Shown here: piece by piece, positions 1-38,743 of the stretch
Position numbering within the stretch: position 1 is the stretch's first letter
Layout: the number at the start of each line of letters is the position of its first letter
DNA from: Actinomycetes bacterium
GTDB taxonomy: Bacteria > Actinomycetota > Aquicultoria > Aquicultorales > Aquicultoraceae
Assembly: GCA_021794835.1 (NCBI GenBank)
Contig: JAJYQA010000022.1
Location: 121,525-160,267 of the forward strand
DNA: 38,743 nucleotides
Direction: 5' to 3'
Notes under the pieces: generated by a model
Databases searched by the model: none
The model's input: only the letters and a program-made list of their open reading frames with translations
What the model was told of the DNA's origin: nothing
Made by a program: the position numbers and the translations under genes

Positions 1-2
1 GC

Positions 3-161
3 TACGTCTTTAATAGTCAAACATCAAGTGCAGTGCCTCTCTACCGCCTATACAACAAATACAGCGGTGACCATTTCTATACCACCAGCTATAATGAAAA
101 AGACTTTGCTATAAGTAAGGCAGGATACACTTACGAGGGAATAGCTGGCTATATATGGTAG
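3..161 (+). CDS. C-terminal fragment of a secreted DUF5648-type protein (5' end outside window)
   Basis: An open frame runs in from the left edge and ends at TAG 159-161, giving 52 residues. It contains VPLYRLYN, then a short gap and DHFYTTS, then GYTYEGIAGYIW. This is the signature of the DUF5648 repeat found at the C-termini of secreted or surface proteins of diverse bacteria; its biochemical role is not established. The protein ends right after the repeat, as is usual when DUF5648 is the terminal domain. The rest lies outside the window, so the full architecture and any signal peptide cannot be seen. The next 360 bases hold no convincing gene. Confidence 0.75.
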   Translation, partial: YVFNSQTSSAVPLYRLYNKYSGDHFYTTSYNEKDFAISKAGYTYEGIAGYIW

Positions 162-524
162 AAGTAGATAGGAACCAATCTTAGAAGGCCAAAGGTACAA
201 GCAATTCTAGCACCAGATAATTTTAAGATCGCGGACGAAGTCAAGAGCATTGTTACTGTAGTTTCAGCTTTTTAGGTAGATGACCGCTCAGTTACTAAAA
301 TCTTCATATTTTGGTAATGATATTAATATCCTGCAAAAAGGAAACCGAGAGATAACTATGCCACAGGAGATAAAACCATCGATGTGGGCGGTGTAAAAAT
401 TGCCATGCACATTGGCGGCGCCGGATTACATCTTCGTGTAGTGGTGAATAGTTACTTGGGAAAGGCCACTAATACCGCGTAGATTCTGCGTTCTTAAGGA
501 TATCATGCACCCTGTCGATACCTA
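162..524. other. Intergenic stretch with possible coding debris
   Basis: No convincing gene is present. Two short plus-strand frames look more protein-like than random: about 168-275 (includes AILAPDNFKIADEVKSIV, ends TAG) and about 327-482 (includes GDKTIDVGGVKIAMHIGGAG, ends TAG). Neither has a plausible start or SD. They could be remnants of decayed genes, but I do not recognise either family and chance cannot be excluded. No terminator or promoter is clear. Confidence 0.3.
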
Positions 525-791
525 ATGTATAGTTTTCGCATATATTCACGGGTGATTTTTTTGTGTATACCTCTGTTGCATGATGTTTACGGGGATAATT
601 GTATATTCTCTTTAAGCCTGGCGTTAATGGCGCTTATTTTTATACTTGACAACCGCGCTAAGCGTAAGGCCTGTCGGCACTATGCGTATTATTTGGCCCG
701 CTCAGCCACACTGCTTTTGGTAAGCATTACCTCTACAATTTCAGTTATTTTTGGCATCCGTTTGCTTCTTAGCATTGCCGGGGTTTGCTGA
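525..791 (+). CDS. Small hypothetical membrane protein
   Basis: An 88-residue ORF with two hydrophobic segments, about residues 26-42 and 60-84, separated by a basic stretch (NRAKRKACRH). I do not recognise a family. The start is uncertain: no SD precedes the ATG at 525, and an internal Met near residue 35 would leave the second segment and the basic stretch. It ends about 50 bases before the GAF/HD-GYP gene, which also begins with membrane helices, so it may be co-transcribed or may be a fragment of a larger membrane sensor. Its reality as a gene is only moderately supported. Confidence 0.35.
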   Translation: MYSFRIYSRVIFLCIPLLHDVYGDNCIFSLSLALMALIFILDNRAKRKACRHYAYYLARSATLLLVSITSTISVIFGIRLLLSIAGVC

Positions 792-844
792 GACCGTATG
801 CATTACGGCAATTGCCTGGATAGTTAGAAAAGATTATATAAAGG

Positions 845-2305
845 ATGGTTGCAGTGGCATTTGATATTATTATCCACTCAATAAACATAGGTTTTTGTGC
901 AGTCGGCATATATTATATCCTGCAGAACGGTGATCTAGGGCGAAGCAGGTTTCGCTTTGTCTTATTGCTTATCCTGCTCTCATTTCTCAGTATCAGCATA
1001 TTTTCTATCGGCTACGATTTTACGTCGCGGCCGCTTTTTCATCTTCTGGTAAACTACCCAAGCATAGGTATACCGGTACTCCTTATTATGGATCTCCTTT
1101 TAATCGTGCAGCTTCTTAATGAAAGAGACCGGAAGACGCGCGATCGCCAATCATCCGTATTGCAAACCATTAGCACAAAGATAAACAATATGTTGGACCT
1201 TAAACAGATCGCAAAGTCAACTCTTGAGGAGATGCTCGGGATACTTAAACTTGGTGGGGCATCGCTTTATCTTGCGTCAGAGCACAGCGAGTACCTTGAG
1301 TTACTATGGGCCGAGGGTATTTTATATAGGTCGGATATTGATCTTTCCATCCTCTTGGCTAAAGAGGTCTTCTCTATCTTTTCCATGACTGAGCATGACA
1401 ATATATATGTCAAGGAAATCACCGGCAGCAAAGAATTTCAGATGTGCAGTAAGATGAAAGACCTCGGGATTAAGACGGCTGTCGTGGTGCAGTTGCGCAG
1501 CCAGCATGAATTTATCGGGCTTACTCTGTTGGTTAGCAAAGAGAAAATAGAATTGAGTCCCGAGCAGAAGCAGTTTATGAGCGACATTGCAAACTGGCTT
1601 TCCGTGGCAATACGAAATGCAAAACTCTGGGAGGATTTGCGAAAGGCATACCTAAAAATCGCAATATCATTTTCAAAGGTGGTAGAGGCCAAAGACCACT
1701 ACACCAGCGGGCACTCGGAAAATGTGGCGAGCCTTTCGGTCAGACTTGCCACTTACCTAGGACTAAGCAAAACCGAGGTTGAAAAAGTCTATATCGGTGC
1801 GCGCCTACATGATGTCGGAAAGATTGGAATTCCGAAGGCTACGCTTAATAAAACCGGCGCGTTGGCTGAAGAGGAATACAAGATAATTAAAGAGCATGCG
1901 TATAAGGGTTATGAAATCACCCAGCCGATCGATAGCATGATAAAAATATCAGATATCGTTTTATATCACCATGAAAGGTACGATGGCAAAGGCTACCCAC
2001 TTGGCCTTAGCGGTGAACGAATACCTTTTCTAGCGCGCATAGTTGCAATTGCTGACGCGTTTGATGCTATGACATCAGATCGACCTTACCGTAAGGGCAT
2101 CTCGTATAAAGAGGCCGTTAAAGTTATCGATCAAAATAAGGGGACGCAGTTTGACCCTGAGCTAGCAGCCAACTTTATTGAGATGATGAAGGACTCCGTC
2201 GAGGTGATGGGTAAGGGTGCAAAGCGGGAAGACATACCTATTGTTACTAACAACGAGCTTACAGCGCTGTTTAGTGAATCGCCTACACCCGACGTCGAGA
2301 TCTAA
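845..2305 (+). CDS. Membrane GAF/HD-GYP cyclic-di-GMP phosphodiesterase
   Basis: Probably hydrolyses c-di-GMP at the inner face of the membrane. The N-terminus has about three membrane helices (residues 7-25, 38-58, 68-92), then a GAF-like sensory region (about 105-260), then an HD-GYP domain (about 275-455). HD-GYP hallmarks are complete: H322-D323 within HDVGKIGIP, H375-H376-E377, the DGKGYP signature at 380-385, and ADAFDAMTSDRPYR after it. The metal ligands all look present, so activity is expected. The start is debatable: AAGG at 841-844 touches the ATG at 845 but is well spaced (9 nt) for a GTG at 854, which would shorten the protein by three residues. With a PilZ protein at 5827-6504, it suggests that c-di-GMP controls motility here; the direct link is inference. 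Confidence 0.9.
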   Translation: MVAVAFDIIIHSINIGFCAVGIYYILQNGDLGRSRFRFVLLLILLSFLSISIFSIGYDFTSRPLFHLLVNYPSIGIPVLLIMDLLLIVQLLNERDRKTRDRQSSVLQTISTKINNMLDLKQIAKSTLEEMLGILKLGGASLYLASEHSEYLELLWAEGILYRSDIDLSILLAKEVFSIFSMTEHDNIYVKEITGSKEFQMCSKMKDLGIKTAVVVQLRSQHEFIGLTLLVSKEKIELSPEQKQFMSDIANWLSVAIRNAKLWEDLRKAYLKIAISFSKVVEAKDHYTSGHSENVASLSVRLATYLGLSKTEVEKVYIGARLHDVGKIGIPKATLNKTGALAEEEYKIIKEHAYKGYEITQPIDSMIKISDIVLYHHERYDGKGYPLGLSGERIPFLARIVAIADAFDAMTSDRPYRKGISYKEAVKVIDQNKGTQFDPELAANFIEMMKDSVEVMGKGAKREDIPIVTNNELTALFSESPTPDVEI

Positions 2306-2313
2306 ACAACGAA

Positions 2314-2337
2314 AATCCCCGACCTTGGGATTCTTGG
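2314..2337 (-). terminator. Weak hairpin between convergent genes
   Basis: AATCCC (2314-2319) and GGGATT (2327-2332) form a 6-bp stem around a 7-base loop between the stop codons of the HD-GYP gene and the convergent XRE gene. Read on the minus strand the stem runs into TTTTCG, so it could end the XRE transcript. The stem is short and the T-run poor, so this is a weak call. Confidence 0.3.
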
Positions 2338-2342
2338 AAAAG

Positions 2343-2759
2343 CTAGCGGTTATTCTTACTGCTGGTACGGTATTTTGATCTAATCTCTCTTATAAATTCA
2401 GTAACCTCTTCTTTATCTTCGTCGTTAAGCAATGCAAATTCGGATGTTAATTCAATTGTTTTTTCGTCAAGGATAAGGTCAGCTATTTTTGGGTTTTTAT
2501 CGATCTTCTCCTTTGCCCGGTACTCTCTGTATTCCTTAAAGTACAAAGGGTTAATCTTAAGTCCTTTTGCTATAATCCCAATATTTTCCTTAGTTGGCCT
2601 TGATTTGCCTGTTGCAAGGTTATGAAGATATGTTGTCGAGAGCTTTTGTCCTATTTCTCTTGCGAGCTTCGGAAAGCTAAATTTCTTGGCCTCCATTAGC
2701 CCTCTAAGGGCCTCTGGGAAATCCTTATACGTACGGTCGGTTGGTAAATTTACGTTCAT
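2343..2759 (-). CDS. XRE-family repressor-like regulator, probably leaderless
   Basis: A 138-residue DNA-binding protein. An XRE helix-turn-helix occupies about residues 13-72, with KLAREIGQKLSTTYLHNLATG as the core. The C-terminal tail holds ALLNDEDKEEVTEFIREI, a segment seen in many phage-type and ImmR/SinR-like repressors, where it is usually thought to mediate oligomerisation. It is divergent from a second, smaller XRE gene across about 105 bases, the arrangement of a repressor/Cro-like switch. No SD lies before its ATG. A perfect TATAAT on the minus strand at 2766-2771 would place the transcription start at or next to the ATG, so the mRNA is likely leaderless. Targets are unknown; neighbouring motility genes are possible but unproven. 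Confidence 0.8.
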   Translation of the reverse strand: MNVNLPTDRTYKDFPEALRGLMEAKKFSFPKLAREIGQKLSTTYLHNLATGKSRPTKENIGIIAKGLKINPLYFKEYREYRAKEKIDKNPKIADLILDEKTIELTSEFALLNDEDKEEVTEFIREIRSKYRTSSKNNR

Positions 2760-2765
2760 GAAATA

Positions 2766-2796
2766 ATTATAAGCTTTAAGTAGTAATTTTTAACAA
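2766..2796 (-). promoter_or_regulatory. Probable sigma-A promoter of the leftward XRE gene
   Basis: The minus strand reads TTGTTA (2796-2791), a 19-base spacer, then TATAAT (2771-2766). The -10 is perfect; the spacer is somewhat long and the -35 partial. Transcription would begin about 7 nt beyond the -10, at the ATG (2759), implying a leaderless transcript. Direct repeat A (2790-2808) overlaps the -35. Confidence 0.5.
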
Positions 2797-2842
2797 CTTC
2801 CATTGACAATCGCAGAAAGTTTTATTAACCTTTCAGTTGACA
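2790..2842. repeat. Pair of imperfect direct repeats, candidate operator
   Basis: Copy A, 2790-2808, reads TTAAC, three bases, then TTCCATTGACA. Copy B, 2825-2842, reads TTAAC, two bases, then TTCAGTTGACA. They start 35 bases apart, about three or more turns of the helix, in the region between two divergent XRE genes. Each contains TTGACA, so each could also be a rightward -35 element. Position and spacing fit binding sites for one of the XRE proteins, which is inference. Confidence 0.4.
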
Positions 2843-2864
2843 GTTGATACTGTGGAGTTCTAGT

Positions 2865-3080
2865 ATGCCATTTTTAACCAAGCTTGAAAAGATTTTGTAC
2901 GAACGCAATATTAGTCAGAGCACCATTGCAAAGAAAATCGGTGTTGATAAGAGCCTAATGAACAAGTGGGTAAAAGGGAGGCATATCCCTTCAGCTCGTT
3001 TTATGACAAAGATTGCCAGAGAGCTGGGGATGACCGAGCAAGAGATCTTTTTTGATGTCAATTTTACCGCACGAAAATAG
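2865..3080 (+). CDS. Small XRE helix-turn-helix protein (Cro-like)
   Basis: A 71-residue protein that is almost entirely one XRE helix-turn-helix, with ISQSTIAKKIGVDKSLMNKW as its recognition region and a short tail ending FTARK. The ATG at 2865 is chosen because GGAG (2854-2857) sits 7 nt before it; an upstream in-frame TTG at 2844 has no SD. Divergent from the larger XRE gene across shared putative operators, it resembles the Cro partner in a two-repressor switch. No recombinase or structural phage gene is in the window, so a prophage origin is not shown. Its targets cannot be told from sequence. Confidence 0.75.
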   Translation: MPFLTKLEKILYERNISQSTIAKKIGVDKSLMNKWVKGRHIPSARFMTKIARELGMTEQEIFFDVNFTARK

Positions 3081-3129
3081 GGAAAACCCTTAATATAAAT
3101 TCAAATCTTATCTTGGGGGCGATTGGTTT

Positions 3130-3408
3130 ATGGAGGGGCTAACAGGATTTTTAAGGCAATGGTTTGTTAAATTCAAATGGATTTTGACCAGTAAAAAATG
3201 GGAGCGTTATTTTTATAACCGTTCTAAGGAGTTGCATACAGACATAAATTCGCTTGTTCAGGTCTTAGAAAAAGAACAGGAAAAACTCATCAAGGAATTT
3301 AAAAAAGAGGAAGAACCGATAAAAAAGTATCGATTTTTAACGGGCATTTTAGAAATAGAGGCGGAAATAGAGAAATGCCGGATATTAATGAAGCAACATA
3401 AGTCCTAA
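3130..3408 (+). CDS. Small coiled-coil hypothetical protein
   Basis: A 92-residue protein rich in Lys and Glu. The first 25 residues are aromatic and amphipathic (FLRQWFVKFKWILTSKKW), and residues 35-90 are predicted by eye to be helical coiled coil. No catalytic motif is visible and I do not recognise the family. It lies 49 bases after the small XRE gene on the same strand, so co-transcription is likely. A GGGGG run about 10 nt before the ATG is a mediocre SD. The amphipathic N-terminus could bind membrane, which is speculation. It is convergent with the SwrB-like gene. Confidence 0.5.
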   Translation: MEGLTGFLRQWFVKFKWILTSKKWERYFYNRSKELHTDINSLVQVLEKEQEKLIKEFKKEEEPIKKYRFLTGILEIEAEIEKCRILMKQHKS

Positions 3409-3453
3409 AAGCAATTATTGCCGCGTAGGTAATAAGTCAGTTTATCAAACCAG

Positions 3454-3472
3454 TTACGCCATGGCGGCGTAA
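3454..3472. terminator. Hairpin between convergent genes
   Basis: TTACGCC (3454-3460) and GGCGTAA (3466-3472) form a perfect 7-bp stem around a five-base loop, just beyond the stop codon of the minus-strand SwrB-like gene and about 45 bases after the stop of the plus-strand coiled-coil gene. There is no T-tract on either side, so it is not a canonical intrinsic terminator. It may stabilise 3' ends. Confidence 0.3.
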
Positions 3473-3477
3473 ACAGC

Positions 3478-4014
3478 TTAAACCATCGGCTGTCGTGTTT
3501 GCTGGGGCTGCGCATCCATAGAGCTTATCTCCATTAAGTTTATGATAAGCTGCACTTCATCCGTGCTCATACCAGTGTGCTTTGCAATCTGTACCGAGCT
3601 CCAACCCTTGCGGCTTAAGTCGTGTACTTCCTTATGTCTTATCGCGCTGTTGGTTTCGACTGGGGTTACAGTTGCGCTGATTGCGGTTGGTTGTGGCTGT
3701 GGGGATACCAGCGGGCGCAGTTCCTCGCCGTACTCATAGTAGTACTGAAGCTGGCGGATACGGTCGTCAGCAGCTTCTATCATCTCGCTTAGCTTATCAG
3801 CAGAAGTTTCCATGTCGCCTAGGGCTTTTTGGACCGAGTCCTGAAGTTCTTTGATCAACATGGAAAGGGAATTTTCTAGAGAGCGAAGTTCCTCTTTGCT
3901 GTCTTTTATTTTGTCGGCGGCCGAGATTCTTCTTAAGACTATCCAGGCTAGTATAGGAATCGAAATCAATGCAAAAGCTAATACAGCTACAATTAACTCA
4001 AACCCCATGTACAT
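3478..4014 (-). CDS. SwrB/DUF6115-like membrane protein of the flagellar locus
   Basis: One N-terminal membrane helix (about residues 4-27), a helical coiled-coil cytoplasmic region (about 30-95), a Pro/Gln linker, and a C-terminal helix-turn-helix-like module containing VHDLSRKGWSSVQIAKHTGM and EVQLIINLM. This order matches SwrB of Bacillus subtilis and the DUF6115 proteins found just after sigD/fliA in Gram-positive flagellar operons. SwrB is known to promote assembly of the basal body and export apparatus; the C-terminal module is not shown to bind DNA. The ATG at 4014 is chosen because AGGAG sits 9 nt upstream; an in-frame TTG at 4023 directly abuts that SD. It is the last gene of the leftward cluster, 13 nt after the Gln-rich protein. 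Confidence 0.7.
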   Translation of the reverse strand: MYMGFELIVAVLAFALISIPILAWIVLRRISAADKIKDSKEELRSLENSLSMLIKELQDSVQKALGDMETSADKLSEMIEAADDRIRQLQYYYEYGEELRPLVSPQPQPTAISATVTPVETNSAIRHKEVHDLSRKGWSSVQIAKHTGMSTDEVQLIINLMEISSMDAQPQQTRQPMV

Positions 4015-4026
4015 TTTATCCAACTC

Positions 4027-4344
4027 CTAGATCTTTATGTCAATTATATGCTCGGAACTCGCTGATTTGCTTTCTTCTTCGTCTTCAGGCGGTTTACCTG
4101 GTTGTTTGCGTTTATTGTCCTCGCGCTGCTTCTGCTCTGCGTCTTTTTCCTTGGCGTTGATTTTTACTTCATCCGCTTGGGGCGAAGAGTTAACCTGTTT
4201 TTCCTTTGCCTCATTTTGCTTTTGTAACTCAGCGGCAAACTGTTGCTGTTGCGTTTTTGGCTGTTGTTGCTGGGTTTGCTGCAATCGCTCAACTTCTTGC
4301 ATCTTTTGGATTATAATCTGCAAATCGGTTGGCCGGATTGGCAT
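4027..4344 (-). CDS. Small Gln/Glu/Lys-rich protein of the flagellar locus
   Basis: A 105-residue hydrophilic protein. The first 20 residues (MPIRPTDLQIIIQKMQEVER) look conserved; I recall similarly starting small proteins beside sigD-type genes in clostridial flagellar operons, but this is from memory and unchecked. The rest is low complexity: Gln runs (QQTQQQQ, TQQQQ) followed by Lys/Glu/Asp-rich sequence, probably disordered. No function is known to me. GGAAG lies about 6 nt before the ATG. It is co-oriented with and directly upstream of the SwrB-like gene, with its own candidate promoters in the 229 bases after fliA. Confidence 0.6.
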   Translation of the reverse strand: MPIRPTDLQIIIQKMQEVERLQQTQQQQPKTQQQQFAAELQKQNEAKEKQVNSSPQADEVKINAKEKDAEQKQREDNKRKQPGKPPEDEEESKSASSEHIIDIKI

Positions 4345-4416
4345 AGCTCTTCCTTTCCTCTAAGAGCCATTGTTGCTGCATCCAGTTCTAGCAATCAACC
4401 TGTAATCCTACAATGA

Positions 4417-4445
4417 ATTATAGCATTTCGTTATGCGGTCACCAA
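4417..4445 (-). promoter_or_regulatory. Sigma-A type promoter for the small protein-SwrB pair
   Basis: On the minus strand TTGGTG (4445-4440) is followed by a 17-base spacer and TATAAT (4422-4417). The -10 is perfect and the -35 keeps TTG. The start would be near 4410, leaving a leader of about 65 nt before the ATG at 4344. Confidence 0.5.
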
Positions 4446-4528
4446 GTAGAAAAACATTACGGAAGGGCATAATTACACTTTTTTCTTAAGTTTCATTAGC
4501 GCAAGTTGTTCTATGTATCTCCTATTAA

Positions 4529-4536
4529 TTATCGGC
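4529..4536 (-). promoter_or_regulatory. Perfect sigma-28 -10 octamer downstream of fliA
   Basis: The minus strand reads GCCGATAA, identical to the sigma-28 -10 consensus. The -35 is weak: TATT at a 16-base spacing is the best I see. It lies between fliA and the SwrB pair and would drive the latter, in tandem with the sigma-A promoter at 4417-4445. Its leader would be long, about 180 nt. Confidence 0.4.
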
Positions 4537-4573
4537 TTGATACTTTAAAAACAATAGTTTTGGGGTAAACTTC

Positions 4574-5344
4574 TTACGCATAGACCTGCAGGTAAGAGAG
4601 TCGCTCGCGTAGCTTTAAAACTGCTTTTGTTTTTATCTGGGATACCCTCGATTCGGAAAGACCCATGACCTCACAGGTTTCCTTAAGGGTTAAACCCTCG
4701 TAATAGTAAAGGGTGATGACAAGGCGCTCTTGCTTGCTTAAGGAATCTATTCCCTCGATTAGGGCGTCTCTAGTCTCGGTTAATTCAACCAGTTCAACAG
4801 GATCATTTGAGCTTTTATCTGCAATGCGATCGCCTAGCGTTACGCCGTTTTCATCGTCCTGTATCACTAGGTCGTCAAGTGAAAGAAGGGGAAGCCTACT
4901 TATATCAGCAAGCATACTGTTAAACGATTCCATATCGACCCCAAGCTCATTGGCGGCCTCTTTATCGGTCGCGGCTCTCCCCAGGCGTTTTTCAACCTTG
5001 GCGTAGGCTTTACCTATCTGCTTGGCCTTCCGGCGCAGGGACCTTGGAGCAAGGTCATACGCCCTAAGGCCATCTAGGATGGCTCCCCGAATCCTTGGGA
5101 TGGCGTAGGTTTCAAACTTTAACCCCCGGGTATGGTCGAATTTTTCGATGGCGTCGATTAAGCCAAAGAAGCCGTAACTGATAAGGTCATCCCTATCAAC
5201 CTCAGGAGGGAGGTTATCCTTGACCCGCTCGGCCACATACCTGACCAGGGAGACGTTTTCTAATATTAGCTCCTCTTTTGCTTGCGAGTCGTTGTGTACC
5301 TTATAAAGTACCCAATTGCTTGGAACAGCTAATGCCTTGTTCAT
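4574..5344 (-). CDS. fliA: Sigma-28 (FliA/SigD/WhiG type) motility sigma factor
   Basis: This sigma-70 family protein of 256 residues directs RNA polymerase to late flagellar and chemotaxis promoters and should be held inactive by FlgM (27565-27879). Region 2 is clear (DRDDLISYGFFGLIDAIEKF, then FETYAIPRIRGAILDGLRA), followed by APRSLRRK typical of the FliA/WhiG group. The region 4 helix-turn-helix is LTLKETCEVMGLSESRVSQI near residues 226-245. Length is normal for the family. ATG at 5344 has GGTG a few bases upstream. It follows the small membrane protein gene by 35 bases, within the long fliO-fliA operon, as sigD lies near the end of the B. subtilis fla/che operon. Confidence 0.95.
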   Translation of the reverse strand: MNKALAVPSNWVLYKVHNDSQAKEELILENVSLVRYVAERVKDNLPPEVDRDDLISYGFFGLIDAIEKFDHTRGLKFETYAIPRIRGAILDGLRAYDLAPRSLRRKAKQIGKAYAKVEKRLGRAATDKEAANELGVDMESFNSMLADISRLPLLSLDDLVIQDDENGVTLGDRIADKSSNDPVELVELTETRDALIEGIDSLSKQERLVITLYYYEGLTLKETCEVMGLSESRVSQIKTKAVLKLRERLSYLQVYA

Positions 5345-5379
5345 TTTTCACCGTTTCCGAATTGACCTGTTTAGTGCTG

Positions 5380-5826
5380 CTACTCACTCTTATCGGTCTT
5401 GATTCTTCGCGGCTTGAATGGTTCAAACACTTTTATTTCAGGGTTTTCTTCACTGCCTGCTGCAAGGCCGAGGTTTAAATCTTCTTGTGGCTTGGAGGTA
5501 AGGTCGAGGTTCTGTCCTCTAAAGAGCGGTTTTTTGGAGCCCTCGGCGGAGTGACTTCCAGTTGGTTTTTCTTCTGCAAGGCGGTTTTCTTCCTTAAGGT
5601 CCTTACTTAGCTTAGTTATGGATTCTTGGGCCGCCTTAACCACGACCAAGTTTACGATGGTTAAGGCTATCCGTACTAAAACCGCGCTGATTATAAAGAC
5701 AAGGATAAAGCGCATGGTGATCATAAAGAATAGGTTTGCACCGGTTAAGAGTGCGACGAGGAGTGAAATAAGGCTTAAAACCAGGCTAAAAAGGACCGTT
5801 ATCTTATTAATAGACTCATTTGACAT
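5380..5826 (-). CDS. Small two-helix membrane protein of the flagellar operon
   Basis: A 148-residue protein with two hydrophobic helices (about residues 8-28 and 31-62) and a hydrophilic, probably disordered cytoplasmic tail ending in basic residues (FKPRRIKTDK). I do not recognise a named family. Its position between the PilZ protein and fliA, with start codon directly after the PilZ stop and an SD (AGGAG) inside the end of that gene, indicates tight co-translation. A motility-linked membrane role is inferred only from context. Confidence 0.6.
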   Translation of the reverse strand: MSNESINKITVLFSLVLSLISLLVALLTGANLFFMITMRFILVFIISAVLVRIALTIVNLVVVKAAQESITKLSKDLKEENRLAEEKPTGSHSAEGSKKPLFRGQNLDLTSKPQEDLNLGLAAGSEENPEIKVFEPFKPRRIKTDKSE

Positions 5827-6504
5827 CTAGCCTCTCCTATACATACGACGCTTTCTTCCGGCGCGATCAAGCTGTTCTCTAAACAGGTGACCGATAATAC
5901 GGTCGCGATCACGCTCCTCAATAACTGAGAAATGTACGCAAAGGAGACTTTTGCCGAATACCGGTTCGTTGGGGATACATCTTATTACTTCACCAATAAG
6001 ACTTACAACCCGGCCATTTGAAAGTTCAATTTTGGTCGCAAGCGGTGTTCCTGGAGGTAACTCATCCTCTGTGGAGATAATAAAGGCTATGCCGTTTCCA
6101 CTTAGGTCCTTTACCGGAGCCTCGATTAGCTTGGCATCAGACATGTCTTTAGGGCCGCTGATGGCATGATATCTTGCCCTTACAAATGGCCTTATAAGGC
6201 GGAAAAACTCCCGTCGCTGGGTATGAGCCGCATCTTCAGTAAGCGTTAAGTTTAACTTTAGCGGGTCATATTCAACATCGCTTACCTTTGCCTTAAAGTT
6301 GTAGATACCATCTTCGGCAGAGTAGACGATAGCGAGCTCATTACCGCTTTTTACCTCAACCTGGTGATGATGATCTAACAAAAGATCACAGATTATGCTC
6401 TTGAAATCCTCAGAAACATAACCTATGGTAAAGGGCCAGTTTTCACCGGAGCTTACCTCAATAGAAACCAAAAGCCCTGGTTTTAAAAACTTGCTAACTT
6501 GCAT
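5827..6504 (-). CDS. PilZ-domain flagellar brake protein (YcgR-like)
   Basis: Probably binds c-di-GMP and slows or stops the flagellar motor. The N-terminal YcgR_2-like beta domain spans about residues 1-92, followed by the PilZ domain (about 95-215). Both ligand motifs are present: RREFFR at 97-102 (the RxxxR motif) and DLSGNG at 133-138 (D/NxSxxG). The length of 225 fits the YcgR/DgrA/MotI group. It lies 7 bases after flhG and abuts the next gene. In B. subtilis the equivalent protein (MotI) is encoded elsewhere, so operon membership here ties it to motility. Effector and motor partner are inferred. Confidence 0.88.
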   Translation of the reverse strand: MQVSKFLKPGLLVSIEVSSGENWPFTIGYVSEDFKSIICDLLLDHHHQVEVKSGNELAIVYSAEDGIYNFKAKVSDVEYDPLKLNLTLTEDAAHTQRREFFRLIRPFVRARYHAISGPKDMSDAKLIEAPVKDLSGNGIAFIISTEDELPPGTPLATKIELSNGRVVSLIGEVIRCIPNEPVFGKSLLCVHFSVIEERDRDRIIGHLFREQLDRAGRKRRMYRRG

Positions 6505-6511
6505 AACCTAC

Positions 6512-7576
6512 CTATCTTTCGAAAAATCTTGAGAGAAATCCCCGAAAACCGTTTCGTTTGGCAATTTGCCGGCTGTCTTTCGTGCTGGTTCGGTCGATGG
6601 TTTCTGCAATCTGCATGATGCACTTTGCGGCTCTTGAATTTGGGTATCCGAGGATAAGGGGCGATTGTTTTACTACTGACATACTGACTGATGGATCAGT
6701 TACGATATAGCCAAGAGCTTCAATCCGTTTGCCCAGAAACTGCTTTGTTGCCATGATAATCCTATTTGCGATATCCTGCCCCTCTTTCTCGTCGGATACC
6801 ATGTTTACTACTAGTTTTATATCGACAGAAGAATCCCTTTGCGTTAGTACTTTTATCATACCGTAGGCATCCGTTATGGCAGTAGGCTCGGGTGTGGTGA
6901 TAATTATTGCCTCACGGGCTGCCAGGATAAAGGAGATTATATCTTTAGAAATCCCGGCTCCGGTATCAATTAAGGTTATGTCAAACTCACGCTCCAGGCT
7001 AGAAAAGTTTTCAAGCAGTTTTTGCTGCTGTTCATCGCTTAGGTTGGCAAGCTCGGGGATGCCGGAGCCTCCAGGCACAATCGTTAGGGAATAGGGACCT
7101 TTTACTAAAATTTCCGGCAAGGTTTTGTCACCATCGACAAGCTGCTTTAAGTTGTACTTTGGGTTTATATCGAAGAGAACATCGATATTGGCAAGTCCCA
7201 GGTCGGCGTCAAAAACCATGACTTTTCTGCCGCGTTTAGAAAGCGCGATACCTAAGTTTGCGACAAGGTTGCTTTTCCCAACCCCGCCCTTACCGCTACT
7301 TACTGCAATTACTCTGGTTGCCGGTATCTGCCGAGGTGCCTGCGTAGGTGTAGGAGTGGGTGTTTTTGGCTCGCGCGCTATTCCTGAGGTCTCCAGATGG
7401 GCGATTATATCGCCCATAGTTGATGAAGTAGCGTTTTTAGGCACGGGTATGATGTCCCATCCAGACAAGTTTTTTTCCGGCCTTCTTGCCGTCGGATCAA
7501 AAATTAAGCTAGCGCGGTCTCTTTCTTCTCTTATTTTCTGGGCTAACTCTCGAAGTTTTTTGGCTTGATCATTCAT
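6512..7576 (-). CDS. flhG: FlhG (MinD-like ATPase for flagellum number/placement)
   Basis: A ParA/MinD-type ATPase that works with FlhF to set the number and site of flagella. The N-terminus carries the DQAKKLR motif at residues 3-9, the element known to stimulate the FlhF GTPase. The deviant Walker A is KGGVGKS at 96-102, followed by DADLGLANIDVL (123-134) and IDTGAGIS. The C-terminal FLSRFFER is a short amphipathic helix like the MinD membrane anchor. The spacer between activator helix and ATPase core (about residues 30-87) is long and contains a TPTPTPT run, making this FlhG longer than the usual near-300 residues. Its start overlaps the end of flhF by 8 bases. Confidence 0.93.
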   Translation of the reverse strand: MNDQAKKLRELAQKIREERDRASLIFDPTARRPEKNLSGWDIIPVPKNATSSTMGDIIAHLETSGIAREPKTPTPTPTQAPRQIPATRVIAVSSGKGGVGKSNLVANLGIALSKRGRKVMVFDADLGLANIDVLFDINPKYNLKQLVDGDKTLPEILVKGPYSLTIVPGGSGIPELANLSDEQQQKLLENFSSLEREFDITLIDTGAGISKDIISFILAAREAIIITTPEPTAITDAYGMIKVLTQRDSSVDIKLVVNMVSDEKEGQDIANRIIMATKQFLGKRIEALGYIVTDPSVSMSVVKQSPLILGYPNSRAAKCIMQIAETIDRTSTKDSRQIAKRNGFRGFLSRFFER

Positions 7577-8699
7577 CTAACGGCACCCCTAATATGAGAT
7601 TGGCAAGTTTTTGCGACTCGGCCACCTTGATATCTTCGGGGACGTTTTGCCCTATCGTGAGATATGAAATGGCCACTTTTGATTTGTTTACTATGTTAAG
7701 TATTGTTCCCGGTGTATTTGTCTCATCTAACTTAGTAAAAATTATTCTGTTAATTGGTACAACTGAGAACCGCTTAATTGCATTTATCTGATCGGACATC
7801 TTCGTCGTTACGCTTAGGACAAGATGTATCTCGTCGGGGGAGGCTACGTCCATGAGCGCTGCAAGCTCATTCATCTGGGTTTCATTAAGCGGGCTTCTGC
7901 CCGCCGTATCTATCAGAACCAAGTCTTTATCCTCATGCTTTTCAAGGGCCTCTCTTGCATCCTGGCTGTTAAAAACAATCTCAATTGGTGCACCGATAAT
8001 TTCGGCGTAGGTTTTCAGTTGTTCGACCGCGGCGATTCGATACGTATCTGCGGTCAAAAAGACCGCCTTTTTACCTTCATAGAGGCAGTATTTTGCCGCA
8101 AGTTTTGCGATTGTGGTTGTTTTTCCCGCACCGGTTGGACCAATTAGCGCAATGACCTTTCTCTGTCCGCCCTCAAGGGAAAGGGGTGAGCTTATCGGAA
8201 TCATTTTGGCCATTTCGCTTACCATTTTCTCGTGTAGGATCTCTGGGGTAGCAAGTTGCGATGTTGTAAGCTCCTCCTGCACCTGCTTCATGAGCTTTTT
8301 GGCTATCTCATCTTCGACCTTGGATTGCAGAAGCTTCTCGTAAACATCTAGGAAACAAGCGGGGACCTCTTGAAAAAGGGGATCGGTTAATTGGCTGGCA
8401 ATAGTCTTTACAATTGATTTTATTTCCTCTACCTCGAGTTGTATTTGGTCAAATCTTACCTCGATAGCCTCGCCGACACCGTTTTTAGATATGCCATCTC
8501 CATTGGTACCTTCTTTTTGCTCCATTAAGTTGACGTCTAAGGCGGCGGTTATCTCAACTGAGTTATTTTTAAAGAGGCGCATGGGCCAGGACCTTTGTAG
8601 GCGACGGGTATGAAGTATTATCGCCTCGGGGCCTAGGTCGAACTTTACCTTTGCTATTGCTTCTTCCATGCTTGAGGCCTCATAACGCTTTATCTTCAC
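7569..8699 (-). CDS. flhF: FlhF (SRP-type GTPase for flagellar placement)
   Basis: A signal-recognition-particle-type GTPase that marks the site of flagellar assembly. The N-terminal B-like region starts MKIKRYEASSMEEAIAKVK, followed by a variable linker (about 57-85), the N domain, and the G domain with GPTGAGKT (187-194), TADTYRIAAVEQLKTYAE, DTAGRS (264-269) and TKLDET. All nucleotide-binding motifs look intact. Length (376) is normal. Its ATG overlaps the flhA stop by 4 bases, and it overlaps flhG at the other end, so the three are translationally coupled. Confidence 0.95.
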   Translation of the reverse strand: MKIKRYEASSMEEAIAKVKFDLGPEAIILHTRRLQRSWPMRLFKNNSVEITAALDVNLMEQKEGTNGDGISKNGVGEAIEVRFDQIQLEVEEIKSIVKTIASQLTDPLFQEVPACFLDVYEKLLQSKVEDEIAKKLMKQVQEELTTSQLATPEILHEKMVSEMAKMIPISSPLSLEGGQRKVIALIGPTGAGKTTTIAKLAAKYCLYEGKKAVFLTADTYRIAAVEQLKTYAEIIGAPIEIVFNSQDAREALEKHEDKDLVLIDTAGRSPLNETQMNELAALMDVASPDEIHLVLSVTTKMSDQINAIKRFSVVPINRIIFTKLDETNTPGTILNIVNKSKVAISYLTIGQNVPEDIKVAESQKLANLILGVPLDE

Positions 8700-10774
8700 G
8701 TTAGGCTCACCATCCCAACAGATTGTAGTTCAAATTCTGGTGCTACTTCATTGTAAGACAAAATAGCCAAATTGGGCAGCTTCCGCTCAATAATTTTTCT
8801 AAGTGGACGCCTGATGTTTGCGGAACATATAATAACCGGATTTCTTCCCTGGGCAAAAGCTTTCTCAATTGCCCCCGAAAGCTCATTTATTATTCTTTGT
8901 GTAGTTGCCGGGTCGGATGATATCATGATACCTTGGTCGGTATACTCGACTGCCTCGGAGATTTCTTTTTCAATAAGAGGGTCAACTGCTACTATATCAA
9001 GCCTGCCATCTTCCGATTGGTGCTGCTTGCAGATATTTCTGCCAAGCGATTGGCGAACATACTCGGTTAAAAGGTCGGTATTTTTTGTGATTCGTGCACT
9101 TATCCCAAGCGTCTCAAGAATGGTGACCATATCCCTTATCGAGACCCGCTCAGATAACAAGTTTTGAAGCACCTGCTGTATCTCACCGACAGTAAGCACA
9201 TTGGGTACGATCTCCTCGACGACCACTGGGTAATGCTGTTTTATGCTGTCTAGAATTTGCTGTACATCCTGGCGGCCTATGAGCTCATGAGCGTATCTCT
9301 TTGCTATTTCAGATAGGTGAGTGATAGTTGCTGATGTCGGATCGACAACCATGTAACCCATCACCTCAGCTTGCTCACGTGCCTGCGGAGCTATCCAAAT
9401 AGCAGGCAGGCCAAAGGCCGGGTCCTTTGTACCGATACCTTCGATCCGTCCCGTAGTTATACCCGAGTCGACCGCAAGCAGATAATCCGGGATTGTCTCG
9501 ACCTTTGCGACATCAACCCCTTTTATCTTAATTCGGTACTCGTTTGCTGGAAGCTGAATGTTGTCTCTAATACGAATCGGCGGTATCACGTAACCAAGCT
9601 CCATTGCAATTTGCCGTCGCATTAGAGTTATACGGTCAAGAATATCACCACCTTGATCTGGGTCGACAAGCGGAATCAGGCTGTAGCCGATCTCAAGCTC
9701 GATTGGATCTACCTGCAACATATCTATTAGAGCTTCGGTTGTCACGGGCTTTTCTTTCGCACTCTCGGCCTCATCGGTGAGAGTTTGCTGTTGCATTGAC
9801 TGGCTCATAAAATACGATGCCAGCCCGGCCAGCCCTCCTACGAGGAAAAACGGGATTTTAGGAAGCCCTGGCACCAATCCGAAAATAGCAATCAAAACCG
9901 CCGCGATCATAAGCGAGCGCGGCTGGGTAAAAAGCTGTTTTGTTAGGTCTTGACCTAAGTCACTATCTGAAGCCACTCTGGTTACGATAACACCGGAAGC
10001 TGTAGAAAGAAGTATCGTCGGTATCTGAATTGCAAGTCCCGCGCCAATCGCAATGCGCCCGAAGGTCTGAAGCGACGTAAGAAGGTCCATATGCTGCTGG
10101 ATTGCCCCGACCGCAAACCCACCGATTAAATTAACAGCGGCTATGATTATACTTGCCGTGGCGTCGCCGCGCACGAATTTGGATGCACCATCCATTGCTC
10201 CGTAAAAGTCGGCTTCGCGTTGTATATCACGGCGCCGTTTCCTTGCCTCATCCTCGGTTATCAGCCCGCTATTTAAGTCAGCGTCGATTGCCATCTGCTT
10301 GCCCGGCATGGCATCGAGAGTAAATCTTGCCGCGACTTCTGAGATTCGGGTGGTTCCAGATGTGATGACAATAAACTGCACTATGGTAAGGATTAGAAAG
10401 ATAACGATACCGACAACGTAGTTCCCGCCGATTATAATCGAGCCGAACGCGCTAACAACGCTCCCCGCTACCCCGGTCGACAGGATAGACCTTGTAGTTG
10501 AGATGTAAAGGCCCAACCTGAAGAGGGTCATGACCAAGAGCAGGGTGGGGAATATAGAGAACTGAAGTGGCTCGTTATTAAACATAGTGACCAAGATAAC
10601 AACGATTGAGGTGATTAGGTTAAAAATCAAGAGTCCGTCTATCAAGGGACCTGGGATTGGTATAATTAGGAGCGCGATAATAAGCGCAATGACGAGTGCG
10701 AGTATGGCATCGCTATATCTGCTAATTTGTGCTGACCAGGCTGTGTTGACTGCTTGATTTGTAGCCATATCCAT
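8696..10774 (-). CDS. flhA: FlhA, flagellar type III export gate protein
   Basis: The large export-gate subunit that forms the nonameric ring of the flagellar secretion system. About eight N-terminal membrane helices (residues 20-330) surround the conserved cytoplasmic loop, with DAMPGKQMAIDADLN at 154-168 and the READFYGAMDGASKFVRGDA stretch (the FHIPEP family signature) following. Residues 345-692 form the cytoplasmic domain that docks chaperone-substrate complexes. The length of 692 is typical. No convincing SD precedes the ATG at 10774; an alternative ATG lies two codons inside. It is separated from flhB by 69 bases and overlaps flhF by 4. Confidence 0.96.
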   Translation of the reverse strand: MDMATNQAVNTAWSAQISRYSDAILALVIALIIALLIIPIPGPLIDGLLIFNLITSIVVILVTMFNNEPLQFSIFPTLLLVMTLFRLGLYISTTRSILSTGVAGSVVSAFGSIIIGGNYVVGIVIFLILTIVQFIVITSGTTRISEVAARFTLDAMPGKQMAIDADLNSGLITEDEARKRRRDIQREADFYGAMDGASKFVRGDATASIIIAAVNLIGGFAVGAIQQHMDLLTSLQTFGRIAIGAGLAIQIPTILLSTASGVIVTRVASDSDLGQDLTKQLFTQPRSLMIAAVLIAIFGLVPGLPKIPFFLVGGLAGLASYFMSQSMQQQTLTDEAESAKEKPVTTEALIDMLQVDPIELEIGYSLIPLVDPDQGGDILDRITLMRRQIAMELGYVIPPIRIRDNIQLPANEYRIKIKGVDVAKVETIPDYLLAVDSGITTGRIEGIGTKDPAFGLPAIWIAPQAREQAEVMGYMVVDPTSATITHLSEIAKRYAHELIGRQDVQQILDSIKQHYPVVVEEIVPNVLTVGEIQQVLQNLLSERVSIRDMVTILETLGISARITKNTDLLTEYVRQSLGRNICKQHQSEDGRLDIVAVDPLIEKEISEAVEYTDQGIMISSDPATTQRIINELSGAIEKAFAQGRNPVIICSANIRRPLRKIIERKLPNLAILSYNEVAPEFELQSVGMVSLT

Positions 10775-10843
10775 TCTAGCATTAGTTTGGTAACCGCATA
10801 TTTCTTGTGTATCATTTTATACTATTTGCGCTCGAATAGCTAT

Positions 10844-11908
10844 TTACATCCTAGACCCTCTTTTATTAATCTGGTAAACATAAGCTAAGATTTCCGCAAC
10901 CGCCTTATAAAGTGAGAACGGTATTTCTTGGCCCACTTCAGCTGACTTAAACAGCGACTGGGCCAACATCTTATCCTCAACAACCGGAATGTTATACTCC
11001 TTGGCAATGTCCCTTATTCTTTCCGCCATCAGGCGCTGCCCTTTTGCAACGACTTTTGGTGCGCTCATGGAGTCGGGATCATACTTTAAGGCTATGGCCA
11101 GCCGAGTTGGGTTTGTAATGACCACGTCTGCAGTAGGTACCGCTTGCATCATACGCTTCATGCCGATTTCTATTTGCTTGCGCTTGATTTTTGACTTAAT
11201 CTGGGGGTCACCTTCAGACATCTTGTATTCTTCCTTTATCTCTTGTTTAGTCATCTTAATGCTTTTCTCGAACACATATCGCTGGTAGGCGTAGTCGAAG
11301 GCGGCGATTAGCAAAAGGACGATCCCGGTTTTTATCCCGATCTCATAAACTATTGAGCCAAGCGTCGAGAGCATGCCCCAGATATCCATATTGATAGTTT
11401 GTATCAAGTCGGCATAGTGGTTGCTTATGATGGAATAAGCGAGGTAGCCGACTATGGATATTTTAATAGCAGACTTTAGGAGCTCGACCAGAGCTTTCGG
11501 AGAAAAGAGCCTAGAAGCGCCAGATACTGGATTTAGTTTCTTCAGGTCTGGGGCAAGCGGTTTTGGTGTAAACAAAAAACCAATTTGGGCGATACTTGCG
11601 GTTACGCCTATCGCAAGGGCAATTAAAGCTATCGGGAGCACCATTTTTAAAAAATATATCGCAAGATTTAGGAAAAGGGTAGAGACAACCTTCTCATTTA
11701 CTTCGATCGGGACTGTGCTTGAAAGGAAGAACCGCATCAGGTTGTCTAGGCTCTCGAAGACCCCTTGGCCGAGCATCCTAAGGGCGATAAACACCGCGAG
11801 TATAATTAGGGCGGAATTCACCTCCATGCTCCTTGCAACTTGCCCCTTTTTCCGAACCTCTTGTCTTCGTCGGGGCGTTGCTTTTTCGGTTTTGCCTTCC
11901 TTGTCCAT
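10844..11908 (-). CDS. flhB: FlhB, export substrate-specificity switch, with NPTR in place of NPTH
   Basis: An export-gate protein whose self-cleavage switches secretion from rod/hook to filament substrates. The N-terminus (GKTEKATPRRRQEVRKKGQV) is diagnostic, four membrane helices span about residues 30-210, and the cytoplasmic domain follows. The cleavage motif at 266-269 (bases 11102-11113) reads N-P-T-R instead of the near-universal N-P-T-H; the Asn and Pro flanking the scissile bond remain. The residues after it (LAIALKYDPDSMSAPKVVAK) are otherwise canonical, so this looks like natural variation rather than decay. Length (354) is normal. It sits between fliR (15 bases) and flhA. Confidence 0.95.
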   Translation of the reverse strand: MDKEGKTEKATPRRRQEVRKKGQVARSMEVNSALIILAVFIALRMLGQGVFESLDNLMRFFLSSTVPIEVNEKVVSTLFLNLAIYFLKMVLPIALIALAIGVTASIAQIGFLFTPKPLAPDLKKLNPVSGASRLFSPKALVELLKSAIKISIVGYLAYSIISNHYADLIQTINMDIWGMLSTLGSIVYEIGIKTGIVLLLIAAFDYAYQRYVFEKSIKMTKQEIKEEYKMSEGDPQIKSKIKRKQIEIGMKRMMQAVPTADVVITNPTRLAIALKYDPDSMSAPKVVAKGQRLMAERIRDIAKEYNIPVVEDKMLAQSLFKSAEVGQEIPFSLYKAVAEILAYVYQINKRGSRM

Positions 11909-11922
11909 CGTCTCTTCTACTC

Positions 11923-12693
11923 CTACTTGATCGAGCTAATGAGCTGTGCCGGCATCTGGTTAAATACTCTCACCGCATATGCAGCAAAAAATGCAAGCGC
12001 CGCAATCAGCGTTGCAAAGGCAATGGTAATCTTAAGCGGCATCCCGACGATAAAGACGTTCATCTGCGGGACCGTTCTGGCAATTATCCCTAGGGCCAAA
12101 TCGGTTATGAGAAGAACACCTATGGCAGGGCCGCCAATCTTAAGGCCGATAATAAACATGTTGACTATCATATCGATAAAGTTGCCGGTAACCTCGGGTG
12201 TGATTGTAAAGGTTGTAAGGGGGACTATCTCAAAACTTTTCGCAAGTGCAATAAGAAGATAGTAATGGCCATTTATTGCTAGAAAGATTAAAATCGCCAG
12301 CAGGTTCTTAAACTGACCGATAATCGAGGTGGAGATATTGCTTAGCGGGTCAATTACATTAACCATGCCAAATCCCATCTGAAAGTCGATTATTTGTCCG
12401 GCAAGCAAAAACCCCATAAAAACAAGATTTGCCGTAAACCCGATAATAGCTCCTACGGTTACTTCTTTGGCAACTAATAGGGCAAAGTCGATTATACTAA
12501 TCGAATTGGCAATGCTAGGACTTTGGATAAAAGGGAAAAGGGCAATTGAGGTCATAAACGCAAGGCCGATTTTTGTCTGCGGCGGTATATTTCGGCTACC
12601 TAGGACCGGGGCAAGAAAAAACACGCCTAAGATCCGGGTGAGTATAAGCAGGAATGTTAGTAGGTGCCTGGCATCTGGCTGCAGTATATCCAA
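11923..12693 (-). CDS. fliR: FliR, flagellar export gate protein
   Basis: An integral membrane component of the FliP-FliQ-FliR export gate. The 256-residue protein has about six hydrophobic helices; TRILGVFFLAPVLGSRNIPP near the N-terminus and FQMGFGMVNVIDPLSN in the middle are typical FliR segments. It starts with TTG at 12693, with AGGAG 7 nt upstream. It lies between fliQ (16 bases) and flhB (14 bases) in the conserved export-gene order. Confidence 0.95.
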   Translation of the reverse strand: MDILQPDARHLLTFLLILTRILGVFFLAPVLGSRNIPPQTKIGLAFMTSIALFPFIQSPSIANSISIIDFALLVAKEVTVGAIIGFTANLVFMGFLLAGQIIDFQMGFGMVNVIDPLSNISTSIIGQFKNLLAILIFLAINGHYYLLIALAKSFEIVPLTTFTITPEVTGNFIDMIVNMFIIGLKIGGPAIGVLLITDLALGIIARTVPQMNVFIVGMPLKITIAFATLIAALAFFAAYAVRVFNQMPAQLISSIK

Positions 12694-12709
12694 TACAGCT
12701 CTCCTTAGC

Positions 12710-12979
12710 TTACTTAAGATAGCTGGGCAAATTTATAAACAGGTTAGTCGTAAAGTCAATGATTTTATTAAGCATCCAGGGCCCAAAAAGCGCAAGCGCG
12801 AGCACAGTTGCAAGTACCTTAGGGATAAAGGTTAAGGTAAATTCCTGTACTTGAGTTACAGCCTGCATTATGCTTATTATCAATCCGGCTACTAAGCTAA
12901 AAAGAAGTACCGGTAGCGCAACCTCAAGGGTAAGCGTAAGCGCGTTTTTCCCAATTTCCATTGCTACAGATTCAGTCAT
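12710..12979 (-). CDS. fliQ: FliQ, flagellar export gate protein
   Basis: An 89-residue protein with two membrane helices (about residues 17-37 and 54-74) and the conserved segment SIMQAVTQVQEFTLTFIPK. It forms the spiral export gate together with FliP and FliR. The length is exactly typical. It lies between fliP and fliR; the 58-base fliP-fliQ gap, unusual in this tightly packed operon, holds a palindromic hairpin (13005-13031). Confidence 0.96.
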   Translation of the reverse strand: MTESVAMEIGKNALTLTLEVALPVLLFSLVAGLIISIMQAVTQVQEFTLTFIPKVLATVLALALFGPWMLNKIIDFTTNLFINLPSYLK

Positions 12980-13000
12980 CTTATCTCACTCTTAAAGAAG

Positions 13001-13035
13001 CTATCAGCTGCCAGCAACTGGCTGTCAGCTGAAAC
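13001..13035. repeat. REP-like palindrome between fliP and fliQ
   Basis: CAGCTG (13005-13010) and CAGCTG (13026-13031) flank the perfect hairpin GCCAG-CAA-CTGGC (13010-13022). The nested palindrome occupies most of the fliP-fliQ gap in an operon whose other gene junctions mostly overlap or are short. It lacks a T-run, so it is not a normal terminator. It looks like a dispersed repeat (REP-like) or an mRNA processing/stabilising structure; only one copy is in the window. Confidence 0.45.
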
Positions 13036-13037
13036 CG

Positions 13038-13847
13038 TTAATGATATCCCATAACTAAGGCTCTAGTAATTAGATGCCAACCGTCAACCAAAACAAACAA
13101 CAATATCTTAAGAGGAAGCGATATCATAACCGGCGGGACCATAAGCATACCCATAGACATAAGTACACTTGCAACAACCATATCTATTATTAAGAAGGGG
13201 ATAAATATCAAAAAGCCAATTATAAAGGCCGCACGTAGCTCACTTATGATAAAGGAAGGGATAAGCACATAAGTGGGGATATCGGCTTGGGTCCTCGGCT
13301 GCTTCATCTTTGCCAGGTAAACAAAAAGGGCAAGGTCTTTTTCACGCGTTTGTTTAAACATGAACTGTCTTATTGGTTGGGATGCGTTATCGTAGGCCTG
13401 GTTGAGACTTATCTGATGGGCGGTATAAGGCTTTATAGCCTTATTATTAATCTGCCCAAAGACAGGTGCCATGACAAAAAGCGTTAAGAACAGGGCAAGA
13501 CCAATCAACACCTGCGTCGGTGGAATTTGCTGGGTGCCGAGCGCGCTTCTAATAAAGGCCAGGACTATGACTATCCTGGTAAAAGAGGTTACCATTATAA
13601 GGAGGGCCGGTGCAAGGGAGAGTACTGTCAAAAGCAATAGAATCTGTAGGCTAACCGAAACGTCCTGAGGTCCCTTAGCAGCCTCGACGCCGAAGGATAT
13701 CTTAGGAATGGGAATATTGCCTGGTACAATGCCGTCCGCTCCGGGGGCAGCCGATACATAGCCGCTTAACACAGTAAACATGAGAATAAAAACCATTACT
13801 CCGATTCTTGTTAGCTGCTTTCTTAACTTAGGCGGAATTCTGGTCAT
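13038..13847 (-). CDS. fliP: FliP, flagellar export gate protein
   Basis: The core pore subunit of the flagellar export gate. It has a cleavable-looking signal peptide (about residues 1-33, basic N-terminus then [17 protein letters not shown]), then four membrane helices. The family signature is present: [20 protein letters not shown] near residues 84-104, and [20 protein letters not shown] near 188-207. Length 269 is normal. The ATG overlaps the fliO stop by 4 bases. Confidence 0.96.
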
Positions 13848-14710
13848 TTCTTGTCCTCACCCCGATCCCGCTTAGAGGTCGGCCCCGAGCCCTTAGTTTT
13901 TCGTTCATGCTCTTTGATCTCGTCTAAGAGTTTCCTAATGTTGTCGCCGGTCGAGTATAGATCATCCTTCCACTCCACATCACTGTCGGGCCTAGTTCCA
14001 TGCCGTTTTCTTACAACCTTGGCTGTTTTTGTCTGCGGCTGGTTTGCAATGCGCTTGGTAAATTTTTCAAGGATACCTTGGAATGGCTGTAAGGGCTCTG
14101 GCTTCTTCGCCGCAGCCTTCTTTAGTCCGTCCACTTGCCCAGCATCCGTAAACTCGCTTAATAGATTAATACTATTTCCTGATAACCCTAGTGCGAGAAC
14201 TTTATCTGCTACTTCCACCAGACATATTGCTTTGCCTGGGGCAAGGTACCTGATCTCCAAGATATTAACCAGCTCGGCTCCGCTACCGGTTATGGCGTTA
14301 TACTTGTTCGTAAAGAGCTTAATCCCATAAATAGCAAGAAAACCAATTGCAAGAACAAGGGCTAAATAAAAGATGTACTTGATTATATCCCATACGGTTG
14401 ATATGAATTGTACAAAAGCATTACCCTTTTTTTCTAGCTTTCCGGGGTCTTCGTATTTACCGATCAAGAATTTGCCGTCCGGCTTTGAATCTGGCTTGGC
14501 GACTCTATGGGGTACCTCTTTTGCGCTGCTTGTAGCACCACTTGAGGTTGTCGTATCAGTTGAGATTATAGAACGGGCGATTTTAAAGTTTGATGTAGGT
14601 TGCAGTTTAGCCTCTGCAATAGCGATCTCTGGTGCAAATATAGCTAGGAGAAGAGAGAGAAGAAGCGAATATATTATTAGATAGTTAATCCGGCCTATAT
14701 CTACTTGCAT
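13844..14710 (-). CDS. fliO: FliO, flagellar export gate assembly protein (oversized)
   Basis: A membrane protein that helps assemble the FliP pore. There is a signal-like N-terminal hydrophobic segment (about 10-32), a roughly 75-residue Ser/Thr/Lys-rich outer spacer, a membrane helix (about 113-132), and the FliO domain just inside: [20 protein letters not shown], then [21 protein letters not shown] long basic, probably disordered C-terminus (about 195-288) ends RDRGEDKK. At 288 residues it is longer than most FliO proteins because of the spacer and tail. It is the first gene of the leftward operon: AGGGA lies 8 nt before the ATG, and a sigma-A promoter lies at 14792-14821. Confidence 0.88.
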
Positions 14711-14791
14711 AGCTGCGTTCCCTATCTAGAATAGTGCTTGATTTATTACGATTTACGGTACGGTAGTGGTGGCTTAACTGGCACTGCTACA

Positions 14792-14821
14792 CTTATAAAT
14801 ATCCCAGAATTGCCTTGCCAA
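14792..14821 (-). promoter_or_regulatory. Sigma-A promoter of the fliO-fliA operon
   Basis: The minus strand reads TTGGCA (14821-14816), an 18-base spacer, then TATAAG (14797-14792). Each hexamer matches the consensus at 5 of 6 positions. The start would be near 14785, giving a leader of about 75 nt before the fliO ATG. This is the best vegetative promoter in the divergent 235-base gap between the two flagellar operons. Confidence 0.6.
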
Positions 14822-14879
14822 TGCAAGTACCACTTATCCTGTATAGCCTACAATCCATCGTAATATTTTCAAGTTACTA

Positions 14880-14906
14880 TTTAGTATTCATCCCATTTGA
14901 CGATGA
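14880..14906 (+). promoter_or_regulatory. Candidate sigma-28 promoter of the first chemoreceptor
   Basis: TTTA (14880-14883), a 15-base spacer, then GACGATGA (14899-14906), related to the sigma-28 -10 GCCGATAA. The 12-mer ACGATGAATATA (14900-14911) recurs exactly upstream of the second receptor (16704-16715), which supports function. An overlapping sigma-A-like TATAAT sits at 14908-14913. Confidence 0.45.
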
Positions 14907-14945
14907 ATATAATAATTATCGCTTACTAACTAGGAGGAGAGAAAG

Positions 14946-16670
14946 GTGCTGGATCGATTTTCTATCGGTACCAAGATCACTTTTTTATTTGCGATAATGC
15001 TTATACCAGTCTTTCTACTAAGCGTAAACAGTTTTAGGTTGCAATCAGACGCTAAAAACGATGTTTCTGCATACCGCGACCTTTTGGATAAAACCCGTGC
15101 AGCCGGCGATCTTCAACTTGCGATTGAGCGCAGCAAGATACCGATTGATGATTTAGTAACCCATAAAAATACAAAGGAAATACAAACGTATAAAGAAATG
15201 CGCGCCGATATCGACCGTAAAATAGCCGATCTTTCAAAATCACCGTCTACATCTGAATTGAAACAGCTCATAGCAAATATCAAAGGGGACCTTATGGTAG
15301 TTGATCAGAAAACCCAAGGGATTTTTGCCGATTACCATTCAAGGAATGTAGGCACAAGGATGAATGATTTTGAAAATACCGTAGACAAAACTAAGGACGA
15401 TGTCGGGAGGCTTAACCAGATTATAAAAAATTACTCGGCGGTGCTTGGCAGGCAAGCCTTAACAACTGAGAGGCGTGCAAATACCGTAAATATTATGGCA
15501 CTTCTTATATCGGTAAGCTTCTTTGCAGTAGCTCTCTTTTTATTGCAATCCCGTGTAGTTGGGCCTTCAAAGAAAATGCTACAGAAGATATTTGAAGCAT
15601 CAAGGGAGCTGTCTAAGTCTTCGCAGGAGGTTGCACAGGGCTCAATTCAAATTAAGAGTGCAAATTCTAGGGTGGTCGGTTCTATCGAGGAGTTTTCCCA
15701 CGGCTCGGAGAAACAAGCATACAGTGTTGCTGGGATCAACAACCTTGCCGAGCAAATTTCAATGGCCATAACCCAGGTCGCAAGTGGTGCACAAGAACAG
15801 GCAAGGGATGTTGCCAAAGCCCATAATATGCTTGGGTCACTATCTTCAACAGTTAAAAACGTGGTTGATACCACTCAGACGGTGGCTATGGTAGCTTCAG
15901 GGGGCTTAGGCGTTGCAGATAAAGGAAAAACAGCGGTTGACGAGGCAATGAGAGGCATGGGGCAGATGAAGGATACGGTTCTCTCGACATCTTCCAAAAT
16001 CCAAGCCCTAGGTGAAAAGTCAAAGCAAATAGGTGAGATCATAGAAGTAATAGATGATATAGCAGAGCAGACCAACCTACTAGCATTAAATGCAGCAATA
16101 GAAGCAGCAAGAGCCGGAGAGCACGGAAAAGGATTTGCCGTGGTTGCCGATGAGGTAAGAAAGCTAGCTGAAAGGTCGGCCCGGGCAACTGGAGAAATAG
16201 CCGAGTTAATAAAGGGAATCCAGGCTGAGACCATGCAGGCGGTAGAAGCTATGGAGGGAGAGACCAAAGAGGTTGAATCGGCAAACGAACTAGCATACCA
16301 GGCGGATGTGTCTATCGAAGAGGTAATGAACTCAATAGAGGAAGTAATGATACAGGTATCATCCGTGCGCTCAGCTACCGGTCAAATGTCTATAGCAGCC
16401 GATAAAGTTATCAAGGCAATTAATAACATAGCCTCCGTAACCGAAGAAAATACCGCGATAACCGAAGAGGTTGCCGCAAGTACCGAGCAGGTTTCAAAAA
16501 ATATAGGCGATATGTTTGCTCAGAGCCAGGAAGCCTTAAATTCACTTAGCGATATATCATTTGTTGCAAGAGAAACAAACGCTTCGGCCGAGCAAATATC
16601 GGCTTACATGCAGCAGTTGGCGGCAGTAATAAATGGGTTAGATGAGCTAGTCAAATCTTTTAACTGGTAA
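14946..16670 (+). CDS. Methyl-accepting chemotaxis protein with periplasmic helical-bundle sensor
   Basis: A transmembrane chemoreceptor. The first membrane helix is at about residues 11-27, a helical extracytoplasmic domain of the four-helix-bundle MCP type covers about 30-180, the second membrane helix is at about 183-203, and the cytoplasmic signalling region follows. The hairpin tip that contacts CheA and CheW is canonical ([20 protein letters not shown], then [15 protein letters not shown]). No clear HAMP module is seen after the second helix. GTG start at 14946 behind AGGAGG. Ligand unknown. A 261-bp segment (15996-16256) is identical to the next receptor gene. Confidence 0.93.
15996..16256 (+). 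repeat. 261-bp identical segment, copy 1 (receptor tip)
   Basis: Bases 15996-16256 match 17459-17719 at every position, including third codon positions; the flanking base on each side differs. It is exactly 87 codons and covers the signalling tip of the receptor. Sequence outside the segment is clearly diverged, so recent gene conversion or copying is likely. Confidence 0.97.
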
Positions 16671-16683
16671 GCGTGTTATTTAT

Positions 16684-16710
16684 TAAAGAGATAACTGATT
16701 TAAACGATGA
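16684..16710 (+). promoter_or_regulatory. Candidate sigma-28 promoter of the second chemoreceptor
   Basis: TAAA (16684-16687), a 15-base spacer, then AACGATGA (16703-16710). The -35 and spacing match the sigma-28 consensus exactly and the -10 keeps CGAT. ACGATGAATATA here is shared with the first receptor's upstream region. The expected start, near 16716, would give a leader of only about 14 nt beginning at the SD, which is tight. Confidence 0.45.
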
Positions 16711-16729
16711 ATATACGGGAGGTTAAAAA

Positions 16730-18136
16730 TTGGGTCCGATTTTAGTCGTTGCGCTAGGAACGCTGGTAATGCTTGCAGCGGTTATCAACTGCCAAAAGTT
16801 AATAAAAATAGTTAAAAAGACAGAATACGGTGCTAAATGGGTGGGCCTTTTTACGTTTATGTTAGTTTTCTTAGCTGCCTATATTTTCTATGGGATAATC
16901 CTCCTAAGAAACACACGTTTTCTTGACCCGAACCTCCTGGTTAGTCTGGTTTTTCTACTTGGGGGAGTTTTTGTATTTTTAGTGGTATCGCTTAACTACT
17001 CGACTTTTAACGGGTTACTTGTATTAAAGCAAAAGCAGCTCTTTTCAAAACTGACGGGGACGGCTAAGAAACTTGCCGAATCAGCAAGAGGACTCGCGGC
17101 GGGGTCGGATTCTATCAGTACAACCGCAAGCCAAATATCTGGTTCTATTATTGAGATTGCAGGTGATGTTGACGAACAGAGCAAGTCAACTTCTGAAGCG
17201 CATAACTTAATCGATCAAATAGCAATTGCAATAGACCAGGTATCTAAAGGTGCGGTTGAGCAATCAAGGAGTGTATCTGAGACCACCGGAGGCATGGGCC
17301 AATTGGCCGGAGCAATCAGTAGGGTTGCCGAGAATGCAAAGACGGTTCAAAATGTTGTCTCCGAAAGCCAGGTCGTTGCTTCAAGAGGCCAGAAGGCGGT
17401 AGAGGAATCCATCTCAGGTATGGCAAGGATCAGGGAGACCGTTACCGCCTCCGCTGCTAAAATCCAAGCCCTAGGTGAAAAGTCAAAGCAAATAGGTGAG
17501 ATCATAGAAGTAATAGATGATATAGCAGAGCAGACCAACCTACTAGCATTAAATGCAGCAATAGAAGCAGCAAGAGCCGGAGAGCACGGAAAAGGATTTG
17601 CCGTGGTTGCCGATGAGGTAAGAAAGCTAGCTGAAAGGTCGGCCCGGGCAACTGGAGAAATAGCCGAGTTAATAAAGGGAATCCAGGCTGAGACCATGCA
17701 GGCGGTAGAAGCTATGGAGCGGGGTACTCAAGAAGTAGAGGCTGGAAGTGAGCTGGCAGCCCATGCGGGGGCTGCTATCGAAGAGATGACCTCTTCAGTA
17801 AACCGAGTAGTTAATGAGATTGCTGAGGTCTCTCAAGCTGCTGAGCAAATATCCTCATCGTCGAATAAAATTGCCGAAGCCATGGATCAGATCGCAAGCA
17901 TAACTCAGGAGAATACAGCTATAACCGAAGAGGTCGCAGCTTCCTCGGATCAGATAGTAAAAGTTGTTGAGTCGATATCGGAATCCTCGAAACGTGCGGC
18001 TGCGCAAGCTATGCAGATATCAGCATCATCACAGGAGCAAACGGGCTCCGTCGAGGAGATTGCAGCCTCGGTCGTTGAGCTATCAGATATGGCTGGCAGG
18101 TTATACGAACTTGTTGAAAAGTTCCAACTATTATAG
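16730..18136 (+). CDS. Chemoreceptor without an extracytoplasmic sensor domain
   Basis: A 468-residue receptor with three N-terminal membrane helices (about residues 4-22, 39-60, 70-93) joined by short loops, then the cytoplasmic signalling domain with the canonical tip ([20 protein letters not shown]). There is no room for a periplasmic ligand domain and no PAS or GAF domain, so it may sense within the membrane or cytoplasm, or act through partner receptors. Start TTG at 16730 with GGGAGG about 7 nt upstream. Its stop overlaps the SD of cheW. It shares 261 identical bases with the preceding receptor gene. Confidence 0.93.
17459..17719 (+). repeat. 261-bp identical segment, copy 2 (receptor tip)
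   Basis: This copy in the second receptor is identical to 15996-16256. It encodes from [14 protein letters not shown] through the tip to MQAVEAME. Both copies are in the same orientation, 1463 bases apart start to start, so recombination between them could delete the intervening DNA and yield a hybrid receptor. Confidence 0.97.
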
Positions 18137-18147
18137 GAGGTTTGACT

Positions 18148-18639
18148 GTGGGCGAGGAACAAACGTTTGAGCAAGAACAACTAGTAGTTTTTGAGGTCAG
18201 TGACGAGTCATTTGGAATCGATATATCCCTAGTACAGGAAATCATAAGGCTCCAGCCGATAACTGAAGTTCCAAAAGCACCTATGTACGTCAAAGGAGTC
18301 ATAAACCTAAGAGGCAAAGTTATACCAATTATCGACTTAAGGGAAAGATTCGGGTTTGTCACTGCCGAGGAGACCAAGGCGACCCGGATCGTAGTCGTAA
18401 ATGTTCTCGGTAACACCGTAGGCATGATTGTTGACGCGGTATCTGAGGTGCTGCGCCTGGCAACCGGTTCAATCGAGCCGCCTTCGACTATTGTCGAAAG
18501 CATTGGTTCGCAGTATCTCAAAGGGATAGGAAAGCTTGAGGACAAGCTAATTATATTGCTTGACCTAGATAAGCTTCTCGTAGAGATGGGGGCAACTCCG
18601 TTAGTTGAAAACCTAATCGGGCTATCTGAAGTAGCGTAA
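18148..18639 (+). CDS. cheW: CheW, receptor-kinase coupling protein
   Basis: Links chemoreceptors to the CheA kinase. It is a single CheW domain with typical segments: VVFEVSDESFGIDISLVQEI, MYVKGVINLRGKVIPIIDLR, and GIGKLEDKLIILLDLDKLL. The GTG at 18148 is chosen because AGGAGG (18135-18140) sits 7 nt before it; an in-frame TTG at 18142 is only 1 nt from the SD. The SD overlaps the stop of the second receptor gene, so translation is coupled. Confidence 0.95.
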   Translation: MGEEQTFEQEQLVVFEVSDESFGIDISLVQEIIRLQPITEVPKAPMYVKGVINLRGKVIPIIDLRERFGFVTAEETKATRIVVVNVLGNTVGMIVDAVSEVLRLATGSIEPPSTIVESIGSQYLKGIGKLEDKLIILLDLDKLLVEMGATPLVENLIGLSEVA

Positions 18640-18683
18640 AGCCCAAGTAAATTTACAAGTTAATTCAAAACGCAGGAGTAAGA

Positions 18684-20888
18684 ATGGACTTACTGTTTGA
18701 TGCTTCACCTGAAGATTTAAAAGTATTTACCCAAGAAGCGGAAGAGCTTATCCAACAACTTGACGATGCAGTTCTTCGTTTGGAAAAAGAAGGACAGGAT
18801 GCAGAGCTAATCCAAGAGATATTTCGTGCAGCCCATACGCTTAAAGGTTCTTCTGGGATGCTCGGGCATGAACGTATGGCTGAGCTTACGCATGCCATGG
18901 AAACCCTCTTTGATAAGCTCAGAAAAAATGAGCTTACTGTCACAACCAAGTTAATAGATCTTTTTCTAGATTGCCTTGATACCTTAAAGGTCCTCAAAGA
19001 CGAGTGCTATACATTAAAGCCTAGCGATATAGATGTTAAAACCTTAAGCCAGCAGATACTGGCGTTTGCTGATGGGGAGCCAGGTAAGCCTGACAACTCG
19101 GGAAAATTAAAGGAACCGGGCAAAAATGATCGAGCCGGGCTTAAGGCACAGGTTGGCAATAAAGCGGTTGGAAAGGCTGGAAAGAAACAGTCATCGGTAG
19201 TTCTTGCAGATGAAGAGATCAGCAAGATAAACCGGGCCGAGATTGCCGGCTCTCAGGCTTTTGTAGTTAAAGCAGCCGTTGCAAGCGATTGCCCAATGCC
19301 ATCAGTGCGGATTTACCAGATTGTAGAGGAACTCCAAGCCGTTGCAAAAATAATAAAAACTCACCCAGGGATTGATATTATCGAGCATAGTGAGTGCGGC
19401 TCAGAAGTGGAGATAATTCTAGTCGCCGACGAAGACCAGGGTAGCATAGAGAGCGTGATAAAATCGATCTCTGAGCTTTCTGGTTACAGTATCAAGCCTT
19501 ACCATACATCCGACGAATTGAGCACAAAAGGAGGGACCAAAGAGTCGGCCAAGCCATTGGCCGATGAGCGAGCCGAGGATCTAGGCCCTAAGGCAAGAGG
19601 AAAAACCCAGCAAGAAATAAACCAGATACGAGCCACAGCCGTGAAGACGGTCAGGGTTGATGTTGAACGACTGGATCATCTGATGAACTTAGTCGGTGAG
19701 CTTGTAATAGGCAAGACAAGGCTTCTTCAGATCGGTACCGAGCTTGCCAATAACTACCATCTCGGCGACATAAGCGGTTCTTTAAACGAAGCAACCGCTC
19801 AGATCGGTCAAATCACAAATGAATTGCAAGAAGAGGTAATGCGGGCCCGGATGCTTCCCATCGAGCAAGTATTTAACAAGTTTCCGAGGCTGGTTAGGGA
19901 CTTGGCCCGAACCGCTGGTAAGCAGATCAACTTCGTAGTTGAAGGTAAAGAGACGGAGATTGACCGCTCAGTTTTAGAAGAGATCGGCGATCCGCTCATT
20001 CATATCCTGAGAAATGCAATCGATCATGGCATCGAGACGCCAGAAGAGCGAAAGAAAGCAAAAAAACCTGCAGAGGGGAATGTATACCTTGGGGCCAGGC
20101 ATGAGGAAAACCACATAGTTGTAGAGATCACTGACGATGGTCGTGGGATCGATCCTAACAAACTTAAGGATAAAGCCATAAGCAAAGGTTTTTTAACCCC
20201 CGAAGCCGCAGAGAAGATGAGTGATCGGGATGCGTATGAACTTATCTTTTTCTCCGGGTTTAGCACCGCCGAGAAGGTATCCGAGATCTCGGGTCGTGGC
20301 GTCGGCATGGATGTAGTTCGAAATAACATCAAAAAAATAAATGGGTCGGTAGGCATAGAATCTGAGATGGGTAAGGGCACTAAGTTTACAATCAAACTTC
20401 CTCTTACCCTCGTCATAGTTGATGCACTAATTGTAGTTCTCTCGGGCACACTCTACGCTATCCCACTTGGCATGGTAAAAGAGGTACTTCGCCTTGAAAA
20501 AGGCGATATTAAACTGGTCAACAAACTCGAGACAACCTTGCTTCGGGGAAGTGTTTTACCGCTTCTTAGGTTAAATGAGCTTTTCGGTCATATAGATTCT
20601 AAAGGACATAAAGAGAAACATGGTCTACACGTTGTGGTGGTCGGCTATGGTGATAGCAAAGTCGGTCTTATTGTCGACCACTTAGTTAGCAAGATGGAGA
20701 TAATGATAAAAGCTTTAGGCGATTATCTTGGCGATATTGATGGAATATCGGGCGCAACAATTCTTGGCGACGGCAAGGTTGCATTGGTTATCGATCCGGT
20801 TGCTCTTGTCGCGAAGGTGGATACTCAGGCCTTACCCAGCCATAAGCTTAAGTTTGGAGTAGGGTCGGGGCAGAAGATGACGGCTTAG
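18684..20888 (+). CDS. cheA: CheA, chemotaxis histidine kinase
   Basis: The central kinase that phosphorylates CheY and CheB. Domains in order: HPt/P1 with phospho-accepting H51 in FRAAHTLKGSSGML; a lysine/glycine-rich linker (about 133-188); one P2 CheY/CheB-docking domain (about 190-275); P3 dimerisation helices (about 322-390, VERLDHLMNLVGELVIGKTR); the ATP-binding domain with H440, N444 (HILRNAIDHG), DDGRGID and GRGVGMDVV; and the C-terminal CheW-like P5 (about 600-725). All kinase motifs are intact, and length 734 is normal. ATG at 18684 follows GGAG. Confidence 0.97.
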   Translation: MDLLFDASPEDLKVFTQEAEELIQQLDDAVLRLEKEGQDAELIQEIFRAAHTLKGSSGMLGHERMAELTHAMETLFDKLRKNELTVTTKLIDLFLDCLDTLKVLKDECYTLKPSDIDVKTLSQQILAFADGEPGKPDNSGKLKEPGKNDRAGLKAQVGNKAVGKAGKKQSSVVLADEEISKINRAEIAGSQAFVVKAAVASDCPMPSVRIYQIVEELQAVAKIIKTHPGIDIIEHSECGSEVEIILVADEDQGSIESVIKSISELSGYSIKPYHTSDELSTKGGTKESAKPLADERAEDLGPKARGKTQQEINQIRATAVKTVRVDVERLDHLMNLVGELVIGKTRLLQIGTELANNYHLGDISGSLNEATAQIGQITNELQEEVMRARMLPIEQVFNKFPRLVRDLARTAGKQINFVVEGKETEIDRSVLEEIGDPLIHILRNAIDHGIETPEERKKAKKPAEGNVYLGARHEENHIVVEITDDGRGIDPNKLKDKAISKGFLTPEAAEKMSDRDAYELIFFSGFSTAEKVSEISGRGVGMDVVRNNIKKINGSVGIESEMGKGTKFTIKLPLTLVIVDALIVVLSGTLYAIPLGMVKEVLRLEKGDIKLVNKLETTLLRGSVLPLLRLNELFGHIDSKGHKEKHGLHVVVVGYGDSKVGLIVDHLVSKMEIMIKALGDYLGDIDGISGATILGDGKVALVIDPVALVAKVDTQALPSHKLKFGVGSGQKMTA

Positions 20889-20930
20889 GACAAAGTTAAG
20901 CCAAATATAATACAAAGAGGGGAGATAGAG

Positions 20931-21548
20931 GTGTCACAGCTATCCGGTGGCCTAACGTCTAAACAAAAAGAACTGCTCGAGCGAATTTTTAAGTTAAGTA
21001 CCGATAGCGCAGCGGTCGCCCTGTCCGAGATGACGGAGAAGCCAGTTTTCCTAGAGTCGCCCCGCCTTGGCGTCGTCTCGCTTGACTCGATAACCAACAC
21101 CGCCGGCGGTGCTGAGTCCAGTGTGATTAGCGCATATCTTATCTTCTCCGGGGAAATTAACGGAAATATGCTTCTTGTATTTCCCGAACAAAGCGCTTTT
21201 AAGCTCATTAATGAGATTTTGCGCCAGGATGATACAAGCAGTGAAGACCTTGATAAGATGGCAATCTCAGTGTTGGGCGAAGTTGGAAATCTGGTTAGCT
21301 CGTATTTCTTGAGCACCCTTTCGGATTACACCGGTATGGACTTGCGGCCGTCTTCGCCGATGGTAGTTCAGGATATGATTGGAGCTATTATCAGCTCAGC
21401 GATACTAATGCTGGAGAGGACACCGGAAGAAATCCTTTGCATTGAAACGGAGATAGCAGACGAAAATAGCAAAATTGAAGGCTACCTGATGTTATTTACT
21501 GACGAAGATTCACTGGATAAGCTCTTGCAAATAATAGAAGTGAGGTAA
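20931..21548 (+). CDS. cheC: CheC-type CheY-P phosphatase with one degenerate active site
   Basis: A CheC/CheX/FliY-family protein of 205 residues. CheC normally has two pseudosymmetric ExxN sites. The second is intact (E117 and N120 in VLGEVGNLVSS, followed by the usual Pro region). The first is not: where family members have ExxN (EVGN in B. subtilis CheC) this one reads R18-I-F-K21 before AAVALS. The fold-forming segments (SVISAYLIFSGEINGNMLLV) are normal. It may therefore be a single-site phosphatase or mainly a CheD partner. GTG start at 20931 behind GAGGGGAG. It overlaps the cheD SD at its 3' end. Confidence 0.9.
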   Translation: MSQLSGGLTSKQKELLERIFKLSTDSAAVALSEMTEKPVFLESPRLGVVSLDSITNTAGGAESSVISAYLIFSGEINGNMLLVFPEQSAFKLINEILRQDDTSSEDLDKMAISVLGEVGNLVSSYFLSTLSDYTGMDLRPSSPMVVQDMIGAIISSAILMLERTPEEILCIETEIADENSKIEGYLMLFTDEDSLDKLLQIIEVR

Positions 21549-21552
21549 TTTC

Positions 21553-22038
21553 GTGCCTGAGGCATTCAACGTAGGTATTGGCGAACTAAAGGTATCGAAA
21601 GATGCAGATGCCATAATTATTACTCGGGGCCTTGGTTCTTGCGTGGCTGTCTGCCTGTACGATAAAGAAGCGGGGGTCGCCGGCATGGCGCATATCATGC
21701 TACCGCAGGATAACGGTAGAGGTAACATACTTACCGCGCGGTTTGCAGATTCGGGCGTACCAAGGCTTCTTAAGGCAATGGTAAAAGAGGGAGCAGATCC
21801 CAAGGAAATAAAAGCAAAAATTGTTGGGGGCGCTCGGATGTTTCATATAGCTGGGGGCAACAGTCTTCTGGAAATTGGAGAGCGCAATGTTGAGGCAGTT
21901 AAGGCTGTTCTCAAATCACTTAAGTTGAATTTAGTTGCTGCCGATACAGGTAAGGATTACGGTAGAACCGTTGAATTATTTGTTGCTACCGGAGAAGTTT
22001 TGGTTAAAGCGATCGGCCACAACACAATTGTTTTATAG
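21553..22038 (+). CDS. cheD: CheD, receptor glutamine deamidase
   Basis: Deamidates glutamines on chemoreceptors and forms a complex with CheC in adaptation. The catalytic motifs are present: Thr24 (ITRGLGSC), Cys30 and His47 (GMAHIMLP). Length 161 is typical. GTG start at 21553 with GAGGT 7 nt upstream, the SD lying in the last codons of cheC. The cheC-cheD pairing is the standard Gram-positive and archaeal arrangement. Confidence 0.95.
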   Translation: MPEAFNVGIGELKVSKDADAIIITRGLGSCVAVCLYDKEAGVAGMAHIMLPQDNGRGNILTARFADSGVPRLLKAMVKEGADPKEIKAKIVGGARMFHIAGGNSLLEIGERNVEAVKAVLKSLKLNLVAADTGKDYGRTVELFVATGEVLVKAIGHNTIVL

Positions 22039-22049
22039 GAGGCAAGAGA

Positions 22050-22412
22050 ATGGGCAAGGGTGTCTTAGTTGTCGATGACGCTCAATTCATGAGAATGAAA
22101 ATTGTAAAACTTTTAACCGACAACGGTTACAGTGTAGCCGGAGAGGCGGGAAACGGCGAAGAGGCTATTACTAAATACCAGCAGCTTAAGCCGGACCTTG
22201 TTATTATGGATATCACTATGCCGGTTATGGACGGCATCGCTGCAATAAGCGAGATTAAAAAGGTCGATGATGGCGCAAAGGTTATTGTGTGTAGCGCTAT
22301 GGGGCAACAGAATATGGTCATTCAAGCAATTAAATCCGGCGCGAAAGATTACGTACTTAAACCATTCCAGCCCGACAGGGTACTAGAAGCAGTTAAGAAG
22401 CAAATAGGTTAA
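22050..22412 (+). CDS. cheY: CheY, chemotaxis response regulator
   Basis: A single-domain receiver of 120 residues. Acidic pocket D9-D10, phospho-acceptor D54 (MDITMP), the conserved Ser in VIVCSAMG and Lys in LKPFQP are all present. The sequence closely resembles Thermotoga-type CheY (for example MRMK after the acidic pocket and CSAMGQQ). CheY-P should bind FliM or FliN/FliY at the switch; those genes are outside this window. AGGAGG precedes the ATG. Confidence 0.96.
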   Translation: MGKGVLVVDDAQFMRMKIVKLLTDNGYSVAGEAGNGEEAITKYQQLKPDLVIMDITMPVMDGIAAISEIKKVDDGAKVIVCSAMGQQNMVIQAIKSGAKDYVLKPFQPDRVLEAVKKQIG

Positions 22413-22435
22413 ACCTTGTTGGGAGCGTGGAGCAA

Positions 22436-23494
22436 TTGCCTATTAGAGTTCTGGTCGTAGATGACTCTTTTTTTAGCCGTAAGCGGTTGGTTGAGATGTT
22501 ATCGTCCGACCCCCAGATACAAATTATCGATACCGCGCAGGACGGTCTTGAGGCCATTAAAAAGGTTGCAGAATTTAAACCAGATGTAGTCACGCTTGAT
22601 ATTGAGATGGCCAAGATGGATGGTCTAACCGCTCTAGGTCACATTATGGAAGAGCACCCTACGCCTGTTATTATGGTAAGTACCTTAACGAAAGAGGGCT
22701 CCGAGGCTACAGCTCAAGCCTTACTTAAGGGAGCGGTAGACTTCATCCATAAACCCACCGACCTGGCCAGCGTAAACAAAATTAAGGATGAGCTTAACCT
22801 TAAGGTTAAGGCAGCAATTAAAGCCCAATTTAGCAGAAGGCCTGCGCCGATACCGGTCGGTGATCTTAGGCAAGAACCCGCATCTAAATTTACCGCCGTA
22901 ACCGATAAAATCGTTATGATAGGTGCATCAACTGGTGGCCCAAGGGCCCTTATCGAAGTTCTGCCAAGACTGCCAAAGAATTTTCCTTTGCCGGTTGCAG
23001 TTATTCAGCATATGCCACCGGGCCCGTTTATAAAATCAATCGCCAGCAGAATCGACAGCGAATCAAACATACGAGTTGTAGAAGCCCAAGATGGTGACTG
23101 TCTAATCCCAGGGACGGCGATTATGGCACCGGGCGGCTACCATATGCTAATCGAGAAAGGCGGTATAGTGCGCCTGAGCCACGGTCCTACCGTAAATTCA
23201 GTTAGACCATCGGTTGATGTGATGATGAGCTCAGGGGTTGCCGTTTACGGCGCAAATACAATCGGCGTTCTCTTGACCGGAATGGGTAGGGACGGCGCCG
23301 ACGGTATGGCCGTAATAAAGAAGAAAGGCGGGCACACCATAGCCGAGCATGAATCAACGTGTGTGGTATATGGAATGCCAAAGTCGGTTATCGACGAGGG
23401 TAACGCCGATGTGGTTGCTCCGCTGGAGCGTATACCTCAAGAGATTATGAGAATGATTGAGGAAAATGCAAGAAATGCCAAATTATGTGGATAG
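22436..23494 (+). CDS. cheB: CheB, receptor methylesterase/deamidase
   Basis: Removes receptor methyl groups when phosphorylated by CheA. The N-terminal receiver has D9-D10 and D55 (TLDIEM) when numbered from the TTG at 22436. The C-terminal esterase has the catalytic triad motifs GASTGGP, QHMPPGP and MGRDGADGM. The TTG at 22436 gives the normal start (PIRVLVVDDS). An in-frame GTG at 22427 is only 1 nt from GGGAG, too close to use it, so I prefer the TTG. The 3' end overlaps cheR. Confidence 0.94.
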   Translation: MPIRVLVVDDSFFSRKRLVEMLSSDPQIQIIDTAQDGLEAIKKVAEFKPDVVTLDIEMAKMDGLTALGHIMEEHPTPVIMVSTLTKEGSEATAQALLKGAVDFIHKPTDLASVNKIKDELNLKVKAAIKAQFSRRPAPIPVGDLRQEPASKFTAVTDKIVMIGASTGGPRALIEVLPRLPKNFPLPVAVIQHMPPGPFIKSIASRIDSESNIRVVEAQDGDCLIPGTAIMAPGGYHMLIEKGGIVRLSHGPTVNSVRPSVDVMMSSGVAVYGANTIGVLLTGMGRDGADGMAVIKKKGGHTIAEHESTCVVYGMPKSVIDEGNADVVAPLERIPQEIMRMIEENARNAKLCG

Positions 23495-24299
23495 CCCAGA
23501 ATACCGGTATTTTGTAAGCAAGATAAAGGCCTTGGCAAATATCGATCTTGATAGTTATAAGCCCTGGCAGATACAGAGAAGGCTGACTTTTGTAATGGAG
23601 CAAGCTGGGGCTGCCAATTACCGAAAATATGCGGACATTCTCGCGTCAGACGAAGCGAAGCTAACCCACTTTGTTAACTGGGTTACCATCAACGTTTCTG
23701 AGTTTTACCGGGATGCCGATAAGTTTAGGAGCTTAGAGAGGCTTATACTGCCATCTCTTTTAGAGCAAAACGAACGCCTTAGAATTTGGAGTGCGGGCTG
23801 CTCAAATGGAGCGGAGCCTTATACCATGGCCCTTATCCTTGAAGACATGACCCCAGGCGTTAAACACGAGATCATCGGCACGGACTTAGACAGCCGTATT
23901 TTAAAAACGGCAAGAGAGGCACGTTATCTGGCAAGAGACGTAAAGAGCGTTCCCAGACATCTCCTCCAGCAATTCTTTACTCAAGATGGTGAGACCTACG
24001 TATTAAGCGACAAGGTTAAGAAAAGGGTCCATTTTAAAAAACACGACCTACTGAAAGACCCTTATGATAACGGTTTTGACCTTATTCTTTGCCGCAACGT
24101 TGTAATCTACTTTACCAACGAAGCCAAAGATAACATATACAACAAGTTCTGGCTCTCTTTAAAGGATGGGGGAGTCCTTTTTGTAGGCGGGGCAGAGAGT
24201 ATTCTAAATGCAAAGGAGCTTGGCTTTAAAGTTCTAGCCCCGTTCTTTTACGCAAAGGTTCTGAATACTGGAAGATTGGATGCCAGAAAAGCTAGTTAA
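23466..24299 (+). CDS. cheR: CheR, receptor methyltransferase
   Basis: Methylates receptor glutamates using S-adenosylmethionine. The N-terminal all-helical domain (about 1-85) includes YKPWQIQRRLTFVME and NVSEFYRD. The SAM-binding domain has the classic CheR motif IWSAGCSNGAEPYTMAL, then IIGTDLDSRIL, and FDLILCRNVVIYF. The start is uncertain among TTG 23457, ATG 23466 and ATG 23475; GAGG at 23459-23462 is 3 and 12 nt from the two ATGs. The gene overlaps the end of cheB. No pentapeptide-binding or TPR extension is seen. Confidence 0.94.
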   Translation: MQEMPNYVDSPEYRYFVSKIKALANIDLDSYKPWQIQRRLTFVMEQAGAANYRKYADILASDEAKLTHFVNWVTINVSEFYRDADKFRSLERLILPSLLEQNERLRIWSAGCSNGAEPYTMALILEDMTPGVKHEIIGTDLDSRILKTAREARYLARDVKSVPRHLLQQFFTQDGETYVLSDKVKKRVHFKKHDLLKDPYDNGFDLILCRNVVIYFTNEAKDNIYNKFWLSLKDGGVLFVGGAESILNAKELGFKVLAPFFYAKVLNTGRLDARKAS

Positions 24300-24322
24300 G
24301 AAGGTTCTGTTTGGGGGAGAAA

Positions 24323-25171
24323 ATGGAACAAGATATTGCACAAAGGGTATTAAAAGAAGTAAGAGACTTACCACCATTTTCAACCATAGCCAATAGGGCG
24401 CTGAAGTTAACAAATGACCCCAGGTCTTCGGCAATCGACATCAGCCGTGTTATATCGTACGACCCTGCTTTTACCGCTCGGGTACTTCGCATGGCCAACT
24501 CAGCCTATTACGGGTTTACCCGCGATGTCACAACTGTTAGTGAGGCCATCGTTATACTTGGATATGAGACGCTTAAAAGCGTTGTTTTGGCACTTACGCT
24601 TCAGAACTTTTACGACCGCGAGATCCGCGGCTATGGTTTAAAGCAGGGTGAGCTCTGGAAACACTCAGTCGGCTGTGCCCTTGCCTCGCGTCTTATCGCA
24701 AATCAGGTCAAATATCCAAATATTGAAGAGGCGTTTATCGCAGGTCTTCTTCATGACGTCGGGAAAGTTACTCTTAATCTTTTTGTGAGGGACGAGCTGT
24801 ATCAGATTATAGATATCGCCGGCTCGCAGGGATTATCCTTTGCCGAAGCCGAGAAAAAGGTGCTGGGGTTTGATCACCAGGATATAGGCGCAAAGGTGGC
24901 CAACAAGTGGAATTTTAATGAAAAGATCGTGGAGGCTATCCAGCACCACCATAGACCAGGCAGGGTAAGAAAAGACGCCGAACTTACAGCAATCGTCCAT
25001 GTAGCGGATTTTATTTGCCTAAGTCTGGGTCTTGGTGTGGGAAGCGACGGAATGCTCTATCCACTTAAAAAAGAGGCGCTTGATACATTGAAGCTTGATG
25101 AGCTGGAAATAGATAACATTATATTTTCGGCTTATAACATCGCAGAAGAAATTGAGAAGATTTTAGCTTAA
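24323..25171 (+). CDS. HDOD-domain protein in the chemotaxis operon
   Basis: A 282-residue protein with an HDOD domain over about residues 15-215 (VISYDPAFTARVLRMANSAYYG, then AFIAGLLHDVGKVTLNL, and a later QHHHRPG). HDOD proteins are signalling relatives of the HD superfamily and usually lack full phosphohydrolase sites. This one retains HD and a later HHH, so enzymatic activity cannot be excluded. The ATG at 24323 follows GGGGGAG by 3 nt; an in-frame TTG at 24311 lies before that SD. The gene sits between cheR and cheX, about 23 bases after cheR, so a role in chemotaxis or c-di-GMP-linked control is suggested by context only. Confidence 0.85.
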   Translation: MEQDIAQRVLKEVRDLPPFSTIANRALKLTNDPRSSAIDISRVISYDPAFTARVLRMANSAYYGFTRDVTTVSEAIVILGYETLKSVVLALTLQNFYDREIRGYGLKQGELWKHSVGCALASRLIANQVKYPNIEEAFIAGLLHDVGKVTLNLFVRDELYQIIDIAGSQGLSFAEAEKKVLGFDHQDIGAKVANKWNFNEKIVEAIQHHHRPGRVRKDAELTAIVHVADFICLSLGLGVGSDGMLYPLKKEALDTLKLDELEIDNIIFSAYNIAEEIEKILA

Positions 25172-25221
25172 GGTTCACTTGAATTTGGCCGAAGACAAAT
25201 AAAGGAAAGGATAGTTAAAGG

Positions 25222-25734
25222 ATGCTAAAGGTAGAGTTCGTAAATCCGTTTCTTGAAGCAGCCTTTGAGGTATTTGAGACGGAAACCAAGTTAAAACTTG
25301 ATAAAGGACCTTTATCAATACAAAAGTCTTCGCTGACATCTCAAGAAGTAAGCGTTCTCATAGGTGTCACCGGAGAAATCCACGGCCAGGTAATCTACGG
25401 TATGTCATTAAAAACCGCAAAGAAGATTGCGGCCGAGATGATTGGTAAAACCGTTCCGCTGATGGATGGGCTGGCCCAAAGTGCTATCTCCGAACTCGGT
25501 AACATGATTACTGGCCTTGCAACTGTTAAATTCGGCGATATTTATTCAAATCTTGCGGTTACCCCTCCAACGCTCATCATAGGCACAAACGTTTTGATAT
25601 CGACCATTGATATTCAGCGACTATATATTGTTTTGATGAGCGAGGTTGGCGATGTAGAAGTAAGCATAGCCCTTAAAGAGCAAGTTATATCAGATGAATT
25701 TAAAGTTGTACAGGCTAAAAAGACGGCTATGTAG
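25222..25734 (+). CDS. cheX: CheX, CheY-P phosphatase
   Basis: A 170-residue phosphatase of the CheC/CheX/FliY family. The single CheX active-site helix is intact: E91 and N94 in QSAISELGNMITGLA, preceded by MDG and followed by the FGDIYSNLAVTPPTL strand. In contrast to CheC above, nothing key is missing, so CheX is probably the main signal-terminating phosphatase here. It is separated from the HDOD gene by 50 bases (GGAAAGG upstream of the ATG). Confidence 0.9.
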   Translation: MLKVEFVNPFLEAAFEVFETETKLKLDKGPLSIQKSSLTSQEVSVLIGVTGEIHGQVIYGMSLKTAKKIAAEMIGKTVPLMDGLAQSAISELGNMITGLATVKFGDIYSNLAVTPPTLIIGTNVLISTIDIQRLYIVLMSEVGDVEVSIALKEQVISDEFKVVQAKKTAM

Positions 25735-25773
25735 GCAGACAAAGTTACCAGCATAAAAGGAGGAGGTGAAAGG

Positions 25774-26526
25774 TTGATAAGAGGATTATATACCGCAGCC
25801 ACCGGCATGCTGGCTCTTATGAATAAGCAAGATGTCATCGCAAACAATCTTGCCAACGTTAATACGACGGGTTTTAAGAAGGACTACGTCTCGCTCACGT
25901 CGTTCCCCGAAGCTTTGGTTTATGCGCAGGGGAGACAGGCTGATGCCAGCTATATGAAAATGCCCATAGGTTGGCTTAGCTCGGGCGTAGGCATAGCCAA
26001 CACAGGTTTTATCGACTCCGGTGGTACATTGCGGCAGACTGGAGGTACCTTTGACCTAGCAATTACAGGAGACGGCTTTTTCGCTATTCAAACGCCGGCA
26101 GGCGAGAGATACACAAGAGACGGGAGTTTTACAAAGGATAGTCTTGGTAGGTTGGTTAATCAGGATGGCAACCTGGTGCTTGGCGAGAACGGTGTGGTTA
26201 ACGTAAGGGGCAATGATGTTAGTATCGACGGGTCAGGTAAGATATACGTTGACGGTAACTATGTGGATACCCTAAAGATCAGGCGCTTCTCCAATGGAGA
26301 GCTGGAGAAGAATGGCAACAATATGTTTATAGCAAACTCAAGCGGCCAAAGATCTACTGATTTTACAATCAAGCAGGGGTACCTTGAGGGGTCAAATGTG
26401 GATGCGACAGCCGAGATGGTAGATATGGGAACAACCATCAGGTCTTTTGAGGCCAATCAGCGTGTACTGCAAGCCCAGGACGACACGTTGGGTAGGGCGG
26501 TAAACGAAGTGGGGAAAGTAGGCTAG
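25774..26526 (+). CDS. flgF: Flagellar rod protein, FlgF/FlgG family (FlhO/FlgF-like)
   Basis: A rod subunit exported by the flagellar system. The N-terminal rod motif is LYTAATGMLALMNKQDVIAN followed by NLANVNTTGFKKD. The middle has FDLAITGDGFFAIQTPAGE and YTRDGSF, and the C-terminus ends with the usual helical region (ANQRVLQAQDDTLGRAVNEV). Length 250 fits FlgF/FlhO. It precedes flgG, as flhO precedes flhP in B. subtilis. TTG start at 25774 behind a long AGGAGGAGGTG. The exact paralogue name is less certain than the family. Confidence 0.88.
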   Translation: MIRGLYTAATGMLALMNKQDVIANNLANVNTTGFKKDYVSLTSFPEALVYAQGRQADASYMKMPIGWLSSGVGIANTGFIDSGGTLRQTGGTFDLAITGDGFFAIQTPAGERYTRDGSFTKDSLGRLVNQDGNLVLGENGVVNVRGNDVSIDGSGKIYVDGNYVDTLKIRRFSNGELEKNGNNMFIANSSGQRSTDFTIKQGYLEGSNVDATAEMVDMGTTIRSFEANQRVLQAQDDTLGRAVNEVGKVG

Positions 26527-26535
26527 TAATAATTT

Positions 26536-26585
26536 GAGGCTGGACCGGAAACGGAGGCTTCACTCCCGCCGAATGATCGAGGCGG
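26536..26585 (+). ncRNA. Candidate structured RNA between flgF and flgG
   Basis: The 147-base gap between the rod genes can fold into two stem-loops. GAGGC (26536-26540) pairs with GCTTC (26557-26561, one G-U), enclosing CCG-GAAA-CGG (26545-26554) with a GNRA tetraloop. CCGCC (26566-26570) pairs with GGCGG (26581-26585). I do not recognise a known riboswitch; GEMM-I c-di-GMP core motifs are absent. A GCCGAATG at 26568-26575 weakly resembles a sigma-28 -10 (GAAA at 26548-26551 as -35, 16-base spacer), an alternative reading of the same bases. Confidence 0.3.
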
Positions 26586-26673
26586 AAAATCCCCAACACT
26601 AATACTACTCGATTAACTAACGCTTGCCGGTACTTCGTCCAAAGAATAAAGGATTTAGAAGGAGGTGGGTAGA

Positions 26674-27459
26674 ATGATTGCAGCACTTTGGACCGCTGCT
26701 TCAGGTCTGCAAACACAGCGCATAGCAGTCGATGGAATAGCAAATAACATTGCCAACGTTAATACCGTCGGCTTTAAGAAAAACGAAACCCAATTTCAAG
26801 ATCTATTCTATCAGCGCGTAAATACGTTAGGGGAGTCTGAGCCCGATAATTCAAGCAGGACGGGGATATCACTTGGTACCGGCGCCAGGATAGCAGGAAC
26901 TGAGAAAGTTTTTAGTCAGGGCAGGTTAGAGCAGACAGGAAACCCGCTTGATGTGGCTATCAATGGCGATGGTTTCTTTAAGGTCCTATTACCGGATGGG
27001 ACCGCAGCCTACACCAGAGACGGTTCTTTTGCAGTAGATCCAACCGGTCGGCTGGTAACCCCGCAGGGCTATAGACTAGAACCGGCTATAACAATTCCGG
27101 GGGGAGCAAAGAACTTAGATATTACTCCTAATGGTGAGGTCTCGGTTATGCTCGCGGGCTCAAATGCCCCTAGCGCGATCGGCGCTATAACGCTATATAA
27201 GGCGGAAAATTCAGGTGGCCTGCTTGCAATAGGTGAAAACCTGTTTAAGACAACGGATGCTTCGGGAAATATGATTGGGATGAGCGCGCAGAGCCCAGGG
27301 GCTGGTAGCCTAGTCCAGGGCTTTACCGAGGGATCAAACGTCGATCTTGCAGATGAAATGACGCAGCTTGTGGTGGCCCAGCGTGCCTACCAGCTTAACG
27401 CGCGCGCCTTTGGAACCGCTGCTCAGATGCTGTCAATTGCGACAAATACCCGAAGCTAG
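26674..27459 (+). CDS. flgG: FlgG, distal rod protein
   Basis: The distal rod subunit. WTAASGLQTQRIAVDGIANN and IANVNTVGFKKNE form the N-terminal motif; TGNPLDVAINGDGFFKVLLP, YTRDGSFAVD and the C-terminal GFTEGSNVDLADEMTQLV with AQRAYQLNARA are typical of FlgG. Length 261 is normal. The ATG at 26674 is chosen because AGGAGG (26660-26665) is 8 nt upstream; the in-frame GTG at 26665 overlaps that SD. It is the last rod gene before the flgM-flgN-flgK-flgL group. Confidence 0.95.
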   Translation: MIAALWTAASGLQTQRIAVDGIANNIANVNTVGFKKNETQFQDLFYQRVNTLGESEPDNSSRTGISLGTGARIAGTEKVFSQGRLEQTGNPLDVAINGDGFFKVLLPDGTAAYTRDGSFAVDPTGRLVTPQGYRLEPAITIPGGAKNLDITPNGEVSVMLAGSNAPSAIGAITLYKAENSGGLLAIGENLFKTTDASGNMIGMSAQSPGAGSLVQGFTEGSNVDLADEMTQLVVAQRAYQLNARAFGTAAQMLSIATNTRS

Positions 27460-27532
27460 GATTGGGCTTAAACCCTTAAAGTTTACATAAACAGCAGGAT
27501 TTAGCTGTGTTGTGGAGAAAATTATAGGACCT

Positions 27533-27540
27533 GCCGATAA
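27533..27540 (+). promoter_or_regulatory. Perfect sigma-28 -10 octamer upstream of flgM
   Basis: GCCGATAA is identical to the sigma-28 -10 consensus and lies 24 nt before the flgM start. No TAAA stands at the expected 14-16 bases upstream, so the -35 is weak. A class-3 promoter at flgM is well known in other bacteria, where it adjusts anti-sigma levels. Confidence 0.45.
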
Positions 27541-27564
27541 CTATAGGCATGTGGGGTGAAGATT

Positions 27565-27879
27565 TTGAAAATCTCTAGCGAACAAGTAAGAAGAGTTTTA
27601 CAGGGATACGTGCGAGAGGTCGAAAACAAGAGATCGGGCAAGGTCAAGTCCTCAGATAAGAAATTTGAGGGCACAAAGGCCAAAGGCGACTCTCTTGTTA
27701 TCACCGCCCGAAGTGAGGAAGTTAAAAAGGCAAGAGAGGCCTATGAGAAACTTCCTGGGGTGAGAAAAAACCTTGTGGATGAACTTAAAAGCAGGATAGA
27801 GTCTGGTAAGTATAATGTCACCAGTAAGGAAGTAGCCGACAAAATTATCCACCGTGCGGTTGTAGATAAATCGGTCTGA
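27565..27879 (+). CDS. flgM: FlgM, anti-sigma-28 factor
   Basis: A small basic protein that binds and inhibits FliA until the hook is complete and FlgM is exported. The C-terminal sigma-binding helices are recognisable: VKKAREAYEKLPGVRKNLVD and ELKSRIESGKYNVTSKEVAD. The N-terminus (KISSEQVRRV) is typical too. The TTG at 27565 has GGGGTG 6 nt upstream and is preferred; a GTG at 27556 is in frame. The next gene, flgN, follows within 20 bases, as in most flagellar systems. Confidence 0.88.
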   Translation: MKISSEQVRRVLQGYVREVENKRSGKVKSSDKKFEGTKAKGDSLVITARSEEVKKAREAYEKLPGVRKNLVDELKSRIESGKYNVTSKEVADKIIHRAVVDKSV

Positions 27880-27898
27880 ATTTAAAAAGGTGAGAAGA

Positions 27899-28384
27899 TT
27901 GAAGGTAGACGCCGTTGCTCTAATAGACGTACTAAAGAATGAAAAAGAAGCATATCAGGAACTATTAGATCTAGCACAAACAGAAACAGAGCTAATAATT
28001 GAAGGGAATGTAGAAGGACTCTTGGATGTGGTTAGAGCAACGGAGCACCTCATGTTTGCCGTTCGCGATCTTGAGGATAGGCGGCTCGCCCTTATCTATA
28101 AAGGTTCCGATTTAAACTTCCCCCAGCAACCAGTAAATTTATCATTGGTTACAAAAACCTTTGATGCGCAAATTGCTAATGAAGTTCGGTTGCTTAAAGA
28201 TAAAATACTTTCAATCGTCAAGGACTTAAGCGAGACAAATCAAACCAATACAGGGCTTCTAAAGAGAAAAATCAGTTATGCAGATTTTATGCTCGGTTTG
28301 TTATTCCCAGACGATAACCCGACCTACGGCAATAAACCCAATCCTCAGAGCTCATATCCTAAGCTATTTGACGGAAGAGCATAA
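27899..28384 (+). CDS. flgN: FlgN-type chaperone for FlgK/FlgL
   Basis: A helical export chaperone of 162 residues that should hold the hook-filament junction proteins before secretion. The N-terminal helix pattern (LIDVLKNEKEAYQELLDLAQ, then ELIIEGNVEGLLDVV) matches FlgN, as does its place between flgM and flgK. Start TTG at 27899 with AAGGTGAG 4 nt upstream; an in-frame GTG at 27890 overlaps the SD. Sequence divergence is high in this family, so synteny carries part of the call. Confidence 0.85.
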   Translation: MKVDAVALIDVLKNEKEAYQELLDLAQTETELIIEGNVEGLLDVVRATEHLMFAVRDLEDRRLALIYKGSDLNFPQQPVNLSLVTKTFDAQIANEVRLLKDKILSIVKDLSETNQTNTGLLKRKISYADFMLGLLFPDDNPTYGNKPNPQSSYPKLFDGRA

Positions 28385-28397
28385 AGAGGTGTTTTAG

Positions 28398-29810
28398 ATG
28401 GATGGTCTTTTTGGCATAGAGATAGCAAGAAGAGCGCTCCAAGCAAGCCAATACGCAATGGATGTTACGGCGCATAACATAGCAAACGCCAATACCGATG
28501 GTTATACCAGGCAAAGGGCAATTCTCGGGACAACAGAGCCATTTCCAAGTCCTGAGTGGAACAGGCCGCTTTTGCAGGGTCAGCTTGGAACGGGCGTCGA
28601 AGTTAAATCTATTGATCGGGTGCGCGAGGGCTACTTTGATGACCAGATAAGAAAAGAAAACCAGTCTCTCGGGGAGTGGAACATAAAAGATAATGCCTTA
28701 AAGCAGCTCGAAACAATAATAAACGAACCATCCGACAGCGGGCTTTCAAGTATAATGGGCGGGTTCTGGAACTCATGGCAAGAGTTGAGCACAAATCCCG
28801 AGAGTCTAACGCTAAGGTCTGCGGTGGTTCAGAATGGGAGCATGCTTGCCACCCAGTTCAACCAGTTGGATCAGAAGCTAAGCCGCCTGCAAGATAGCTT
28901 AAACGATCAGGTGGCTGTAGACGTCAGCAATATCAACGACATCACGCAGCAAATAGCCGAAATCAACCAGGAAGTCGCGCGGGTAAAAGCCTACGGTGCG
29001 AATCCCAACGACCAGCTCGATCAGAGAGACCAGCTGCTCGACCAGCTCTCAAAGCTAGCCAATGTACAGATAAGTGAGCTCAACTCGGGCGTAACTGAAG
29101 TTTATCTAAACGGCACGCAGCTGGTCAGCCAATATGGGGCAAATCAGCTTCAGGTCGTTTCTAATGCCTCTAATAACGGCTATTACGACGTCACCTGGGC
29201 CTCAGATGGGACAAAGGCCACGATTAATGGCGGGGAACTAAAGGGCCTAATCGATACCCGGGACAACATCATCCCGAACAAGTACCGGGCCGATCTCAAT
29301 ACACTGGCAAACACGATTGTGACACAAGTTAACCAGCTTCATAAGGCAGGCTATGGCCTAGACGGTAACACCGGTTACAACTTCTTCGATCCAACAAAGA
29401 CGACTGCTGCCACCATCGCGTTGAGTTCGGATGTCAGCGATCCGAACCATGTCGCGGCGGCATCGTCCTGGCCGGCTGGCGGGGCTCCGGGTGACAACAC
29501 AAATGCCCTGGCTATCGGCCAGTTAAAAGATGCCCTGCTTATGAGCGGAAACACCATAACGATGGACGACTACTACCGCTCCACCGTTACAAACCTCGGC
29601 ATCGATTCCCAAGAATCGTCCAAAATGGTCGCAAACGCACAGAGTTATTACAACTTAATCGAAAACCATCGCCAATCAGTATCGGGGGTTTCTCTCGATG
29701 AGGAGGCGACCAATATGATCAAATACCAGAAGGCCTACGAGGCGGCGGCCAAGCTGGTTACGGTTTTCGATAGTATGTTAGACACCCTGATAAATAAGAT
29801 GGGCAGCTAG
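28398..29810 (+). CDS. flgK: FlgK, hook-filament junction protein 1
   Basis: Connects hook to filament. The N-terminus carries the axial-protein motif (GIEIARRALQASQYAMDVTA, then HNIANANTDGYTRQRA) and the C-terminus the matching helix (SVSGVSLDEEATNMIKYQKA, then YEAAAKLVTVFDSMLDTLIN). The middle has a FlgK-type segment (QIAEINQEVARVKAYGANPN). At 470 residues it is in the short range for FlgK. GAGGTG precedes the ATG at 28398. Confidence 0.95.
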   Translation: MDGLFGIEIARRALQASQYAMDVTAHNIANANTDGYTRQRAILGTTEPFPSPEWNRPLLQGQLGTGVEVKSIDRVREGYFDDQIRKENQSLGEWNIKDNALKQLETIINEPSDSGLSSIMGGFWNSWQELSTNPESLTLRSAVVQNGSMLATQFNQLDQKLSRLQDSLNDQVAVDVSNINDITQQIAEINQEVARVKAYGANPNDQLDQRDQLLDQLSKLANVQISELNSGVTEVYLNGTQLVSQYGANQLQVVSNASNNGYYDVTWASDGTKATINGGELKGLIDTRDNIIPNKYRADLNTLANTIVTQVNQLHKAGYGLDGNTGYNFFDPTKTTAATIALSSDVSDPNHVAAASSWPAGGAPGDNTNALAIGQLKDALLMSGNTITMDDYYRSTVTNLGIDSQESSKMVANAQSYYNLIENHRQSVSGVSLDEEATNMIKYQKAYEAAAKLVTVFDSMLDTLINKMGS

Positions 29811-29823
29811 GGGGCGGTCTCAA

Positions 29824-30717
29824 GTGAGAATAACAAACAGCATGCTATCCAACCTGGTTTTACAGGATATATCAAGCTCTTACGGGCGGATGGAGGGATA
29901 CCAGTTACAGCTTTCATCGGGAAAAAAATACCAATATCCCTCTGACAACCCGGCTGCGGTAAACCAGAGCCTCAACATCAAAAGCTCGCTAAAGAATATC
30001 GACCAGTACCTGAGTAATATCAACAATGGCGTCTCCTGGTTAAACACTGCTGACTCAGCGCTTAGAGATGCGGCTGATCTTTTGCATACAGCAAAAGAGC
30101 TTGCGGTGAAGGGAGCCAATGCGACCTATTCCCAGGACGAACTTAACTCGATGGCTACCGAAGTAGACCAGCTTCTGGGAAGCATGCTCGATACGGCGAA
30201 CACCAGCTATGCCGGCAGATACATTTTTGCGGGCTTCAAGACGACGACGCAGCCGTTTACAAAGGTTGCCGGTTCGCCGGATACCGTTAGTTATAACGGC
30301 GATCAAGGAAGCACTAATTATGAAATAGATCAAGGTGTCAATGTTACTATTAATATCCCGGGTAGCACAGTATTTAAGGGATCTACTGATGTGTTCCAGA
30401 CTTTGATCAACCTCCGTGATCACTTGCGCGCGGGCAATTACGCTGCGGTTTCTGGCGATGCAAGCCAGGTTGATAATGCTCTCAACGCAATAACCAGCGC
30501 CCTGTCAACGGTTGGAACAACCACGAACCGACTTGACCTTACAAAGAACAACCTCGAACAGGGCCAGGTCAACCTAAGCCAGATACTTAGCAATGTGGAA
30601 GATGCCGATATGCCAAACGTTTTAGTAAAACTAAAAACGGAACAGACCGTTTATCAGGCGGCACTTATGACCGGGAGCATGGTAATACAAAAATCGCTCA
30701 TAGATTTCTTAACGTAA
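29824..30717 (+). CDS. flgL: FlgL, hook-filament junction protein 3
   Basis: The second junction protein, bridging FlgK to flagellin. The N-terminal flagellin-like motif is MRITNSMLSNLVLQDISSSY with LQLSSGKKYQYPSDNPAAVN, and the C-terminus contains a flagellin-like terminal helix (DMPNVLVKLKTEQTVYQAAL). Length 297 is typical. GTG start at 29824, 14 bases after flgK, with GGGGGCGG upstream. It is followed by an 82-base gap before the fliW region. Confidence 0.95.
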   Translation: MRITNSMLSNLVLQDISSSYGRMEGYQLQLSSGKKYQYPSDNPAAVNQSLNIKSSLKNIDQYLSNINNGVSWLNTADSALRDAADLLHTAKELAVKGANATYSQDELNSMATEVDQLLGSMLDTANTSYAGRYIFAGFKTTTQPFTKVAGSPDTVSYNGDQGSTNYEIDQGVNVTINIPGSTVFKGSTDVFQTLINLRDHLRAGNYAAVSGDASQVDNALNAITSALSTVGTTTNRLDLTKNNLEQGQVNLSQILSNVEDADMPNVLVKLKTEQTVYQAALMTGSMVIQKSLIDFLT

Positions 30718-30740
30718 TGCATTTTAGCTGAAGTTTTTAA

Positions 30741-30759
30741 GGAAGGGGAGGATATCGGA
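30741..30759 (+). promoter_or_regulatory. Cluster of four GGA motifs upstream of fliW
   Basis: GGA occurs at 30741, 30747, 30750 and 30757 in a purine-rich stretch between flgL and fliW. GGA is the core of CsrA binding sites, and fliW-csrA lies just downstream, so feedback by CsrA is possible. The stretch could equally be an unused or weak SD. An 8-codon frame (ATG 30777, TGA 30801-30803) overlaps the ATG at 30800. Confidence 0.25.
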
Positions 30760-30826
30760 AGGTAACGGCAGTCCATATGCCCATGGTTCCGAGATTACTA
30801 TGATGAAGACAGCGGTTGGAAGTAAG

Positions 30827-31261
30827 ATGAAATTCGCGACGACAAGATTCGGTCTCATTGAGGTTGATGAAGATAAACTCATATGGTTTGTTGACGAAAT
30901 ACCGGGCTTCCCGGAGGCAAGGTCATTTGTGCTAATACCGCATGCGGAGGATAGCCCCTTTAGCTGGCTTCAATCGGTAGAGCGGCCTGAGGTCGCATTC
31001 GTCGTGGTCAATCCCTGGCTGTTTTTTGGGGATTACAAGCCGGTCGTGCACGAAGCTGACCTGGAAAAGTTGGAGATTAAAGATAACCAGGAGGATTCCC
31101 CTGTGGTGTTGTCCATTCTAACCATACCAAGTGATCCGCATAAAATGACTGCTAATTTACAGGCCCCGGTTGTTATTAACCCTAGAAATAACACGGCAAA
31201 GCAGGTTATATTAGTAAATGAGAATTATACAACCAAGCATTTGGTTTTACCCAACCGTTAA
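30827..31261 (+). CDS. fliW: FliW, flagellar assembly factor and CsrA antagonist
   Basis: Binds flagellin and CsrA alternately, coupling flagellin export to its translation. The 144-residue protein has the family pattern: short N-terminal strand (TTRFGLIEVDEDKLIWF), EIPGFPEARSFVLIPH, SPFSWLQSVERPEVAFVVVN, and AKQVILVNENYTTKH. The ATG at 30827 (GGAAG 4 nt upstream) gives the usual short N-terminus; ATGs at 30800 and 30803 would add eight or nine residues and have no SD. It is directly followed by csrA (12 bases), the standard pair. Confidence 0.94.
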   Translation: MKFATTRFGLIEVDEDKLIWFVDEIPGFPEARSFVLIPHAEDSPFSWLQSVERPEVAFVVVNPWLFFGDYKPVVHEADLEKLEIKDNQEDSPVVLSILTIPSDPHKMTANLQAPVVINPRNNTAKQVILVNENYTTKHLVLPNR

Positions 31262-31273
31262 CTAGGAGGGGCA

Positions 31274-31510
31274 ATGCTGGTCCTTACCAGGAAAATCAAC
31301 GAATGCATAAACATCGGCCAAGATATAGAAATATTCGTGGTCGAGATCAAGGATGACCATGTAAAGATCGGCATTAGGGCCCCGAAAGATGTCCCCATCT
31401 ACCGCCAGGAAATCTACAAATCCATCCTGAAGGAAAACGAAATCGCTGCATCCGCCTCAAAATCGGCGCTAGAGAGCGCAAGCAAGGCTATTGCAAACAA
31501 AATTTCCTAA
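31274..31510 (+). CDS. csrA: CsrA, translational repressor of flagellin
   Basis: An RNA-binding homodimer. The core is canonical: MLVLTRKINECINIGQDIEI, then VKIGIRAPKDVPIYRQEIY with the RNA-contacting Arg residues. A Ser/Ala-rich tail to residue 78 makes it slightly longer than E. coli CsrA (61 residues), similar to Gram-positive homologues. AGGAGGGG precedes the ATG. Next to fliW and just upstream of fliC, it most likely represses fliC translation; see the leader hairpin at 31642-31671. Confidence 0.96.
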   Translation: MLVLTRKINECINIGQDIEIFVVEIKDDHVKIGIRAPKDVPIYRQEIYKSILKENEIAASASKSALESASKAIANKIS

Positions 31511-31527
31511 AAGCCCATTAATCGCTG

Positions 31528-31553
31528 TAGAAATCCTCAAGAGCTGACGATAA
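31528..31553 (+). promoter_or_regulatory. Sigma-28 promoter of fliC
   Basis: TAGA (31528-31531), a 14-base spacer, then GACGATAA (31546-31553), 7 of 8 matches to the sigma-28 -10. The start would be near 31560, giving a flagellin leader of about 120 nt that contains the CsrA-site candidate. Confidence 0.6.
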
Positions 31554-31641
31554 TAAAGAACAGGTAAATCGCCCTTTACGAAGTGGAATATCTTTCCTTC
31601 GACCGGCCGGAGAAGAAGAGTTTTCCAAATCTTAGGGACGA

Positions 31642-31671
31642 GGCAAGGAAGCCAAAACATTTCCAAGGAGG
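31642..31671 (+). promoter_or_regulatory. Probable CsrA-binding sites in the fliC leader
   Basis: GGC-AAGGAA-GCC (31642-31653) places GGA in the loop of a short hairpin, the classic CsrA site form. A second GGA lies in the SD AGGAGG (31666-31671), 20 nt downstream, a distance one CsrA dimer can bridge. B. subtilis hag uses the same two-site logic. Binding here is inferred. Confidence 0.5.
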
Positions 31672-31677
31672 AGAAAA

Positions 31678-32502
31678 ATGGGTTTTTCGATTAATACCAA
31701 CATCGAGGCCATGGACGCACTTCGCAATTTGGGCATAACCCAGAATAGCATGGCCAAGACGATGGAGAGGCTCTCGTCAGGTCTTCGCATCAACCGCGCA
31801 GCCGACGACGCCGCCGGCCTTTCCATTTCGGAGAAACTGAAAAGCCAGGTTAACGGTCTTAACCAGGCTAGTTCAAACGCTCAGGACGCAATTTCCTTAA
31901 TCCAGGTAGCTGAGGGGTCGCTAAATGAGACCCACAGCATTCTTCAGAGGATGAGGGAGCTGGCCGTTCAAGCTGCAAACGATACCTTAGGTAGCGACGA
32001 GAGGAGTGCTATACAGTCTGAGATGAACAGCCTACTCGCTGAGATCGATCGTATCGCCAACACCACTCAATATAGCGACAAGACGCTTCTCAACGGCAGC
32101 TTTGCAGCTACAGCCTTACAATTCCAGATCGGCGCCAACTGCGGTCAGGATATTGCAGTAACTATCGCTACTGCAACTACCGCAGCTCTTACCATCAGCG
32201 GCGTTTCCGTTGGTTCGCACACCTTGGCCAGCCAGGCTATCGTGAGCATTGACAACGCTATCAGCGCGATATCCAATCAAAGGAGCGGCCTTGGCGCTAT
32301 CCAGAACAGGCTGGAGCACACCATCGCAAACTTGGGCGTTAACTCAGAAAACGTCACAGCCGCCGAGTCTCGTATCGTTGACACTGACGTCGCTTCCGAA
32401 ATGGTAAACTTCACTAGGGAGCAGATTCTGTCTCAGACCGGTATGGCAGCTCTATCCCAAGCCAACCAGAGCCGCCAGATAGTTCTGAAGCTTTTCATGT
32501 AG
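31678..32502 (+). CDS. fliC: FliC, flagellin (short form)
   Basis: The filament subunit of 274 residues. Conserved terminal D0/D1 regions are complete: INTNIEAMDALRNLGITQNS, MERLSSGLRINRAADDAAGL, and at the C-terminus AAESRIVDTDVASEMVNFTR with MAALSQANQSRQIVLKLF. The variable centre is reduced to about 50 residues, so little is exposed beyond D1. It has one Cys (QIGANCGQD) where many flagellins have another residue, unusual for a secreted filament protein. AGGAGG precedes the ATG. It has its own sigma-28-like promoter and a strong terminator, so it is a separate transcript. The next gene is a probable flagellin glycosyltransferase. Confidence 0.96.
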   Translation: MGFSINTNIEAMDALRNLGITQNSMAKTMERLSSGLRINRAADDAAGLSISEKLKSQVNGLNQASSNAQDAISLIQVAEGSLNETHSILQRMRELAVQAANDTLGSDERSAIQSEMNSLLAEIDRIANTTQYSDKTLLNGSFAATALQFQIGANCGQDIAVTIATATTAALTISGVSVGSHTLASQAIVSIDNAISAISNQRSGLGAIQNRLEHTIANLGVNSENVTAAESRIVDTDVASEMVNFTREQILSQTGMAALSQANQSRQIVLKLFM

Positions 32503-32522
32503 TAAGGATATTACAAAAGCTA

Positions 32523-32558
32523 AAAGCGGTTGGGTTAAACCCGGCCGCTTTATTCTTT
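32523..32558 (+). terminator. Rho-independent terminator of fliC
   Basis: AAAGCGG-TTGGGT (32523-32535), loop TAA, ACCCGG-CCGCTTT (32539-32551): a 13-bp stem with two G-U pairs, followed by the T-rich TTATTCTTT overlapping its end. It lies about 20 bases after the fliC stop and is the clearest terminator in the window. Confidence 0.85.
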
Positions 32559-32706
32559 CGCAAGTGCATAATCCACTTTTATTTATCAGCCGCTTGGTAT
32601 AAACTTGTAGCTAATTCTGTTTGGTTGTTAATGCCTTTATGTTTGTAGGCCGGATACAGTAGCGGTTGTAGATAGAAATAAATAAAGTAACTTGGAGGTC
32701 TAGGGC

Positions 32707-35700
32707 ATGGCAAATAATAAGCTCACGAGCATAATTATCCTTGGTTATAACCAGCTTGGGTACACTAAGCTCTGCATCGAGAGCATTTACCGCTATACGA
32801 TTTCTCCATTTGAACTTATCCTTGTCGATAATGGGTCAACAGATGGCACAGCCGAATACGTCGAGTCAATTGTCGGCGCCAAGGTTATCAAGAACAAGGA
32901 GAACCTTGGTTTTGCTAAGGGCTGCAACCAGGGCATCGAGGCGGCTGAAGGCGATTACATATTGTTTCTTAATAACGACGTTATAGTGACCGAGCATTGG
33001 CTGGATAATATGATCGAATGCCTTGAGAGCGACCCGAAGATCGGTATTGTCGGGCCTCGCTCAAATTACGTAAATAGCGCACAGATAATCGATGTAAGTT
33101 ATGACACCATCGAGGGCTTGCACCGTTTTGCCGGGGATTTCAATCGCCAGGGACAAGATAAATGGTTTGAAGTCGATTTGCTAATTGGTTTTTGCATGCT
33201 TATTAAACGTGAAGTTATAGATAAGGTTGGGCTACTGGACGAGCGGTTTGGTCTGGGGAATTTTGAGGACAACGATTTTTGCCTTAGGACAAGAACGGCT
33301 GGATACCGACTGGTATGTGCCGGCAATACCTATATCCACCACTTTGGCAACCGGACTTTTGCAGGCAACCAGGTACCTTATGGGGAGTGGTTGGAAGAAA
33401 ACCTTAAAAAGTTTAACGAAAAATGGGGAAAGCAAACCGAGGAAAGCCACAAAAAAGGCGGTAAAGAAGAAACCGCAGTTCAGGCCGCTGACCCAGACAT
33501 TGCGGACATCTTGACCAGTATCCAAGAAGCTCTTTTTACAAAAGCAAAGCTTGCAAGCAGCTGGTTTGAAGCGCGGCGCGGTAAATTATCCAAACGCTTC
33601 CATCAAGGGCTAACCTACTATATAGATGGAGACTACGGTAAAGCGCTAAAGATATTTGAGGACCTATCGCCAGAGGCATCCTCATTCGGGTACGTGCAAT
33701 ATGCTCTGGCCTTAACGCTCATGATGATGGGGCGATTTAAGGATGCTAAAAGGATTTTAGCTTATGAGCTGAGCAAGCGCGATAACGATATCAACATGCT
33801 CTTGGCGTATGGTGATTGTCTGGTGGCACTGGGTGAGCTCAGTAGCGCCAAGGCTTACTATGATAAGGCCCTTGAAATTAGGCCGTCCAGCATCTCGGCA
33901 CGCATGGGTTTAGTAGTTGTTGAAAGGGTCGAAATGCAGCCAGAGCGATTAAAGTTCATTAAAAACCTCGAGGCTTTAGTTAACTTTAAAATCCAACTGG
34001 CCGTTGAAAATAACGAGCGCCTTTGCGTAACGTATCTTACGATAAACCATGGGATTGCCGGTGGTTCAAAGGTTAATTTTGAGCATATCAATCGCTTAAT
34101 CGAGAGGGGACACAATGTCCATGCTGTTTCCCATTGGCAACAACCCGAGTGGTTCGATTTGCATACCAAAGTAATTACGGTGCCTTTAGGTAAAGAGCTC
34201 AGCGACTACGTCCCGCCGGAAAGCGATGTTGTAGTGGCGACGTTTTGGTCGCAAATGCACGATCTGCTCAAGGCTAAAGGTACGGCACATGTTTACTTTG
34301 TGCAGGGCGATAAGTACTTATTTGAAAAAGATAAAGAAAAGAGAACGGATAACTACCAGCCGGTAATACAAAAGCTAGCGGATGCCAACCACTACCTTCC
34401 GGCTCCTCTGTTTGTTGTCTCCGAGGGACTAAAAGGTCTCTTACGGAGCTATTATGATCGAGAGAGCACCGTAATCCCGGGCGCGATTGATTTAGATGTA
34501 TTTAAGCCTGGGCAGCGGCGCAAGAAGAAAAAGCCTAAGTTGTTAATGGTCGGATCGGATGACCTTGAGTTTAAAGGCCTCCATTTTATAAGCGAAGCTT
34601 TCCAGCGAATAAAGCGTACCCGTGATGTTGAGGTCGTTTGGGTTTCACCTAAGCCAAAGACATCCTCGCACATCAAGTGTGACACATTTGTTCAGGCCCC
34701 CTCCCAATTGGAGTTGGCTAAAATATATGCCGATTGCGATGTTTTTGTTTCCGCTTCTACCTATGATGCCTTTCCGCTACCACCGCTGGAGGCGATGGCC
34801 TGTGGCACTCCAGCTGTGGTAACGATTAATGAAGGAACTAAAAGCTACATTGAAAACGGGGTTAACTGCCTGACGGTACCCATACGGGATTCGGGCGCTA
34901 TATTCAATGCCGTCAATCGCATACTAGACAACGATCTGCTACGAGAAAGGATTATAAAAGGCGGTCTTGCAACAGCTGCCAAATATAACTGGAGGAGAAC
35001 GATAGATATACTTGAAGAAAAGCTCTGGAATTTAGCCATGTTCCCGAAGGTCCCGTTTGTCGATGTGCTGCCGGAAGAGGTCAAGGAGGAAGAAGCCGGA
35101 CAAATCGAAGCCGAGGGTACTCCCGGCGCTATAGCAACAAGCGACTATTACAATTTCCCGCGCACCGATGTTTTGGAGCTTGTCCCGGCCGATGCAAAAC
35201 GAATTCTTGACGTGGGCTGTGCTGCCGGCGTCCTTGGCAAAGCGTTAAAGGAGCGTGGAGCGACCGAGGTAGTGGGCGTAGAGGTCGTCAAGGAGGTCGC
35301 TAATGAGGCGAAAAAGTATCTCGATAGGGTAATCGTTGGCGACATAGAGCACATTGAGCTTGACTATCCAGAGGGTTATTTCGATTGCATAGTTTTGGCC
35401 GATGTGCTCGAACACCTATATAATCCCTGGCAAGCGCTAGCAAAGCTCAAGCGACTACTTTCTGACGCTGGAAAAGTGGTTTGCAGCATCCCCAATATCG
35501 GCCATGCATTCGTATTGCGCAATCTTCTTAACGGCACCTGGAAGTATGAGGAGGCCGGCATACTCGATATCACGCACCTGCGTTTTTTTACCCTTGAGAG
35601 TGCCTTCGCCTTGTTGATGTCGGCCGGGTTTGAAATCGATGGTGTAATCGATAAGGTTGTCTGCGGCCCGGATGAAGAGGACTTTATCGCTAAGCTTCAA

Positions 35701-37854
35701 TCAAGTGGGCTGGCTAACGATGCATGTCTAAAGCATGCTTCGGCGTACCAGTTCTTGCTTACTGCGACACCGCTAAATAGCAATGCGCGCCCTTCCGGCA
35801 CGGCTGATTTGGATGTTGAGATTGGTGTAGGCAGCATGGCAGAAGAGCCTTCTATAAAGCCCAAGCTCTCATTGGCTATGATCGTTAAAAACGAGGCGGA
35901 TAATTTAGGCCGCTGCCTAAAAAGCGTAGAGGATGTCGTCGATGAGATAATTGTGGTTGATACCGGCTCTACTGATGATACGGTTGCGATCGCGGAAAAC
36001 TTTGGTGCAAAAGTGATCCGCTACCCGTGGCAAAACGACTTTTCTGCCGCAAGAAACGTCTCCCTTGACCACTCAACCGGTGAGTGGGTGATGTTTCTTG
36101 ATGCCGACGAAGAGCTGGTTAAGGAAGACATTCCCGAGCTAAAAGAGCTTCTTCAGTCAACACAGCAAGAGGGATTTTTCTTTAACGAGTTTAGTTTTGT
36201 GGGCGAAAAAGAAGACGATGGTGGCGTAGTTAATCCTGCCTTTAGGCTTTGGAGAAACAAACCTGAATACCGGTTTACAGGTGCCCTGCATGAGCAGATA
36301 GTTGCTAAAGTGCAGTCGCATAACCCCAATGTTGGTTTTTCCGGCGTGCGCATTAAGCATTATGGTTACTTAAACAAGGTAACTACGGGAAAGGATAAGA
36401 TTAAACGTAACCTGGACATACTTTTAAAAGAGGTCAAGGATAAACCAAATGATTCCTTTACCAGGTTTAACCTTGGGGTTGAATACCTACGGCTTTCTGA
36501 TTACGACAAGGCGCTAGAGCAGTACAAAGCAGCCTTTGCGAACCTATCGAGCCTTAGTGCTGCGTACGCTTCAGTTCTAATAAGGAACATCGCCTTGTGT
36601 TTAAAAGAACTCGGCCGGCGTGAAGAGGCTTTAAAGGTTTTAAGGGATGCAAAAGAAGCGTATCCAGATTATACCGACTTGTTTTACCTCGAGGGTTTGG
36701 TTTATTTAGAGGATAAAGACCCCTTAACTGCAATTAAATGCTTTAAGACATGCCTAGACATGGGCCCGTCTGGAAAGACTCATATAAGCCAGAGCGGGGT
36801 GGGCGGGCATTTAGCAGCGTACGCTCTCGGCCGCGCCTATAGACTGGTTGGGGATGAAGTAGAAGCGGTGGTTTCATTTAAAAAATCCCTTATTTATAAT
36901 TCTAGGGATTGCTCTTCTCTCTCTGAACTAGGCTTAATGCTTGTCCGCCGAGAGAGCCCAGGCGACCTTAAGCGATTTCTGGAATCTCTTGCTGATTTAT
37001 CTTCGGAGGATGTATTGTTTACGCTCTCATCCATTTTTAGCCAAGGTAGGTATTATGAGATTAGCCTGGAATACTTAAATAAACTTTCTAGTAACAATTC
37101 TAATCCAGCGCGAGCAGCACTTTTAACCGGAGAAGCCCTTCTAAATCTAAATAGGTACCAAGAAGCAGTTGTTCATCTATTGAAGGTTCCCAAGTCTAGC
37201 CAGTTTTTCCGGGTGGCATCGCTGGACAGAGCTATCTGCCATTTGCTGCTGGCCCAGCGTGAAGATGCGGTAGCGGCGCTCGACGTCACCAAGAATGACG
37301 AGGGATTCCATCTAATTCACGTCATTTACAAAGCGGTTGTAGATTTAGTGGATGGGAAAAAATCCAGATTGTTCATCAAAGACGAGCAAAAAAAGCAGGC
37401 GTACCGAGTCATTGCAGATATCTTGGGTAAGTTTCTTGAGCTACAAGAATTTGAGGTTTTTGAAAAAGCCATCGCCGTTCTTGGGCAGCTAAACCTTTCT
37501 GCAGGTGAGAGAAGCCTCTTTCTGGGAAAGGTTTACTATGATGCCGGGTATAACGAGCTAGCTGTCGAGGAGCTAATCCGCGCGTATGAGAGCGGAAGTG
37601 CCGATGCCGAGGCATTCTTTATACTGGGAAGAACAGCTTTGAATAACGAGTTCTATGAAGAAGCAAAAACGTTTTTCCTTGAAGCCTTAAATGGCGGGAT
37701 CGAGGAGCCTACCCTTTACATATCTTTAGGGCGCACGTTTATAAAGCTAGGTGAAATAGAGCGTGCAGTTGATATACTTGATATGGGAGCTAGAAAATAC
37801 CCCGATTCGCCGTTTATCAACGATATAAGGCAGAGCATCAGCGCACTGGTATAA
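32707..37854 (+). CDS. Giant GT2-TPR-GT4-methyltransferase-GT2-TPR protein, probable flagellin glycosyltransferase
   Basis: A 1715-residue cytoplasmic protein. Visible modules: GT2 glycosyltransferase (about 7-270; DNGSTDGTA at 41-49, DxD-like NND at 89-91); helical TPR-like region (about 295-425); GT4 GT-B transferase (about 437-790; its EX7E motif reads D-x7-E in DAFPLPPLEAMACG); class I SAM methyltransferase (about 815-1030; DVGCAAG at 835-841, DVLEHL near 900); second GT2 (about 1053-1265; VVDTGSTDD, DAD at 1132-1134); and TPR repeats (about 1265-1715). No signal peptide. It follows fliC and its terminator. TPR-linked transferases are known to glycosylate flagellin in other bacteria, so building and capping (methylating) a short glycan on FliC is the best guess. 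GGAGG precedes the ATG. Confidence 0.85.
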   Translation: MANNKLTSIIILGYNQLGYTKLCIESIYRYTISPFELILVDNGSTDGTAEYVESIVGAKVIKNKENLGFAKGCNQGIEAAEGDYILFLNNDVIVTEHWLDNMIECLESDPKIGIVGPRSNYVNSAQIIDVSYDTIEGLHRFAGDFNRQGQDKWFEVDLLIGFCMLIKREVIDKVGLLDERFGLGNFEDNDFCLRTRTAGYRLVCAGNTYIHHFGNRTFAGNQVPYGEWLEENLKKFNEKWGKQTEESHKKGGKEETAVQAADPDIADILTSIQEALFTKAKLASSWFEARRGKLSKRFHQGLTYYIDGDYGKALKIFEDLSPEASSFGYVQYALALTLMMMGRFKDAKRILAYELSKRDNDINMLLAYGDCLVALGELSSAKAYYDKALEIRPSSISARMGLVVVERVEMQPERLKFIKNLEALVNFKIQLAVENNERLCVTYLTINHGIAGGSKVNFEHINRLIERGHNVHAVSHWQQPEWFDLHTKVITVPLGKELSDYVPPESDVVVATFWSQMHDLLKAKGTAHVYFVQGDKYLFEKDKEKRTDNYQPVIQKLADANHYLPAPLFVVSEGLKGLLRSYYDRESTVIPGAIDLDVFKPGQRRKKKKPKLLMVGSDDLEFKGLHFISEAFQRIKRTRDVEVVWVSPKPKTSSHIKCDTFVQAPSQLELAKIYADCDVFVSASTYDAFPLPPLEAMACGTPAVVTINEGTKSYIENGVNCLTVPIRDSGAIFNAVNRILDNDLLRERIIKGGLATAAKYNWRRTIDILEEKLWNLAMFPKVPFVDVLPEEVKEEEAGQIEAEGTPGAIATSDYYNFPRTDVLELVPADAKRILDVGCAAGVLGKALKERGATEVVGVEVVKEVANEAKKYLDRVIVGDIEHIELDYPEGYFDCIVLADVLEHLYNPWQALAKLKRLLSDAGKVVCSIPNIGHAFVLRNLLNGTWKYEEAGILDITHLRFFTLESAFALLMSAGFEIDGVIDKVVCGPDEEDFIAKLQSSGLANDACLKHASAYQFLLTATPLNSNARPSGTADLDVEIGVGSMAEEPSIKPKLSLAMIVKNEADNLGRCLKSVEDVVDEIIVVDTGSTDDTVAIAENFGAKVIRYPWQNDFSAARNVSLDHSTGEWVMFLDADEELVKEDIPELKELLQSTQQEGFFFNEFSFVGEKEDDGGVVNPAFRLWRNKPEYRFTGALHEQIVAKVQSHNPNVGFSGVRIKHYGYLNKVTTGKDKIKRNLDILLKEVKDKPNDSFTRFNLGVEYLRLSDYDKALEQYKAAFANLSSLSAAYASVLIRNIALCLKELGRREEALKVLRDAKEAYPDYTDLFYLEGLVYLEDKDPLTAIKCFKTCLDMGPSGKTHISQSGVGGHLAAYALGRAYRLVGDEVEAVVSFKKSLIYNSRDCSSLSELGLMLVRRESPGDLKRFLESLADLSSEDVLFTLSSIFSQGRYYEISLEYLNKLSSNNSNPARAALLTGEALLNLNRYQEAVVHLLKVPKSSQFFRVASLDRAICHLLLAQREDAVAALDVTKNDEGFHLIHVIYKAVVDLVDGKKSRLFIKDEQKKQAYRVIADILGKFLELQEFEVFEKAIAVLGQLNLSAGERSLFLGKVYYDAGYNELAVEELIRAYESGSADAEAFFILGRTALNNEFYEEAKTFFLEALNGGIEEPTLYISLGRTFIKLGEIERAVDILDMGARKYPDSPFINDIRQSISALV

Positions 37855-38012
37855 AAATTATATTTTTAGGTTAACTCAATTTAGTCGAGCTATTGTTTAC
37901 TGTCTGAGAAGACGCCGAAAATTGATGTCTAATAATTTGCGGACCAACTTTATCTTGGTAGTAGATATTTTTAAAATATTTGATATAACCTATTGATAAG
38001 CAAACGCTCCTT

Positions 38013-38039
38013 TAGTATTATTTCCTAAACTGACGATAT
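38013..38039 (+). promoter_or_regulatory. Candidate sigma-28 promoter upstream of the secreted gene
   Basis: TAGT (38013-38016), a 15-base spacer, then GACGATAT (38032-38039). The core CTGACGATA is shared with the fliC promoter. The -35 is poor. If real, it would add the secreted beta-propeller gene to the motility regulon. Confidence 0.3.
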
Positions 38040-38137
38040 ATTCGTAGACATGCCTCATGAAATCTGAGTACCACATAGCGGTCGATCTATTTTATAGCAG
38101 AAGCCCTTAAAGGCTAAAGTTAAAGAAGGGGACCCTG

Positions 38138-38656
38138 ATGGTAAAGCAAACCTTACGTTGGCGGCTATTGGAACTCTCAACTCTTGGATTCATTCTTCTG
38201 CTTTTTATCCTACTTTCAAGCATCTGCAAACCAGCGAGTTACCTTGCCGCAAAATTTCTGGTTGGTCAAACCGAAGTATATGCTGCAGACTGGGCCTCTC
38301 CACGGTTTGATGTGGCGCAAACCGGTTATAACCGCGACGGTATTGTGTTAATGCCGCTTGATCTTAGCTGGCAAAGGGGAGCCTTTTATATTTACGATGA
38401 GGACAGGACAAGACCGCTTATAGTCGGAGATAAAGTTTTACTTGGTGTAAATGACTGGTACAATGGGGTAACTACCATATATGCCCTTAGCGTTTACGGT
38501 GGATCAACTATCTGGCAATACAATCCTAGCGATAAGTCTATAAGTGGTCTAGTGTCTGCAAATGGCAAGGTTTATTTTTCTGCACAGAATCCTACTACTT
38601 CTGCTGTCAAGCTATATGCTCCTGACTTCCGCACCCCCACTTTTTTAAAACAATAA
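38138..38656 (+). pseudogene. Secreted beta-propeller (PQQ-like repeat) protein, apparently truncated by an insertion
   Basis: The N-terminus has a membrane/signal segment (about residues 14-32), then the exported region starting near ADWASPRFDVAQTGYNRDG, typical of PQQ-like beta-propeller proteins. Two blade-like units follow (GDKVLLGVNDWYNGVTTIYA with ALSVYGGSTIWQYN; SANGKVYFSAQNPTTSAVKL). The frame then loses the pattern after KLYA (about 38619) and stops at residue 172, too short to close a propeller. A transposase-like N-terminus begins 58 bases later, so the last dozen codons are probably insertion-sequence DNA. GGGG precedes the ATG. The substrate of such proteins is unknown. Confidence 0.55.
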
Positions 38657-38714
38657 GCGCTGCTCAAAAGGTATAGAGGCTTGAAATTTGGGTGCTGCAA
38701 GGTATGATTAATGC

Positions 38715-38743
38715 ATGTTTGTCAGGAAAAACCGCAACAGAAG
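38715..38743 (+). mobile_element. Start of an IS1634-family (IS4-like) transposase, cut by the window edge
   Basis: ATG at 38715 begins MFVRKNRNR, then runs off the window. IS1634-family transposases characteristically start MF(V/I)RK plus a basic stretch. The 5' end of the element probably lies near 38619-38660, where the beta-propeller frame breaks. Only about nine residues are visible, so the family call depends on this motif and on the truncated neighbour. Confidence 0.5.

Follow-up and report, generated by a model that had tools for sequence, protein, structure and literature searches.

Among the described flagellin glycosyltransferases, GmaR of Listeria monocytogenes (PDB 22ao, 7x9r, 7x9s) transfers GlcNAc to flagellin; its GT domain forms the N-terminus, with TPR, linker and antirepressor domains behind it (PMC9638930). 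With 637 aa, it has one catalytic domain, neither extender nor methyltransferase, and the repressor MogR as partner. In C. difficile type B (CDR20291_0241-0243), GlcNAc is attached by the product of the gene behind fliC; the product of the following gene, a GT2 enzyme with a methyltransferase domain, attaches two rhamnoses and has been suggested to methylate them (PMC5207246). A third case is the soluble FlmG of Caulobacter, in which a TPR domain that binds flagellin is joined to a GT domain (PMC7591256). The protein described here resembles GmaR in the succession of GT2 and TPR/helical solenoid, in shared motifs, fold and flagellar role. With the C. difficile system it shares the position directly after fliC and the kinds of parts, and by analogy probably also GlcNAc initiation and a two-sugar extension as by the GT2 enzyme with methyltransferase domain; there, however, the proteins are separate, rhamnose genes lie nearby and GT3 provides a sulfonated peptidylamido terminus. 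FlmG differs by its GT-B fold, the TPR placed first and pseudaminic acid as donor, an N-terminal TPR plus C-terminal GT-B layout that the present protein does not have. With a probability of about 0.68, we read it as a single-chain cytoplasmic pathway of flagellin O-glycosylation, comprising a GmaR-type initiator, extenders and a methyltransferase.

The window, i.e., the whole stretch of 38,743 nucleotides that was analysed, belongs to the 2.0-Mb genome (G000) of an uncultured groundwater bacterium of the class Aquicultoria in the deep Actinomycetota, with relatives named Candidatus Aquicultor or Actinomycetota. Aquicultoria represent a basal flagellated group of Actinobacteria (PMC10746217). 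The relevant features are as follows.

30800..31261, + strand: fliW, by flagellar context; gene order kept in G001 and G002
31274..31510, + strand: csrA, by flagellar context; gene order kept in G001 and G002
31678..32502, + strand: fliC, 274-aa flagellin (Pfam Flagellin_N and Flagellin_C; alignment), proposed acceptor with the Ser/Thr-rich centre IAVTIATATTAALTISGVSVGSHTLAS
32523..32551, + strand: terminator-like 13-bp hairpin separating fliC from the enzyme gene, with a counterpart in G002
32707..37854, + strand: six-module glycosyltransferase/methyltransferase gene, ATG start, 1715 aa without internal stop; four full-length orthologues
32707..33441 (residues 1-245), + strand: GT2-A domain, WbbL-like, probable chain extender (Pfam Glycos_transf_2)
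33595..33996 (residues ~297-430), + strand: TPR region 1 (Pfam TPR_16/TPR_2)
34018..35034 (residues 438-776), + strand: GT4 domain of GT-B fold, probable chain extender (Pfam Glyco_trans_1_4, E 7e-22)
34765..34791, + strand: E-x7-E motif of GT4 in its D-x7-E form (D687, E695), from alignments
35158..35781 (residues 818-1025), + strand: complete class I SAM methyltransferase (Pfam Methyltransf_23)
35860..36411 (residues 1052-1235), + strand: GT2-B domain, GmaR-type, proposed initiating transferase (match to GmaR 22ao_A, motifs kept)
36412..37851 (residues 1236-1715), + strand: TPR region 2/helical solenoid, proposed flagellin-binding platform (7x9r by sequence; AF2 model and Foldseek)

The initial annotation had described two GT2 domains, a GT4 domain, a SAM methyltransferase and two TPR regions in one chain, and the intact reading frame and the Pfam domains bear this out, the order being GT2-TPR-GT4-SAM methyltransferase-GT2-TPR. 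Glycos_transf_2 (E 3e-56) covers two stretches, residues 8-174 and, as second GT2, about 1059-1160; between and behind them lie TPR (about 332-403), Glyco_trans_1_4 (603-752), Methyltransf_23 (821-977) and further TPRs from 1236 to the end. None of the best 25 NCBIfam matches of the 1715-aa protein reaches its curated cut-off, including SunS with 97.6 bits against 350. In a full-length comparison, the orthologues from four other genomes showed 59-67% identity, and since these independent genomes share length and module order, the fusion is no assembly artefact. Conservation is lowest in TPR region 1 (48-53% identity versus 57-79% in the catalytic modules). Orthologue alignments further revealed D41 and D91 of GT2-A to be invariant, and its E187/D190 motif is present. 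For GT4, the previously noticed D-x7-E motif was recovered as D687-x7-E695; at its first position, three of the five family orthologues carry D, a fourth (G005) has E and the remaining one G, while the loci L062 and L074 likewise show the canonical E. Activity of this domain is thus uncertain, but aspartate is a mild change. The nearest solved relative of the methyltransferase module in a PDB sequence search was 3cc8 (E 4.7e-45). The N-terminal half, modelled with AF2 from 5 sequences, reached a pLDDT of 48.7, and this poor model was set aside.

By sequence and modelled fold, the C-terminal third, composed of GT2-B and helical repeats, is a GmaR-type enzyme. Residues 1046-1247 found GmaR 22ao_A as best PDB match (E 9.8e-39), and residues 1192-1458 matched the C-terminal structure of GmaR, 7x9r (E 5e-21, sequence search of the PDB). 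All GmaR motifs, i.e., VDTGSTD, W..DFSAARN, DADE, HEQ and HYGYL, are present in the protein. An AF2 model of residues 1041-1715, built from 29 sequences (pLDDT 89.7), retrieved 7x9r in Foldseek with a TMt of 0.66 over 490 columns, and SunS/ThuS were matched as well. The latter are S-glycosyltransferases acting on bacteriocin cysteines; they share the GT2 fold, the C-terminal helical region and a similar structure, but differ in substrate and have no flagellar role.

The gene had been placed after fliC and a terminator, and both are found upstream: fliC ends 204 bp before the enzyme gene, and the hairpin in between recurs near-identically at the equivalent place in the congener G002 (L038:7511-7545). 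The host order is flgM-flgN-flgK-flgL-fliW-csrA-fliC followed by the six-module gene, and the segment flgK-flgL-fliW-csrA-fliC is common to G001 and G002. A search for the FliA-type promoter consensus gave no match anywhere in the window.

To survey relatives, genome contigs were searched with an alignment query, a single-sequence query having given no match. Within the 36 genomes of the class, every one of the 11 host-family genomes carried the GT2-TPR C-terminal part. Five of these (G000, G001, G002, G003 and G005) encode the full six-module protein, and in the other six it is split or rearranged. A sixth six-module copy of 1709 aa (L062, MAGV01000021.1) follows fliC directly on a 7.4-kb contig outside the host family, which ends inside a second GmaR-like GT2 and is filed under the archaeon Methanosuratincola petrocarbonis; because of the bacterial flagellin it carries, this is very probably a mis-binned bacterial contig. 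A related 1855-aa fusion of GT4 and GmaR-type GT2-TPR lies between fliC and fliD on a Bacillota contig (L074), and no methyltransferase domain was detected in it. More distant GT2-TPR homologues in Bacillota reside in non-flagellar arrays: tandem sets of 3-4 genes (~660, 585, 500 and 530 aa) were seen in Desulfosporosinus, Sporomusa and Desulforamulus (e.g., L070, L078, L086-L090, L094-L108 and others), with no flagellar genes detected nearby. A tree of the GT2-B/TPR part sets most flagellar-group sequences apart from these arrays (support 98/99), except for the long-branched flagellar rows L171 and L172, which group on the non-flagellar side. The L062 copy adjoins the host family with moderate support (87/88). 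Within the family, the five fused proteins group together (100/97), and so do the split ones (96/84). Most simply, the family would have started from the fused form, with the split form arising later.

The enzyme is encoded in a flagellar locus in all 11 host-family genomes as well as in L062, L065, L074 and the f3 genomes. Its exact place varies: in G000 and G002 the gene immediately follows fliC, and in G001 one methyltransferase gene stands between the two; the gene precedes flaG-fliD-fliS in G005, sits beside flhF in G003, and is found between fliD-fliS and flgB/fliF in the split forms, the contig of G007 holding downstream flagellar genes only. Neither fliC nor fliD was found in the genomes of G003 and G007, for all that the gene lies in a flagellar locus there. 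Across 397 genomes of Actinomycetota, 31 carry the GT2-B/TPR part at an E-value of at most 1e-40, and flagellin is encoded in 23 of these versus 36 of the 366 others (odds ratio 26, p 4e-15, with phylogeny ignored). Distant GT2-TPR homologues also turned up in a few genomes for which flagellin was not found (G015, G030, G034, G035 and G336). Because of these genomes and the non-flagellar Bacillota arrays, the fold alone is no proof of substrate. The Bacillota arrays, together with the generic nature of GT2-A, GT4 and the methyltransferase, would fit another surface protein or a polysaccharide as target, with the flagellar location arising by chance. We consider that improbable, as the flagellar neighbourhood stays constant despite rearranged module order, the association with flagellin extends over the phylum, and the clade is separate from the non-flagellar arrays. 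An O-antigen or capsule setting, which the initial annotation had named as contrary evidence, is not where the clade homologues mostly occur, although the distant Bacillota relatives do lie outside flagellar loci; a capsule/O-antigen role was rejected on gene context. A regulator like GmaR, i.e., an antirepressor of flagellar genes for which glycosylation is secondary, appears more improbable still: the fold match does cover the antirepressor region (7x9r, 7x9s), but the MogR DNA-binding domain (PF12181) found no match in the host genome, with control genomes equally silent, and outside the host family conservation within the C-terminal half is weakest in the C-terminal repeats (26-35%). A link of the enzyme to flagellin is strongly supported by the 11 of 11 flagellar loci, the phylum-wide co-occurrence and GmaR as nearest solved relative.

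On the relation between platform and catalysis, the host family offers a natural experiment, with fused intact, fused lost-motif and split lost-motif members. Motif residues of GT2-B are lost in the split-gene G004 and G006-G010 and in the fused G003 (GT2-B rows L058-L061, L049 and L057, corresponding to G007, G006/G009/G010, G004 and G003), with the repeat half kept. Here, HEQ is changed to REQ, QEQ, KEQ or AGP or is lost, ARN reads AGN, ARG or AAN, and in G004 DTGSTD and DAD are damaged, too. In GT2-B, fused copies (family and L062) share 64-79% identity with the window protein and split forms 29-52%, the repeat half of the latter retaining 38-53%. Flagellins differ as well, being ~490 aa long and of a different type in the split g5 genomes versus 274-288 aa in fused forms. 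Persistence of the repeats where the GT2-B motifs are damaged suggests a role of its own for the repeat platform. As motif residues were lost while the repeat half was kept, flagellin modification may proceed without GT2-B in those genomes; GT2-A or GT4 could then form the first bond, with GT2-B/TPR acting mainly as flagellin-binding scaffold or extender. For the window protein this seems rather unlikely, since the motifs are intact here and in G001, G002, G005, L062, L065, L074, G012 and G024, conservation is highest in GT2-B throughout such intact-motif lineages, and the closest solved relative of GT2-B acts as initiator on flagellin.

Initiation by GT2-B is consequently retained in the single-chain pathway that we favour. 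By analogy with the TPRs of FlmG, the repeat platform (residues 1236-1715) would bind flagellin in the cytoplasm before export, and GT2-B would place the first sugar, GlcNAc if GmaR is a guide, on Ser/Thr in the exposed middle of the short flagellin. GT2-A and GT4 could then add one or two more sugars and the methyltransferase O-methylate the glycan, giving a product that may resemble the methylated core, HexNAc-deoxyHex-deoxyHex, found on type B flagellin of C. difficile. Fusion would hold the extenders near platform-bound flagellin at a fixed ratio, and the terminator after fliC could limit the amount of enzyme compared with flagellin. Of the flagellin multi-step pathway originally suggested, the flagellin link stands on strong ground, and the multi-step character is likely, because a GmaR-type initiator, extenders and a methyltransferase occur together. 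As to its donor sugars, neither RmlC nor NeuB is clearly present in G000: searches there gave a distant 156-aa RmlC-like match for dTDP-rhamnose supply and weak partial NeuB matches (E 1e-11, 254-aa frame) for a nonulosonate synthase (NeuB/PseI). RmlC was found in G002, G003 and G005 (E 1e-67 or better) and NeuB in G004 (E 3e-87). A Maf/nonulosonate reading was rejected for lack of a clear NeuB in G000.

A more specific and tentative idea, to which we give less credence, is a one-protein assembly line, in which flagellin is clamped on the platform, GT2-B initiates, GT2-A/GT4 extend and the methyltransferase terminates, and the platform persists in sister lineages as an adaptor that lost catalysis once the chain was split. 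If flagellin stayed clamped through all steps, the fused architecture would therefore set glycan length and methylation. With or without such clamping, an entire flagellin glycan pathway would reside in one soluble chain, providing a compact system to study or engineer protein O-glycosylation and extending GmaR-type flagellin transferases to deep-branching Actinomycetota.

What other bacteria distribute over several genes is here probably united in one polypeptide. The initial annotation knew of no such described system, and this holds for the arrangement; the kind is known, and the precedents of GmaR and C. difficile type B had been missed. Given these precedents, the novelty is a new arrangement and not a new kind. 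No published description of the six-module protein was found in the literature searched, a weak indication, as subscription journals were mostly outside it.

Some further genes were noted nearby and in relatives. Near the contig end, the window holds a 172-aa reading frame with an early stop (38138-38656), which shares 79% identity with the beginning of a 1602-aa protein of G002; the stop may reflect frameshift, decay or assembly error. The methyltransferase gene between fliC and the six-module gene in G001 (L040:8996-9850) encodes an extra stand-alone SAM methyltransferase. In G024, a 1355-aa protein encoded directly before fliC (L054:4178-8245) combines a CDP-glycerol phosphotransferase-like part, a methyltransferase and two GT2 domains, and the first residues encoded by a gene further upstream resemble those of a NeuB-type synthase.
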